Assembly (NCBI GenBank): GCA_900188465.1
Contig: FZPE01000001.1
Coordinates: 930,001 to 994,000, forward strand
Origin: Micrococcales bacterium KH10
GTDB taxonomy: Bacteria; Actinomycetota; Actinomycetes; Actinomycetales; Cellulomonadaceae
DNA length: 64,000 nucleotides
Direction: 5' to 3'
The position numbers and the translations under genes are program-made. Shown here in pieces: positions 1 through 64,000 of this stretch; positions within the stretch are counted from its first letter, which is position 1; every line of letters starts with the position of its first letter. The notes under the pieces were generated by a model. It was given only the letters and a program-made list of their open reading frames with translations. It was not told where the DNA came from and made no database searches.

Positions 1-764
1 GTTCCGTTACCCGGTCCGCGCAGTGAAATGTTGTTCGTGTACAGCGCGTTGGCGTTCTCAAGCGTGTTCCAACCGGAACCGGCATAGAGGCCCGCCGGTT
101 CACTGCCTGGAGCTGGGCAGTCGGTCCCGCCGACGTGGCCCTGGTTGGCGAAGTTACCGAAAGTGTCAAGACCGACACCCAAGTATCCGTTGGCGATACC
201 CGGCAGCACCGGGCTCTGGTCGCGTCGCGGACCGTATCCGAGCGAGCCACCGATAGGACCGGTTTCGGTTAAGTTCACGGCACCATCGACCAGGAAGAAA
301 CCGATTCCATCGGCCGCACGACGGTCTTCACGGTTACGTGTCGGACCGTACTGGTACTGGGTGAATTCGATTGCGAGGCCTTGTGATGCCGCAATCGCCT
401 CGTTGTAGACCACACCACCGTTGGTGTTGAGACGGTTATCGGTGAGCTGAAGGAATCCAGTGCCGTCACCACGCGCAACTGGCGTGCCGAAGCCGCGCGA
501 CGTGTTCGTCGCAGTCGGGTCAGCATCACGGTCACAAGCCCACGGACCGGAGGTGGCGTCAGTGAGGCAGGCTGCGCCAAGTCGAATCCAGGCGGATTCG
601 GCCGGTGTAGCATTGGCGAAACTCTCGTCAACTGCCGCGGCGTGTGAACTCGGCGACATGGCCACTTGCCAGGCCATCATCGTCATAATGAGAGCAAAGA
701 CCGCCGCCAGAGCGGTGGCAGAACGGCGCGCCATTATGGTCGCCGTTGGGCGATTCTTCGACAT
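1..764 (-). CDS. Secreted L-type lectin-domain surface protein (N-terminal part; runs off the window)
   Basis: The gene is read on the minus strand from an ATG at 764 and stays open to the window edge, so only about 254 N-terminal residues are seen. The first 45 or so residues form a signal peptide: basic start MSKNRPT, a second short basic stretch, a hydrophobic run (ALAAVFALIMTMMAW), and a likely cleavage site after SHA. The mature part contains GFGTP, a DGIGFFLVDGA segment, a GGSLGYG segment and GVGLDTFGNF. This is the pattern of the carbohydrate-binding L-type (legume-like) lectin domain found at the N terminus of large bacterial surface proteins. A near-palindromic motif shared with two other secreted-protein genes lies about 120 nt upstream. 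Ligand and C-terminal anchor are unknown. Family assignment is from motifs only. Confidence 0.75.
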   Translation of the reverse strand, partial: MSKNRPTATIMARRSATALAAVFALIMTMMAWQVAMSPSSHAAAVDESFANATPAESAWIRLGAACLTDATSGPWACDRDADPTATNTSRGFGTPVARGDGTGFLQLTDNRLNTNGGVVYNEAIAASQGLAIEFTQYQYGPTRNREDRRAADGIGFFLVDGAVNLTETGPIGGSLGYGPRRDQSPVLPGIANGYLGVGLDTFGNFANQGHVGGTDCPAPGSEPAGLYAGSGWNTLENANALYTNNISLRGPGNG

Positions 765-870
765 GAACTAGCCTTTCGTACTTCTTAGAGGCGGATCAGG
801 GCGCATGAGCCAGCAAACTGCACGGAGTCCACACAACGCCGAGTCTATGTTCCCAAAGGTCCTATTCCCT

Positions 871-897
871 CGTCAAGACGTTCAGTCATCGTTGTCA
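871..897 (-). promoter_or_regulatory. Upstream motif TGACAACGATGAC next to a possible -35 of the lectin gene
   Basis: On the minus strand, TGACAACGATGAC (885-897) is followed 8 nt later by TTGACG (871-876), a good -35-like hexamer. No convincing -10 follows at the right spacing; the best is GAACAT after 18 nt. The motif matches all but one base of the sites upstream of the subtilase and mannosidase genes (TGACAACGATGTC). It may be a regulator site, but this is inference. Confidence 0.35.
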
Positions 898-949
898 GAA
901 TCTACAAACTAGAGGGCTATTCGATCGTCGAACATGTTGGATATGACAA

Positions 950-994
950 CAAAAATCAGTGAGGCCCGAACCCCAAGGGGTTCGGGCCTCACTG
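950..994 (-). terminator. Rho-independent terminator of the str operon (after tuf)
   Basis: A perfect 18-bp inverted repeat (957-974 and 977-994, 2-nt centre) lies 24 nt past the tuf stop codon. On the minus strand it is followed by a T-run (ATTTTTGTTGT). This is a strong intrinsic terminator. Confidence 0.9.
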
Positions 995-1017
995 AAAGAT
1001 CAACGCCTAACAGCGAA

Positions 1018-2205
1018 TCACTTGATGATCTTGGTCACACGACCGGAACCAACGGTGCGGCCACCCTCACGGATAGCGAAGCCGAGGCCCTCTTCCATAG
1101 CGATCGGCTGGATGAGCTGAACAGTCATCTCAGTGTTGTCGCCAGGAAGCACCATTTCCTTGTCAGCCGGCAGCTGGATAACGCCGGTGACGTCGGTGGT
1201 GCGGAAGTAGAACTGCGGACGGTAGTTCGAGAAGAACGGGTTGTGACGTCCACCCTCGTCCTTGTTCAGGATGTAGACCTGAGCTTCGAAGTCAGTGTGC
1301 GGGGTGATCGAACCAGGCTTGACAACAACCTGACCACGCTCGACCTCGTCACGCTTGATGCCGCGAAGCAGAAGACCGGTGTTGTCACCAGCCTGCGCCT
1401 GGTCCATCTGCTTGTGGAAGGTCTCGATACCGGTGACGGTGGTCTTCTGCGCTTCACGCAGACCGACGATCTCAACCTCGGAGTTGACGTCGAGAACACC
1501 GCGGTCGACCTTACCGGTGACAACGGTTCCACGACCGGTGATCGTGAAGACGTCTTCAATTGGCATCAAGAAGGGCTTGTCCAACTCGCGAACTGGGTCC
1601 GGGATGTTCTCGTCCACTGCGTCCATGAGCTTCTCGACCGAAGCCACCCATTCTGCATCGCCTTCGAGAGCCTTCAGACCGGAAACTGGCACAACTGGTG
1701 CCTCGCGGTCGAAGCCCTGCGACTCGAGGAGGTCACGGACCTCTTCTTCGACGAGCTCAAGCATGTCAGGGTCGTCGACCATGTCAGCCTTGTTGAGAGC
1801 GACGAGCAGGTAAGGAACACCAACCTGGCGAGCCAAGAGCACGTGCTCTTTGGTCTGTGCCATGACGGAGTCGGTTCCAGCGACCACGAGGATTGCGCCA
1901 TCCATCTGTGCCGCACCGGTGATCATGTTCTTGATGTAGTCGGCGTGGCCTGGAGCGTCAACGTGAGCGTAGTGACGCTTATCGGTCTCGTACTCGATGT
2001 GGGAGATGTTGATGGTGATACCGCGCTGCTTCTCTTCTGGCGCTTTATCGATCTCATCGAACTTGAACTCTGGGTTCAAGTCAGGGAACTTGTCGTGAAG
2101 TACCTTCGAGATAGCCGCCGTCAGCGTGGTCTTGCCGTGGTCGACGTGCCCGATGGTACCGATGTTGACGTGCGGTTTAGTCCGCTCGAACTTGGCCTTA
2201 GCCAC
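1018..2205 (-). CDS. tuf: Translation elongation factor Tu
   Basis: This is the GTPase that delivers aminoacyl-tRNA to the ribosomal A site. The 395-residue protein is of usual length and carries all G motifs: GHVDHGKTT (P-loop), the DAPGH box, and NKAD. Domains 2 and 3 follow and the protein ends [10 protein letters not shown]. It is the last gene of rpsL-rpsG-fusA-tuf. The start is a GTG with AGGAGG six bases upstream. Residues discussed for elfamycin sensitivity near E. coli 120-124 look wild type. The segment corresponding to E. coli residues 372-375 reads LGFA here instead of LRFA, probably lineage variation. Confidence 0.99.
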
Positions 2206-2324
2206 TGGGGTCCTCCTGGGGACATTGGTAGTTTGCCGAACGTTGCAGAATCATACCTTGTTTTGGTTCTGCGGGGCGTCACTACAGGTTGATTTTCTGG
2301 ATTGAGTCTCTCGACCTGTGGGAC

Positions 2325-4427
<2,103 letters not shown>

Positions 4428-4507
4428 GTGTGTACCTCGTTACATCGCTGGAGGATCAGGGGACTTTTGCAGGTGGCGGGGAGAACACTGCGTCCTCCCC
4501 GACTAAA

Positions 4508-4978
4508 TCACCAGCGGTAGTGCGCGAACGCGCGGTTCGACTCGGCCATCTTGTGCATGTCTTCGCGACGCTTGACAGCGGCACCCAGACCGTTCGAGGC
4601 GTCGAGGATCTCGTTCTGCAGACGCTCGGTCATGGTCTTCTCACGACGAGCGCGCGAGAAGTCAGTGAGCCAGCGCAGCGCGAGTGTCGTGGCGCGAGCT
4701 GGGCGAACCTCGACCGGCACCTGGTAGGTGGCACCACCGACACGACGCGAGCGGACTTCAAGCGCCGGACGGACGTTGTCGAGCGCCCGCTTGAGCACTG
4801 CAACCGGGTCCTGTTGGGTCTTCTCACGGACACCCTCGAGGGCACCGTAGACGATGGCTTCTGCCGTGGTCTTCTTGCCGTCCAACAGCACCTTGTTGAT
4901 CAACTGAGTGACCACGGGTGAACCGTAAACGGGGTCAATAATGATTGGCCGCTTCGGGGCCGGTCCCTTACGGGGCAT
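4508..4978 (-). CDS. rpsG: 30S ribosomal protein S7
   Basis: S7 is a primary 16S rRNA binding protein of the 30S head. The 156-residue sequence begins [12 protein letters not shown], has the conserved [13 protein letters not shown] segment and ends FAHYRW. Its ATG overlaps the rpsL stop codon by one base (TGATG), so the two are translationally coupled. In well-studied bacteria S7 can repress the str operon; no specific operator was identified here. Confidence 0.98.
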
Positions 4979-5352
4979 CAGCTCTTCTCCTTCTTAGCGC
5001 CGTAGCGGCTGCGTGCCTGCTTGCGACCCTTCACGCCCTGGGTGTCCAGTGCGCCGCGAACGATCTTGTAACGAACACCGGGCAGGTCCTTCACACGACC
5101 GCCACGCACTAGCACGATGGAGTGCTCCTGCAGGTTGTGGCCGACGCCGGGGATGTACGCGGTGACCTCGATACCCGAGGAAAGCTTGACACGGGCGACC
5201 TTGCGAAGTGCCGAGTTCGGCTTCTTCGGTGTGGTCGTGTAGACGCGGGTGCATACGCCGCGACGCTGTGGGGATCCCTTGAGTGCCGGGGTCTTTGACT
5301 TCCCGGCCTTCGAGGTCCGTCCCTTACGGACGAGCTGCTGAATGGTGGGCAC
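4978..5352 (-). CDS. rpsL: 30S ribosomal protein S12
   Basis: S12 lies in the decoding centre. The 124-residue protein starts [12 protein letters not shown] from a GTG with GGAG upstream. The two loops that carry streptomycin-resistance mutations, [12 protein letters not shown] and [12 protein letters not shown], both have the wild-type lysines, so no S12-based streptomycin resistance is expected. It is the first gene of the str operon and is preceded by a leader of about 370 nt starting from a promoter at 5728-5755. Confidence 0.98.
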
Positions 5353-5720
5353 TACTTCTCCGTCTGTTCGAGCCTGTCAGAGGTCTGACCAGCTATATGT
5401 GGTAATCACTGCGGATCTGGTCTGCGATAAGCAAACCGGGCTTGCGGTATTCGAACTGGGTGCAGCAGCGCACCACAGCATCCGCTGTTTCACGCCACTT
5501 ACCACCGGCTCGATGGCCGGGCCTGCTACACGTACGAGCGGTAACTTCCCGGAATGCACCTGGTTGACCCACCACAGTTAAGACTTCGTCGAAGACGAGC
5601 CGCCGCCACGCGATCCAACTCGCCACGGATTACTGCGCATCCCGGCGTTCCCTCACCATCAAGCAATTTCTTGCGATGGGCGATTTCACGCACGGAAAAA
5701 GGGCCTGTACGACAGGCACG
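5353..5720 (-). promoter_or_regulatory. Long untranslated leader of the str operon
   Basis: There is no supported gene between rpsL and the promoter at 5728-5755, so the transcript would carry a leader of about 370 nt. At its very 5' end (minus strand, 5717 down to 5696) a 6-bp hairpin GCCTGT-CGT-ACAGGC is followed by CC and five Ts, resembling a terminator only a few nucleotides after the predicted start point. I see no recognisable riboswitch or leader-peptide gene in the rest. A second promoter closer to rpsL cannot be excluded. Confidence 0.45.
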
Positions 5721-5727
5721 TCTACTA

Positions 5728-5755
5728 ACTATAGCACCATGGCTCCGGGCGTCAA
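5728..5755 (-). promoter_or_regulatory. Sigma-70-type promoter of the str operon
   Basis: On the minus strand, TTGACG (5750-5755) and TATAGT (5728-5733) are separated by 16 nt, close to the housekeeping consensus. It points toward rpsL. The divergent dehydrogenase gene begins only 18 nt beyond the -35, so transcription of that gene may need a different, overlapping signal. Confidence 0.75.
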
Positions 5756-5772
5756 GGGTTTACCGTGGGGCT

Positions 5773-6723
5773 ATGAAGGTATTGATCCCCGACACGTTGG
5801 ACTATCTCTCCCGCCCCGAGTTCCCGTCCGGGGTCGCTGCCATAACTTATGAGGTCGCTTCGCCCTTTGCTGAGGAGCATTTCGACGCCGATGTGCTCGT
5901 CGTCTGGGGAACTCGCGTCAGGCACATGCGCACGGCCGCACCGCATCTGCGCAATCTACAGCTGGTCCAGACCATCAACGCCGGACCAGACAGTGCGCTG
6001 GCAGTCGATTTCGCTCCTTCGGTCGTCATTGCTTGCGGCCGCGGGTTGCACGATATTCCCGTCGCCGAGCACACCCTGGCACTCGTCCTCGCAGCTGCGC
6101 GGCGCCTCGATCTGCAGATCGACAATCAGCGCCGCAGATACTGGTCTGACGATCTTGGCGGGCTGGGCCAGGTGCATCACTTCCCCGACCTGGGCACGCT
6201 GCATGGCAAACGAGTGCTGATCTGGGGATTCGGTTCGATCGCACAGCGTCTGTCCCCCATGCTCAAGCTGCTAGGCGCCAATGTGACCGGGGTAGCGCGC
6301 ACCGCGGGCGCGCGCTCCGGTACCGACGTTGTGACGGAAGACCAGGGACGAGTTCTCCTGGCCGATACTGACCTGGTCATTTCATTGCTTCCCGCCACCA
6401 CAACCACTGAAGGGTTCTTCGACGAGCAGTTCTTCGCGGCGCTACCCGGCCACTCGTGGTTCGTGAACGTCGGACGAGGTAGAACGGTCAACGAATCCGA
6501 CCTTGTCAAGGCACTGGAATCCGGGGCGTTAGCTGGCGCGGCACTAGACGTCACCGCTCACGAGCCACTTTCTGAAGGCTCTCCCCTGTGGACCGCGCCC
6601 AATGTGATCATCACACCGCACGCGGCCGGAGGCCGCCCTGTCGGCGCGTATGAACTCGTCCTGGAGAACATCAAGGCGCTGCGTGAGGGCACCGAACTAC
6701 GCAACGTCGTCGATCGCACCTAG
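5773..6723 (+). CDS. NAD(P)-dependent D-2-hydroxyacid dehydrogenase family protein
   Basis: This protein probably oxidises or reduces a 2-hydroxy/2-keto acid with NAD(P); the substrate cannot be told from sequence. It is 316 residues if started at the ATG at 5773 (MKVLIPDTLDYL), which matches family starts better than an upstream start at 5554 in the same frame. The Rossmann motif is GFGSIAQ around residues 153-159. Later come NVGRGRTVNE with the family arginine, an ALDVTAHEPL segment with the acidic residue, and PHAAGG with the catalytic histidine. It is a lone plus-strand gene between the minus-strand rpoC and rpsL genes, convergent with rpoC. Its position between two conserved operons suggests insertion. 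Confidence 0.85.
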   Translation: MKVLIPDTLDYLSRPEFPSGVAAITYEVASPFAEEHFDADVLVVWGTRVRHMRTAAPHLRNLQLVQTINAGPDSALAVDFAPSVVIACGRGLHDIPVAEHTLALVLAAARRLDLQIDNQRRRYWSDDLGGLGQVHHFPDLGTLHGKRVLIWGFGSIAQRLSPMLKLLGANVTGVARTAGARSGTDVVTEDQGRVLLADTDLVISLLPATTTTEGFFDEQFFAALPGHSWFVNVGRGRTVNESDLVKALESGALAGAALDVTAHEPLSEGSPLWTAPNVIITPHAAGGRPVGAYELVLENIKALREGTELRNVVDRT

Positions 6724-6839
6724 GAGTGCTCGATGTCGCCGTAGCACCTGCCTCGATGAAGGGCGGCTGGCTGCCGGTGGGCGCATATGGGCGGATCCTC
6801 TCGGCCCCGGCAAACCCCCCGGCACGACTTCAGCATGCA

Positions 6840-6873
6840 CTGAGGGCCGGCTCCTCGCGGAACCGGCCCTCAG
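6840..6873. terminator. Hairpin between convergent dehydrogenase and rpoC genes
   Basis: Arms CTGAGGGCCGG (6840-6850) and CCGGCCCTCAG (6863-6873) form an 11-bp stem with a 12-nt loop, 38 nt past rpoC and 117 nt past the dehydrogenase gene. No T-run follows on either strand, as is common for actinobacterial hairpin terminators. It could act in both directions. Confidence 0.65.
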
Positions 6874-6910
6874 CCTCTCATCGGGCACTTACGCAGTGCC
6901 AAGCGTCAAC

Positions 6911-9900
6911 TTACTGGAAGTCACCGAAGTCGATGTCGTCAAGCGCAATCGACTCCCCTGTGCCCAGACCGAAGTCAGCCAAGTCGACCTCGTCGTAGCC
7001 GTAGGCCGCGTACAACTCGTCCTTGGCGGTTTCGGTCGGCTCCACCGTCACCTGGTGGTAACGCGGCAGACCGGTACCGGCCGGGATGAGCTTACCGAGG
7101 ATGACGTTCTCCTTCAGGCCCAGCAGCGGGTCACGGCGACCGTTCATCGCAGCCTCGGTGAGCACGCGGGTGGTCTCCTGGAAGGAGGCCGCCGATAGCC
7201 ACGAGTCCGTCGCGAGCGACGCCTTGGTGATACCCATCAGTTCTGGGCGACCCGACGCAGGCTGGCCGCCTTCAGCAATCGCCTTGCGGTTCTCATCCGC
7301 GAAGCGGCCGCCTTCAGCCAGCTCACCCGGCAGCAGGTTGGTGTCACCCGAGTCCAGCACGGTCACGCGGCGCAGCATCTGGCGCACGATGACCTCGATG
7401 TGCTTGTCGTGAATGTCCACACCCTGCGAGCGGTACACTTCCTGCACCTCATCGACCAAGTGCTTCTGCGTGGCACGCGGCCCGAGAATGCGCAGCACCT
7501 TCTTCGGGTCACGAGCACCCTGCACCAGCTGGGTACCGACCTCGATGTGTGCTCCATCCTCCACGAGCGGACGTGCACGCTTGGAGACCTGGTAGGTGAT
7601 TGCTTCCGAACCGTCGTCCGGAGTCAGGATCATCTTGCGTGAGCGCTCGTCGTCCTCAATCGTGATACGACCGGAGAACTCCGCGATCGGCGCCTCACCC
7701 TTAGGCGTGCGCGCTTCGAAGAGCTCGGTGACACGGGGCAGACCCTGCGTGATGTCGTCAGCCGAAGCCACACCACCGGTGTGGAAGGTACGCATCGTCA
7801 ACTGGGTACCCGGCTCACCAATGGACTGCGCGGCGATGATACCGACAGCCTCACCGATGTCGACGAGCTTTCCAGTGGCGAGCGAACGTCCGTAACACTT
7901 CGCACAGGTACCGACGCGCGACTCACAGGTGAGCACGGAGCGAACCTTGAGGTTCTCCACGCCCGCCGCGATCAACTTGTCGATCAGCACGTCGCCGACG
8001 TCGTCACCGGAGCGACCGATCACTTCACCATCGACCTCGACGTCACCAGCCAGGGTGCGCGAGTAGATGGAGGTCTCGACCTTCTCATCGCGGATGAATC
8101 CGCCAGCGCCATCCGAGATGGCGACGGGCAGGCTCAATCCACGCTCGGTGCCACAGTCCTCTTCACGGATGATGACATCCTGCGAGACGTCCACCAGACG
8201 ACGGGTCAGGTAACCCGAGTCAGCGGTACGAAGCGCCGTGTCAGCAAGACCTTTACGAGCACCGTGGGTCGCGATGAAGTACTCCAGGACCGACAGGCCC
8301 TCACGGTAGTTCGACTTGATCGGACGCGGGATGATGTCACCCTTCGGGTTCGCCACCAGACCACGCATACCGGCGATCTGACGCACCTGCATCCAGTTAC
8401 CACGAGCACCCGAACCCACCATGCGGTACACGGTGTTGTCCTTCGGGAAGTTCTCCTGCATGGTCTCGGCGACCTTGTCGGTGGCGTGAGTCCAGATGTC
8501 GATCAGTTCCTGACGACGCTCGTCGTCAGTGATCAGACCGGTGTCGTACTGGTCCTGAACCGTCAGCGCCCGCTCTTCAGCCTCGTCAAGGATCTCAGCC
8601 TTGTTAGCCGGAGTGGCGACGTCGGAGATCGCAATCGTCACACCCGAACGAGTCGACCACTTGAAACCGGCGTCCTTGAGCGCGTCCAGCGAAGCCGCCA
8701 CAGCAACCTTCGGGTAACGCTCGGCCAGATCGTTCACGATGGCCGACAGGCGCTTCTTGTCCACCACAGCGTTCACGTACGGGTAGTCGATCGGCAGCAG
8801 CTCGTTGAACAGTGCTCGTCCCAGCGTGGTCGGGAACGCCTGACCGGGCTCCCAGCCTTCCGGAAGCGGTGTCGTCGGCACGAAATCGTCGTCGAAACGA
8901 ATCTGAACCGATGCGTTCAGGTGCAATCCGCCCTGATCGAAGGCGAGGATCGCCTCGGCCACGGAGGAGAATGCCCGTCCTGCGCCTACGGCCTCGTCCT
9001 TCTGAGAGGTCAGGTGATACAGGCCGATCACCATGTCCTGAGTAGGCATGGTCACCGGACGACCGTCCGACGGCTTGAGGATGTTGTTGCTCGAAAGCAT
9101 CAAGATGCGAGCCTCGGCCTGCGCCTCGGCGCTCAGCGGCAGGTGCACAGCCATCTGGTCACCGTCGAAGTCAGCGTTGAACGCACCACACACCAGCGGG
9201 TGCAGGTGGATCGCCTTGCCCTCGACGAGCTGAGGCTCGAACGCCTGGATGCCGAGACGGTGCAGCGTCGGTGCACGGTTCAGCAGCACCGGGTGCTCGG
9301 CGATGACCTCTTCGAGCACGTCCCAGACCTCGGGACGGGAACGGTCAACCATACGCTTGGCGCTCTTGATGTTCTGCGCGTGGTTGAGGTCAACCAGACG
9401 CTTCATCACGAACGGCTTGAACAGTTCGAGTGCCATCTGCTTGGGCAGACCACACTGGTGCAACTTGAGCTGCGGACCGACCACGATGACCGAACGGCCC
9501 GAGTAGTCCACACGCTTACCCAGCAGGTTCTGACGGAAACGACCCTGCTTGCCCTTGAGCATGTCCGAGATGGACTTAAGCGGGCGGTTGCCTGGGCCGG
9601 TGACCGGACGTCCGCGGCGTCCGTTGTCGAACAACGAGTCCACAGCCTCTTGCAGCATGCGCTTCTCGTTGTTGACGATGATCTCCGGAGCGCCGAGGTC
9701 AAGCAGTCGCTTGAGACGGTTGTTGCGGTTGATCACACGGCGGTACAGATCGTTCAGGTCGGAGGTCGCAAAACGACCACCGTCGAGTTGAACCATCGGA
9801 CGCAAGTCCGGCGGAATAACCGGCACGGCATCCAAGACCATCGAGGTCGGCGAGTTGTCCGTGGACAAGAACGCGTTGACGACCTTGAGGCGCTTGAGCG

Positions 9901-10774
9901 CACGAGTCTTGCGCTGACCCTTGCCGGTGGCGATGATCTCGCGCAGCGACTCTGCTTCAGCAGCCAGGTCGAGGTTCTGCAGCCGCTTCTGGATCGCGGC
10001 AGCACCCATCGAGCCCTCGAAGTACTCGCCGTAGCGGTCGCGCAGTGAGCGGTAGAGCGCGTCGTCGCCCTCAAGGTCGGAAACCTTGAGGTTCTTGAAC
10101 CGGTCCCAGACCCGCTCGACACGCTCAATCTCAGCCTCAGCGCGCTTGCGAATCTGGTTCATCTCACGCTCAGCCGACTCACGAACCTTGCGCTTGGCGT
10201 CGGCCTTCGCACCCTCGGCCTCAAGCTCGGCAAGGTCCTGCTCCAGCTTGGTCGCGCGGGTGTCGATGTCGGAATCGAGGCGCTGACGGATTTCCTTCAG
10301 CTCCAGATCGATGTTGTTCTGCAAGTTCGGCAGATCTTCTGCGCGAGCTTCCTCGTCCACATCGGTGATCATGTACGCCGCGAAGTAAATGACCTTTTCA
10401 AGGTCCTTCGGCGCGAGGTCCAGCAGGTAGCCCAAACGTGACGGGACACCCTTGAAGAACCAGATGTGGGTAACGGGAGCTGCGAGCTCAATGTGTCCCA
10501 TGCGCTCACGACGCACTTTGGACCGGGTGACTTCCACACCGCAGCGTTCACAGATGATGCCCTTGAAGCGCACGCGCTTGTACTTGCCGCAGTAGCACTC
10601 CCAGTCGCGAGTCGGACCAAAGATCCGCTCGCAGAACAGGCCGTCCTTTTCCGGCTTGAGCGTACGGTAGTTGATCGTCTCCGGCTTCTTCACCTCACCG
10701 TGAGACCATGTCCGGATGTCATCAGCGTCGGCCAGACCGATGCGCAGCTCGTCGAAGATGTTGACGTCGAGCAA
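6911..10774 (-). CDS. rpoC: DNA-directed RNA polymerase subunit beta'
   Basis: This is the largest RNA polymerase subunit, 1287 residues, typical of actinobacteria. The N-terminal zinc site (CYCGKYK ... [10 protein letters not shown]), the catalytic [16 protein letters not shown] with the three Mg-binding aspartates, and the second zinc cluster ([15 protein letters not shown]) are all intact. The start is a TTG at 10774, giving [14 protein letters not shown], the standard actinobacterial N terminus; AGGAC lies just upstream. It follows rpoB after 101 nt and is probably cotranscribed with it. A hairpin terminator lies just past the stop. Confidence 0.99.
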
Positions 10775-10875
10775 GATGTCCTACTTCCCTATTGTTTGCC
10801 AGCGTTGCGCTGGCTAATGGAAAACTCCGTGTGGTGGGTGGGGACTGAACCGAATCGTCCAGTCCCCACCGCACG

Positions 10876-14388
<3,513 letters not shown>

Positions 14389-14544
14389 GTGGGGTCCTTC
14401 CCTGCGAAACGGATGCACGCAAACGTTGTTTACGATTCCTTTGCCGCCTTCACCTCACCGCCTCCGGGCACTACCATTGACCTCGAAGTCGAGGGTTCCG
14501 GAGTCTCGGCATGACAGAAAAGGCACACGACGGCGCAAAGCGAC

Positions 14545-14573
14545 AGCATATCGGACCGGGACAAAGTATGCAA
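14545..14573 (-). promoter_or_regulatory. Promoter of rpoBC
   Basis: On the minus strand, TTGCAT (14568-14573) and TATGCT (14545-14550) are separated by 17 nt. The start point would be near 14538, leaving a leader of about 150 nt before rpoB. No other convincing promoter is seen between rpoB and the neighbouring plus-strand ORF. Confidence 0.7.
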
Positions 14574-14711
14574 CCCTACCCGATGAGTACGACAAGCGGG
14601 CAACTCCCCTGCCGCAGCGTGTCGAACACGCACCTGCTCAATGCAGGAAGACCGCCAATTCCGTGCTCTACAGCACTCGACTCACCGCTGTTGTCATGCA
14701 ACGATCGATAT

Positions 14712-14906
14712 ATGAAGTCAGCAGCGAAGACCGATCCGGATTCTTCACCGTGGGAAGACCCGCGTGAAGACATACAGGTCGGCGTGCTGATGGCCAACGG
14801 ACGCCTCGCGCCGCGCCATTTCACATCCTTGGAGGAGGCTGCCGCGTGGGCGCAGCCCGGCGAGGAAGTAGTCCAGTACAACACCATCTGCGAATGCGAC
14901 CGTTAA
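14712..14906 (+). CDS. Small acidic hypothetical protein (64 aa)
   Basis: I do not recognise this ORF. It starts at an ATG at 14712 and encodes 64 residues, rich in Asp/Glu and Pro at the N terminus (DPDSSPWEDPRED). An amphipathic stretch with SLEEAAAWAQPGEEVV follows, and the protein ends YNTICECDR with two cysteines. There is no signal peptide or membrane segment. No clear ribosome binding site precedes the ATG; a TATATG-like element directly upstream could allow leaderless expression. It is divergent from rpoB. The even codon use and compact fold-like sequence suggest a real gene, but chance is not excluded. Confidence 0.45.
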   Translation: MKSAAKTDPDSSPWEDPREDIQVGVLMANGRLAPRHFTSLEEAAAWAQPGEEVVQYNTICECDR

Positions 14907-15083
14907 GCACTAGGACGTTGATCACCAGCGTGAGAGAACTCGTCCTTATTCCGACAAATCACACGAAATGCTGACCTCACCGGGACCACCGGTTGCCCAC
15001 GGAGCCTACTGACCGTCTACCATCGGATGTTACGCGCCAAAGATTGCCGCGAACGTCGCACGCCCTCGATGGAAGGACCCCAA

Positions 15084-16061
15084 GTGAAGAGAACATTGCC
15101 CCTGGCCCTGACCGTCGCCGCCGCTGTCGCTCTGGCCGGATGCGGATCCGATTCGAGTCCGGAAGCGGGCGGTGATGCGGAATACAACATCGCGGTGACC
15201 AAGCTGGTGGCCCATGCCTCACTCGACGCCTCCATCGAAGGCTTCAAAGCCGCTATCGAAGATGCCGGTCTCGACGTCAAATACGACGACCAGGACGCGA
15301 ACAACGACCAGCAGGTAGTCGCTTCGATCGCGGGCAGCGTTGCCTCCGGCGACTATGACCTCGTCCTAGGCGTTGCCACACCGATGGCACAAGCCCTCAC
15401 GCAAGCCGTGAGCGACATCCCCATTCTCTTCACTGCCGTGACTGACCCACTGGGCGCAGGACTCGTCGATTCCGTAGCAGCGCCCGGTGCGAACGTCACC
15501 GGAACCTCCGACGCGAACCCCGTCAAAGAGCAAATCGAGCTCATCAAGGAGATCGACCCGTCGGTCAGTTCCGTCGGTGTGATCTACAACGCCGGCGAGG
15601 CGAACTCAATCGTCCAGGTTGACTGGGTCAAGGAAGCCGCGAGCGCCTTGGGTATTGAAGTCAAGGAAGCCACCGCCACCAATACTGCCGAAGTCCAGCA
15701 GGCCGCGGATTCCCTTGAGGTCGACGCGATCTACGTCCCCACCGACAACACGATTGTTTCGGCGCTCGACTCAGTGCTGCAGGTCGGCGAGTCGAAGGGC
15801 ATTCCGGTCTACCCGGCAGAAGGCGACTCTGTCGCCAACGGCGGTGTGGCCACCTACGGCATCTCCTACTACGACCTGGGCTACCAAACCGGCCAGATGG
15901 CCGTGCGCATCCTGACCGAGGACGCGGACCCGGCAACCATGCCAGTGGAGACCCAATCTGACCTGGTGCTTTACCTGAACACCGGTGCCGCTGAGCGCAT
16001 GGGCACCACATTGCCCGAAGCGATCCTGGAGCGGGCCGAAGCCGAGAACATCACCGAGTAG
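15084..16061 (+). CDS. ABC transporter substrate-binding lipoprotein (TrpX-like, ABC_sub_bind family)
   Basis: This is the extracellular solute receptor of an importer encoded with the next two genes. The start is the GTG at 15084, with GGAAGG upstream; it gives a lipoprotein signal peptide with a LAGC lipobox, so the mature protein is tethered through Cys near residue 18. The rest is a two-lobed periplasmic-binding fold of the ABC_sub_bind type: TKLVAHASLDASIEGF at the start of the mature part, then VLGVATPMAQAL and LFTAVTDPLGAGLV. In Firmicutes this family (TrpX) is linked with tryptophan or other aromatic substrates, but the family is broad. The substrate here is unproven and no T-box or trp attenuator was seen upstream. 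Confidence 0.88.
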   Translation: MKRTLPLALTVAAAVALAGCGSDSSPEAGGDAEYNIAVTKLVAHASLDASIEGFKAAIEDAGLDVKYDDQDANNDQQVVASIAGSVASGDYDLVLGVATPMAQALTQAVSDIPILFTAVTDPLGAGLVDSVAAPGANVTGTSDANPVKEQIELIKEIDPSVSSVGVIYNAGEANSIVQVDWVKEAASALGIEVKEATATNTAEVQQAADSLEVDAIYVPTDNTIVSALDSVLQVGESKGIPVYPAEGDSVANGGVATYGISYYDLGYQTGQMAVRILTEDADPATMPVETQSDLVLYLNTGAAERMGTTLPEAILERAEAENITE

Positions 16062-16102
16062 TCCTCACTCCCACGCGCATCACCGGCCACTGAAGGAGCC
16101 CC

Positions 16103-17080
16103 ATGATCACCGCTGTCGAGTTGGGCCTGCTCTATGCCCTCATGGCATTGGGCGTCTACCTGACGTTTCGTATTCTCGAATTCGCCGACTTGACGGTTGA
16201 TGGCGGTTTCACCACTGGTGCGGCAGTGGCAGGTGTCTCCATCGTCAATGGCGTCGACCCGCTGGTGGCTTCCGGTGCCGCGTTCGTTGCCGGTCTAGGC
16301 GCCGGAACGATCACGGGATTGCTGCACACCAAAGCGAATATCGACGGACTCCTGGCCGGGATCCTGACCCAGATTGCGCTGTATTCGATCAACCTGCGCA
16401 TCATGGGCAAGCCGAATATCTCGCTGCTGAGAGAAGACACGCTCTTTTCCGGGCTACGCGCCTCCGGGCACCTCGGCGGATCGTCCTACGTCGGTATCGG
16501 CATATTGAGCCTGGTCGCCCTGGCATTCCTGGCGCTGATCATCTGGTTCCTGCACACCGACCTTGGCCTGGCCATGCGGGCAACCGGCGACAACTCGGAG
16601 ATGATCCGCTCGTTCGGGGTGTCGACCGATGCGCAGAAGATCCTCGGTTTGGCGCTGTCCAACGGTTTGGTGGCGCTATCGGGCTCGCTCGTCGCGCAAT
16701 ACCAAGGCTTTGCGGACTCCACGATGGGCATCGGAATGATCGTGGCCGGTCTCGCATCGGTGATCATCGGTCAGGCGATCTTCGGACGCCTCACCGTGTT
16801 CCGAGCGGCGTTCGCGGTGGTCGTCGGTTCAGTGCTGTACCGCGTCGTCATCTTCTTGGCACTTAAAGCAGGGCTGAATCCCAACGACACCAAGATCATC
16901 TCGGCGGTTTTGGTGGTGTTGGCCCTCGTGCTGCCTCAGATGGGGTTCTTCAAACGGATACCCGCACGGTTCCGGCCGCGCAATGGCGCCCAAACCGCGG
17001 CCACCGGAGGAACAGTCGATGACCCCGTTGCTCCCAGCGAATCAGATGCCGAACCGGCTGCGGCCCCAAAGGAGCAGTGA
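16103..17080 (+). CDS. ABC transporter permease (branched-chain amino acid/TrpY-like family)
   Basis: This is the membrane-spanning subunit of the importer, 325 residues, with about eight to nine hydrophobic helices. The N terminus (AVELGLLYALMALGVYLTFR, then ADLTVDGGFTTGAAV) is characteristic of the BPD_transp_2 permeases that pair with ABC_sub_bind receptors. The C-terminal 40 or so residues are hydrophilic and rich in Ala, Pro and Glu. It lies 41 nt after the receptor gene with an AAGGAG site, and its stop codon overlaps the ATPase start, so the three genes form one operon. Confidence 0.9.
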   Translation: MITAVELGLLYALMALGVYLTFRILEFADLTVDGGFTTGAAVAGVSIVNGVDPLVASGAAFVAGLGAGTITGLLHTKANIDGLLAGILTQIALYSINLRIMGKPNISLLREDTLFSGLRASGHLGGSSYVGIGILSLVALAFLALIIWFLHTDLGLAMRATGDNSEMIRSFGVSTDAQKILGLALSNGLVALSGSLVAQYQGFADSTMGIGMIVAGLASVIIGQAIFGRLTVFRAAFAVVVGSVLYRVVIFLALKAGLNPNDTKIISAVLVVLALVLPQMGFFKRIPARFRPRNGAQTAATGGTVDDPVAPSESDAEPAAAPKEQ

Positions 17081-17871
17081 TGTTACAACTCACCGGAATA
17101 TCGAAGACCTTCTTCCCCGGCACGGTTAACGAGCGGCGGGCGCTGGTCGATATCGACTTGCACCTCAAGGAGCGGGACTTCGTCACCGTCATCGGCTCCA
17201 ACGGCGCCGGCAAGTCGACACTGCTGAACATCGTCTCAGGGTCGATTCGCGCCGATCAGGGCACGGTCGCCATCGGCGGTCGCGACGTGACGAAGTTGAC
17301 CGATTTCCAATGCGCTTCCTATATCGGACGAGTTTTCCAGAACCCGTCCGCCGGTACTGCACCGCATATGACCATCAAGGAGAATCTCGCGGTCGCGCAG
17401 CAGCGTGGCAGGCGACGCGGCCTGCGACTGGCAGTGACAAAGGCACGGCGCGAACAGTTCAAGCAGGAGTTAGCCACGCTGGAGCAGGGCTTGGAGAACC
17501 GTTTGGATGACTGGGTCGGCTTGCTCTCTGGTGGGCAGCGCCAATCCTTGTCCTTGCTGATGGCGACGTTCACGCACCCGCAGATCTTGTTATTGGACGA
17601 GCACACGGCCGCACTCGACCCGCAACGCGCTGCCTTGGTGACCCGATTGACTGCTGAGCTGGTGGAACGGCACCACCTGACCACCTTGATGGTCACCCAC
17701 AACATGGAGCAGGCTCTGACCATGGGCAACCGTCTGATCATGATGCACCAGGGAAAGATCATCATGGATGTCGCGGGCGAGGAAAAAGCCGCTATGAAGG
17801 TGCCAGACCTGTTGGCGGCCTTCGAGAACATCCGCGGCGCGGAGTTGTCGGATCGGACACTGCTGGCCTAG
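17080..17871 (+). CDS. ABC transporter ATP-binding protein (TrpZ-like)
   Basis: This is the ATPase subunit of the importer, 263 residues from the ATG at 17080; a GTG three bases earlier is possible, but AAAGGAG fits the ATG better. It has Walker A GSNGAGKST, Q-loop FQNPSAG, signature LSGGQRQSLSLLMA, Walker B ILLLDEHTAALDP and H-loop VTHN. The stop/start overlap TGATG with the permease implies coupling. It converges on the subtilase gene with only 26 nt between the stops and no obvious terminator there. Confidence 0.93.
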   Translation: MLQLTGISKTFFPGTVNERRALVDIDLHLKERDFVTVIGSNGAGKSTLLNIVSGSIRADQGTVAIGGRDVTKLTDFQCASYIGRVFQNPSAGTAPHMTIKENLAVAQQRGRRRGLRLAVTKARREQFKQELATLEQGLENRLDDWVGLLSGGQRQSLSLLMATFTHPQILLLDEHTAALDPQRAALVTRLTAELVERHHLTTLMVTHNMEQALTMGNRLIMMHQGKIIMDVAGEEKAAMKVPDLLAAFENIRGAELSDRTLLA

Positions 17872-17897
17872 TCTCAACGCCGGTGTAGTCCCATGCG

Positions 17898-20800
17898 CTA
17901 GCGAGCGCGCATCACCCGCACGACTTTGACCTTGGATCGTTTCGCCTTGATCTTCTTCGTGCCGCGGTATCGCACCTTGATCTTGTTGCGCCCGATCTTG
18001 CTCAGCCTGATTTTCAGGACACGTTTGCCCTTCTTGAGCTTGACGACTTTGACGCGTTTCTTGCCTACTCGGATCACGATCTTGCCCTTGGCCGCTTTGC
18101 CAGCCGACCTCACCTTGACCCGGATCTTCACCTTATTGCCCGCGCGGACCTGCTTGGCGAAAACCTTCACCTTCACCTTGGCGGGCTTCTTAGCGGATTT
18201 GAGCGCGGTGCCGGACTTGATCTTGGTCTGGTCCTTGTCCGTACCGTCGCTCTGATCCCCGCCATCTTGCCCAGGGTCGGAGTTCTGACCGGTGTTGCCG
18301 CCCTGACCTGGCTCTTGATCCGAGCCTCCCCCAGGTGAGGTGGAATACGGCTCGACTGTCACCGCTGCCGAGGTCGCCTCACCACTGCGCCCGCTCAGGG
18401 TGGCGACGACTCGTACCGCAATCTGGGAGTTCTCGTCCGCCTCGGCCAGCAGGTAACTTTCGCCTGTCGCCTCGGGGATGGCCTGTCCGTCCCGCAACCA
18501 CTGGTACGAGTAGGTGGCGCCATCGGCATCGAGCCAGGTACCGCGATTGACGCTCAAGGTGGACCCGACCCTCGGCGTTCCGGTGATCGACGGGGCCTGC
18601 GTGGCAACCGGTGACCCGTCGTGCACCATGACGCTGGCTGAGGTGGCAGTGCCAGTTTTGGTACCGCGTGTGGCTGTCACCCGCACTGATATCGCTTTTC
18701 CTTCATCCTCTGCGGCGACCGCATACGATGCGCCAGTGGCGGCGGCGATCGTCTGACCGTCGCGCAACCACTGATATGCGTAGGTGAAGGTCCCCGCGCC
18801 AGTCCATTCGCCGGTACTGGCGCTCAGGGTCTGTCCGACGCGTGGCAGTCCACTGATCACAGGAGGCGAAACTGAGTTCGCTTGGTCCGGCTGGACGTCG
18901 AGCACCTGGGTCCGGGTTCCGCTGACGTTATGCATATGGACGAGCAACACCTTCGCGTCGGTGTCCTGGCTCTTGCGATGGACCACGAGGTCAGTGCCCG
19001 CGATGGACTTCACGAAGTGCGAGTTGAAACCTTGCGGGCGCTCAAACCACACGTCGGGGTTGTAGACGTCGTAGGTGATGGTGCCGGTGTCGTCGTTCAA
19101 GCCATCGGCGATGAGCCGCGCTTTGTAGGTGATCTTGGTGCTGCCCGAGTGACCTGGAGAGAATCCGATGTTCTTCAGGTTGACCGTCAAGATCCACACA
19201 TTGTTGTCGAAGGCGTTCGTATCCCAATGGGCGTCGTAACCGTTGACGCTTTGGGTCTCTACGACCGCTCCATCACTTTCTCGAATGGTGCGCACTATGT
19301 AACGATCATCCTTCTCGGCACTGCCTTGGTTCTTGGGCTGAACGAGTTCAAGACGATACTTCTGATTGTTGAACTCGGTCGTCAATTCAATGGCCGCCGA
19401 TACTGAATCAAGACCCGTGACCGGACGCGGGCGATTCCCTCGTCCTGAAATCGCGAAGTACAGCGTGCCGTTCGATCGTTCCGCCAGTTCTGGCGAGTTC
19501 GTGGCTGCTCCTACCAGGTCGGTGTCAGCCGACCGCCGCGTCGGACGGTCCTGCGGCACGTTGTTGTTGTCATCGGTGATCCCCCATTGGAAACCCATGC
19601 TCAACGGGTGGGCGACATCGTTGAATGATTCGTTGCCGAAGTCCAGTCCGGTGCCCCCGAAACGGATACGTCCGCGCAGCGGATCTTCACCGTCGAAGAC
19701 CGGGTTTTGCCCCGCGATCTCAGTCGCAGGCTTCGGTGCCGCATAGACACCCAGGCGAAGCCACGGCACGTTGGCAGGGTCAGTCGATTGCAGGTCCAGG
19801 ATGCCCGAGGCCTCGGTGACGAGCTGTCGCTGGTGACCATGTGACGTATTCGGCGACATGGTCGGGTCATAGGTGCGACGCAACGCCAGCGGGTCTGGAA
19901 TCGAAAGCGTGACCGTCACCTTTGACGTTCCCCCGGCTGGCACCGTGATCTGGGCAGGCGAAGTGGCGAAGTTGACACCTGGTGTCGTCGTGAACGGCAC
20001 GTAGCCGGTATTGAAGGTTGCAGCAGATGTACCGTCGTTGCGGACGGTGACAGTGCGCGTCAGCGTGGTCGGTTTCGACACCTCGACCACACCGAAGGAC
20101 GCGGTCACCAGATGACCATTCTCGTCAGAGGACAACCAGACCTTGCTCTTAGCCGCGTCAGCCGTATTGATCAAACCCGTACCAGTACGGGTCAACGCAT
20201 ACTTGCGGTCTTCAGAGTCCGTCAAACTGGATGACGCGGTGTTCATCATCAGTGCTTTGAAGCGCAGCGCTGCATTGTCATTCTTGCCCCGCCAATTGTC
20301 ATGGGCTTGTATCGCCACCGCTGCCGCTCCAGCGGCCATCGGAGCAGACATCGACGTGCCATTTGCGGGGTTGGAGTTACTGCCCGTCCCGCTCGTCGCC
20401 GATACGACCCCCGAACCGATTGCGGTGAGGTCAGGTTTCACGCGGTCGTAATAAGAACCGTGCGCCCCACGGGAGCTAAAGCCCGAGATCCGCTGCTGCT
20501 TGTCGGCCGACGCGACAGTGAGCGCTCGTTCCGAGATACCCGGAGACCCGCCGACATCAACGTAATCGCCCCCATTGCCTTGCGATATCACCGCGATGAC
20601 ACCCGACTGATTCAACACGGCGAGGGCGTTTTCCTGGTAAGTGTTGTCGATCTGACCCCAGTCCGCACCGATGGACTGGTTAATGATGTCGATCCGATTC
20701 CCATCAGCGACCTGTTGAGCCACATACTCAATCGATGCTACGCCCAGCGACGTGCCGCCACTGCCATCGGCAAAAATCTTGATCGGCCACAATTTGGCGT

Positions 20801-21809
20801 CCGGAGCCATACCGGGGCCGATTCTGAGGCCTGCCACCTGAGATGCCGTCACCGAGGAATAGCTGCTTGGATCGAACCTCGTCCCGTTCGTGTTGACGCC
20901 CCAGCCTGCCACGATGCCCGCGACATGGGTTCCGTGATCAGAATTGCCGGTGGGGATCGGGTTGTTGTCCTGATTGGCCAGGTCAACCATGCCCACAATC
21001 TTGTTTGAGTCATACCATCCTGGTTGCGGATTCGCTCCCGGGTCTGCTTTCGCAGTGTTATACGCGGCAACGGTGCCAGCACCACCGAAGTGGGCATGAG
21101 TGTAGTCGAAGCCCGAGTCGGCTACCGCCACCACCACATCGCGTCCGGTGTTCCCTGCACGCCAAGCCTCGATGGCCTTGAGCAGGTCAGCGCTCGCCGC
21201 ATTTGCCGGGCGGACACCCGGCGGACTAATGACCGCCTTGGGCCGCTCCATATAGGGCAACTCCACAATGGTGACAACATCCGCACGAGCCGTGACGTGC
21301 CGCAAGGTCCGGCTGGATACGTTCATAGCCACGCCAGGAATGGTGTATTGCGATTCATACAGGACGAAGGCACCCGGGTCCAGTGCCTGCACGGCTGCGA
21401 CGATTCGGTCGGTTCTTCGCACAGTGGTGCTGGCGATGCCGCGCGCCGTGCTCCGGGCGCTGGAGACTCTAGCCCCACGACGTTCGGCTTCTCGCAATGC
21501 CATCAGCGCGGATTTGCCGGTGGTCTGGATAAAGACGTCTTTGCGGCCTTCCGCCTGTGCTAACCAATCGGTGGTTCCCACGGGTTCTGTACCGTCGATA
21601 TAGTTATCTGACTCCTCGGTTTCAGCAGCGACGGCCCCCGCTGGCTCGTCATTCGACTGCGTAGCGCTGATTGTCGCACGTGAATCCGCTGATCCCGCTG
21701 GCCCTGCCGATTCCGCTGACGCAACGGGTGCGGCGATTGCCCCGGTCACCGCAAGAGCAAATGCCGTAACTGCAGCGACGACACGATGATTGACGGTCTT
21801 TAATCGCAC
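17898..21809 (-). CDS. Large secreted subtilisin-like serine protease (S8) with Ig-like repeats and a basic C-terminal domain
   Basis: This is an extracellular peptidase of 1303 residues. I choose the GTG at 21809, since GGGAG lies 6 nt upstream and the protein then opens with a clean signal peptide ending near PVASA; an ATG at 21848 is in frame but less likely. The catalytic triad is visible: D231 in VVVAVADSGFDY, H292 in SDHGTHVAG, S486 in NGTSMSAP, with oxyanion N412 in SQGNGG. After a long beta-rich region come two Ig-like repeats with YQWLRDGQ (a type common in actinobacterial exoproteins), a Gly/Gln/Asp linker, and a last domain with 46 Lys/Arg and no Asp/Glu in 108 residues. No LPXTG is present. 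A perfect 18-bp palindrome and a 16-bp motif lie upstream. Confidence 0.93.
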   Translation of the reverse strand: MRLKTVNHRVVAAVTAFALAVTGAIAAPVASAESAGPAGSADSRATISATQSNDEPAGAVAAETEESDNYIDGTEPVGTTDWLAQAEGRKDVFIQTTGKSALMALREAERRGARVSSARSTARGIASTTVRRTDRIVAAVQALDPGAFVLYESQYTIPGVAMNVSSRTLRHVTARADVVTIVELPYMERPKAVISPPGVRPANAASADLLKAIEAWRAGNTGRDVVVAVADSGFDYTHAHFGGAGTVAAYNTAKADPGANPQPGWYDSNKIVGMVDLANQDNNPIPTGNSDHGTHVAGIVAGWGVNTNGTRFDPSSYSSVTASQVAGLRIGPGMAPDAKLWPIKIFADGSGGTSLGVASIEYVAQQVADGNRIDIINQSIGADWGQIDNTYQENALAVLNQSGVIAVISQGNGGDYVDVGGSPGISERALTVASADKQQRISGFSSRGAHGSYYDRVKPDLTAIGSGVVSATSGTGSNSNPANGTSMSAPMAAGAAAVAIQAHDNWRGKNDNAALRFKALMMNTASSSLTDSEDRKYALTRTGTGLINTADAAKSKVWLSSDENGHLVTASFGVVEVSKPTTLTRTVTVRNDGTSAATFNTGYVPFTTTPGVNFATSPAQITVPAGGTSKVTVTLSIPDPLALRRTYDPTMSPNTSHGHQRQLVTEASGILDLQSTDPANVPWLRLGVYAAPKPATEIAGQNPVFDGEDPLRGRIRFGGTGLDFGNESFNDVAHPLSMGFQWGITDDNNNVPQDRPTRRSADTDLVGAATNSPELAERSNGTLYFAISGRGNRPRPVTGLDSVSAAIELTTEFNNQKYRLELVQPKNQGSAEKDDRYIVRTIRESDGAVVETQSVNGYDAHWDTNAFDNNVWILTVNLKNIGFSPGHSGSTKITYKARLIADGLNDDTGTITYDVYNPDVWFERPQGFNSHFVKSIAGTDLVVHRKSQDTDAKVLLVHMHNVSGTRTQVLDVQPDQANSVSPPVISGLPRVGQTLSASTGEWTGAGTFTYAYQWLRDGQTIAAATGASYAVAAEDEGKAISVRVTATRGTKTGTATSASVMVHDGSPVATQAPSITGTPRVGSTLSVNRGTWLDADGATYSYQWLRDGQAIPEATGESYLLAEADENSQIAVRVVATLSGRSGEATSAAVTVEPYSTSPGGGSDQEPGQGGNTGQNSDPGQDGGDQSDGTDKDQTKIKSGTALKSAKKPAKVKVKVFAKQVRAGNKVKIRVKVRSAGKAAKGKIVIRVGKKRVKVVKLKKGKRVLKIRLSKIGRNKIKVRYRGTKKIKAKRSKVKVVRVMRAR

Positions 21810-21836
21810 TAGAGACTCCCACAATGAAGCAAAGGA

Positions 21837-21854
21837 TGACACATCCATGTGTCA
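21837..21854. promoter_or_regulatory. Perfect 18-bp palindrome upstream of the subtilase gene
   Basis: TGACACAT-CC-ATGTGTCA lies 28 nt before the chosen start codon. Perfect 8-bp arms with a 2-bp centre are typical of a dimeric repressor operator. A weaker inverted repeat, CGGTCAG ... CTGACCG (21855-21882), follows directly. Confidence 0.5.
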
Positions 21855-21894
21855 CGGTCAGCCACACCGTCGTGACTGACCGCCGTTGCCTAGG

Positions 21895-21922
21895 ATACTA
21901 CCGGCCGACATCGTTGTCATGC
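21895..21922 (-). promoter_or_regulatory. Shared motif GCATGACAACGATGTC plus a -10-like TAGTAT upstream of the subtilase gene
   Basis: On the minus strand the 16-mer GCATGACAACGATGTC (21907-21922) sits six bases before TAGTAT (21895-21900), that is, over the spacer and -35 region of a promoter that lacks a consensus -35. The same 16-mer occurs upstream of the GH92 gene. Its core GACA-ACGA-TGTC is nearly palindromic. Confidence 0.5.
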
Positions 21923-22000
21923 GGAGTGGAGGGGTCTCACCTAATCGTGTCGATTCGGGTGGCGCTCAGGTGGTGCGCGCCGCACACCGGGGAGTCACAG

Positions 22001-22066
22001 TTGCCGCAGGAATTCTTTCTTGTTGTCGGCAAACAAACCGTCGACACGAAAGAAATCCTGCAGCAA
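22001..22066 (+). repeat. 66-nt intergenic hairpin repeat, copy 1
   Basis: This element begins TTGCCGCAGG and ends CAGCAA; its two ends pair over about 17 of 20 positions. An inner hairpin GTTGTCGG / CCGTCGAC closes on a CAAACAAA loop. A second copy of the same length and plan lies at 38939-39004, with several stem changes that keep pairing. It lies between the rplL terminator and the subtilase gene. Function is unknown. Confidence 0.75.
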
Positions 22067-22112
22067 TTGGTCCGGGGACGGCCTGGGACAGCCGTGCGCG
22101 GCCGGGGACGCA

Positions 22113-22142
22113 GAAGGGCCGCACCTTCCGGTGCGGCCCTTC
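22113..22142 (-). terminator. Hairpin terminator after rplL
   Basis: A perfect 13-bp stem (22113-22125 with 22130-22142) and a TTCC loop lie 31 nt past the rplL stop. There is no T-run on the minus strand, so it is a hairpin-only terminator. Confidence 0.75.
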
Positions 22143-22172
22143 AAAGTGAGGTTAGTCCTTAACAGACAAGAA

Positions 22173-22565
22173 TCACTTGACGGTGACGGTAGCGCCGGCG
22201 CCTTCGAGGGCTTCCTTCGCCTTGTCAGCGGCTTCCTTGGTGACAGCCTCGAGAAGCGGCTTCGGTGCACCATCAACGAGTTCCTTGGCTTCCTTCAGGC
22301 CGAGGCTCGTCAGGGCGCGCACCTCCTTGATGACTGCAATCTTCTTGTCGCCAGCCGACTCAAGGATGACGTCGAACTCGTCCTTCTCCTCAGCAGCAGC
22401 GGCACCGTCGCCAGCGCCAGCAGGGCCAGCAGCAACGGCAACAGCAGCCGGAGCGGCAGCGGTAACGTCGAACTCGTCCTCGAATGCCTTGACGAACTCA
22501 GACAGCTCGATCAGGGTCAGCTCTTTGAAAGCTGCAATGAGCTCTTCAGTGCTCAACTTCGCCAT
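22173..22565 (-). CDS. rplL: 50S ribosomal protein L7/L12
   Basis: This is the stalk protein that recruits translation GTPases, 130 residues. The N-terminal dimerisation domain ([20 protein letters not shown]) is followed by an Ala/Gly-rich hinge and a C-terminal domain with [20 protein letters not shown]. It follows rplJ after 76 nt and shares its leader and promoter. A hairpin terminator lies just past the stop. Confidence 0.98.
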
Positions 22566-22641
22566 GATTGGCGTTCCTTCCTAGTAGGTCTGCGTGAAGC
22601 AGGGGGTTTGGTGATGCCGCGTTAGCGCCTTACGGCACGTG

Positions 22642-23169
22642 TCACGCAGCTTCGCTTGACGCCTGCTTCTCGCGCAGCGCCTCGATAGTACGTACAGCCT
22701 TGGATGCAGGAGCGGTGAACATGTAGGCAGCCTGGAACAGCTTGCCCTTCATAGCACCAGCAGCCTTGGCCAGCAGAACCTCGCGCGACTCAAGGTCAGC
22801 GAGTTTGTCGATCTCCGCAGCGGTCACTGGGCGTCCGTCAAGGACACCCGACTTCACGACCAGCTCGGGGTTCGCCTTGGCGAAGTCACGCAGGCCCTTG
22901 GCCGCCTCAACCGGGTCACCGGTGATAAAGGCGATTGCGGTCGGACCCTTGAGGTCGGTGTCGAGTCCTTCGACACCAACCTGCTTGGCCGCGATAGCAG
23001 CGAGCGTGTTCTTCACCACGGCGTAGGATGCGTTACCGCGCAGTGACCGACGAAGCTCTTGGAGCTGCGTCACAGTCAAGCCACGGTACTCGGTCAGCAC
23101 TGCTGCGTTGGACTGCTGGAATTCCTCCACCAGTTCCGCGACAGCGGCTGCCTTGTCAGGCCTCGCCAT
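22642..23169 (-). CDS. rplJ: 50S ribosomal protein L10
   Basis: L10 anchors the L12 stalk to 23S rRNA. The 175-residue protein starts [13 protein letters not shown] with GAAGGA upstream and has the usual [13 protein letters not shown] and KNTLAAIAA segments. A structured leader that contains a terminator-like hairpin with a T-run precedes it. This is consistent with L10/L12 autoregulation as known for the L10 leader family. The gene is separated from rplA by a chitinase gene, which is unusual. Confidence 0.98.
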
Positions 23170-23361
23170 GGCATTCCTTCCGATGATGCAGATCGCCGTT
23201 GAGCCGCCTCATACAAAAAGCCCCGCGCAAGGCGAGGCTTGATTCAACATGGCAATGTTGGTCTTCGCGTCACCTGCGCCGGCCTCCGCTTCAGCGGGAC
23301 TTCGGACGTTGCGCCTTGAATGAATCCGGGCAGCAACATTCGACCTGCGGTCTTGGGTTAC
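23170..23361 (-). promoter_or_regulatory. L10-type leader of rplJL
   Basis: The transcript from the promoter at 23368-23396 would carry about 190 nt of leader. The central part (minus strand, about 23325-23255) contains the stem-forming CCCGCTGAAGCGG and the downstream GCAGGTGACGCGAAGACC, resembling the L10-binding leader architecture. An intrinsic-terminator hairpin follows just before rplJ. Assignment to the L10 leader family rests on position and general shape; a covariance search was not possible. Confidence 0.6.
23215..23238 (-). terminator. Attenuator-like terminator in the rplJ leader
   Basis: On the minus strand GCCTCGC (23238-23232) pairs with GCGGGGC (23226-23220) and is followed directly by five Ts (23219-23215). 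It lies 46 nt before the rplJ start codon, so it would stop transcription before the gene unless an upstream structure prevents it. Confidence 0.7.
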
Positions 23362-23367
23362 CCGATC

Positions 23368-23396
23368 AATATACGCAATCAGGGTGGGTGAAGCAA
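23368..23396 (-). promoter_or_regulatory. Promoter of rplJL
   Basis: On the minus strand, TTGCTT (23391-23396) and TATATT (23368-23373) are 17 nt apart. The start point would be near 23361. Having its own promoter fits the separation of rplJL from rplKA by the chitinase gene. Confidence 0.75.
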
Positions 23397-23478
23397 ATTG
23401 CCTGCGCTGACCTACCTGCCCCGGTTACAGGCACGCACTTTCCGGAACAGTGACAAAGTGTCGGCACTCGCCGTCATG

Positions 23479-23520
23479 CAAGGGCTTCCTCACCTGATGC
23501 AGCAGATGAGGAAGCCCTTG
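23479..23520 (-). terminator. Hairpin downstream of the chitinase gene
   Basis: A 14-bp perfect stem, CAAGGGCTTCCTCA (23479-23492) and TGAGGAAGCCCTTG (23507-23520), with a 14-nt loop lies about 100 nt past the chitinase stop. No T-run follows on the minus strand. Confidence 0.65.
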
Positions 23521-23617
23521 GCTGTGTGGTGTTGTTAAGTGCAGTTTCGCGCTAGTTGTGCCATCACCCGAACTGCGGTTCGCGGCTGCGACTCGCGCAG
23601 TCTCCAAGCAGTGCCCG

Positions 23618-25222
23618 TTAGCAACTTCCTACTGGATTCCACGGCAAACCGTCACCGACGTTGTTAGGTGGCACATCTCCTTGAGTCCACCACTTGGCCT
23701 GGTAGATCGTCCCGTTGTAGACCACCGAAGCACCACCGACGTAAACGGCCGAGGAACTCCACGGTGCAACGCCATCACAACCCTGACTCGGATCAGGGTC
23801 AGGATCGGGATCTGGGTTACCCGGATCTGGGTTACCTGGGTCGGGATTGCCGGGATCTGGATTGCCGGGGTCCGGCGCATCCTGGCAGAATCCCGTTCGA
23901 TTCCATGGTTTGCCGTCGCCGAGGTTATTCGGCGGTACATCCCCCTGCGTCCACCACTTGGCCTGGTAGATCATGCCGTCATAGACCACCGAAGCTCCAC
24001 CGAGGTAAACGGCGGACGAACTCCACGGTGCAACGCCATCACAACCCTGACCCGGACCCGGGTCGGGGTCACCAGGATCGGGATCGCCTGGGTCCGGGTC
24101 CCCTGGGTCCGGGTCCCCTGGGCCGGGATCGCCCGGGTCGGGGTCACCGGGATCGACTGGATCCGGATAACCGTCACCTGAACCAAGACGTGGCCCAAGT
24201 GTTCCCGATAGGCCATAGGCGTTTGTCGCGTCCCAGTTGATTGACCAGGTCATCGCACCGCCCATCTTGCCGTAGGCACGTGGCGGAATATAGGAACCAC
24301 AGTTGGTGCGGGTTTCAAGGCAGTCAAGCGCTTGAGCAACGATGCTGGGCGCTACATAACCGCTGCTCGATGCTGATGGCACCGCTGGAACGCCGATACC
24401 GACCTGGTCCGGGCGGATGCCCATGTCCTCAATCTCTTTAGCAGCCAAGGCGGTGAGGAAGTCGACGGTACCTGCTGAATACACCCGCCCGTCTTCGCCG
24501 AGCATGGATCCAGAGTTGTAGAACTGCATGTTCGTGATCGTCAAGATGTCCTTGATCGCGACGGTCAATTTGAAGTACTCGAAGGACGGCGCCTGGTAGT
24601 CGATGGTCTGCGGGGCCATTGCAATGACAAATCCACCGCCAAAGTCAGCGCGCAGGCTCCGCAAGGCAGGAGCCAGGTAAGCGGCATTGATCCCGTGCTC
24701 GAGGTCGATATCGATGCCGTCAAAGCCGTAGTCTGCGATCAGCGTCTTGGCGGTTGAGTAGAAGTTGGCCTGTTCCGTGGCGTTGGAGATCGAAACGTGT
24801 GCCCGCTCGCCTCCAACCGAGATGATGACCTTTTGGCCACGAGCCTGCAGTGTCTTGATATCGGCACGGAACTGCGCTTCGTTGTAGTACGAACCGAAGT
24901 CCTGCTGCGCGAACTCAAAATCGATCCCGCCAGGGACCCCAGCCTTCGATTCGGCGAAGGCTACAGCGACGAGGTTGTACGCTCGCGGAACCTCAGTGAG
25001 CTTCAGCAGCGTCGAACCGTTATTGAAGTTGTGCCAATACCCCGTCAGCCACTGCGAAGAACTACTGTTCACCGGTGTAGCTTGCGTTGAAGTAGTGAGC
25101 GTTGACGTTGTGTGCGTTTCAGCGACCGCTGAGGTTGAGCCGGCTGCGCCCAATGAAGCGATCATCGCTCCAGCAACCAGCAGTTTCCATGCAGCGGACG
25201 CCCTTGTCCGTAGTTTGTGCAT
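23618..25222 (-). CDS. Secreted GH18 chitinase with two chitin-binding modules
   Basis: This is an extracellular endo-acting chitinase by family, 534 residues. A signal peptide (basic start MHKLRTR, cleavage near SAVA) is followed by a GH18 barrel with the catalytic motif DGIDIDLE (residues 168-175, general acid E175), the SVGG strand and the MQFYNSG segment. Then a Pro-Asp-Gly linker, a CBM5/12 module (AKWWTQGDVPPNN), a second PDPGN linker and a second nearly identical CBM5/12 module end the protein. The two modules likely arose by duplication. It lies between rplA and rplJ. Its ATG may be leaderless, with TATGTT six bases upstream, overlapped by an inverted repeat. Confidence 0.93.
   Translation of the reverse strand: MHKLRTRASAAWKLLVAGAMIASLGAAGSTSAVAETHTTSTLTTSTQATPVNSSSSQWLTGYWHNFNNGSTLLKLTEVPRAYNLVAVAFAESKAGVPGGIDFEFAQQDFGSYYNEAQFRADIKTLQARGQKVIISVGGERAHVSISNATEQANFYSTAKTLIADYGFDGIDIDLEHGINAAYLAPALRSLRADFGGGFVIAMAPQTIDYQAPSFEYFKLTVAIKDILTITNMQFYNSGSMLGEDGRVYSAGTVDFLTALAAKEIEDMGIRPDQVGIGVPAVPSASSSGYVAPSIVAQALDCLETRTNCGSYIPPRAYGKMGGAMTWSINWDATNAYGLSGTLGPRLGSGDGYPDPVDPGDPDPGDPGPGDPDPGDPDPGDPDPGDPDPGPGQGCDGVAPWSSSAVYLGGASVVYDGMIYQAKWWTQGDVPPNNLGDGKPWNRTGFCQDAPDPGNPDPGNPDPGNPDPGNPDPDPDPDPSQGCDGVAPWSSSAVYVGGASVVYNGTIYQAKWWTQGDVPPNNVGDGLPWNPVGSC
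23783..23881 (-). repeat. Tandem PDPGN-coding repeat (second chitinase linker)
   Basis: A tandem array of about 15-bp units codes for PDPGN repeats ending in a PDPDPDP run. It links the two CBM5/12 modules and is low-complexity coding sequence, probably variable in length between strains. Confidence 0.8.
24045..24172 (-). repeat. Tandem DPGDP-coding repeat (first chitinase linker)
   Basis: About eight imperfect 15-bp units code for the DPGDP linker between the GH18 barrel and the first chitin-binding module. Asp-rich Pro linkers of this kind are extended and acidic. Confidence 0.8.
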
Positions 25223-25223
25223 G

Positions 25224-25247
25224 ATCCGAACATATCAGGGTTCGGAT
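25224..25247. promoter_or_regulatory. Inverted repeat overlapping the chitinase start region
   Basis: ATCCGAAC-N8-GTTCGGAT forms perfect 8-bp arms immediately before the start codon at 25222. On the minus strand a -10-like TATGTT lies inside it, six bases before the ATG. It may be a repressor operator over a leaderless promoter. Confidence 0.5.
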
Positions 25248-25260
25248 TTATTCGCATCTG

Positions 25261-25301
25261 GAACAAAAGTGAGGGTCGAACCTTTCGGTTCGACCCTCAC
25301 T
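25261..25301 (-). terminator. Rho-independent terminator of the rplKA operon
   Basis: A 15-bp perfect stem (25268-25282 with 25287-25301), a TTTC loop, and then TTTTGTTC on the minus strand lie 26 nt past rplA. It separates the ribosomal genes from the chitinase gene. Confidence 0.9.
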
Positions 25302-25326
25302 CAGTTCAGTGCGCTTCGAGTACCGC

Positions 25327-26040
25327 TCAGGCAGACTCGTCAAGCAATTTCGATGTCTTCGCTGGATCTAGCGGGATACCAGGACCGTTGGTGGTCGAAA
25401 GAGTTGCCTTGAGCACGTAGCGCCCCTTGGACGATGACGGCTTCAGACGAAGGATCTCCTCGATTGCGGCGGCGTAGTTCTCGACGAGCTGTTCCTCGCT
25501 GAACGAAGCCTTGCCAATGATCAGGTGCAGGTTCGAGTGCTTGTCGGTGCGGAACTCGATTTTTCCGCCCTTGATGTCTGCCACGGCCTTAGCAACATCC
25601 ATCGTGACGGTACCGGTCTTGGGGTTCGGCATCAGGCCACGAGGACCGAGCACCTTACCCAGGCGGCCGACCTTGCCCATCAGATCTGGCGTGGCAACAG
25701 CGGCGTCGAAGTCGGTGTATCCGCCAGCGACCTTGGTGATGAGGTCGTCGCCGCCGACCTCGTCCGCACCAGCAGCGAGAGCCTGCTCAGCCTTGTCGCC
25801 GTTAGCGAAGACGATGACGCGAGCAGTCTTACCCGTGCCGTGCGGCAGGTTGACGGTACCGCGCACCATCTGGTCTGCCTTGCGGGGATCCACGCCGAGG
25901 CGCAGCGCGACCTCGACGGTGGAGTCGTACTTCGTTGCGACTCCGGCCTTGGCCAGTCGTATCGCCTCAAGCGGGCTGTACAGGTTGTCGCGATCGATCT
26001 TCTCAGCGGCGGCCCGGTAGGCCTTTGAACGCGTTGCCAT
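25327..26040 (-). CDS. rplA: 50S ribosomal protein L1
   Basis: L1 forms the mobile stalk at the ribosomal E site and can repress its own operon. The 237-residue protein has the conserved [20 protein letters not shown] segment and the PNPKTGTVT loop. An AAGGAG site precedes the ATG. It is the distal gene of the nusG-rplK-rplA run, and a strong terminator follows. Confidence 0.98.
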
Positions 26041-26118
26041 CTGCTGTTCTCCTTAGCAGTCGTGGTGTGGGTCCGCGTGACCCTGCCACAGTGTTATGAA
26101 TGATGAATTGCCGTGGGC

Positions 26119-26550
26119 TCAGCCCTCGACGGTGATTCCCATCGACCGAGCAGTACCAGCGATGATCTTGGCAGCAGCCTCGATGTCGTTGGCGTTGAGG
26201 TCGGGAAGTTTGGTTTGAGCGATCTCACGGACCTGATCCGCGCTCAAGTTCGCCACCTTGGCGGTGTGCGGCGTTGCTGAGCCCTTGTCGACACCGGCAG
26301 CTTTCTTGATCAGTTCGGCAGCAGGCGGGGTCTTCGTGATGAAGGTGAAGGAGCGGTCTTCGTAAACCGTGATCTCAACCGGGATGACGTTGCCACGCTG
26401 GGATTCTGTTGCGGCGTTGTACGCCTTGCAGAACTCCATGATGTTGACGCCGTGCTGACCCAGGGCTGGACCGATCGGCGGAGCCGGACTAGCAGCACCA
26501 GCTTGAATCTGGAGCTTGATGAGGCCGGTGACCTTCTTCTTGGGAGGCAT
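26119..26550 (-). CDS. rplK: 50S ribosomal protein L11
   Basis: L11 is part of the GTPase-associated centre and the thiostrepton site. The 143-residue protein has the usual [20 protein letters not shown] start with the conserved prolines, and the C-terminal rRNA-binding domain with [14 protein letters not shown]. It lies between nusG and rplA, as in most actinobacteria. Confidence 0.98.
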
Positions 26551-26623
26551 AGTGATTCCTCAGTGCTTTCTTGTTGTAGTGGGCCGACGCCGTGGGCGAT
26601 GACCCGGTTGCATGACGTCCGGA

Positions 26624-27292
26624 TCAGATCTTGGTGACCTGGTTGAACGCAAGTTCGACCGGCGTTTCGCGGCCGAAAATCGATACGAGTACCTTGAGCT
26701 TCTGGCTCTCAGCGTTGATTTCGGAGATCGTCGCAGCAAGGTTCTCGAACGGACCGTCGATCACCGTGACCGACTCGCCTACCTCGAAGTCGACCTCGAT
26801 CCTCGGTGCCGATTCAGCAGTGGTACTCGACTTCTCGCTTGACTCCGGCTGCTCGGCAAGCAACGACGGGGCGAGCATGGAGTAAACCTCGTCCAACGAA
26901 AGCGGCACAGGCTGGTGAGTGTGTCCCACGAATCCAGTCACACCCGGGGTGTGGCGCACAGCGCCCCATGACTCATCCGTCAGGTCCATGCGAACGAGGA
27001 CGTAACCCGGGATGCGCACCCGACGGACCGTCTTAGGCTGAGTGTTCTTGATTTCGACGACTTCTTCCATCGGCACTTCGATCTGGAAGATGTAGTCCTC
27101 CATGTTCAGCGACTGAGCACGGGTCTGCAGGTTGGTCTTGACGCGGTTCTCGTAGCCGGCGTAGGAGTGAATGACGTACCAGTCACCTGGCAGGCTGCGG
27201 AGTTCATCACGCAGTGCCTGTGCTGGATCTACCGAGGTCTCTGCATCAGCAGCGACATCGGTCGCGTTCTCGTCGAGCGGCTGCTCCGACAC
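26624..27292 (-). CDS. nusG: Transcription termination/antitermination factor NusG
   Basis: NusG binds RNA polymerase and couples it to Rho or the ribosome. The 222-residue protein has an acidic N-terminal extension of about 35 residues, the NGN domain ([15 protein letters not shown], and [10 protein letters not shown]), a variable Ser/Glu linker and a C-terminal KOW domain ([19 protein letters not shown]). The start is a GTG at 27292. It follows secE, as in other bacteria. Confidence 0.97.
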
Positions 27293-27390
27293 GTGGAACC
27301 TGCTTTCTTACCGGATTAGTTCAATCGAATGACGCTGGGCGTCATTTATACAGTCATCAAAGTGGCGACTGGGCCAGTATTTCGCCTGTA

Positions 27391-27684
27391 TCAGCCGAAG
27401 ATGGCCGATGCTGCCTTACCGAGCCCAAAGTCAAGGCCGACAACGATGAGCATGATCACAGCAACGAACACCACGACCACGATCGAGTAGTTCACCAACT
27501 GCGGGCGAGTCGGTGTGACAACCTTCTTGAGTTCCGCGATGACCTGTCGCACATACTGTGCGATGCGCCCGAAGAAGCCAGGTTTTTTGTCCTTACCGGC
27601 CTTCTTCTTGCTCGCGGCTGCGCCGTTGTTGCCGCCTTCAACGGCACCGGTGGCGCCGGAGTCGGCTGATGCAGTCTCGCTCAC
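27391..27684 (-). CDS. secE: Preprotein translocase subunit SecE
   Basis: SecE stabilises SecY in the Sec channel. The 97-residue protein has an Ala/Gly/Lys-rich N terminus, the amphipathic helix with FFGRIAQYVRQVIAELKKV, the conserved PTR motif, and one C-terminal membrane segment (YSIVVVVFVAVIMLIVVGLD). The start is GTG with AAGGA upstream. It sits between tRNA-Trp and nusG. Confidence 0.95.
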   Translation of the reverse strand: MSETASADSGATGAVEGGNNGAAASKKKAGKDKKPGFFGRIAQYVRQVIAELKKVVTPTRPQLVNYSIVVVVFVAVIMLIVVGLDFGLGKAASAIFG

Positions 27685-27790
27685 GAGTAGATTCCTTGTC
27701 GTCGCTGTTTGTTGTACTCACGGTGCCAGATATGTCACCGCCTCAGTGATCCGTGCAGCGGCATCAAACACGACGCCGACACGAAACGAC

Positions 27791-27866
27791 TGGCAGGGCA
27801 GACAGGACTCGAACCTGCAACCTACGGTTTTGGAGACCGTTGCGCTACCAATTGCGCCACTGCCCT
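27791..27866 (-). tRNA. trnW: tRNA-Trp (anticodon CCA)
   Basis: The minus-strand sequence folds as a cloverleaf with acceptor AGGGCAG/CTGCCCT, anticodon loop CTCCAAA and T-loop TTCGAGT. The 3' CCA is encoded (27791-27793). Its place upstream of secE is conserved in actinobacteria. Confidence 0.96.
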
Positions 27867-27937
27867 ACGGATTTTCCGCCACAACCTATGGCACACGGGC
27901 GTGCGCCAGCATGGTGTTTTAGAAGCACCGACGTTCT

Positions 27938-27967
27938 ACTGTACGCGAATTCGTGGCGTTGGTCTAA
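27938..27967 (-). promoter_or_regulatory. Possible promoter of tRNA-Trp-secE
   Basis: On the minus strand TTAGAC (27962-27967) and TACAGT (27938-27943) are 18 nt apart, about 70 nt before the tRNA. It is a moderate match and is offered as the best candidate in this gap. Confidence 0.35.
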
Positions 27968-28000
27968 CTCTGCTCGGGAAAAATCTGCGACGATATACCC

Positions 28001-29242
28001 GTGAGCAACAACGGCAGCGTGCAGCAGAACTCCTTCCCGTCCCCCAGTCGCCGCATTTCAAAGCGTATCGGGGCAATCGCGCCATCGGCGACGTTGGCAG
28101 TAGACGCCCGCGCCAAGGCGCTACGAGCCGAGGGACGCCCGGTCATCGGCTTTGGTGCCGGCGAACCTGATTTCCCCACTCCCGACTACATCGTGGCCGC
28201 AGCGGTGAAGGCCGCAGCGGAACCCGCGAACCACCGCTACTCCCCCGCAGCCGGACTGCCCGCGTTACGCGAGGCCATCGCTCAAAAGACGTATCGGGAC
28301 CACGGTTACGAGATCAGCCCACATCAGGTGCTCGTCACCAACGGCGGCAAGCAGGCGGTGTACCAGGCGTTCGCGACACTGCTCGATCCGGGCGATGAGG
28401 TCATTCTGCCCGCTCCGTACTGGACCACCTACCCCGAAGCGATCAGGCTGGCCGGAGGGGTGCCAGTCGAAGTGTTCGCTGGAGCTGACCAAGACTACAA
28501 GGTCACTGCGGATCAGCTGGAAGCGGCTCGTACCGACGCCACCAAGGCAGTTCTGATCTGCTCGCCGTCGAATCCGACCGGCGCGGTCTACTCCTCGGAC
28601 GAGTTGGCTGCGATCGGTCACTGGGCCTTGGAGCACGGCATCTGGGTCATGACCGACGAAATCTACGAACACTTGACCTACGACGGTGTCGAAGCACGAT
28701 CGATCTTGTCCCTCGTGCCCGAATTGGCGGATCAGACCATCGTGCTCAATGGCGTCGCCAAGACCTTCGCCATGACCGGCTGGCGCGTGGGCTGGCTCAG
28801 CGGACCGCTTGACGTGATCAAGGCGGCGACGAACCTGCAATCACATCTGACTTCCAACGTGGCCAATGTCTCACAGTGGGCGGCTGTCGCAGCTCTGGAG
28901 GGCGGGATGGATGCCGTGGCGAAGATGCGCACGGCCTTTGACCGTAGGCGCCGCACGATGGTGAGGATGCTCAACGAGATCGACGGTGTTCGCTGCCCCA
29001 CGCCTCAAGGCGCGTTCTACGCGTACCCCGACGTGTCTGGGGTGCTCGGACGGCCCGTCGCGGGCCGCACGCCCACAACGTCGGCCGAGTTGGCTGCGGT
29101 TATCTTGGACGAGGCCGAAGTCGCGGTAGTGCCGGGTGAGGCGTTCGGTCCGAGCGGCTACCTCAGACTCAGTTACGCACTCGGCGACGACGATCTCATT
29201 GAGGGTGTCACACGTATTCAACGGTTATTGAGCCAAGGCTGA
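28001..29242 (+). CDS. Pyridoxal-phosphate aminotransferase, aspartate aminotransferase family (class I)
   Basis: This enzyme transfers an amino group between an amino acid and a 2-oxoacid, most likely aspartate/2-oxoglutarate or a relative. The 413-residue protein has [46 protein letters not shown] and the PLP-lysine segment [14 protein letters not shown], and ends with the substrate-binding arginine in YLRLSY. The start is a GTG at 28001 with no strong ribosome site; the conserved part begins about residue 17, so the exact start is uncertain. It is divergent from tRNA-Trp. The specific substrate cannot be read from sequence. Confidence 0.92.
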
Positions 29243-29253
29243 CATCCACCGTC

Positions 29254-29275
29254 TCTCATCTGCGTCTCATCTGCC
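29254..29275 (+). promoter_or_regulatory. 11-bp direct repeat (TCTCATCTGCG/TCTCATCTGCC) upstream of the sensor kinase gene
   Basis: Two contiguous 11-mers differ only at the last base. Tandem half-sites at an 11-bp period are the usual layout for OmpR/PhoB-type response regulators, so this may be an autoregulatory site. A palindrome, GTCACA-C-TGTGAC (29279-29291), follows. Confidence 0.5.
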
Positions 29276-29383
29276 TTCGTCACACTGTGACGGACGGGTC
29301 TCGACCAGACTGGACCAACGGCAAGCGGCTCGACCATGGAACCGTGACGACCGTGGTTACGGAGGAGGAACGGGAGGTAGGCG

Positions 29384-30846
29384 ATGCGGCTTCGTACCGT
29401 TCGGTCGCGAATCCTCGCGGCCATGCTTGCGTTGGCGGCGATCGCACTGGTTCTGTCTGGTGGCATCGCCTATGGACTGCAGCGCAGTGCTCTGCTGTCC
29501 GATATCGACGCCACCTTGCAGCGGCACGCCTCGGAATTCGAGATGCTCGCCGAATCAGGCACGGACCCACTCACCGCAACGGAATTCGCCACGGCGGAAG
29601 AGCTCGTGACCGCCGCAATGAAGTTGACCGTGCCGACCAACAACGAAGGAATGCTCGGCCTGCGCGAGGGTCGAGGGCCACTCGTCCCCGGACAGGATTC
29701 CGCGTTGCGGCTACAAGACGATGCCCAGTTGCTCGCCGTGCTGGGCGAGCAAATGGCGCAGGACGAGATCACCATCACGACGATCACCACCTCCACAGCG
29801 CGTTATCGCGTCATGATCGCACCGGTGGTCCAAGACCAGCGTGGCACGGCGACGTCCGCACCGCGCGCCGCCTTTGTCGTGGCAATCGATCGCGATGCGC
29901 ACCTCGCGGAATTCAACGAAGTGGCACGCACCTACGCGATCGTGGCAGCCATCGCATTGGCGCTGACCGCTGTCATCGGTTGGATCGTGGCAGGACGACT
30001 GTTGCACCCGATCCGTACGCTGTCGGCCACAGCACGTAAAGTCAGCGAAGAGGACCTGAGCGGCCGGATCGCAGCCGAGGGCGACACCGATCTCGCGGAT
30101 GTGGCCCAAACCTTCAACGAGATGCTGGACCGGCTCGAAACCGCGTTCACGGCCCGGCACGCGTTGCTCGATGACGTCTCACACGAGTTGCGTACCCCCC
30201 TGACCGTGGTGCGCGGCCATCTCGAGTTGATGGACCCCAGCGATCAGGACGATGTCGAGACCACTCGGCAGGTCGCACTGGACGAAGTCGATCGCATGGA
30301 CCGGCTCGTCACCGATCTGTCCACGCTTGCCACAGCGGACAGTCCTGATTTCATTCAGATGGAACTCGTCGACATCGGAACTCTCACTGACGATGTCTAC
30401 GACAAAGTTCGTCAGTGGACCAGTCACCAATGGCGTGTCACCGAACGTTCCGACACCGTGATGTCGGCCGATCCGCAGCGTCTGACCCAGGCCTGGTTGC
30501 AACTGTGTGCCAACGCTGCGAAGTTCTCGGACCCGGATTCCACGATCGAGATCGGCAGCCGCACCCTCGACGGTCAAGTAACACTCTGGGTCAAGGACCA
30601 TGGCCGTGGCATTGCTCCCGAAGACATTCCGATCGTCACCGAGAGGTTCGCTCGCGCCGGTGTCACCCGTCAGGTCGAAGGAGCCGGGCTGGGGTTGTCC
30701 ATTGTGGATGCCATCGCACAGCGACACGGCGGATACGTTGCTATCGAATCAGAGCTCGGTGCAGGCACCATCGTGCATCTGCACCTGCCCATCGCGGGCC
30801 AGCAAGACGTTGCCGAACAGTACTACCCCGTAGCAGAGGACGTTCT

Positions 30847-30850
<4 letters not shown>
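29384..30850 (+). CDS. Two-component sensor histidine kinase
   Basis: This membrane sensor kinase has 488 residues. A first membrane helix (ILAAMLALAAIALVLSGGIAYGL) is followed by an extracytoplasmic sensor loop of about 150 residues, a second helix (IVAAIALALTAVIGWIVAG), a HAMP segment with LLHPIRTLSATARKVSEEDL, the H-box DVSHELRTPL with phospho-accepting H267, then the N-box CANAAKF, G1 box VKDHGRGI and G2 box GAGLGLSIV. It has a GGGAGG ribosome site. It overlaps the response regulator gene by 4 nt (ATGA). The signal is unknown. Confidence 0.94.
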
Positions 30851-32036
<1,186 letters not shown>

Positions 32037-32067
32037 TCATCATCCACTGTCTTCGCCCTCGATGAGG

Positions 32068-32099
32068 TATCAAGGAGACCTGAATGAGAAGATTCTCAT
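32068..32099 (-). promoter_or_regulatory. TCTC-type 11-bp half-sites and a palindrome upstream of the Pro/Ser-rich protein gene
   Basis: The minus strand reads TCTCATTCAGG then TCTCCTTGATA (32089-32068), a degenerate 11-bp direct repeat resembling that upstream of the kinase gene. It overlaps the perfect palindrome ATGAGAA-GA-TTCTCAT (32084-32099). It may be a response regulator site; no promoter hexamers are certain. Confidence 0.4.
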
Positions 32100-32107
32100 G
32101 AAGTGGC

Positions 32108-33355
32108 CTATGCCCGCCCCGCTGCGAATGCTGAGGCTTGGTCGAGAAGATCGCGCGCCACCTGGGCCCACGCCCGCAGTTTCAACTCGTCTTTTTCAGC
32201 GACGGCAAGGGTCACGAGCACACCCGCTGCCCGCACTCGCAAGGTTGCGGGGTCCACTACGGTGTCGAAATGGGCCAGGAAACGCCTCAATACCTCAGGC
32301 ACACAGGCGTATCTTCCCGGATCAAAGGCGGGCAGCGCGGCCAAATGCGCGATCAGGCAGGCCAAGTCGTCGACCCGGTGGCCCGGCCCGATCGTGTCAA
32401 GGTCGATAACGCCCCAACGATCCTGCCCTGCCAGTGGCACACGGAGATTCGCCGCATTGAGATCGCCGTGAGTGGGCAGCAGCGGCCCCAGGTCGACACC
32501 CTGATTTCGATGGCGGACCTCGGCCGCCAGATCGCACCAATAGGCATCAAGCGGGCTTTCATTCGCGTCAGCGACAGCAGCGTGCTCCGCACCGAACTCG
32601 CTCATGCGATCAGCCCATGGTGTCTGCGGCCGCAGTTGCAACGCAGCCGCTGGCAGCGCGTCGAGCAACGCGATGACACCGCGCGGATCCAAATTCGCGA
32701 TATCGGGATGCGATGCAGCGTTACCGTGCAGCAGTTCGGCCAATGCCGCGTTGCGTAATGTCGAAAGCAGGACGAGGCCGTCTTCCTGCCAGCGCAGCAA
32801 ACTCGGTGCGGGGATGCCGCTGCCCACCATCATGGTGTGCCGGTTGACGGTGTCTGCGACTTTGCGGGGCAGAAGCACCTTAGCGAACACGGAGCCCTCG
32901 TCGCCCGTGATTCTCAGCACGGCGCGGCGCAATGGGCGATATGCCACCACGTCGATCCGCATGACTGGCCCAGTCCATGCCGCGGTGATAGCCGGGGCCG
33001 TTGCCAGTTCGGCGATCGGGGCGAGTGCTGGCAACAGGGGATCGGATGGAAACCGCCATACGTAGAACGTCCCGGTGTCGGAACTCACCTGTGCCAGTGA
33101 TCCAGAGTGCCCCGCAAGATTCGCATCAGACACGACGAGATACACCTGAGCACGCTGACCACCGTTGTCGATGGTGACGTCCCAGCCAACACAGGTGCCG
33201 GTACCGGGGCGTGACTCGACGATGTCAGTTCGGGCGCTGACCACTGCCGCGCCCTCTCGCATCAGCGCCTGGTGCATCACTTCGCGGGCAAGCGGCACGT
33301 CCAGTGTGACGGGACCGCCAGCTGGGTGCGAGGGAGAACTCGTCCGAGAAGACAT
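32108..33355 (-). CDS. Aminoglycoside phosphotransferase-fold (APH) family protein
   Basis: This is a kinase-like small-molecule phosphotransferase of unknown substrate, 415 residues. About 150 N-terminal residues hold a degenerate nucleotide-binding lobe (AVLRITGDEGSVFAKVL). The catalytic lobe has PTHGDLNAANL (the HGDxxxxN brenner motif) and GVIDLDTIGPGHRVDDLA with the metal-binding aspartate, both intact. Family members act on aminoglycosides, choline, maltose or other small molecules. The context (two-component system, flavodoxin) does not decide, and drug resistance should not be assumed. The ATG at 33355 has only a weak GAAG upstream. Confidence 0.8.
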   Translation of the reverse strand: MSSRTSSPSHPAGGPVTLDVPLAREVMHQALMREGAAVVSARTDIVESRPGTGTCVGWDVTIDNGGQRAQVYLVVSDANLAGHSGSLAQVSSDTGTFYVWRFPSDPLLPALAPIAELATAPAITAAWTGPVMRIDVVAYRPLRRAVLRITGDEGSVFAKVLLPRKVADTVNRHTMMVGSGIPAPSLLRWQEDGLVLLSTLRNAALAELLHGNAASHPDIANLDPRGVIALLDALPAAALQLRPQTPWADRMSEFGAEHAAVADANESPLDAYWCDLAAEVRHRNQGVDLGPLLPTHGDLNAANLRVPLAGQDRWGVIDLDTIGPGHRVDDLACLIAHLAALPAFDPGRYACVPEVLRRFLAHFDTVVDPATLRVRAAGVLVTLAVAEKDELKLRAWAQVARDLLDQASAFAAGRA

Positions 33356-33405
33356 GTCTTCATCGAATCAGTTCAACCTGAATGTTGCTTGGCGACAGCG
33401 CGGCC

Positions 33406-33897
33406 TCAGTCGGCGCGGAGTTTCTCGGCTATGGAATCAGCCCAGGCACGGATGGCGTCAAAGTCACGGTGATCCCCGTATTTGCCACGCGCCGCAGCAA
33501 TGACCGCACGCTCTGCGATATTCAGGTTGTCCATGTCAAGTGCGCCGGTGAAGTGCCGGTGTTCGGTTCCTTCGGGCACGAAGGAGCGAATGCCGCGGTT
33601 TCCGCCGGAGTTCGTGTCTTTGCTTGGCGTGTCGGACAGCCCTGAGGAGAACACCCAGACCTGCCGGTCAGCGAGTTCTGCCGCAGACTTCTCCAGGAAT
33701 TCACGCGCTTCGGGCATCCATTGCGCCATGTAAATGGCCGATCCGACAATAACAGCGTCATAGTCGGCAACACCGGTCGTCTCGGTGACGCTTGCCACAT
33801 CGGCGCTGACTGCGTGTGTGCCCAGCTGTTCCGCGATAGCCTGCGCGATACCACGCGTGCTGCCGTATTTACTCGAATAAGCGATCAGAACTCGCAT
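33406..33897 (-). CDS. Flavodoxin-domain protein (HemG-like)
   Basis: This small FMN-binding redox protein has 163 residues. The N terminus, MRVLIAYSSKYGSTRGIAQA, has the phosphate-binding loop SSKYGST typical of flavodoxins; the second loop, VIVGSAIYMAQW, resembles that of menaquinone-dependent protoporphyrinogen oxidase HemG and its relatives. No heme genes are nearby, so the role is open. A strong AGGAGGG site precedes the ATG. It is divergent from the adenosine deaminase gene. Confidence 0.85.
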   Translation of the reverse strand: MRVLIAYSSKYGSTRGIAQAIAEQLGTHAVSADVASVTETTGVADYDAVIVGSAIYMAQWMPEAREFLEKSAAELADRQVWVFSSGLSDTPSKDTNSGGNRGIRSFVPEGTEHRHFTGALDMDNLNIAERAVIAAARGKYGDHRDFDAIRAWADSIAEKLRAD

Positions 33898-34027
33898 CGT
33901 CCCTCCTAGGAAATCTATCCGAATCCATCCAACCTGGACATCTGTCGCATTTGGTAGGCCCTTTGGTCCGACATGAACTTAGGGTTAGTCCGGTTTGCCC
34001 TGGTAACAATGTCAGACTAGAGCCGTG

Positions 34028-35071
34028 ATGCAGCCCGTAACACGCGATCTATCGACATTGCCCAAAGCACATCTGCATCTGCATTTCACCGGGTCGATGC
34101 TGCCGGAGACACTGCACGACCTCGCTGAACTTCACGATATCCGGTTGCCGCAGGCGCTGTTGAGCAATGAGCCACTTCGTGTGCCGGCGGATCAACGCGG
34201 CTGGTTCCGATTTCAACGCCTCTACACCGCAGCGCGGGCATGTGTGCGCACCGAATCGGATATGCGGCGCATCGTGGACGAGGCAGTAGCCGCCGACCGA
34301 TCCGAAGGCGTGGGCCGACTAGAGATCCAGATCGACCCGACGTCCTATGCGGGGTGGTTAGGCGGGATCACCCCTACCCTCGAAATCGTGTTGGACGAGG
34401 CCCGCGCCGCTGCCGCTCGGCATCACGTCGATGTCGGTATCATCGTGGCGGCATCGCGCATCCGTCACCCCCTTGACGCACGCACTCTGGCGCGGTTGGC
34501 AGCCCATCACGCGGGTGATGGGCCCGGTGAGGTCATCGGCTTTGGTCTGTCCAATGATGAGCATGCCGGAAATACCGCTGAGTTCGCTCCTGCTTTTCGG
34601 ATTGCTGCCCGCGCTGACCTCGCACTGGTACCGCATGGAGGCGAACTGCGCGGACCGGACCATGTCGCCGAGGTGCTACGTCATCTCGGTCCCGACCGGA
34701 TTGGACACGGCATCAGACTCGCCGAGGATCCACGGCTGCTCGATGAGGTGGTGGCCCGCGGAATCGGGTTGGAGGTCTGCCCCACGTCCAATGTGGCACT
34801 GGGAGTCTTCGCCGATCTAGCCAGTGTGCCGGTAGAAACCCTGATCACGCACGGAGCACAGATCGCGCTGGGCGCCGATGACCCGCTGCTCTTCGCGAGT
34901 CGCCTTACCGATCAGTACCTGGGGCTGCGGCAGCTGGGATGGGATGACGCCACGTTGGCTGAGCTGGCGCGGTCATCCATCCGCATATCGCGGGCGAGCA
35001 GCATGGTGAAACAGCGATTGCTACAGGCGATCGACCAGTGGCTCGCCACACCGCCTGAGGTCACAGACTGA
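34028..35071 (+). CDS. add: Adenosine deaminase family protein
   Basis: This enzyme likely deaminates adenosine (or a related aminopurine) to inosine in purine salvage. The protein has 347 residues from the ATG at 34028; a GTG directly before it could also serve. Metal ligands are seen in KAHLHLHFTGS, the catalytic Glu in the PHGGE segment (HAGE in most homologues), RIGHGIRL and the terminal LGADDPLLF (usually TDDP). The deviations HGGE and GADDP suggest a subfamily member whose substrate may differ. Its 3' end overlaps murB by 11 nt in convergent orientation. Confidence 0.82.
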   Translation: MQPVTRDLSTLPKAHLHLHFTGSMLPETLHDLAELHDIRLPQALLSNEPLRVPADQRGWFRFQRLYTAARACVRTESDMRRIVDEAVAADRSEGVGRLEIQIDPTSYAGWLGGITPTLEIVLDEARAAAARHHVDVGIIVAASRIRHPLDARTLARLAAHHAGDGPGEVIGFGLSNDEHAGNTAEFAPAFRIAARADLALVPHGGELRGPDHVAEVLRHLGPDRIGHGIRLAEDPRLLDEVVARGIGLEVCPTSNVALGVFADLASVPVETLITHGAQIALGADDPLLFASRLTDQYLGLRQLGWDDATLAELARSSIRISRASSMVKQRLLQAIDQWLATPPEVTD

Positions 35072-36197
35072 CGCCGACCAGGACCGGTTCTGGCTCCAAG
35101 GTGATTCCGAAGCGCTCTTGAACGCCATGCCGCACGGTGCGAGCCAGATCCGCGATGTCACGAGCCGTTGCCATACCGCGGTTGGTAAGCGCCAGAGTGT
35201 GCCTGCTGGAGAGCCGGGCCGGGCTGTCTGGCCCGATGACGCCATATCCTTTGGAGAATCCAGCCTGTTCGATCAGCCACGCTGCCGACGTCTTCACCAC
35301 GTCCTCGCGGACCTCGCCCAGGCTGGGCGCCGTGGTGATGGCCGGACGAGCCGAACGCACCGGGTAGCGTGGCGCATCGGCAGGCAGTTGCCCCGCCAAT
35401 TCGACCGGCACAATCGGATTCGTGAAGAACGAGCCGGCACTCCAACGATCATGATCGGGATGCGCAGGGTCATCGAGCAGCATGCCCTTCTTGCCGCGCA
35501 ACTCCAAGACCGCTGCACGCACCTGATCGCCCGGCACCCGGTCCCCGACCTCGGCGCCGAGGTGGCGGGCAAGCTCGTTGTAGGCGATCGGGGCGCTCAA
35601 CGAGGCCAACCGCGTCTGAAACGCCACCGATAGCACCACATAGGCCGGGCTCGGATACCACGGTGCGCCTGGTAGTTGCGAGGTCACCGACATCGAACGC
35701 TTGAGCCTGGAGGTGCGGTAGTCAAAGCCGAGCTCACTTGCGGTCAGAGTGCGTACCGCCCCTTTGAGTCGGTCCCACACTCGAACTGAGGCGACCGCTC
35801 CGGCGACTTCCTGCCCATAGGCGCCGATATTCTGTACCGGCGCCGCCCCCACGGTTCCTGGAATGCCGGACAGTGCTTCAAGACCCACCCAGTCGTTCGC
35901 CACTGCGGCCTGGACCAGATCGTCCCACGAGTGTCCGGCGACCACCTCGAATGAAGCACCGCCGCACGCATCTTGACTGATCGGCGTAATGCCTTGACGC
36001 ATGTCTTTGACGACTGTTCCCGCGAAGCCCTCATCGGCGACGAGCAGGTTGGAGCCACCACCGAGAACGAGTAAGGGTGCGCCGTCCTGGTCTGCGGTTT
36101 GAATAGCGGCGATGAACTCGTCTTCGCTATGAACTTCCAGGTACGTTTCGGCGGCGCCGCCGACGCGGAAGGTGGTCAGGTCCTCGAATGCGGGCAT
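35061..36197 (-). CDS. murB: UDP-N-acetylenolpyruvoylglucosamine reductase
   Basis: MurB reduces UDP-GlcNAc-enolpyruvate to UDP-MurNAc with NADPH and FAD in peptidoglycan precursor synthesis. The 378-residue protein has TTFRVGG, the FAD-binding PLLVLGGGSNLLV, LEALSGIPGTVGAAPVQNIG, and the catalytic Ser region SAGSFFTNPIV. The length and the insert after GFDYRTSRLK match the actinobacterial long form. It lies downstream of the dehydratase gene pair with 9 nt between, so cotranscription is likely. Confidence 0.95.
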   Translation of the reverse strand: MPAFEDLTTFRVGGAAETYLEVHSEDEFIAAIQTADQDGAPLLVLGGGSNLLVADEGFAGTVVKDMRQGITPISQDACGGASFEVVAGHSWDDLVQAAVANDWVGLEALSGIPGTVGAAPVQNIGAYGQEVAGAVASVRVWDRLKGAVRTLTASELGFDYRTSRLKRSMSVTSQLPGAPWYPSPAYVVLSVAFQTRLASLSAPIAYNELARHLGAEVGDRVPGDQVRAAVLELRGKKGMLLDDPAHPDHDRWSAGSFFTNPIVPVELAGQLPADAPRYPVRSARPAITTAPSLGEVREDVVKTSAAWLIEQAGFSKGYGVIGPDSPARLSSRHTLALTNRGMATARDIADLARTVRHGVQERFGITLEPEPVLVGVSL

Positions 36198-36206
36198 GTG
36201 CCCACG

Positions 36207-36638
36207 TTAGCCGAGTCGTACGACGGCTTGTGCCTTAGTGAGCACTCGTGCACCGTCGAGTTGTACCGAAAGGTCGAATCGCGCAGTCTTGGCCTCGTCG
36301 TCGATAGCGCCGACCGTGCAGGTCACGTCCAAGGTCACTGAACCGGTGGCGGGCACAGGAACCGGACGGGTAAAACGAGTTTGGTAGTCGATGATGGCAG
36401 TGGGGTCGTCCAGCCAGGATTCGAGCACCGATACTGCCGCGCCCATGGTGAACATACCGTGTGCGATGACGCCGGGCAGACCTACGTCGGTGGCGATCTG
36501 GTCTGACCAGTGAATCGTGTTGAAGTCGCCGCTGGCACCGGCGTACCGGATCAGACGTCCTCGATCGACCTCAATGGCGGATTCGGTGACGACATCGCCG
36601 ACCGCGAGGGTCTTCAGATCAGGATTGCTCATCGTCAT
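36207..36638 (-). CDS. MaoC-family (R)-hydratase, HadB-like
   Basis: This hot-dog-fold hydratase/dehydratase has 143 residues. The catalytic signature ASGDFNTIHWSDQIATDVGLPGVIAHGMFT contains the Asp and His of the MaoC family. With the preceding HadA-like gene it parallels HadA-HadB of mycobacteria, which dehydrate 3-hydroxyacyl chains, and the order rpmG-hadA-hadB is the same. This organism shows no mycolate genes here, so the acyl substrate is unknown. It overlaps the upstream gene by 4 nt, implying a heterodimer. Confidence 0.85.
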   Translation of the reverse strand: MTMSNPDLKTLAVGDVVTESAIEVDRGRLIRYAGASGDFNTIHWSDQIATDVGLPGVIAHGMFTMGAAVSVLESWLDDPTAIIDYQTRFTRPVPVPATGSVTLDVTCTVGAIDDEAKTARFDLSVQLDGARVLTKAQAVVRLG

Positions 36639-37090
36639 TCACCCCTGACGGCGAGGGTCGAATAGACCGAAACGATCAATTCGCCCGCTTCGCCGGCGTC
36701 ATTGAGTGCGTGGATGTCACAACGGGTGGACACCATTGCCAATCCGGCACGTTCCTTGATCGACTCCACGGTGAGCACGGTGAGCACTTCCTCACCCGCG
36801 ACGAGCGGACGATTGTGCACGAAGCGTTCGTCGGCGTGCACCACGCGGGAGAAGTCAATGCCAGCAGCAGGATCCTCAATGAGTTGGGCCTCTGCTTGCT
36901 GCGCGATGATGACCGCGAACGTGGTTGGCGCTACCAGGTCGGAAAAGCCTGCTGCCTGGGCAGCAGCCAGGTCGTGGTGAACCTCGCGGGTCGCTCCGAC
37001 AGCGCCGGAGAACTCGCGAACCTTCTCCCTGCCAACCTGGTAGGGACCGAAGGGCGGGTAGACCCTTCCCGAGGAGTTAACGTCGACCAC
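36635..37090 (-). CDS. MaoC-like N-terminal domain dehydratase subunit, HadA-like
   Basis: This 151-residue hot-dog protein is of the FAS1-type dehydratase N-terminal class. It has GRVYPPFGPYQVGREKVREF at the start, HADERFVHNRPLVAGEEV in the middle and no catalytic Asp/His pair of the MaoC type, as expected for the non-catalytic, substrate-holding partner. The start is a GTG, 18 nt after rpmG. The 4-nt overlap with the HadB-like gene supports a heterodimer. Confidence 0.83.
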   Translation of the reverse strand: MVDVNSSGRVYPPFGPYQVGREKVREFSGAVGATREVHHDLAAAQAAGFSDLVAPTTFAVIIAQQAEAQLIEDPAAGIDFSRVVHADERFVHNRPLVAGEEVLTVLTVESIKERAGLAMVSTRCDIHALNDAGEAGELIVSVYSTLAVRGE

Positions 37091-37108
37091 GGCGGTGCGT
37101 CAGCTGAA

Positions 37109-37279
37109 TCAGCGGGTCTCGCGGTGCTGGGTCTTGCGGCCGCAACGTGGGCAGAACTTCGCCAGTTCCAGGCGGTCTGGGTCGTTACGACGGTTCTTCT
37201 TGGTGATGTAGTTGCGCTCTTTACAGTCGACGCATGCCATTGTGATCTTTGGGCGAACGTCAGAAGACTTGCTAGCCAC
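37109..37279 (-). CDS. rpmG: 50S ribosomal protein L33 (zinc-binding type)
   Basis: This small 50S protein has 56 residues from the GTG at 37279, which gives [13 protein letters not shown] as in homologues; a GTG four codons upstream is possible. Two CxxC pairs (CVDC and CPRC) form the zinc ribbon, so this is the Cys-containing version that depends on zinc. It is followed by the HadA/HadB-like genes and lies downstream of tRNA-Met, a conserved actinobacterial order. Confidence 0.95.
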
Positions 37280-37401
37280 GGTAGTTGCCACCTCTCGCGC
37301 CTTACGGCGCTCCTTCAGTCGAGTCCAGCGGCACTACCGCGCCGAAGACGGTTCTTGTTGCACATGCCGCCGGTCGAGCACGTGCCTGTTCTGTTCAGTG
37401 C

Positions 37402-37478
37402 TGGTAGCGGGGGCGGGGCTCGAACCCGCGACCTCACGATTATGAGCCGTGCGCTCTAACCAGCTGAGCTACCCCGCC
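37402..37478 (-). tRNA. trnM: tRNA-Met (anticodon CAT)
   Basis: The minus-strand cloverleaf has acceptor GGCGGGG with CCCCGCT, anticodon loop CTCATAA and T-loop TTCGAGC. The 3' CCA is encoded (37402-37404). A paired (G-U) first acceptor position fits an elongator tRNA-Met rather than the initiator. Confidence 0.94.
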
Positions 37479-37571
37479 GCATCCTTGCACCGGCACCACC
37501 TCGTGTTACCACGCCGGTGCCGCCACTTGGTGTCACACTACCGCCCATTTTAGGCGTTTGTGCATCACCAG

Positions 37572-37643
37572 AGCCCCCGATGGGAATCGGACCCATGACC
37601 TCAGTCTTACCAAGACTGCGCTCTACCACTGAGCTACGGGGGC
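37572..37643 (-). tRNA. trnT: tRNA-Thr (anticodon GGT)
   Basis: The minus-strand cloverleaf has acceptor GCCCCCG/CGGGGGC, anticodon stem-loop CAGTC-TTGGTAA-GACTG and T-loop TCCGATT. CCA is not encoded. It lies upstream of tRNA-Met. Confidence 0.95.
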
Positions 37644-37775
37644 AGCGCGGACTACAGTACCGCATTTGTGCACCGAAAACGAAACCGGCTTCGTTTCAAG
37701 TTCCCTGACCGCACCGGCATCAATATGCGAGTGGCATCTCGATCCTCGTCGCAGTTCACAATGGAACTTCATGCG

Positions 37776-37857
37776 TGGCGGGTGAGGGATTCGAACCCCC
37801 GTAGCATGACGCGGCTGATTTACAGTCAGCTCCCTTTGGCCGCTCGGGCAACCCGCC
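37776..37857 (-). tRNA. trnY: tRNA-Tyr (anticodon GTA)
   Basis: The minus-strand sequence of 82 nt has acceptor GGCGGGT/ACCCGCC, anticodon loop CTGTAAA, a long variable arm as required for this class II tRNA, and T-loop TTCGAAT. CCA is not encoded. Confidence 0.95.
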
Positions 37858-38003
37858 TTGCCCGTTACCGGGCGCACCCACTTTACAAGGTGATTCGCCA
37901 GTTACGAAATCGGGTGCGGGCGACCTGGGTTAGACCAGCACGATCTGGTTGCCTATGGTGGTTACCAAACATTGTTATTTCTACGCAGCGAGGAGCCCTA
38001 GCC

Positions 38004-38498
38004 ATGGCAGATTCTTCATTCGACATCGTCAGCAAGGTTGATCGTCAAGAGGTCGACAACGCGCTCAACCAGGCTGCCAAAGAGGTCTCACAGCGTTATG
38101 ACTTCCGGAACGTGGGCGCTTCAATCGCTTGGAGCGGCGACAATATCGCGCTTGCGGCGAACTCTGCCGAACGGGTCCTGGCGATTCTCGATGTATTCGA
38201 ATCCAAGTTGATCAAGCGCGGGATCTCCCTCAAAGCCCTCGAAGTCGGAGATCGCGAACCGAAACCGTCTGGCAAGGAATACCGCCTTGAGGCCGGGATC
38301 AAGGAAGGGCTCAGCGGCGAGGCCGCGAAGAAGATCACCAAAATCATCCGTGAAGAAGGACCGAAGGGCGTCAAGACGCAGATCACCGGCGACGAGGTGC
38401 GCGTCTCGTCCAAGTCCCGCGATGCCCTGCAAGATGTCATCGGTTTGCTCAAGGGATCCGACCTGGATGTGGCGTTGCAGTTCGTGAACTACCGGTGA
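38004..38498 (+). CDS. YajQ family nucleotide-binding protein (DUF520)
   Basis: This cytoplasmic protein has 164 residues. It starts [20 protein letters not shown] at an ATG with GAGGAG upstream and has the tandem ferredoxin-like folds of the family (RYDFRNVG, and [19 protein letters not shown]). Some YajQ proteins bind cyclic di-GMP or affect transcription; the role in actinobacteria is not settled. It is a single plus-strand gene between tRNA-Tyr and a small membrane protein gene. Confidence 0.93.
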
Positions 38499-38530
38499 CG
38501 GTTTAATGTGCGCACGCCTGTCCGGGCTAG

Positions 38531-38884
38531 TTAGCCCGCTTCCGGCTTGTCCTGTGGCTTATTTTTAGCCGTGGGCCGCACCACGATGCTCAGCGGCGTG
38601 CCATCAGCGGAGTACTCCATCTTGAGAGCATCCGATTCCCATTTCCGGTCGCCCGGCACGGGCGCCTCAATAGGTGTGCGACGTTGCCGTTCGAGCTCTA
38701 GGTTGGCGTTGTGCTGAGCAGGATTGAAGGCTTCGTCGATGCCGCCGAAGATTCCGCCCCCGCCCGACGTGCCGTTCTCGTCCGGCTGAGCGAACAACCT
38801 GATGGCGATGACGAGCACGACAATGAGCCCGATCGCAGTTCCGACCCAGATCGCCACGGTGCCCAGCCATTCCATACCCGTCAT
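38531..38884 (-). CDS. Small single-pass membrane protein of unknown function
   Basis: I do not recognise this 117-residue protein. It has one N-terminal membrane helix (LGTVAIWVGTAIGLIVVLVIAIRLF), a Gly-rich hinge with GGGGIFGGIDEAF, and a cytoplasmic, charged tail ending KNKPQDKPEAG. The segment FNPAQHNANLELERQRRT is seen after the hinge. Convergent with yajQ. A 66-nt hairpin repeat lies 54 nt upstream of its start. Confidence 0.7.
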   Translation of the reverse strand: MTGMEWLGTVAIWVGTAIGLIVVLVIAIRLFAQPDENGTSGGGGIFGGIDEAFNPAQHNANLELERQRRTPIEAPVPGDRKWESDALKMEYSADGTPLSIVVRPTAKNKPQDKPEAG

Positions 38885-38938
38885 TGTCGCACCCCAACGA
38901 AGACCTGCTCATCGAACCCTGCGCACCAATCCCTGCTA

Positions 38939-39004
38939 TTGCCGCAGGAAAACTTTCCAGTTGCTGGGAAACAAACCGTCGACACGGAAGAAAACCGGCG
39001 GCAA
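38939..39004 (+). repeat. 66-nt intergenic hairpin repeat, copy 2
   Basis: This copy has the same length and layout as 22001-22066: it begins TTGCCGCAGG, holds AAACAAACCGTCGACAC at the centre and ends GGCGGCAA. Outer stem TTGCCGC/GCGGCAA is perfect here, whereas copy 1 has other paired bases. It lies between the htpX stop and the small membrane protein gene. Confidence 0.75.
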
Positions 39005-39027
39005 TGACCCCCGGCGCGTGGGTGGGT

Positions 39028-39927
39028 CTAGTAGTACGTCACCCCGCCGTAGCCGGGGCCTCGTCCTGCCATTGCCTCAAGCCGTGCCACACGCTCAGCC
39101 ATCGGCGGGTGGGTTGACATCAGCCGCTTCCCGGCACCGCGGAACGGGTTCGCGATCATCAGGTGAGAGACATTCTCCAAATTGGGCGTGTCCGGCAGCG
39201 GAGCACGCTGAGTGCCATCTTCAAGTTTGCGCAGTGCACTGGCTAATGCCAGTGGGTCTCCGGTCAGCCGGGCGCCATCTTCGTCGGCATCGAATTCGCG
39301 GGTCCGGGAAATAGCCAGTTGGATGATCGACGCGGCAATCGGCGCCAGCAGCGCGATGAGAATGCCTGCGAGCGGGTTGACGCTATTGCGATCCCGGCCG
39401 CCTCCGAAGAACATCAAAAACTGGGCGACAGTCGAGATGACACCCGCGATTGCCGAAGCGACCGAAGCTGTCAGAATGTCCCTGTTGTAGACATGCATCA
39501 GCTCGTGACCAAGCACCCCGCGCAGCTCGCGCTCGTCCAGCAGCCGCAAGATGCCTTCGGTGCAGCACACAGCGGCATTTTGTGGATTACGGCCCGTAGC
39601 GAAGGCATTCGGGGCCGCGGTCGGCGAAACATACAACTTCGGCATCGGCTGATTCGCTTGAGTGCTCAGTTCACGCACGATGCGATACATCGCCGGCTGT
39701 TCCTGTTCGGTCACCGGACGGGCCTGCATCGAGCGCAGCGCGATCGAAGCAGAGTTCCAGTACCCCAGAGCCGTGCTGAACAAACCGACCGCACAGAACA
39801 CCACGAGCAGCGTTGCCGAGCCGTCTCCGACCAGCGCCCAGATACCCAGAAGGACCGCCCACATGCCGCCAAAGAGCAGCGCGGTCTTCAGCCCGTTGTT
39901 ATGCCGGGTCGATAAAGGTGCGGACAC
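39028..39927 (-). CDS. htpX: Zinc metalloprotease HtpX-type
   Basis: This membrane-bound M48 peptidase takes part in membrane protein quality control. The 299-residue protein has two N-terminal membrane helices, the zinc motif GHELMHV, two further hydrophobic segments and the third ligand in [10 protein letters not shown]. The start is a GTG with AAGGGG upstream. The last ten residues are Gly- and Tyr-rich ([12 protein letters not shown]). Confidence 0.95.
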
Positions 39928-40017
39928 AGCAGATCACCCCTTGCTTCACACGGTTGTCACAACCACTAGAAAGCGAGGATAGGGCACCTACCTGTGCTAA
40001 CGATTGGAAGGCTTGAG

Positions 40018-41391
40018 CTATGCCTTCACAGCCCGCGCCGCATTGATCATCTCGTCACGAGTGGTCACCTTGATGCGCTCGCGCCCTTGGGCCTCGCCCA
40101 ATGAACGCTCGAAGGCGTCGAGTTGCAACCAGTCGTCCCACTTCAGGTATGGAATCTCACGCGATTCGAGCAACTCGACGATGTCATCGGGGCTTCCCTT
40201 AGGAGCCGTCGGCAATGACTCGACGTCAGCGACCAAGTTCGCAATCGTCTCCGAGGCATCCGACTTCGTCGAACCGATTAGTCCGACCGGGCCGCGCTTG
40301 ATCCATCCCGATGCGTACAGTCCGCTCACAGGCGCGCCTGACTCGTCCACGACTCGTCCCGCAACGTTACGGATCACGCCACGCTCCGGGTCAAACGGCA
40401 CGTCGGCAACTGGCGAACCGAAGTAGCCGACGGCGCGGTAAACCGCTTGCACCGGCCAGTCTGTGAACTTTCCAGTACCGCTGACGGTACCGTCACCGTT
40501 CAACGTGGTGCGTTCAGTGCGGAACGCGTCCACGCGGCCGTCGCCGTCAGTGTCGACGAGCTCCGCAGGCGCTGCGAGGAAGTGCAGGTGCAGGCGACGC
40601 GACGCCGACTGGGTGGCGGGGTCGACCAGCGTCCAGTCGGTCAAGGTCTTGACCACCTGCTTGACCTGGTTGGAACCTTGAATCGCGGCCATAGAGCCTT
40701 CGTCGAATTCGAAGTCCTCTGGGTAGACCACGATGTCGACGTCAGGCACGTGACCGAGTTCGCGCAGCTCTAGCGGCGAGAACTTCGCCTGTGCTGGACC
40801 GCGGCGTGCAAAGACATGGACGTCGGTCACAGGGGAAGACTTGAGGGCCTGGTAGACGTGCTCGGGGATCTCAGTGGTCAACAGGTCGTCGGCATGTTTC
40901 GCGAGAATGCGAGCAATGTCGAGTGCAACGTTTCCGGCTCCGATGACTGCGACTTGTTGCGCATCGAGCGGCCAGGTCTGCGGGTAGTCCGGATGCGCGT
41001 CATACCAGGACACGAAGTCGGCCGCACCGTAGGAGCCAGCCAGGTCGATTCCGGGAATGTTCAGCGCAGCATCTTCGATCGCGCCAGTGGTGAAGATCAC
41101 AGCGTCATAGTGCTCCTGAAGGTCGGCGACTGAGACGTCGGTACCCACGTTCACGTTGGAGATCAAGCGGATGTCACCGCGATCGAGCACCTTGTGCAAC
41201 GCATTGATGATCTGTTTGATGCGCGGGTGATCAGGGGCGACACCGTAACGCACGAGCCCGAACGGTGCAGGGAGCCGTTCGAACAGGTCGATAGAGACCT
41301 CCACGTCCGTTTTCGACAGGATATCCGCGGCGTAGATACCCGCGGGACCCGCACCGATTACAGCTACGCGAACAGGACGATTTGTCGTCAC
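40018..41391 (-). CDS. fprA: Ferredoxin/adrenodoxin-type NADP reductase, FprA-like
   Basis: This FAD enzyme moves electrons between NADPH and ferredoxin. I start it at the GTG at 41391 (TTNRPVRVAVIG), since TGGAGG lies 6 nt upstream; a longer reading frame to 41430 is less likely. It has FAD motif VIGAGPAGIYAADIL at the N terminus, NADP motif VIGAGNVALDIARIL, and the C-terminal GLYASGWIKRGPVGLIGSTK. The 457-residue length matches mycobacterial FprA. No ferredoxin gene is adjacent. Confidence 0.93.
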   Translation of the reverse strand: MTTNRPVRVAVIGAGPAGIYAADILSKTDVEVSIDLFERLPAPFGLVRYGVAPDHPRIKQIINALHKVLDRGDIRLISNVNVGTDVSVADLQEHYDAVIFTTGAIEDAALNIPGIDLAGSYGAADFVSWYDAHPDYPQTWPLDAQQVAVIGAGNVALDIARILAKHADDLLTTEIPEHVYQALKSSPVTDVHVFARRGPAQAKFSPLELRELGHVPDVDIVVYPEDFEFDEGSMAAIQGSNQVKQVVKTLTDWTLVDPATQSASRRLHLHFLAAPAELVDTDGDGRVDAFRTERTTLNGDGTVSGTGKFTDWPVQAVYRAVGYFGSPVADVPFDPERGVIRNVAGRVVDESGAPVSGLYASGWIKRGPVGLIGSTKSDASETIANLVADVESLPTAPKGSPDDIVELLESREIPYLKWDDWLQLDAFERSLGEAQGRERIKVTTRDEMINAARAVKA

Positions 41392-41616
41392 GTCAGTCCT
41401 CCAGACTTTCGCTTTCCAGCCAGCACTCAATTTCCATCATCCCACTGGCGCGGGGCGAAAAGCCCGGCATCTGGCCCTCAATGATCGTTGCCCCAGTGGC
41501 AGTTATGTCGCCGGTGACGCTAGCACAGGCCAATTGGCGTTTCTAAGTGCGGTCCAGGGGACGAGACAGATCGCTTGACAAAGTCGCCGCGATCATCGGA
41601 CTCGCCGCGATCAGAT

Positions 41617-41660
41617 GGTTTCGACCGGCTCAACCAGCAACGGTCTCGACTTGCTCAACC
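41617..41660 (+). repeat. Two tandem 19-bp GGTTTCGAC..GCTCAACC units
   Basis: GGTTTCGACCGGCTCAACC (41617-41635) and GGTCTCGACTTGCTCAACC (41642-41660) match at 16 of 19 positions. The units resemble the common intergenic repeat of the type GGTTTCGAC..GCTCAACC found throughout many actinobacterial genomes. They are preceded by two copies of TCGCCGCGATCA. They lie just past the FHA gene stop; a transcription end or insertion role is possible. Confidence 0.55.
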
Positions 41661-41670
41661 GACGACTGGA

Positions 41671-42636
41671 CTAACGGATGACGAAGTTGGCGCCTTCGCC
41701 GATCTCGATCACGGTGCCTACCGTCACCGGCATCGGAACCGCTGCTTGAATACGCGTCGGCTCCTGATCGGGAACCGTCACGTAGACACCGTTGGTCGAG
41801 TCGAGATCGGTGACGAAGATGTGCTCCCCCGCCTGCCACACTTGGACGTGGGTGCGAGATATGTCCCGTTGTGGTGAGTCGAAAGTGACCAGCCGCGGCA
41901 ACGCATCGCCGATCGCGCGTGAAGCGATCGGGGCTCGTCCCATCAACACCGGGCGGTCAAGCGGAACGACGAGCCCGGTCGCCAGGACCACACTGCGAAC
42001 GTCTCCGCTGCTTCCATCCGCAGCCGCCTCAGCGCCCTCGTCCTGGCCGAGGTCCACACCACCGACATCTTGGAAGTCATCGGCAGGACTGCGGTCCACA
42101 CCCTGTCGTGCAGCCCGGATCGATTCGGCTAACACCGTCGCGTCGAGGGCTTCAAGGTCCAGTTCGCCGTCAGTAGCGGTCTCCAGCGGCGGTTCGGGTG
42201 GCATCGAGACGATCGACGTGACCTGGGCCGCGCCTACGAGGCCAGACTCGACCTGCCAGCCTTCACCCAACCGCGCGGTCTCACCCGCCAGCATCGCGGT
42301 GACCCGCATGGCACCGTCGAGGCGGCGACGTTCCAACTCGCCCGACGCACTCGCTATCGTGACGATCTCGCCATCGGAGTCCTGCAGTTCGATACGGGCG
42401 TCACCTCGGACCGCGACTTCGATCTGCCGTCCGACGACAGCGACGTTGGCGAACGCGATGTCGGTGTGACCGAAGTGATCGAGAATCGCGATGATGGCGT
42501 CGGAGACCATGGTGCGCAAAGTGCGCTGCCACAGTACCGCTGCAGCCTCGTCACTGATTCCGGTCGCTACAACGACGACTCCGTTGGGCCGGATCACAGC
42601 GGCGCCTTCACCCGCGATGTACCTGCTATTGAGCAT
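41671..42636 (-). CDS. FHA-domain protein with N-terminal unknown region
   Basis: This phosphothreonine-reader protein has 321 residues. The first 145 or so residues form an alpha/beta region of unknown family (GVVVVATGISDEAAAVLWQRTL), followed by an acidic linker with about 20% Asp/Glu. The C-terminal FHA domain has the core RDISRTHVQVW and DLDSTNGVYV. There is no membrane segment. Its start lies within the 3' end of the upstream FHA gene (11-nt overlap), so the two are cotranscribed and probably work together. The partner phosphoprotein is unknown; a repeat protein with suitable threonines is encoded at 56719-57483. Confidence 0.88.
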   Translation of the reverse strand: MLNSRYIAGEGAAVIRPNGVVVVATGISDEAAAVLWQRTLRTMVSDAIIAILDHFGHTDIAFANVAVVGRQIEVAVRGDARIELQDSDGEIVTIASASGELERRRLDGAMRVTAMLAGETARLGEGWQVESGLVGAAQVTSIVSMPPEPPLETATDGELDLEALDATVLAESIRAARQGVDRSPADDFQDVGGVDLGQDEGAEAAADGSSGDVRSVVLATGLVVPLDRPVLMGRAPIASRAIGDALPRLVTFDSPQRDISRTHVQVWQAGEHIFVTDLDSTNGVYVTVPDQEPTRIQAAVPMPVTVGTVIEIGEGANFVIR

Positions 42637-43516
42637 TGCCTGCCTCTTTACTCACACGACGTGGACATATTCTCAGGTCACCTATCTCAACGACATCTCC
42701 GGCACTAATCTTGACCCGCCTGGCCGGATGACATTCAATCAGTCCGCCGTCAGCGCGATGTACCCAGGTTCCGTTGGTCGATCCCAGATCTACTAACCAG
42801 AAGTCATCTTCTTCATGTCCGACGATCAGATGCGACTTTGACAACTCGCCACTCGGGTCGCTCAACCGAACCAACTGGTTGGCGCCACGGCGCAACTGCG
42901 GGCGGCGTCCCAGTACCGCTGAGCCTTGTACCGACACGTGACTGCCGTCGCTGATGTCTAGTACGAACGGGCGGTGTCGTCGCTTCGCTGGCGCCTCGAC
43001 CGAAAATGGCTCATCGGGACGCGTCACAGAACGCGGTGGCGGCAAAGTGTCAGCTGCGGCCACCGCGAAATGGTCCATCGGTTCGCGATCTACCGGTTGA
43101 TTCGCGAGGATTGCGGGAGCTCGACCACTCGGCGGATCAGCAGCTGAGCGGAGGGGGGCCTCGATGATCAGCTCTGAGTCATCGAGCACACCGGCACTGA
43201 GGAGGGGCGGCACAGTCTTGTCATCAGGATCTGGGATGACCCATGTCGGGGCAGCGATTGGGCGCAGTACCTGATGCCGTGCCATAGGCTCATGCGACGG
43301 CGAACCGGGGTGCGGCAGTGCGGCAGGTGTGCCGATACGGTCCTGCGGCATCTTGGGCGTCATGGGAGCTACTCCTGCCGTATCGGCGGCGTTCAGCGCG
43401 GCCTCGTGGTCCAAGACACCTGGCTTCGCCACGTGCACACGACGATGACGGCGCAGCAGGAGCCCCATAGCCACCACAGCGCCGACTCCCGCAAGGACAC
43501 CGAAGAGTATCGTCAC
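42626..43516 (-). CDS. Membrane-anchored FHA-domain protein
   Basis: This 296-residue protein has one N-terminal membrane helix (ILFGVLAGVGAVVAMGLLL) followed by a basic cluster, a Pro/Ala-rich linker of about 150 residues, and a C-terminal FHA domain with LGRRPQLRRG, SKSHLIVGH and DLGSTNGTWV. The orientation should put the FHA domain in the cytoplasm. It overlaps the next FHA gene by 11 nt. No kinase is adjacent. Confidence 0.88.
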   Translation of the reverse strand: MTILFGVLAGVGAVVAMGLLLRRHRRVHVAKPGVLDHEAALNAADTAGVAPMTPKMPQDRIGTPAALPHPGSPSHEPMARHQVLRPIAAPTWVIPDPDDKTVPPLLSAGVLDDSELIIEAPLRSAADPPSGRAPAILANQPVDREPMDHFAVAAADTLPPPRSVTRPDEPFSVEAPAKRRHRPFVLDISDGSHVSVQGSAVLGRRPQLRRGANQLVRLSDPSGELSKSHLIVGHEEDDFWLVDLGSTNGTWVHRADGGLIECHPARRVKISAGDVVEIGDLRICPRRVSKEAGNAQ

Positions 43517-43606
43517 AAGACGTCACGTTACCGACAACCAGACCGACACGCACGATATCCACAGGCCGCCGCGCACCGATAGCTCGCAGCAGTGCGTAGC
43601 GCGCTG

Positions 43607-44659
43607 TTAACTCGCCCGGTCTACCAGTGCGCTGCCGAATTCCTCTAGTGCGGCCCGCACGCCGCCGTGTGGCAGCGCTTCGAGCTCGCCGATGGCCCGA
43701 CGGACATAGTCCTTTGCCAAGTCCTGAGTTTGACCCAGCACCGCGTGCGCTCGCAATCGGGCGACCACCCCGGCCAACGCCTCGTCATCGCTCAGGTCGC
43801 CTTCGATGGCTGCCAAAAGGTCGACGTCATCGTCGCTACGGCGTTGCGGGTCGGCAACCAGGTCACGCAGCAGCAACACCGGCAGCGTCACAACGTGTTC
43901 ACGCAAGTCGGTACCGGGAGTCTTGCCTGTGGACTGGCCCGATTCGGACAGGTCGATGACATCGTCGGCTAGCTGGAATGCAATGCCGATGAGTTCGCCG
44001 TAGCGTCCGACAGTCTCGACGACTTCACGCGCGCATCCGGCGAACTGAGCGCCGAAACGGGCCGCGGTGGCGAGGAGAGACCCGGTCTTATCCGACAGGA
44101 CCTGCAGGTAGTGCTCGATAGGGTCATCGTCAGGCCCAGCACCGACGGTCTCGTGCAACTGTCCCAGACAGAGTCGTTCGAAGGTCTGGGCCTGCTGTCG
44201 GACGGCATCTGGACCAAGACCCGCAACGGTCACCGATGCTCGAGCGAACAGCAAGTCGCCGGTGAGGATGGCAACGGAGTTCCCCCACACTTCGTGAGCG
44301 GCGGGCGCACCGCGACGCAGTGGTGCCGAGTCCATCACGTCGTCGTGATAGAGCGTGGCGAGGTGCGTCAATTCCACTACGGCGGCTGCGTCGATCACTT
44401 CGGGGCGTGCCGCGTCGCCTAGTTCCGCGGTCAATAAGGTCAGCAGTGGGCGAAGCCGCTTCCCACCGGCATCAACCAGGTGGCGCGAGGTGGAGTCTGC
44501 GAGCGCATCGGCGTTGGCCACTGCATCGCGCAGCCGTTCTTCGACCAAGGCCACCCGCTGCTGCAGGCGTGCGGACAACTCCTGGTCTGCAATCAGCGCG
44601 CCAGTGGCACTTTGTCCGCTTTGCCCGGTTTTTGGCGCTGCGGCATCTCGATCACTCAT
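43607..44659 (-). CDS. trans-Polyprenyl diphosphate synthase (probably for the menaquinone tail)
   Basis: This enzyme condenses isopentenyl diphosphate onto allylic diphosphates. The protein has 350 residues from the ATG at 44659, which has AAGG at 8 nt; a GTG six codons upstream is possible. It has GGKRLRPLLTLL, the first Asp-rich motif LYHDDVMD, and the second, LADDVID. Small residues before the first motif favour a long-chain product. Its closeness to menG, menD and menC suggests the menaquinone side chain. Product length cannot be read. Confidence 0.92.
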   Translation of the reverse strand: MSDRDAAAPKTGQSGQSATGALIADQELSARLQQRVALVEERLRDAVANADALADSTSRHLVDAGGKRLRPLLTLLTAELGDAARPEVIDAAAVVELTHLATLYHDDVMDSAPLRRGAPAAHEVWGNSVAILTGDLLFARASVTVAGLGPDAVRQQAQTFERLCLGQLHETVGAGPDDDPIEHYLQVLSDKTGSLLATAARFGAQFAGCAREVVETVGRYGELIGIAFQLADDVIDLSESGQSTGKTPGTDLREHVVTLPVLLLRDLVADPQRRSDDDVDLLAAIEGDLSDDEALAGVVARLRAHAVLGQTQDLAKDYVRRAIGELEALPHGGVRAALEEFGSALVDRAS

Positions 44660-44767
44660 ATCGACGACCTTATTCACACCTATGAACTTAGCCGGACCTG
44701 AACGAAGAGCCGAATCGGACGGCGGGTTATGGCTCGTTCCGTGACCGACGCCACATGGCGCTGGCCG

Positions 44768-45493
44768 TCACAGGCCTGTTTGGTCCCCGGTTTCCGTGAC
44801 GATTGGCTTGGTGCCGCGGTGCATCGCGACAATCCCACCAGTGAGATTGCGGTAGGCGACCTTGTGCCAGCCAGCGGCCAGCATCCAGCGTCCGAGTTCC
44901 GGCTGATTCGGCCACTGTGCGATGGATTCAGCCAGGTAGACGTAGCTGTCGGTGTTGCGCGCGATAACCCCCGCAACACGCGGAAGCAACTGTCGCAGAT
45001 ACAGGTTGTAGGCGCTGCGGATGAAGGTGTTGACCGGTGTGGAGAACTCACAGATCACGATTCGACCGCCTGGACGCGTCACTCGCAGCATCTCTTCGAG
45101 GGCTTTGGTCGGTTCGATGACGTTACGCAGGCCGAAAGAGATAGTCGTCACGTCAAAGGTGTCATCGTCGAAGGGCAGGTTGGTGGCGTCAGCCTCGACG
45201 ATGTCCAATTCCGGGTGGCGCCGCTTGCCCTCGGCGACCATTCCGGCGGAGAAATCTGCCGCGGTGACGTTTGCCCCCGCCTCATGTAACGGCAGGCTGG
45301 ACGTTCCGGTGCCTGCGGCGATATCGAGGATTCGCATGCCGGGACGAGGGCCGATCTCACGAGTCACAATCCGCCGCCAACGTTTCGCCATTCCGGCGGA
45401 GAGCCACTCGTTAGTGATGTCGTAGCGCCCCGCGATGCCATCGAACATGCGCGCGATCGCACCGGGGTCTTTATTCAATTCGGCCGAAGTCAT
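44768..45493 (-). CDS. menG: Demethylmenaquinone methyltransferase
   Basis: MenG (UbiE family) makes the last C-methylation in menaquinone synthesis. The 241-residue protein from the ATG at 45493 has ARMFDGIAGRYDITNEWLS, the SAM motif ILDIAAGTGTSSL, and TTISFGLRNV. Its order with the polyprenyl synthase, menD and menC supports the menaquinone role. A hairpin just upstream separates it from htrA. Confidence 0.93.
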   Translation of the reverse strand: MTSAELNKDPGAIARMFDGIAGRYDITNEWLSAGMAKRWRRIVTREIGPRPGMRILDIAAGTGTSSLPLHEAGANVTAADFSAGMVAEGKRRHPELDIVEADATNLPFDDDTFDVTTISFGLRNVIEPTKALEEMLRVTRPGGRIVICEFSTPVNTFIRSAYNLYLRQLLPRVAGVIARNTDSYVYLAESIAQWPNQPELGRWMLAAGWHKVAYRNLTGGIVAMHRGTKPIVTETGDQTGL

Positions 45494-45507
45494 GACTCTA
45501 TGGTGAC

Positions 45508-45545
45508 AGCCCAGGTGGACGGTTGTGAAACCGTCCACCTGGGCT
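45508..45545 (-). terminator. 17-bp hairpin after htrA
   Basis: Perfect arms 45508-45524 and 45529-45545 with a GTGA loop lie 29 nt past the htrA stop. There is no T-run on the minus strand. It ends 14 nt before the menG start codon, so it also sits in the menG 5' region. Confidence 0.75.
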
Positions 45546-45574
45546 GGTGCGATACGCGGCTTGCCGCACCGGGT

Positions 45575-47452
45575 TCAGGAGTTCTCGTCGTCACCCCATG
45601 GATCGAAGTTCGGACCGGGCCAGCCGTCCTGTGAATCACCATTGCTGCCGCGCTCATTGCTGTCGTCATCAGACTGGCTGTCGTTATTGCCCTGGCCGTC
45701 TTGATCGCTGCCGCTTCCCGCGGGGGCAGTGTCTTCGCGTACCGCGAGGACGACTTCAGCGTCCAACGTCTCGCCGTCGCGCACGAGCGTCACAATCGCT
45801 GTGGATCCCGAGGATTTAGCGCGCACATGTGCTGTCAGCGACTCAGCGCCCGATACCGGTTGCGAGTCGATGGCTATGACTACGTCACCGGTCTTCAGAC
45901 CAGCTTGCTCGGCCGGAGATCCGGCGATGACCTGTTCGACGCGCGCGCCTTGCCGGGTCTGCCCATTGGTACTGGCGGTCGCGTCGGTAAGCGTGACACC
46001 CAAGAATGCGTGTTGCGCACTGCCGTTCTCAATCAGCTGCGAACCGATCAGGTCCGCGAGATTCGACGGGATGGCGAAACCCAGTCCAATCGATCCACTC
46101 GCACTGTCTGAGGCTGACAACGTCGCAATCGATGAAGTGATGCCGATGACCTCACCGGAAATGTTGAACAGTGGGCCACCGCTGTTACCGGGGTTGACGG
46201 CAGCGTCGATCTGAATGGCGTTGGTGACGACTGTCTCACTCGAGGTCCAATCGGCGGTGCTGGTGGACACCGGCCGGTTGAGCGCCGATACGATCCCGGT
46301 GGTAGCCGTGTTCGACAGTCCGAGTGGGTTGCCCATGGCCATCACGGGATCTCCGACCTTCACTGCGTCTGAATCGCCGAATACCGCCGAACGCAGATCA
46401 TCTGGGGCATCGACCAGACGCACCACTGCAAGGTCCGTGGTCGGGTCGTTTCCAACGATCTCAGCCTTGTACATGGTGCCGTCATAAAGCGTCACGGTGA
46501 CTTCCGAGGACGTCCCGACAACGTGGTCGTTGGTCAAAACGAGTCCTGATGCGTCAACGATGACGCCTGAACCGACGCCTTCACCTGACGATGAGGAAAT
46601 GGCGATCGACACCACGGAAGGAGCCACAGCGGAGGCTACGGCCTGCCAATCAGGACTGTCTGCTGTGGAGGACGAAACCGGGACCTCGACGCTGTTGTCG
46701 TCAGCCGTGCCCAATTGCGCCGTGGAGTTGGGCAGTGATCGTTGCGCTTGGGATGAACCATTGCCTCGTCCGACGATCAACCCTGTCGTGAGGCTGGCGA
46801 CCAGGGCCGCCACGATTGCCACGGCGATCAACGCCACCCACGGTGTTTTTCCGGCGCGACGATGAGCGCGCGTCGGTGGCGGTGTGCCCGGTCCGCCGGG
46901 CTGTGGGCCAGCTTGCCAGGGACTAGAGGTCGGTGGTCCCTGGTGCCCCGTGGCAGGGAGTCCTGCCGGGTGAGTGCCGGGCCCGGCACCTGACGGCGGT
47001 GGCGTGCCGTATCCTGTCGCGTTGCCAGGGCTGTAGCCGGCGAAAGCATGCGAACCGTAGTTCGGATCGGGCAGTGACGCTGTTGTGTAGCCAGCGGCGT
47101 CCGGGCTCGCTAGCGGCGTCGCTGGCGTAGCCGCGGGAGTCAGTCCGTGTGGTCCGTCGCCCGCTGGGGTCTGCGCCTGGTGGCTGTCTTGCGGGTACGG
47201 GTCAGCACGGTAGTGCGATGGAACAGCCAGCGTGTCCCGCGACCATGGTGCAACGAGCGTGGGTTGCTGCATTGCGAGCGATTCAGTTGGCTGATCCTGG
47301 GATTGCTGCCCCTGCGGCTCCTGGTATTCGGAGGCACTGGGCGATTCTTGTGGTGGCACTGCGGGCGTCGATTGCTCCACTGCGGCAGGGACTGTTTGGT
47401 CCTGCTGGTCAGGAACTCGACCCTCAGTGGGCTGCTCGTCGTGATCGTTCAT
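45575..47452 (-). CDS. HtrA/DegP-like membrane serine protease with PDZ domain
   Basis: This envelope-stress protease has 625 residues from the ATG at 47452, with AAGGAGG six bases upstream. The first 220 or so residues are a cytoplasmic, Gln/Pro/Gly-rich disordered region; one membrane helix follows (VALIAVAIVAALVASLTTGL). The trypsin-fold domain has H310 (NDHVVG), D340 (TTDLAVV) and S424 (NPGNSGGPL), and a C-terminal PDZ domain contains ARVEQVIAGSPAEQAGLKTG. The protein ends in an acidic tail. It interrupts the men genes. Confidence 0.94.
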   Translation of the reverse strand: MNDHDEQPTEGRVPDQQDQTVPAAVEQSTPAVPPQESPSASEYQEPQGQQSQDQPTESLAMQQPTLVAPWSRDTLAVPSHYRADPYPQDSHQAQTPAGDGPHGLTPAATPATPLASPDAAGYTTASLPDPNYGSHAFAGYSPGNATGYGTPPPSGAGPGTHPAGLPATGHQGPPTSSPWQAGPQPGGPGTPPPTRAHRRAGKTPWVALIAVAIVAALVASLTTGLIVGRGNGSSQAQRSLPNSTAQLGTADDNSVEVPVSSSTADSPDWQAVASAVAPSVVSIAISSSSGEGVGSGVIVDASGLVLTNDHVVGTSSEVTVTLYDGTMYKAEIVGNDPTTDLAVVRLVDAPDDLRSAVFGDSDAVKVGDPVMAMGNPLGLSNTATTGIVSALNRPVSTSTADWTSSETVVTNAIQIDAAVNPGNSGGPLFNISGEVIGITSSIATLSASDSASGSIGLGFAIPSNLADLIGSQLIENGSAQHAFLGVTLTDATASTNGQTRQGARVEQVIAGSPAEQAGLKTGDVVIAIDSQPVSGAESLTAHVRAKSSGSTAIVTLVRDGETLDAEVVLAVREDTAPAGSGSDQDGQGNNDSQSDDDSNERGSNGDSQDGWPGPNFDPWGDDENS

Positions 47453-47524
47453 TGCTTCCTCCTTCGACATTTATTAGCAAACACCAGCGCGCTGGAGGAT
47501 CACTAGAACATTCCTGGAAGTTAA

Positions 47525-49228
47525 CTATGAAGTTGTTGAAGTCTTTGAGACTAGCGCCTCAATCACCGTGATGCCGCGAGCCGGAGTGCGTATCGCGGCC
47601 TCCAGAGCGCTGGCATCGAGGACCTGAACATGCCGAACTGAGTATCCGGCGCACAAGGCGCCGATATCGGCTTGTGGCGCGGTTGTCAGGAGGCGATCCA
47701 CCGCTCGTGCCGCATGAGCACCGGAACGAGCGACATCGCCATGCTCCAAGCCCGCGAAGATCGTGCCACCGCGGTCGTTGACGACGACGATCTGCAATGA
47801 CGGCACCGGCTCGCCCGCACCCGTCTGCAAGGCGTTCAGGTCGTGCAGGAAAGTCAGATCTCCCATCAGTGCTCGCACCGCACCACCTGACCAGACCTGT
47901 GCCGCACCGTATGCGGTGGAGATGACACCGTCGATACCAGATAGTCCGCGATTGGCGAGCACGGTGGCCTGCACTGGTTCAGGTTGATCGTCGATGAGTC
48001 GGATGGGGCCGGAAGGACCGAGAACCAACAGATCCCGCACATCAGCCGTTTGTGCGACAACCGCGGCGACGGTACGACCGTCCCACGATGCGGTGTCGCG
48101 GCACTGTTGGCGGGAGGCAGCATCTGGTGACCAGGACAGCGCAAAGGCTTCACGTCGCGATGACTTGGGCCTGGGCACTAGCCAATTCGCTGGGACCGCA
48201 TCGAGAGTCATGGCCGCTCGTCCCAATGGATTAGCCCACTTGTCCACTCCCCCATACTGTTGCGCAATCGCTATCAGCTTCGCGGTGGGCAACGTCAACA
48301 GCCGCGTGAGTTCACGCGAGAGGGTGGGGCGACCGATCACGATGATCTGATCAATCTGCGCGCCCCGCTCCAGTTGATCGACGATGGCCGTGCGATAGGA
48401 CTCCACCCAGTGCGGTGCCCGGCCGCTATTCGATGTCACCTCGGCGATCAACGGCCACCCCATGGCAGTAGCCAGTGCGCCAGCACCGGGACCTGCATCG
48501 TGGCCCGCGACCACCACGGTGCGATCAATCGTCAGCGGTGCGGGGTCGATCTGCTCAGCCGCCACGGCAACCGGATCCACAGCCGAGGTCGCCGCATAGG
48601 TGCGTTCCGCAGCGATGATGGCGTCCTGCAACGTCGCACGCAGTGCGACCATCGCATCGGTATCAACTGCCACGGTCGGAACGAGCGGATCGCGTAACTC
48701 AATATTGAGATGCACGGGCATCAGCTGCTGCCGATGACGAACAGCGGCTGCGATAGCCTCGGCTGCCACCGCCATCGACACGCCTTGCGCGGCAGCACCC
48801 AGATCCGTCGCTTGCAACTGCACCGTGGGCACTGCCGGACTGAACATTCCGTAGTGATCGGTGGTCTGATTCGCACCGGTTCCGTGAAGTTCCTCGGGAC
48901 GATCTGCCGAGATCGCCAGCAGTGGCACCCCCGCATGGGCCGCCTCCACCATCGCCGGGTGCAGGTTTGCCACCGCCGTGCCCGATGTCACGAGCACCGC
49001 AACAGGGCGGTGTCCATCACCGAGGCTGAGCCCTAGACCGTGGAATCCCGCCACCCGCTCATCACTGCGAGGGTGCAAGGTGAGTAGACCGAGGTCCTGT
49101 GCCGCTGCCGCAGCATACAACAGCGGCGCATTACGCGACCCTGGGCAGGTCACGACATGGCGGACACCGGCGGCTATGAGTGTCGCGATCACGCCCACGG
49201 ACGCCAAGATCGACGGCGGTTGCTTCAC
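47525..49228 (-). CDS. menD: 2-succinyl-5-enolpyruvyl-6-hydroxy-3-cyclohexene-1-carboxylate synthase
   Basis: MenD joins isochorismate and 2-oxoglutarate with thiamine diphosphate in menaquinone synthesis. I start it at the GTG at 49228, which overlaps the menC stop as GTGA; a longer frame to 49267 would cover 43 nt of menC. The 567-residue protein has CPGSRNAPL, TSGTAVANLHPA, and the ThDP motif GDLTFLHDLNAL with VVVNDRGGTIF. It is coupled to menC. Confidence 0.94.
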   Translation of the reverse strand: MKQPPSILASVGVIATLIAAGVRHVVTCPGSRNAPLLYAAAAAQDLGLLTLHPRSDERVAGFHGLGLSLGDGHRPVAVLVTSGTAVANLHPAMVEAAHAGVPLLAISADRPEELHGTGANQTTDHYGMFSPAVPTVQLQATDLGAAAQGVSMAVAAEAIAAAVRHRQQLMPVHLNIELRDPLVPTVAVDTDAMVALRATLQDAIIAAERTYAATSAVDPVAVAAEQIDPAPLTIDRTVVVAGHDAGPGAGALATAMGWPLIAEVTSNSGRAPHWVESYRTAIVDQLERGAQIDQIIVIGRPTLSRELTRLLTLPTAKLIAIAQQYGGVDKWANPLGRAAMTLDAVPANWLVPRPKSSRREAFALSWSPDAASRQQCRDTASWDGRTVAAVVAQTADVRDLLVLGPSGPIRLIDDQPEPVQATVLANRGLSGIDGVISTAYGAAQVWSGGAVRALMGDLTFLHDLNALQTGAGEPVPSLQIVVVNDRGGTIFAGLEHGDVARSGAHAARAVDRLLTTAPQADIGALCAGYSVRHVQVLDASALEAAIRTPARGITVIEALVSKTSTTS

Positions 49229-50181
49229 CAGATGCCTCCCGCCACGGCGGCGACTCGCTTGCGCCACCGTTGTTCCAGTGCGGCACCGGCTGGTGCCGAC
49301 GGCATCACGTCCTGCGCTGCTCGCAATGCTGCTTTGACCTGCAGCATTCCATCGACCGGCAGCAACGGTGCAGTCACAACATCGTCATTGAGCAGCGACG
49401 CAGTTCCTAAACCGCAGGCGTACGGCAGGTCCGGCAGCGCGGCGGCCAGAGCAACGCCAGCGGCCAGTCCTACCGAAGTCTCCAAGGCGGACGAGACCAC
49501 CACCGGGATGTCGATCTGTGCGGCAATCTGCAAACTGCGTCGCACCCCGCCGAGAGGCTGTACTTTCAGCACCGCGATATCGGCTGCCTCCGCACGGATG
49601 ACCCGCAGCGGATCGTCGGCCCGCCGAATCGACTCATCCGCGGCGATCGGCACATTCTGGCGCCGACGCAACTGTGCCAGGTCCGTCATACTCGCAACGG
49701 GCTGTTCGGCGTATTCCAGCCCACCGGCGGCTCGATCGAGCAGCGGCAGGCGCTGCAACGCCTCATCCAACGTCCAGGCGGCGTTGGCATCGATCCTGAT
49801 CTTTCCGGCTGGCCCAAGCGCGGCTCGCACTGCTTCAAGGCGGGCGATCTCGTCCCCGAGGGTCTGGCCCGCCTGCGCGACCTTGACCTTCGCGGTGGCG
49901 CAACCCGCGGCAGCGGTGACGATCTGTACGGCACGGTCGGGTTCGACCGCCGGAACTGTCACATTGATCGGGATCGTCTCACGTACCGGATCCGGCCAGC
50001 CATGATCGGCCGCTTCGACAGCACTGTGCCACCAGTGGACTGCTGCCTGGTCGTCATAGTCCCAAAACGGTGAGAACTCACCCCAACCGTGCTCGCCGCG
50101 GATAATCACGCCGTCGCGTCGGGTCAGCCCGCGAAAGGGAGTGCGCAGCGCGATGTCATAGCAGTGGATCTGGCGGGTCAC
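49225..50181 (-). CDS. menC: o-Succinylbenzoate synthase
   Basis: MenC dehydrates SHCHC to o-succinylbenzoate. The 318-residue enolase-superfamily protein has the catalytic lysine in TAKVKVA, metal ligands in RIDANAAW, in the LEYAEQP segment and in AADES, and the second lysine in VLKVQPLGG. It is the first gene of a menC-menD pair. An elaborate dyad with four ACCTCA/TGAGGT boxes lies 55-128 nt upstream. Confidence 0.92.
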   Translation of the reverse strand: MTRQIHCYDIALRTPFRGLTRRDGVIIRGEHGWGEFSPFWDYDDQAAVHWWHSAVEAADHGWPDPVRETIPINVTVPAVEPDRAVQIVTAAAGCATAKVKVAQAGQTLGDEIARLEAVRAALGPAGKIRIDANAAWTLDEALQRLPLLDRAAGGLEYAEQPVASMTDLAQLRRRQNVPIAADESIRRADDPLRVIRAEAADIAVLKVQPLGGVRRSLQIAAQIDIPVVVSSALETSVGLAAGVALAAALPDLPYACGLGTASLLNDDVVTAPLLPVDGMLQVKAALRAAQDVMPSAPAGAALEQRWRKRVAAVAGGIW

Positions 50182-50235
50182 TGTCCCAGGCTAGGACATA
50201 CCGGCCCTTCGTTGACAACCGGGCCGCCTTCGGCA

Positions 50236-50309
50236 CGCCGACCTCACACACTGCCGTCGACCTCAATGGCTATCGCATATGAGGTCGACGATGACCCATG
50301 AGGTCGGCG
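50236..50309. promoter_or_regulatory. Nested dyad of four ACCTCA/TGAGGT boxes upstream of menC
   Basis: Outer arms CGCCGACCTCA (50236-50246) and TGAGGTCGGCG (50299-50309) and inner arms GTCGACCTCA (50256-50265) and TGAGGTCGAC (50280-50289) share the same axis. The arrangement, two direct and two inverted boxes, looks like a multi-site operator or a cruciform. Confidence 0.55.
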
Positions 50310-50340
50310 CTGGGTGACGGCAGAAACAGTGGATAGTGAC

Positions 50341-50376
50341 GTGTGGATGGGCCGGAACTGTCCGGCCCGCCCACAC
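50341..50376 (-). terminator. Hairpin after the GH92 gene
   Basis: Stem GTGTGG/CCACAC plus GGGCCGGA/TCCGGCCC with a 2x2 internal loop and a 4-nt apical loop lies 23 nt past the GH92 stop. No T-run follows on the minus strand. Confidence 0.7.
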
Positions 50377-50398
50377 TCGCCTACTGACGCAGTTCAGA

Positions 50399-53300
50399 TC
50401 ACTTCGCGCGCAGTTGCACTGCCTTTGATGCCTTGGCCCGGAAGTTCTTCGGGGCCTTCGGTGCGAAACGTGCCTTGACCTTGATGCGAGCCTGGTTCGT
50501 GTAGCGAGCTGGCACTCGTACCGTCACTTTGCCGCGGCTCTTCGGCTTCAACCGCACGGTCGCAGCCTTCTTGCCTCCGACTCGCACCACGACGCGGCCT
50601 TGAGCCCAGCGGCCATTGTTCATCTTGCCCACCCGAATCTTGATCTGTGACATCGATCCGCGGTTGAACCGCTTCGTGGTGACCCGAACGTTCTTCGGAC
50701 GAGCCTTGATGACCTTGAACGTTTGAGGGCTCGCTGCCGAAGTCCTGGTCTGTGCGCCAGCGCGCAGCACAGCGACCACGTTGCGGTAGGTGCCACGCTT
50801 CAGGTTGCCCTTCAATCGCAATGTCGCAGTGTAGGCATTGCCAGACTTGACGACCTTCGCGGTGCCGAGCACGGTGTTGCCGGAACGGAAGGTCACAGTG
50901 CCGCTGGTGACTCCGGTGACCACGCTGGCAACCGAGGCGCGCAGTTTCGGCTTCGATTTGAACGCCTGGTTCTTCTTGGAGAAGTTCGGCGCAGTCACGG
51001 CCGGAGTCGAAGTGATTGGCACGACATTCACGGTGACCGGAGCTGAGGTCGAAGCGAGGTAGGTGGCGTCGCCCGAGTAGGTGGCAGTGAAGGTATGCAC
51101 ACCCGCTGTCAGCGCAGCTGTCGTCAGACGGGCCGTCCCCGCTACCAGGTTCGCGGTACCGATGGCGTTCCCGCCGTTGGCGAAGGTCACCGATCCGGTG
51201 GCCCCTTGCGGTACCACCGTCGCGGTCAGCTCAACCGAGCCACCCGCGTTGATGCTGGCAGCATTGGCCCGCAACGACGTGCTCGATGCGGTCGAGGCGC
51301 CCTCGACTCGTACCTCGCGTGTCACCAAACTGGAGTGTTCACCATCGTGGACCACGATGGACACCGTGAACGTCCCACCGACTGAGTAAACGTGGTCGAG
51401 GATCACGTTTCCGTTGACGTCGATCACGGCGTCCTTCGCACCGGTGCCGTCACCGTAATTGATCACGGCCGTCAAATCACCGCGGCCACCCGAAGCAGTC
51501 GCTGCGATACCCGAGAGGACACCATCGGTGCCGACTGCGATCTGCTCGTTCGAGGAAGCGGTCAGCGTCACTGCCGGTACGGCGGAACCGTTTGAGGCAA
51601 AGGCCACGACATGCACTTGGCCCTCTGGTTTGATGTTGCCGACCTGCGCCGGGAAGGTGACGGACTTGACCTGCTTGCCCGCGGCCAGGTTGACCGCGTT
51701 GGTGGCGAAGACCGCCGCGGTCAGCTCGTCCACTGCACTCACACCGCTAAGTCGGCCTTCGACCTGGAAGACTCGCGAGGTGCCAGCGACCGGGTTGGCG
51801 GCGGCACCTACCCAGTCACCGAATGCGACCGGGACGGCCTGGTTGGTGCCGTCGGTGTAGTTCAGCGTCAAGGTGGTGCTACGGGTGCCCTCGTTAGCGA
51901 AGCCCAACACAGACAGCTTCGTTGCGCCCGGAGCCAGCTTCACCGGTACGGTCTGCCCGGCCGGGAAAATGGTGTCTGTCTGCCCAGTCACGGACTTGGG
52001 CAGTGCGTACCGGAAGGTGTCGCCGCCTAGGTTGAACGTCGCTTGCTCGCCGAATGTCGCACCGGTTGCCTGCGCGACCTTGGCACGATCGAAGGCGTAG
52101 CCGTTGCCGTCACAGTCACCACCGACACCTTGGACCGAGAAGCAAGACAGGTTGGCACCGCGAACGATGTTCGCAGCGTCAGACTTGTCGAGCAGCACGT
52201 CGACGACGATCTGCGCCGCTTCAGTTTGGCCGCCAACTGTCACTGTTACCTGACCGGTCTGGCGGCCCAGCATTGATTCCGGCAGTGGGCCGGTCAGCGA
52301 AACCTGGAGGGCGCTGCCCACTCCGACCGATTCGACCACTGCCGGCACCGACTGACCCCCAAGGGTGACTGCCGCGGTGAAGGCCCCCGGCGTCACGGAA
52401 CCGCCGCCGGTGATCCGCGCCACCGGCAGCCCCAACGGAGCGGCAGCGACAGCTTCGAGCTGCGAGATAGCCTGCACCTGTAGCGGCCCTTGCGCAGTGG
52501 CATTGCCGTCGACCAGCAGTTCCAACTCGGCGATCTTCAACGAACCGGCAGTCGAAGAACTGTTTTGGACGACGAGTCGATACCGCGGGTACGCGGCCGG
52601 GCTGGCGACGGAGAACGGTCTGGTCTGAGTGCGCCACTGGAAGGTCTCGCCACTGCGCTCGTCGACGGTGACCCAGTTCGAGCCGTCGTTCGAGCCTTGC
52701 AGCCGCCAACTCTGCGGTGCTTTGCCGTCTGCGCCATTCGTGATGGTGTATCGCGAGATGAGCACCTCGCCGACGTTGGAAGTCGCGGTAAGAGTCGGGG
52801 TATTCGACGAGAACGTCGCTTCAGACTTGGAGTTATTGTCGATCAGGTTGGCCGTCGACGTGCCATCTGAAGATGACAGCGTGAACCCGCCGGCGCCAAG
52901 CACATCGCGCTGTGGCGTGGGAGCATCCGCGGCCAAGTCATGTTCGCCCCAGGTCGATGGTGTCGCCCCCATGTTGAACGTCAGAGTCTTGTCTGTGCCA
53001 GTCAGGTCATCGGTGGTCACCGTGACATTGTTGTGCGCCGCGCCATTGAGGTTGACCGACTGCACATACACGTTGTCGAAGCTGTTGTTGTTCGACGTGA
53101 TCGTGAGTTTGTTGTTCGTTCCCAGCGGACGCAGTACTGCCTGATCGTACAGCGGTGACCCCAGAGTGTACTCACCAGATCCCGGTGCCAATGGATAGAG
53201 CCCCAGAGCGCCGTAAATGTACCACGAAGCCATTGCACCGTTGTCCTCGTCACCTGGGTATCCCTGGCCGATCTCTGACCCGACAAAGAGACGTTGCAAA

Positions 53301-56300
53301 GACTCACGAATGATTTCCTGAGTACGACTTGGTTTACCTGCCGCGGCGTAGATGTATGGGATGTGGAAGGACACCTGGTTGCTGGCTCCCCACTGGCCCA
53401 TCCGGACGTCGCGCGCCTCGAAGGTCTCATGGATGCGCCAGCTCCAGGCGCGTTCCTGCGTTGCGAAGAACGTGTCGAGCTTCTCCACCAGCCCGTCCTT
53501 GCCGCCATACAGGCTCGCGAGTCCGTCTACGTCATAGGGCGCGTGGAAGGCAAAATTCCATCCGTCCGTTTCCGTGTAGACGTGGTATCCGGTTCGGTAG
53601 TCACCGTCCCAATGCTCCGGATTATAGATAGTCTCAACGTTGTCGTAGGTGTATTCACCTGGTGCCATCACAAACGCGCCGTCCTCATGACGCCCTTGAA
53701 AGAATCCCGGTGAGTCATGTCCGACATTCGGATCAAATAAGTTGACGTAGTCCTCAGTACGCGCCATGAAATACTGCGCCTCTTCGCGTAGTTGCTGACG
53801 CCGTCCCTGTGGTGTTTGCGGATCGTCTGCAAGTTTTTTGGCCATCTGCGCTAGTGCGTAGTCATTGATAAGACCTTCGAGACCCCACGAGACGCTCTGA
53901 TCTTGGCTAGCCGGGGTATACCCTAGGAAGATCGATCTGTGAAGGCCTTTACGTCCCACATGCCTCGCCTCGTAATCGAAACCGTTCGGCAAGTTTGAGT
54001 CGGAAAGCACGGTCGCGTTCTTCAGTGCTGCATCATAGGCTTCCAGCGCAAGGTCTGTCGGTAGTGAACCAACTACATATGCCTCCGCGAAGGACGCGTC
54101 GGAACTCGTGCCTGTCATGAGGTCTGAGTACCCCGGTGAGGACCACCTCGAGATCCATCCACCATCGCGATATTGTTGCACAAAGCCGTCAATTAATTCG
54201 GCGGACAACTCTGGGTACAACTGTGAGTACAGCGGCCATGCAGTGCGGTAGGTATCCCAGAAACCGTTGTTGACATAGAGCTTTCCATCGCGTACTTGAG
54301 CGTTAGTTGTAGTCGACCCCGGGCTTCCAACCGAGCCGACCACGGGGCTCGCATATTTGTATTGCGGGTTTGAAGCGGTCCCCGTGTTCTCGAACTGCGA
54401 GTTGGGGTATAGGTTGAGCCGATACAGGTTCGAGTACAAGTTGACCATTTCTACGTCGTTCGCGCCTGATACTTCAATAACTCCGAGTCGCTCATCCCAA
54501 GCAGCCTGAGCAGCCGACTGCACGTCATCGTAGCCCCAGTTCTTGTCGAGTATTTCCATCTCCAGGTTCTTCGTAGCCTGGTTTACTGAGATGAAAGATG
54601 TCGCAATTTTGACCTCAATTTCTTTGTTTGTTGAAGTATCGAAACGGAATGCCAGAGCACTGTTACGTCCAGAAGCGACGTTGAAAGAAGTCGCTGCCTG
54701 GGAGAAAAGGATGGAGAAGTACATCCGTGTCACACCTGAACCGACGCCTCCGTCGATATAACCCGTGACCTTCTCCAGACCAGGTTCCTCCACCATGAAA
54801 CTCGACCCGTTATGCACCTGATCGAGGAAAAGTGTGCCCTGATTCTCCTGACTCGGGTAGGTGAAGCGGAAAATACCCGCGTGGTCCGTCGGAGCGACCT
54901 CAGCTTTAATGCCGTTGTCGAAGGTAACGGCATACTCATCGGGTTGCGCGATCTCGTTCTCGTGACCAAATGATAGTTCACGCGCAACCAACCCCGCATT
55001 CGGAATACCTGGGGAGTAAAGCGCGGGCATGAATGCTAACTGGTTGCGATCCTGCATCCAGATACTCGGTTCATGTGAGATACCGATACCCTGCAACCGG
55101 GGACGGTTGTTCGCGTCGGCTGCGGCTTGGTACTTGTAGAGTTCACGGTTCGATTCACCCTCCGTGAATGGGGTGAAAAAGTTAAAACCATTGGGCCATG
55201 CTGTAGCCGGAAAGTTGTTGCCACGCGAGAAAGCTCCCGACGAGTTGGTGCCACGGCGCGTGTCCACGTAGTTTGTCAACGAGTCATCAGGATTCTCGAT
55301 TGGTTGCTTCGCACTAATCGCGATGTCGTCGATCCACCCTTGGAACGATGTCACATCGGACCCATCCGGGTTGTTGTAGGTCAACAGAACCTTGGTGATC
55401 TTTTTGCCGGCAATGCTCGCAAGGTCGACACGAATCTTGTTCCACTGATCCGGCCATAATGTCTTGGCACGGCCTTGCTCGGTGGCAGTGATGCCGTAGC
55501 CGTACTGGTCGGTCAATGTGCTGTTGCTTGAAAGCAGGCGTGGATTTGAACCGTTGGCGTCGGTGTACTCAACGTCAATGGCAACATAGTTGCTCGGGTA
55601 GGTCAGATCGGATTCGTGCAGTTCCGGGAAGACGAGGTAGGACAGTTCGGAGTCGTCGCCGACGGTGATGTTCAGCCCGGAGTACAGCACATTGGTGGCA
55701 CGAGCAGTCGAACCGTTGCCCACGTGGTAGCCGCTGTAACGCATCGACTTGAGCCCGGTGAAACCAACGTTGGCACGCGCAGTCCTGGAACTGGCCGGGC
55801 CTGTGCCCGCGATGGTGGTCATCGCCGGAAGGCCAGTCGGGTTCACCGTACTTGTGCCGATCAACTCGAATTCTGCGAGCTGCGTGTCATCGCGTCCGTT
55901 GTTGGCGGTGACGTTGATCTGGTAGTAACGGTAGGCCGCTTGGTTCCCTCCTGGCACCGCGTAGGTGTGCACGCTGAAATGCTCTGGGATGTTGTCGCGC
56001 ATCTTCAACTGGTCGGCGCGAGTGTCAATGGTTGACCAGTCGGTGCCGTTGTTGGAACCCTGTAACGCCCAGTTCTTCGGGTTGCGCTGCCAGAAGTCGT
56101 TGGCGGTGGTCAGTCGGTACGCCGTGACCGTTTGTGCGGAGCTGAGCTCGTAACGCAAGTATCCGGTCGGTGATGGCATGTACCACTTGGTGTCACGACG
56201 GCCATCATGTGCTTTGTCGGCGGCTTCATTCGCGCTACCTTGACCGCTGGCCGTCACGTTGGTGACAAACGAACTGAGGCTACCCGTGGTGCGGTCGATG

Positions 56301-56551
56301 CCGGCTACATTCGAGGTGGGTTCGAAACCCGCCACGCCGCTGCCGCTGTACGTCGTCGACTCTGTGACAGCAGGGTCCGCGGTCTCGAAAGAAGTGCGCC
56401 AGGTATCTCCGACTGCCGGTGCTGCCTGGGCGGGCGCCGCGGCGATACCTGCCAGCGTGGCAGCGAGTATTGCGGCGAGGCTGACACCAACAGTGCGTCC
56501 AAGACGCATTCGTTTGGGCATGGCCTGGTGGCTTGATGTCGCTATCGACAT
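50399..56551 (-). CDS. Very large secreted GH92 alpha-mannosidase with CBM32, PKD and Ig-like domains
   Basis: This exo-alpha-mannosidase of family GH92 has 2050 residues. I choose the ATG at 56551 with AGGAG at 5 nt; it gives a signal peptide cleaved near AQA (residue 43). Domains in order: CBM32-like module (about 90-240), a beta-sandwich, the GH92 N-terminal domain beginning YVDTRRGTNSSGAF (about 427), the GH92 catalytic barrel ending with GDEDNGAMASWYIYGALGLY (about 1110), a second CBM32-like module (about 1225-1350), beta domains, a PKD-like domain (GDGTGAKDAV), two Ig-like domains and a basic terminal domain with 32 Lys/Arg and no Asp/Glu in 101 residues. It likely trims N-glycan or fungal mannan mannose. 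It has its own strong promoter. Confidence 0.93.
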   Translation of the reverse strand: MSIATSSHQAMPKRMRLGRTVGVSLAAILAATLAGIAAAPAQAAPAVGDTWRTSFETADPAVTESTTYSGSGVAGFEPTSNVAGIDRTTGSLSSFVTNVTASGQGSANEAADKAHDGRRDTKWYMPSPTGYLRYELSSAQTVTAYRLTTANDFWQRNPKNWALQGSNNGTDWSTIDTRADQLKMRDNIPEHFSVHTYAVPGGNQAAYRYYQINVTANNGRDDTQLAEFELIGTSTVNPTGLPAMTTIAGTGPASSRTARANVGFTGLKSMRYSGYHVGNGSTARATNVLYSGLNITVGDDSELSYLVFPELHESDLTYPSNYVAIDVEYTDANGSNPRLLSSNSTLTDQYGYGITATEQGRAKTLWPDQWNKIRVDLASIAGKKITKVLLTYNNPDGSDVTSFQGWIDDIAISAKQPIENPDDSLTNYVDTRRGTNSSGAFSRGNNFPATAWPNGFNFFTPFTEGESNRELYKYQAAADANNRPRLQGIGISHEPSIWMQDRNQLAFMPALYSPGIPNAGLVARELSFGHENEIAQPDEYAVTFDNGIKAEVAPTDHAGIFRFTYPSQENQGTLFLDQVHNGSSFMVEEPGLEKVTGYIDGGVGSGVTRMYFSILFSQAATSFNVASGRNSALAFRFDTSTNKEIEVKIATSFISVNQATKNLEMEILDKNWGYDDVQSAAQAAWDERLGVIEVSGANDVEMVNLYSNLYRLNLYPNSQFENTGTASNPQYKYASPVVGSVGSPGSTTTNAQVRDGKLYVNNGFWDTYRTAWPLYSQLYPELSAELIDGFVQQYRDGGWISRWSSPGYSDLMTGTSSDASFAEAYVVGSLPTDLALEAYDAALKNATVLSDSNLPNGFDYEARHVGRKGLHRSIFLGYTPASQDQSVSWGLEGLINDYALAQMAKKLADDPQTPQGRRQQLREEAQYFMARTEDYVNLFDPNVGHDSPGFFQGRHEDGAFVMAPGEYTYDNVETIYNPEHWDGDYRTGYHVYTETDGWNFAFHAPYDVDGLASLYGGKDGLVEKLDTFFATQERAWSWRIHETFEARDVRMGQWGASNQVSFHIPYIYAAAGKPSRTQEIIRESLQRLFVGSEIGQGYPGDEDNGAMASWYIYGALGLYPLAPGSGEYTLGSPLYDQAVLRPLGTNNKLTITSNNNSFDNVYVQSVNLNGAAHNNVTVTTDDLTGTDKTLTFNMGATPSTWGEHDLAADAPTPQRDVLGAGGFTLSSSDGTSTANLIDNNSKSEATFSSNTPTLTATSNVGEVLISRYTITNGADGKAPQSWRLQGSNDGSNWVTVDERSGETFQWRTQTRPFSVASPAAYPRYRLVVQNSSSTAGSLKIAELELLVDGNATAQGPLQVQAISQLEAVAAAPLGLPVARITGGGSVTPGAFTAAVTLGGQSVPAVVESVGVGSALQVSLTGPLPESMLGRQTGQVTVTVGGQTEAAQIVVDVLLDKSDAANIVRGANLSCFSVQGVGGDCDGNGYAFDRAKVAQATGATFGEQATFNLGGDTFRYALPKSVTGQTDTIFPAGQTVPVKLAPGATKLSVLGFANEGTRSTTLTLNYTDGTNQAVPVAFGDWVGAAANPVAGTSRVFQVEGRLSGVSAVDELTAAVFATNAVNLAAGKQVKSVTFPAQVGNIKPEGQVHVVAFASNGSAVPAVTLTASSNEQIAVGTDGVLSGIAATASGGRGDLTAVINYGDGTGAKDAVIDVNGNVILDHVYSVGGTFTVSIVVHDGEHSSLVTREVRVEGASTASSTSLRANAASINAGGSVELTATVVPQGATGSVTFANGGNAIGTANLVAGTARLTTAALTAGVHTFTATYSGDATYLASTSAPVTVNVVPITSTPAVTAPNFSKKNQAFKSKPKLRASVASVVTGVTSGTVTFRSGNTVLGTAKVVKSGNAYTATLRLKGNLKRGTYRNVVAVLRAGAQTRTSAASPQTFKVIKARPKNVRVTTKRFNRGSMSQIKIRVGKMNNGRWAQGRVVVRVGGKKAATVRLKPKSRGKVTVRVPARYTNQARIKVKARFAPKAPKNFRAKASKAVQLRAK

Positions 56552-56645
56552 GACGGCTCCTGGTGGTGAGGGCGGTGATCCGGCTGACTGCGTCATCCGT
56601 CCCGAAGCAGGTTCAGGGCATGGACGAAGCGTTTCTGCCGACACG

Positions 56646-56661
56646 GCATGACAACGATGTC
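56646..56661 (+). promoter_or_regulatory. Shared motif GCATGACAACGATGTC upstream of the GH92 gene
   Basis: The 16-mer is identical to that upstream of the subtilase gene (there on the other strand) and lies just past the expected start point of the GH92 promoter. Placement at +1 to +16 suits a repressor. Confidence 0.5.
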
Positions 56662-56668
56662 AGACCCC

Positions 56669-56698
56669 ATTCTAGAAGTGCGACAGGCTCTGTGTCAA
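56669..56698 (-). promoter_or_regulatory. Promoter of the GH92 gene
   Basis: On the minus strand TTGACA (56693-56698), a perfect -35, and TAGAAT (56669-56674) are 18 nt apart. The start point would be near 56662, giving a leader of about 110 nt. The -35 lies 21 nt past the stop of the preceding repeat-protein gene. Confidence 0.8.
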
Positions 56699-56718
56699 CG
56701 ACGCCTGAAGCCCACCGT

Positions 56719-57483
56719 TCATCCCAGCAACAGCGCTAACGCACCCACCGTGACACAGCTGCCCGCAACGATCAGGAGCACCAGGCGCCATCGAATCCGC
56801 GGCTTGCGGCGCTGCGGCGCCTGTTCGATTTTGGGCACCGTGACGCGTTGGCGCGTCGCAGGCTGTGTGAAGTCCTGCCGTGTTCCGCGTTCGACGTCTC
56901 CGGTCTTGCGCAACTCGTAACGCTCGTAAGATAGCGGCGACGAAGGGTCAACGGGGATGGATACGACTGCTAAGTCATCGCGAACTGACGGCGGAACCTG
57001 TCGTTGTGCTGCTTGTCGGACCGTAGCCTCATCAGCTGGCGGTACCGAATGATGCCTGGGACGTTTGCCGCTGACAACAGTGACGTCATCATCGGGAATG
57101 TCAACTCGGGCGCGCACTGCCGTGGGGTCGTCGTCCAACATCCCCTCGTCATCGACACCGGCCAACGACGCTCGTCCCCGCACCACCGTAGGATAGTCGT
57201 CCAATGTGCTGTCATCTGTGGGAATGCCAGACGTTGGTCGGCGTCGGATCACAGTGGGGTCATCGTCGAGGGCGAGGTCAGCACCCGACTGCGCTACAGC
57301 GCCACGCGACCGGATGACCGTCGGATCGTCATCAACCACATCGTCATCAGTCGCACTCCCCCGCGTGCGCACCACGGTGGGGTCATCATCCAACGCTCCG
57401 TCATCATCGACACCGTCCGACGACGCTCGTCCCCGCACCACCGTCGGATCGTCGTCGAGCGACCGATCATCCTCATCAGTCAT
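56719..57483 (-). CDS. Tail-anchored protein with six acidic-Pro-Thr repeats (putative phosphothreonine hub)
   Basis: I do not recognise this family. The 254-residue protein has six copies of a block of the form LDDDPTVVRxR, with threonines at residues 14, 36, 55, 77, 99 and 121 (spacing 22, 19, 22, 22, 22) and a degenerate seventh at 135. A basic middle region with RQAAQRQVPPSV follows, then SYERYELRKTGDVERGTRQD, a very basic stretch, and a single C-terminal membrane helix (LVLLIVAGSCVTVGALALLL) at the extreme end. It starts within the PP2C stop codon (ATGA). Threonine after a run of acidic residues suits PknB-type kinases, and FHA domains read such sites; no kinase is in the window. The role is inferred. 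Confidence 0.8.
   Translation of the reverse strand: MTDEDDRSLDDDPTVVRGRASSDGVDDDGALDDDPTVVRTRGSATDDDVVDDDPTVIRSRGAVAQSGADLALDDDPTVIRRRPTSGIPTDDSTLDDYPTVVRGRASLAGVDDEGMLDDDPTAVRARVDIPDDDVTVVSGKRPRHHSVPPADEATVRQAAQRQVPPSVRDDLAVVSIPVDPSSPLSYERYELRKTGDVERGTRQDFTQPATRQRVTVPKIEQAPQRRKPRIRWRLVLLIVAGSCVTVGALALLLG
57106..57459 (-). repeat. Coding tandem repeat, mostly 66-bp period
   Basis: This DNA encodes residues 9-126 of the repeat protein, six units of 22 residues (one of 19). Units 1 and 5 also share the flanking GRAS...GVDD, indicating recent tandem duplication. Copy number may vary between strains. Confidence 0.8.
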
Positions 57484-58307
57484 GATCGGCTCTGTCTCGG
57501 GGCGGTATCCTCATCCGGCAGTTCCTGCTCGAAGGCAGTCGTGACGACTTCTCCGGTACGTTCCCCATGCGCCATACCTCCCGCGATGACGTCGACTAGA
57601 ACAAGCGAGACGTTGTCCCTTCCGCCATTGTTCAACGCTAACGCGAGCATACGATCCACCGCATGCTGTGTGTCCGGCGTTGCGGCCAGTACGGCAGAGA
57701 TAGCGGCATCGGTGATCTCGTTGGTCAGTCCATCGGAGCAGATCAGGATGCGTTCCGTGTCGATCACCGGGATCAGGAACAGTGCCGGTTCGTGATCTGC
57801 GGCTCCTAATGCCCGAGTGATCACATTCCGACCCGGCGCGGACAGCGCTTCTTTCGCGGTCAAGGTGCCCTCATCCACCATTTGCTGGACGAGCGAGTGA
57901 TCAACGGTCAACTGCCGCAACTCACCATCGAGGTACCGGTAAACCCGCGAGTCTCCGATGTTGAAGACCAACCAATGCAGGCCCTCTCGGAAATCGACGA
58001 CCGCGACGCCGGCAACCGTCGATCCTGCGCTGCGCGGTCCGCCAGACGAGATCGAGACGACGTCATACTGCGCAGCATCGAGCGCGGCCACCAATTGCTC
58101 CGGCGAGATAGCACCGTTGTGAGCGTTATGGTGGAGTGCTCCCAACGCGCGGACCACGGCCGCCGATGCCACCTCGCCAGCCTCGTGTCCGCCCATGCCG
58201 TCAGCGATCGCGAAGACAAGGCCATCGGCTAACACCGCGTCCTCATTATGGTCACGCACCATCCCGGCGTGGGTTTCGGCCGCAACGGACACGTCCAGAC
58301 GTACCAC
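57480..58307 (-). CDS. PP2C-family Ser/Thr protein phosphatase
   Basis: This metal-dependent phosphatase reverses Ser/Thr kinase action. The 275-residue protein has all PP2C motifs: RDHNEDAVL, ADGMGGHEAGEVAS, GSTVAG, NIGDSRVYRY, VDHSLV, CSDGLTNEI and GGRDNVSLV. There is no membrane segment, so it is cytoplasmic. The start is a GTG two bases after the transglutaminase-like gene, and it overlaps the repeat protein gene by 4 nt. It is the likely phosphatase of that protein's threonines. Confidence 0.94.
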   Translation of the reverse strand: MVRLDVSVAAETHAGMVRDHNEDAVLADGLVFAIADGMGGHEAGEVASAAVVRALGALHHNAHNGAISPEQLVAALDAAQYDVVSISSGGPRSAGSTVAGVAVVDFREGLHWLVFNIGDSRVYRYLDGELRQLTVDHSLVQQMVDEGTLTAKEALSAPGRNVITRALGAADHEPALFLIPVIDTERILICSDGLTNEITDAAISAVLAATPDTQHAVDRMLALALNNGGRDNVSLVLVDVIAGGMAHGERTGEVVTTAFEQELPDEDTAPRQSRS

Positions 58308-58309
58308 CG

Positions 58310-60808
58310 TTAGTTATCCTCCGTGTCGTATGCATCAACGCGCGAACTCTGCTGCGTTAAGAACCGCCATGAGATTTTCGCACGCCAACGCTGCCAGGCA
58401 CCCATTTCGGCGCGTCGTTCTGCTATTTCCGCATGCACCAAACGCCAGTAGTCATCCGCCTCTTGTGAGGTGGGCTCGCGATCTGAGAAGACTGCGGCAT
58501 CTGCCAACACCGCCAGTGTGACGTTTTGTGTGCCGCCGTAGACCGTTGCGCTTTCAGTTCTGGTACGAGCCGCAAGACGTGGTTGCCCCATATCCACAGC
58601 GCGGTCGAGATATTCATCCCAGCCACCCGTGATCTGATCTTCCGGGGCGCCGCGTCGACGGCGCTTCCTGCGCAGCAACTTGACCAGCACGATCACCCAG
58701 ATGGGGCTGGTCAGCAGGAGCAGCGCACCCAGACTCACTCCTGAGATGGCCACGACTCGACGCCAGCTCTGATTCCCCGCAAGGTCCTCGGGTTGATCCT
58801 GTGCTACCGGGGAAGACGAGCCGCCGGACTGGGAACGCACATCAGGAGGCGGCAGTTGTGGCGATACATCGCGCTTGACCGGGTTGGAGTACTGATTCGG
58901 GGTGGGCTGGGTCTGGGTGTCGTCGAATGAGTTATCAGTACGAGCAACCGCCTCGATCGGCGTCCAGGAGCCATCGGCTGACTGCAGTTCAGCCCAGGCC
59001 CGGATGTCCTGGGCCCGCACCTGTCCATCCTCGGTCGGCGTCGCACCAAGCACGACCCGCACCGGGAATCCCGCGGCTTGTCCGAGCAGCGCGGCTGCAA
59101 CCGCGAACTGCTCATCGTCACCGACCACGGCGGCACAGCGGGTGTCCTGCGGTCCGTCGCATTTCCTTATGGTCGGGTCGATGAGGCGGTGGAAGATCTG
59201 CTCGTCAATCGTGCGCAGGTTGTGACCGGCATAACTCGGTTCGAAGCGGAATCCGTCGTTATCGACGGTATCCAGCCAGGTTCCCGCAGTCGTGTTCCAG
59301 GTTTCGGCGGGATCCACCAGCGAGTGACTCAGATAAGACGCCCACATCATGCGATCGACGATGTTTTGAACGTCGGCGACTGTGTTCAGCGGCGCGTCCA
59401 AGGTCTCCAACCAGGTGTACATGGCCGGCAACTCGTCCTGCGACCACTGCGAGTCGATACCGGGGCTACGTCCCGTAGGGCCAGCTGCGTCGGGTTCCGC
59501 GACTTTGAGTTCATAGGTGTCACCCTGCACAAGCCCGGTAACGTCCCTCGAACGAGGCGTCATCACGATCGCACCCGTGGTGCTGCGGGAAACATACAGC
59601 TGTGCCGCTAGTTCGCGGGCTGAATCACCTTGAAAGACGACCTCGACCACCTGGCCGACCGTTGGCAACCAGGGACCCTGATAATTCTCGATGTGGATGG
59701 CAACCGAAGTGTGAGCACCGGGCACATCGGCCACGCGATACGCAAGACGCCGGAAGTCGGAACTCGAGTCATCAGGGTCGACAGCGGTGAAGACATCGCC
59801 GCGGTACGAGGGCATCGTGGCGATCCGCACCCGTGACGGCAACTCGTCGGCCGATACTGTGAACAGCACCTCGTCAAGGTCTGTCCCGGCAAAATAAGAA
59901 CGGAACGTCGATAACGGACTATGGGACGGCGGTTCAACCACTTCGGGAGCGACAAAAGAACGGGCCACGATGCGCTGCGACGTCCATGTTGGCGCCACCC
60001 CCACGGCAACGATCGTTCCGATGAGCAACGTGGCGGTAGCCGCCAAGAGCCGCGCGGCCGGGAGGAAGATCATCCGCCGACGAGACCGCTTATCGGCCGC
60101 GACGGTCTTGACCCGCGGCGCGGCGAAATAGCGCCGGATGCTCAGCCAGAGCACCATGACGAGCGCCCACACCACGCCCAACGTGGCTTCGCGCGGTTGA
60201 GTGACCTGCCAGTCGATGAACGAGACCGTGCCGGATACCGTCAGCGGGCCTGTGACGATCACGAATATCAAGGGCACGGATACCGCCAGAATCCGCAGCC
60301 CGACCAAATGCGGCCGGCGCAGTTGCAGCAGCACGAGCCATAAGGCGCTGGCACCGAAGACGATGAACGCCGGCACCAGGACGTTGCCGAATTCCCCTAC
60401 CGGAAGATCCAGGGTGACGAGGGTCTTCCAAGCGGTGATGGGGGCCACCACCGCTTCTTTGAGCCCGTAGAGCAGGTTGGTCGGGAAACTCCATAGCGCC
60501 GAGCCGATCGCAAGAGGAATGACCGTGATGAAGTAGATTCCTACCGCCAGCAGCCAGACAAAACGGGCTTTGAGTTGCCACCGGGTACTGCAGACGATCG
60601 CTAATCCGGCGGCCAGCACAGTGGCAGCCACCGCGCAGATCACGTAAGCCGAATGTTGGTAGGTGGGCCAGCCGGCGACGATCGCTAATCCCAACGCAAG
60701 CGCCATCACGGCCGCGTCCAAGATCGGAATGACCTTCGACCGCGAGCGGGTGCGCCAGTTCACGGCGCCCCGGCCACCGCTATCGGCACCTTGATACACG
60801 TCGCTCAC
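58310..60808 (-). CDS. Multi-pass transglutaminase-like (TgpA-type) membrane protein lacking the catalytic triad
   Basis: This 832-residue protein has about six N-terminal membrane helices, an extracytoplasmic region of about 400 residues with a transglutaminase-like fold, another helix (VVAISGVSLGALLLLTSPIWVIVLV) and a cytoplasmic tail. In the active family the Cys lies in a C-E-(H/Q)-F-A context. Here it is GDDEQFA with Asp565 at that place; the His position reads DIRAWAEL (R603) and the Asp position GSWTPIE. All three catalytic residues are thus replaced, which suggests a binding rather than an enzymatic role. It overlaps the DUF58 gene by 4 nt. Confidence 0.88.
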   Translation of the reverse strand: MSDVYQGADSGGRGAVNWRTRSRSKVIPILDAAVMALALGLAIVAGWPTYQHSAYVICAVAATVLAAGLAIVCSTRWQLKARFVWLLAVGIYFITVIPLAIGSALWSFPTNLLYGLKEAVVAPITAWKTLVTLDLPVGEFGNVLVPAFIVFGASALWLVLLQLRRPHLVGLRILAVSVPLIFVIVTGPLTVSGTVSFIDWQVTQPREATLGVVWALVMVLWLSIRRYFAAPRVKTVAADKRSRRRMIFLPAARLLAATATLLIGTIVAVGVAPTWTSQRIVARSFVAPEVVEPPSHSPLSTFRSYFAGTDLDEVLFTVSADELPSRVRIATMPSYRGDVFTAVDPDDSSSDFRRLAYRVADVPGAHTSVAIHIENYQGPWLPTVGQVVEVVFQGDSARELAAQLYVSRSTTGAIVMTPRSRDVTGLVQGDTYELKVAEPDAAGPTGRSPGIDSQWSQDELPAMYTWLETLDAPLNTVADVQNIVDRMMWASYLSHSLVDPAETWNTTAGTWLDTVDNDGFRFEPSYAGHNLRTIDEQIFHRLIDPTIRKCDGPQDTRCAAVVGDDEQFAVAAALLGQAAGFPVRVVLGATPTEDGQVRAQDIRAWAELQSADGSWTPIEAVARTDNSFDDTQTQPTPNQYSNPVKRDVSPQLPPPDVRSQSGGSSSPVAQDQPEDLAGNQSWRRVVAISGVSLGALLLLTSPIWVIVLVKLLRRKRRRRGAPEDQITGGWDEYLDRAVDMGQPRLAARTRTESATVYGGTQNVTLAVLADAAVFSDREPTSQEADDYWRLVHAEIAERRAEMGAWQRWRAKISWRFLTQQSSRVDAYDTEDN

Positions 60809-62214
60809 GATTGCTCACCCCGCAACAGCAGGTGACGCAGGTCGTCGAGCACCGCAACCGTCACGATGGTCATATCGGACGTCTTGATGACCCGTGGGGC
60901 TGCTCCCAGATCGGCGACCACCGCTACAACCGAGACGTTCTCAGGGAACTTCAACGCACTTGAACGCAGTTCGGCCAGACTCGGCACGGCACCGCACACG
61001 ATGAACGCGACAGACAACCCGCTAAGGCTCTGTGCGGCCAACTCCGCCATCTCGACCAGACGCGGCGAGTTCTGGTACGGGTCGACGCCACTGAGCGAGT
61101 CCAAGAGCACCCGCGGGGTACGCGTCTCGAGCATTCGAATGGTGCGCAGGCCCCGGGTGTCGAATTCCGATATCGGTTCCGGCACGACGGTCTCGAACTC
61201 GCGTCCCAACCGCAGTCCGGAAACCCCCAGCGAGCCCGCGATGGACACCGCGAGCTCGAACTCGTCCTCCTCGGTGTAATCGGCTGCGCGCAGCGATAAC
61301 AGCACCGCCATCCGAGAGCGTCGGGTCTCCTCGAACTGGCGCACCATCAGCGTGCCGGTCTTTGCGGTGGCCTTCCAATGGATATTCCGCATGGGGTCGC
61401 CCGCAGTGTATTCCCGCAGCGCATGAAAGGAGATGTCCGCATCGGCAATGGTCCGAGTGGGGTGCCCCTCCAGGTCTCGGATCAGGCCCGCCTGCGACAT
61501 AGGAACGGCAGTGGTCTTCGGGTGCACGTAGACCACGAACTCACCGGGCCAGGTGGTCTCCAGCCGGAGCAGCTGCAACGGGTCGGTACGCACCGAGCGC
61601 ACCGGTCCCACCGGCACGACGGCACGACGATGTGTCGGCAGGACCAGCTCTTGTTCATGGGACGAGCCCGACCGAAGCATGGGGACGTCGACCACCGCGA
61701 GGGCATCCCCCATGGGAATCTCAACTCGTCCTGGCATCGACGCCCGACGCCCCGCGTTAGTGACCGTCACACTGCCAGTCGAGTCGTCACCGACCGTGAC
61801 TCGCTCGCGAAGCAGGCCCAGACTGACTTCATAGTCGCGCCGCGATATCACGAAGAGGATCGCGACCACCAAGCCGATGATTGCCAGAGCTCCAACAGCG
61901 GCGGCTTCCGCCCACCCCAGCCAAAAGGTCAGCACCGGGCCGATGGTCGCACCGGCGACCATGAACCATCCAGCGCTGGTCAGTGAACGCTGCAGCACCG
62001 CAAACCCGCGTGCAGTGCCCGCAACGACCCGACGCACAGTGCGCCAGCTTCCCACAATCGCGCCGGTGGCAATCGACGAGTCAGTCGTATCGGTCATCCG
62101 TGACTGAGTCGACTCCAGCGTCTGGGTGCTCGTCGTTACTCGGGTATGGGTGCGAATCCGCGTTCGGTCTCGAGTAGAACCGCCACGCGGAGCTGAGCCA
62201 GACTTGCCAGTCAC
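60805..62214 (-). CDS. DUF58 domain membrane protein
   Basis: DUF58 proteins act with MoxR ATPases and transglutaminase-like proteins, often in envelope or surface-protein assembly. The 469-residue protein has a Thr/Arg-rich N terminus, two close membrane helices (FMVAGATIGPVLTFWL and AVGALAIIGLVVAILFVI), a beta region and the DUF58 signature REYTAGDPMRNIHWKATAK. The start is GTG. It lies 24 nt after moxR and overlaps the next gene by 4 nt. Confidence 0.9.
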   Translation of the reverse strand: MTGKSGSAPRGGSTRDRTRIRTHTRVTTSTQTLESTQSRMTDTTDSSIATGAIVGSWRTVRRVVAGTARGFAVLQRSLTSAGWFMVAGATIGPVLTFWLGWAEAAAVGALAIIGLVVAILFVISRRDYEVSLGLLRERVTVGDDSTGSVTVTNAGRRASMPGRVEIPMGDALAVVDVPMLRSGSSHEQELVLPTHRRAVVPVGPVRSVRTDPLQLLRLETTWPGEFVVYVHPKTTAVPMSQAGLIRDLEGHPTRTIADADISFHALREYTAGDPMRNIHWKATAKTGTLMVRQFEETRRSRMAVLLSLRAADYTEEDEFELAVSIAGSLGVSGLRLGREFETVVPEPISEFDTRGLRTIRMLETRTPRVLLDSLSGVDPYQNSPRLVEMAELAAQSLSGLSVAFIVCGAVPSLAELRSSALKFPENVSVVAVVADLGAAPRVIKTSDMTIVTVAVLDDLRHLLLRGEQS

Positions 62215-62238
62215 TGCGCTGTACCGACCAGTGATCCG

Positions 62239-63198
62239 TTATTCGGCGTGCTTCGTCGGTGGGGGCACGTCAAGCAGGATCTGCGAGATCACTGCTTCAG
62301 CGGTGACACCGTCGAACTCGGCTTCGGGGTCAAGGATAAGTCGGTGCGCAAGGACGGGCTGTGCCAGCGCCTTGATGTCGTCAGGTGTCACGTAGCTGCG
62401 GCCATGCGCCCCAGCCCACGTCTTCGCGGACCTTGTCAACGCCAAGCCACCACGGACCGAAGCACCCAACCGAACCTGCACCGCGTTACGAGTCGCCTCA
62501 ATGATGCGCGCAATATAGTCCGTGACCAAAGGGTCGATGTAGATGCCGCGAGCAATATCGGACAGCGTCAACAAAGTCTGGGGCGTGACCACCGGTTCGA
62601 GTAGCTCAGACCTTGCCGCTCCGGAGATGATCTCGATCATGGAGGCATGATCCGGATACCCGATGGATGATTTGAGCATGAAACGGTCGAGCTGCGCCTC
62701 AGGCAGCCGGTAAGTCCCTGCTTGCTCGACTGGATTCTGGGTCGCGATGACGAGGAACGGCAGGCCCACCGGTCGAGTAATGCCGTCAATCGTCACGTTG
62801 CGTTCTTCCATGACCTCCAGCAGCGCCGATTGAGTCTTCGGCGAGGCGCGGTTGATCTCGTCCGCGAGAAGGATATTGGCGAAGACCGGCCCCTTATGGA
62901 ACTCGAACTCACCGTTCTTCTGGTCATAGACCGTCATACCGGTGACATCGCCGGGCAGCAGGTCGGGAGTGAACTGGATGCGGGTAGACGTTCCAGCGAT
63001 CGACTGAGCCATCGCGCGAGCCAATGAGGTCTTACCGGTGCCCGGAACGTCTTCAAGTAGCAGGTGCCCTTCGCTGACCGCCGCGGTGAAAGCAAGTTTG
63101 ATGACATGCTGCTTACCCAGGATCACCGACTCGACATGAGAGACCAGGCGTTCAAAGGTCGTCTGAAACCACGTGGTCTGTTCCTGGGTGATCGCCAT
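62239..63198 (-). CDS. MoxR-family AAA+ ATPase
   Basis: This is a chaperone-like ATPase of 319 residues. It has Walker A PGTGKTS (residues 52-58), LLPGDVTGM, Walker B ILLADEINRASPKTQSALLE, sensor ATQNPVEQAGTY and the arginine region LPEAQLDRF. MoxR proteins are encoded with DUF58 proteins and are thought to help assemble membrane or surface complexes. It follows the surface-protein gene after 82 nt. Confidence 0.94.
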   Translation of the reverse strand: MAITQEQTTWFQTTFERLVSHVESVILGKQHVIKLAFTAAVSEGHLLLEDVPGTGKTSLARAMAQSIAGTSTRIQFTPDLLPGDVTGMTVYDQKNGEFEFHKGPVFANILLADEINRASPKTQSALLEVMEERNVTIDGITRPVGLPFLVIATQNPVEQAGTYRLPEAQLDRFMLKSSIGYPDHASMIEIISGAARSELLEPVVTPQTLLTLSDIARGIYIDPLVTDYIARIIEATRNAVQVRLGASVRGGLALTRSAKTWAGAHGRSYVTPDDIKALAQPVLAHRLILDPEAEFDGVTAEAVISQILLDVPPPTKHAE

Positions 63199-63280
63199 CA
63201 GTTCTGCCTCCTGAGCAGCAAAGTCGCATAGTGGTGCGCATTGTTAAGTATCTCGGCCAACCGGTTGACCAGACTTTAGC

Positions 63281-64000
63281 CTACGGTTCATCTCCCGGAT
63301 CTTCAGGGTCACCCGGGTCCTCCGGGTCGTCATCGTCGGGCGGGTCTGGAACTTCGCAGGTCACGGTTCGCTCAAATTGGTTGATATGCGGCGCATTGAG
63401 ATCGCTGAGCAAGCCCTGGAACGTGACAGTCAACGTGAAACGATACTGCCCTGGCAACACCGAGTCCCCGTCTGGGTACGGCGTCCATGACCTCGTTTCA
63501 CCGCTATTCGCTGAGGAATAACTCCACCAACCGGTCTCACCATTGGGTGCGACCACCGAGTACTCCCACTCCCAGTCCTGGTTTCTGATGTCCTCGAAGG
63601 TCGGGCGGCGGAATGTGAATTCGGCATTGTCAGGGGCCACGCACCCACCCGAGAAGTCCGGGAACCCGTCTTGGAAGCCCGCAGGGACATAGGGCGCCTT
63701 ATTGGCAGCGGGACCGATCGTGTACGGGTCGTCAACACTGGTCTCAAAGTTGTGGTCATCGGCCCTGAGATAGATCTTGACACTACGGTTCTGCAACGGT
63801 GACCCAGGCCGGGGATCGCCCGGGACCCGCACGGCCCGGAATTTCACGTTTCCGATGGTCGCCTCGCCCAGCACGACATTGAAACCAGAGTGCAGGTCAC
63901 CGACCACGTGGTACTTGAACTTCTGGAACACATCGATCGTGGAAGGCGATTCGACGACGATGACCTTGTCGTTCACCTCAGTGACATCCCCGAAATTGCC
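63281..64000 (-). CDS. C-terminal part of a large surface protein (gene begins outside the window)
   Basis: The frame is open from the window edge to a stop at 63281; 239 or so C-terminal residues are seen. Upstream of the first in-frame GTG (63976) the frame continues (GNFGDVTEV), so the real start is beyond the window. The sequence is beta-rich and polar, without catalytic motifs, and ends in an Asp/Pro/Gly tail (DPPDDDDPEDPGDPEDPGDEP, here broken as DPPDDDDPEDPG and DPEDPGDEP). There is no LPXTG or C-terminal helix, so anchoring must be N-terminal or absent. By position it matches the large fn3-type protein of bifidobacterial PFNA-like loci. Confidence 0.75.
   Translation of the reverse strand, partial: GNFGDVTEVNDKVIVVESPSTIDVFQKFKYHVVGDLHSGFNVVLGEATIGNVKFRAVRVPGDPRPGSPLQNRSVKIYLRADDHNFETSVDDPYTIGPAANKAPYVPAGFQDGFPDFSGGCVAPDNAEFTFRRPTFEDIRNQDWEWEYSVVAPNGETGWWSYSSANSGETRSWTPYPDGDSVLPGQYRFTLTVTFQGLLSDLNAPHINQFERTVTCEVPDPPDDDDPEDPGDPEDPGDEP

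Follow-up and report, generated by a model that had tools for sequence, protein, structure and literature searches.

The locus analysed here raises the question of what a small, tail-anchored repeat protein could contribute to an operon that carries a Ser/Thr kinase and a PP2C phosphatase. Within the window, by which we mean the whole stretch of 64,000 nucleotides that was analysed, its gene (the array gene hereafter) is the last of a PFNA-like operon transcribed in the order Ser/Thr kinase, 2123-residue Ig-like protein, MoxR, DUF58, transglutaminase-like protein, PP2C and array protein. The part of this operon inside the window comprises:

63281..64000, minus strand: C-terminal part of the 2123-residue Ig-like protein, whose gene runs on past the window
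62239..63198, minus strand: MoxR-type AAA ATPase (Pfam AAA_3, E 2.9e-62)
60805..62214, minus strand: DUF58 protein (Pfam DUF58, E 1e-9)
58310..60808, minus strand: transglutaminase-like membrane protein (Transglut_core, E 4e-8; TgpA_N under its cut-off)
57480..58307, minus strand: PP2C phosphatase gene (Pfam PP2C_2, E 1.9e-12), in ATGA overlap with the array gene
57495..57515, minus strand: DEDTAPR, the PP2C tail motif (tail pattern present in 33 of 45 PP2Cs)
56719..57483, minus strand: gene of the tail-anchored array protein, 254 aa (ORF with ATG start, without a Pfam or NCBIfam match)

The ORF coordinates (56719-57483 and 57480-58307) confirm the ATGA overlap of the array and PP2C genes that a first-pass annotation of this DNA had reported. 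The operon kinase is encoded at genome position C6 999583-1000839, its near end 5.6 kb past the window, and has a hydrophobic helix at its end; the fn3 match of the Ig-like protein stayed under the cut-off (22.5 versus 25 bits). The PFNA order of kinase, fn3-type protein, AAA ATPase, DUF58 and transglutaminase is present here, as is a phosphatase after the transglutaminase gene, a trait of some PFNA species only (PP2C, 57480-58307). An FHA gene that closes the cluster, likewise a trait of some species only, is not found at this position, the FHA pair of the window lying 13 kb further on. Positions 50399-56644, between the array gene and menC, encode a protein of 2081 residues that combines a GH92 glycosidase core (E 1.2e-120) with F5/8 type C and Ig-like domains; it was not seen between the array gene and menC in the G001, G002 and G003 stretches, where menC is directly next. 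An acidic-Thr-x-Pro motif of the DEDTAPR kind is found at the end of most operon PP2Cs (33 of 45 with Thr and 3 with Ser; shuffle mean 5.5) and may serve the phosphatase itself as a phospho-docking tail.

The array protein itself is built from the following elements:

57112..57459, minus strand: six core units with Thr 14, 36, 55, 77, 99 and 121 (codon-level reading)
57071..57090, minus strand: degenerate seventh unit DDDVTVVS, Thr 135 (pattern match; Thr number derived by hand from the match position)
56908..56919, minus strand: YELR, an instance of the YxxR motif common to 17 of 19 array proteins (motif count)
56725..56790, minus strand: C-terminal membrane helix, preceded but not followed by basic residues (hydropathy, model helix 232-253, charge count)

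Codon-level reading placed the six core threonines exactly where the first-pass annotation had put them and gave a nine-residue core consensus, (L/V)DD(D/Y)PT(V/A)(V/I)R. The near-identity described for the 22-residue units is confined to this core; the linkers differ, and one of the spacings between the core threonines (22, 19, 22, 22 and 22) is 19. Similarly, Thr follows three acidic residues and Pro in most units, with the exception of unit 5, whose core DDYPT contains two acidic residues. The proposed C-terminal membrane helix is supported by the hydropathy maximum at residue 233 and by a helix at residues 232-253, of low confidence, in a single-sequence model. Except for this helix and some weak strands, the single-sequence model lies mostly below a pLDDT of 50, and the mean pLDDT of the two alignment-free models is poor (46.6 and 38.6). 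The array strip is probably disordered, low pLDDT being weak evidence of this.

Comparison of six of the 19 arrays with Pfam and NCBIfam gave no family, a search of solved structures with the array protein returned nothing significant (best E 0.17), and a literature search, mostly outside subscription journals, yielded no description of such an array protein. Functionless low-complexity drift would account for the absence of a known family among the six compared arrays, for the low-confidence model and for the wide variation in unit number among the arrays described below. We nevertheless hold it to be scarcely credible in view of the codons. The one-base codon differences among the six cores were 57 synonymous versus 2 non-synonymous (15 unit pairs, which are not independent of each other), compared to an expected synonymous share of 0.26 for random changes, and Tandem Repeats Finder detected no DNA tandem array at the gene. 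Hence, the protein motif appears to be kept while the DNA drifts. The constraint on Thr across lineages, given below, argues against drift as well. The DNA pattern for (D/E)(D/E)xTV(hydrophobic)(R/S) had 8 matches in the 2.8 Mb genome, 5 of them within the array gene, and a reversed control pattern had none in the same genome.

With the window array as query, sequence matches were obtained in 2 of 58 other genomes, both of the same genus. Sequence divergence of the repeats is fast, and relatives were therefore sought through the operon slot. A scan of the genome contigs with MoxR gave only four loci. In the order, 84 other genomes reached a MoxR E of 1e-95 or better, and neighbourhoods were taken from 79 of them as well as from Rarobacter G002; the five genomes with the weakest MoxR (G163, G166, G113, G136 and G149) were left out, and one MoxR place per genome was used. 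In all, 84 stretches were annotated, counting L026, L027, L030 and the window, and 39 of these had no PP2C at the recognition threshold of 80 bits. In the remaining 45, the gene directly after PP2C encoded an array that has a C-terminal helix (16 cases), an FHA protein (18) or, as far as recognised, neither (11). One of these 11 stretches, L075, does have an array, which was missed since it was hidden by its long open frame, and from L065, a member of an array-bearing genus, no array was recovered. The arrays of L075, L063 and L030 were added by other criteria, resulting in a total of 19 that fall to Rarobacter (4 of 4 genomes), one genus of family f9 (nine arrays), family f19 (five) and one Microbacterium (L030). 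When one f9 array served as query, 11 of the 44 genomes of the f9 genus matched, the query's own counted. The units are lineage-specific (DDDPTVVR, DDDSTVLSSRR, DEATRLASRR, DEATRVVARR, ADETLLATRR), and an array has between 2 and about 15 of them, as counted with the patterns applied. In many genomes, one operon contains kinase, PP2C and FHA genes together. PP2C is not an obligate neighbour of the array, because no PP2C was recognised in the L063 and L030 stretches. In genome G044, the protein after the array gene (L059:2973-3672) contains a stretch, LGRGDDCDVTLADATVSKTHARI, that looks FHA-like by eye.

The idea of a phosphothreonine scaffold turns on the repeat threonine, and homologues from other families retain it while the remainder of their sequence has mostly changed. 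At the array site, acidic-x-X-(basic)-hydrophobic-hydrophobic, X is Thr in 78 and Ser in 1 of 106 sites from the 19 arrays, a count to which L075 contributes no site and which carries a bias toward Thr since part of the arrays were detected through the Thr motif. Five further arrays found by homology have Thr at 13 of 15 sites and Ser at none. Thr and Ser make up near-equal shares of the array regions (7.4% and 7.6%), and shuffling of the arrays leaves a mean of 3.0 sites each in this context. Furthermore, an ORF screen with the Ser version of the motif returned one 120-residue ORF and the Thr version 13, and every ORF of at least 90 residues directly after PP2C with a strong C-terminal helix has at least two Thr units. 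At the level of sequence, the array, the constraint on its threonine and its presence at one and the same operon slot in several lineages can hence be regarded as established.

Unmodified acidic-Thr-hydrophobic strips might also bind a partner independently of phosphorylation, for example by strand addition. The hydrophobic residues after Thr are indeed conserved along with it, and beta-rich extracellular domains contain this context too, for example in the large Ig-like protein of L064 with 25 motifs. However, the folded operon proteins favour Thr over Ser less than 2:1 in this context (9.1% versus 5.2% of 3258 sites), and the array is accompanied by kinase and PP2C genes, so that we judge this explanation very improbable. 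FHA domains bind phosphothreonine (PMC10470591, available extract) and, according to the extract of the PFNA review at hand, can bind phosphoserine too (PMC8430577). The preference for Thr over Ser thus favours, in terms of what the sequences suggest, a phosphothreonine strip read by FHA domains, with which it fits; a Thr-preferring kinase could produce part or all of the bias. Because of this kinase preference and of phosphoserine binding, the Thr bias is no proof of FHA reading.

The orientation of the protein follows from the charges around its helix. In all 19 arrays, the 15 residues before the helix contain 3 to 9 Lys/Arg and none follow it, which makes the one-sided basic tail anchor an evident feature of these predicted proteins; the array should therefore face the cytosol. 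A YxxR motif is located 41-61 residues before the helix in 17 of the 19 arrays (shuffle mean 3.5, maximum 9) and, by eye, in 4 of the 5 further arrays. It occurs once per array and is often followed by Pro. Such conservation would suit a reader other than FHA, in that the phospho-charge could influence an envelope partner, the kinase or the PP2C by way of the conserved YxxR region. For charge, phosphoserine would be equally good, yet Ser occupies 1 of the 106 sites, and we see a slight chance at most for this possibility.

If FHA proteins are the readers of the phosphothreonine strip, the window offers two candidates:

42626..43516, minus strand: FHA_B gene, candidate reader (Pfam FHA, E 2.8e-8; conserved position)
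41671..42636, minus strand: FHA_A gene, candidate reader (Pfam FHA PF00498, E 3e-7; conserved position)

The PF00498 matches verify the two FHA genes that had been noted at 41671-43516. The proposed link of this pair to the array drew support from two sides. The FHA_B-FHA_A pair follows menC, menD, an HtrA-like gene, ubiE and a polyprenyl synthase gene, an arrangement that is the same in G001 and G002 and thus in three Rarobacter species. In addition, the FHA_A domain has 29-54% identity, among the matches listed, with FHA proteins of other genomes, which are mostly encoded inside the operon. As judged from these sequences alone, the pair is related to the operon FHA genes. A search of solved structures matched FHA_A to an Fc receptor chain, which was judged spurious, and FHA_B weakly to the archaeal ArnA (E 0.00059). 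Since the genome encodes five kinases and eight FHA domains, the choice of a particular writer and reader is a guess.

The linkers of the FHA proteins carry Thr motifs of their own, which opens another explanation: the array may act as a sink that soaks up kinase activity, or as a competitor of the FHA-linker phosphothreonines that frees the FHA proteins from a GarA-like autoinhibition, with no platform being formed. Such a motif is preserved in the FHA_A linkers of all three Rarobacter species (DATVLA, EATVIA and DATVIA), and a Thr motif upstream of the FHA domain is present in 14 of 48 FHA proteins (shuffle mean 2.4, maximum 7), 35 of the 83 FHA matches having been left out of this count as off signature. 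In line with this, GarA is under the control of Thr sites on the N-terminal side of its FHA domain (PMC12321487, available extract). However, the linker site also holds Val (5), Ala (4), Gly (3) or Ser (1) in these 48 proteins, which makes the linker motif less strict than the array, and a sink needs no tail anchor. We consider a sink or competitor unlikely, although with a small chance that deserves mention.

Regarding the writer, the first-pass annotation had assumed that PknB-type kinases favour acidic residues before Thr. This applies to the mycobacterial PknA-dependent sites, which in the one study considered show an excess of acidic residues at -1 and -3 to -6, of Pro at -1 and +2, of a hydrophobic residue at +3 and of a basic one at +4, but not to the PknB site set, which displayed no significant enrichment (PMC7164672, available extract). 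The window unit has acidic residues at -2 to -4, Pro at -1, Val at +2 and Arg at +3, and is without the hydrophobic +3 and Pro +2 of the PknA type. Among genomes that lack an array, 13 of 40 have an acidic-Thr motif in the kinase linker (Ser 0, shuffle mean 0.4; median linker length 51.5), compared to 1 of 17 array-bearing genomes (median linker length 25). The sole kinase of an array genome with such a linker motif is the window's own (DDDVDTTVRP). We did not retain this motif as a sign of kinase preference; it is absent from the Rarobacter kinases of G001 and G002 and at most suggestive. A mutual replacement of arrays and kinase-linker motifs was likewise set aside as weak (1 of 17 versus 13 of 40, Fisher p 0.044, with genomes that are related).

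Taken together, we propose as a probable reading that the protein is a tail-anchored docking array, with candidate roles for its neighbours. The operon's own kinase would be the most likely writer and phosphorylate the Thr of the acidic-Thr-hydrophobic units, the phosphothreonines would recruit FHA proteins to the membrane with avidity, most likely the 41671-43516 pair, and the co-translated PP2C would remove the phosphate marks and thereby reset the strip. We infer here that the units are phosphorylated, which kinase writes the marks, that FHA domains bind them and that the PP2C resets the strip. More tentatively, and in our view with the balance tilting against it, the arrays might constitute a bacterial membrane-protein class without a previous name, an in-trans phosphothreonine docking strip that turns kinase output into a multivalent FHA platform, possibly a condensate. 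The number of units would tune the response, lineages without an array would have their acceptor threonines in cis (in FHA linkers and in the juxtamembrane segments of kinases), and YxxR would hold a second partner near the membrane. The best-known phospho-docking repeats with FHA readers are eukaryotic (MDC1). If the docking array is real, it would represent compact and rebuildable multivalent phospho-signalling at the membrane, with the likely writer and eraser in the operon and the likely readers nearby, and would open a way into the cytosolic side of PFNA-type operons. Given the near-absence of Ser, one substitution can probe the central claim.

The closest genetic counterpart is the bifidobacterial PFNA operon, which shares the order of kinase, fn3-type protein, AAA ATPase, DUF58, transglutaminase and phosphatase, and an FHA gene in some species (PMC8430577, available extract). 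The same extract describes no array gene but a seventh gene of unknown function between phosphatase and FHA (PMC8430577). The idea that this seventh gene is the array was dropped. In a family f4 genome with PFNA order, maybe not a bifidobacterium, an LRV_2 repeat protein (L125:3936-4535, E 5.2e-40) follows the PP2C, and the next FHA protein has DWDSTVLSS before its domain; the LRV_2 protein is a possible clue to the seventh PFNA gene.

Several phosphothreonines near the membrane are also a property of the PknB and StkP juxtamembrane segments, of which that of PknB is reported to bind the FHA protein FhaA; unlike the array, these segments belong to the kinase itself and do not form a separate repeat protein (PMC12077195, available extract). 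GarA and OdhI differ in that they combine acceptor and FHA domain in one soluble protein with a single ETTS motif and, by the extract at hand, neither array nor membrane helix (PMC12321487). The array protein gave no FHA match by Pfam or NCBIfam, and ETTS does not occur in its 254 residues. Multivalency of phosphothreonine and FHA domains is further known from Rv1747, an actinobacterial membrane transporter that clusters; compared to the array, Rv1747 holds FHA domains and acceptor sites within one polypeptide and is not known to contain a repeat array. The closest functional likeness is found in the SDT repeats of MDC1, where many Thr in acidic context lie in a disordered strip that is written by the acid-directed kinase CK2 and read by the FHA-BRCT region of NBS1 (PMC8079451, available extract). 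The corresponding trait is present in the array protein, with repeated acidic-context Thr motifs in a low-confidence strip whose model is mostly below pLDDT 50. MDC1 differs as a eukaryotic chromatin adaptor with pSer-Asp-pThr double marks and, in the extract consulted, no membrane anchor, and we claim no homology (PMC8079451). By analogy, the array would work like the SDT repeats of MDC1 and would build on the actinobacterial phosphothreonine-FHA switches represented by GarA and by PknB with FhaA.
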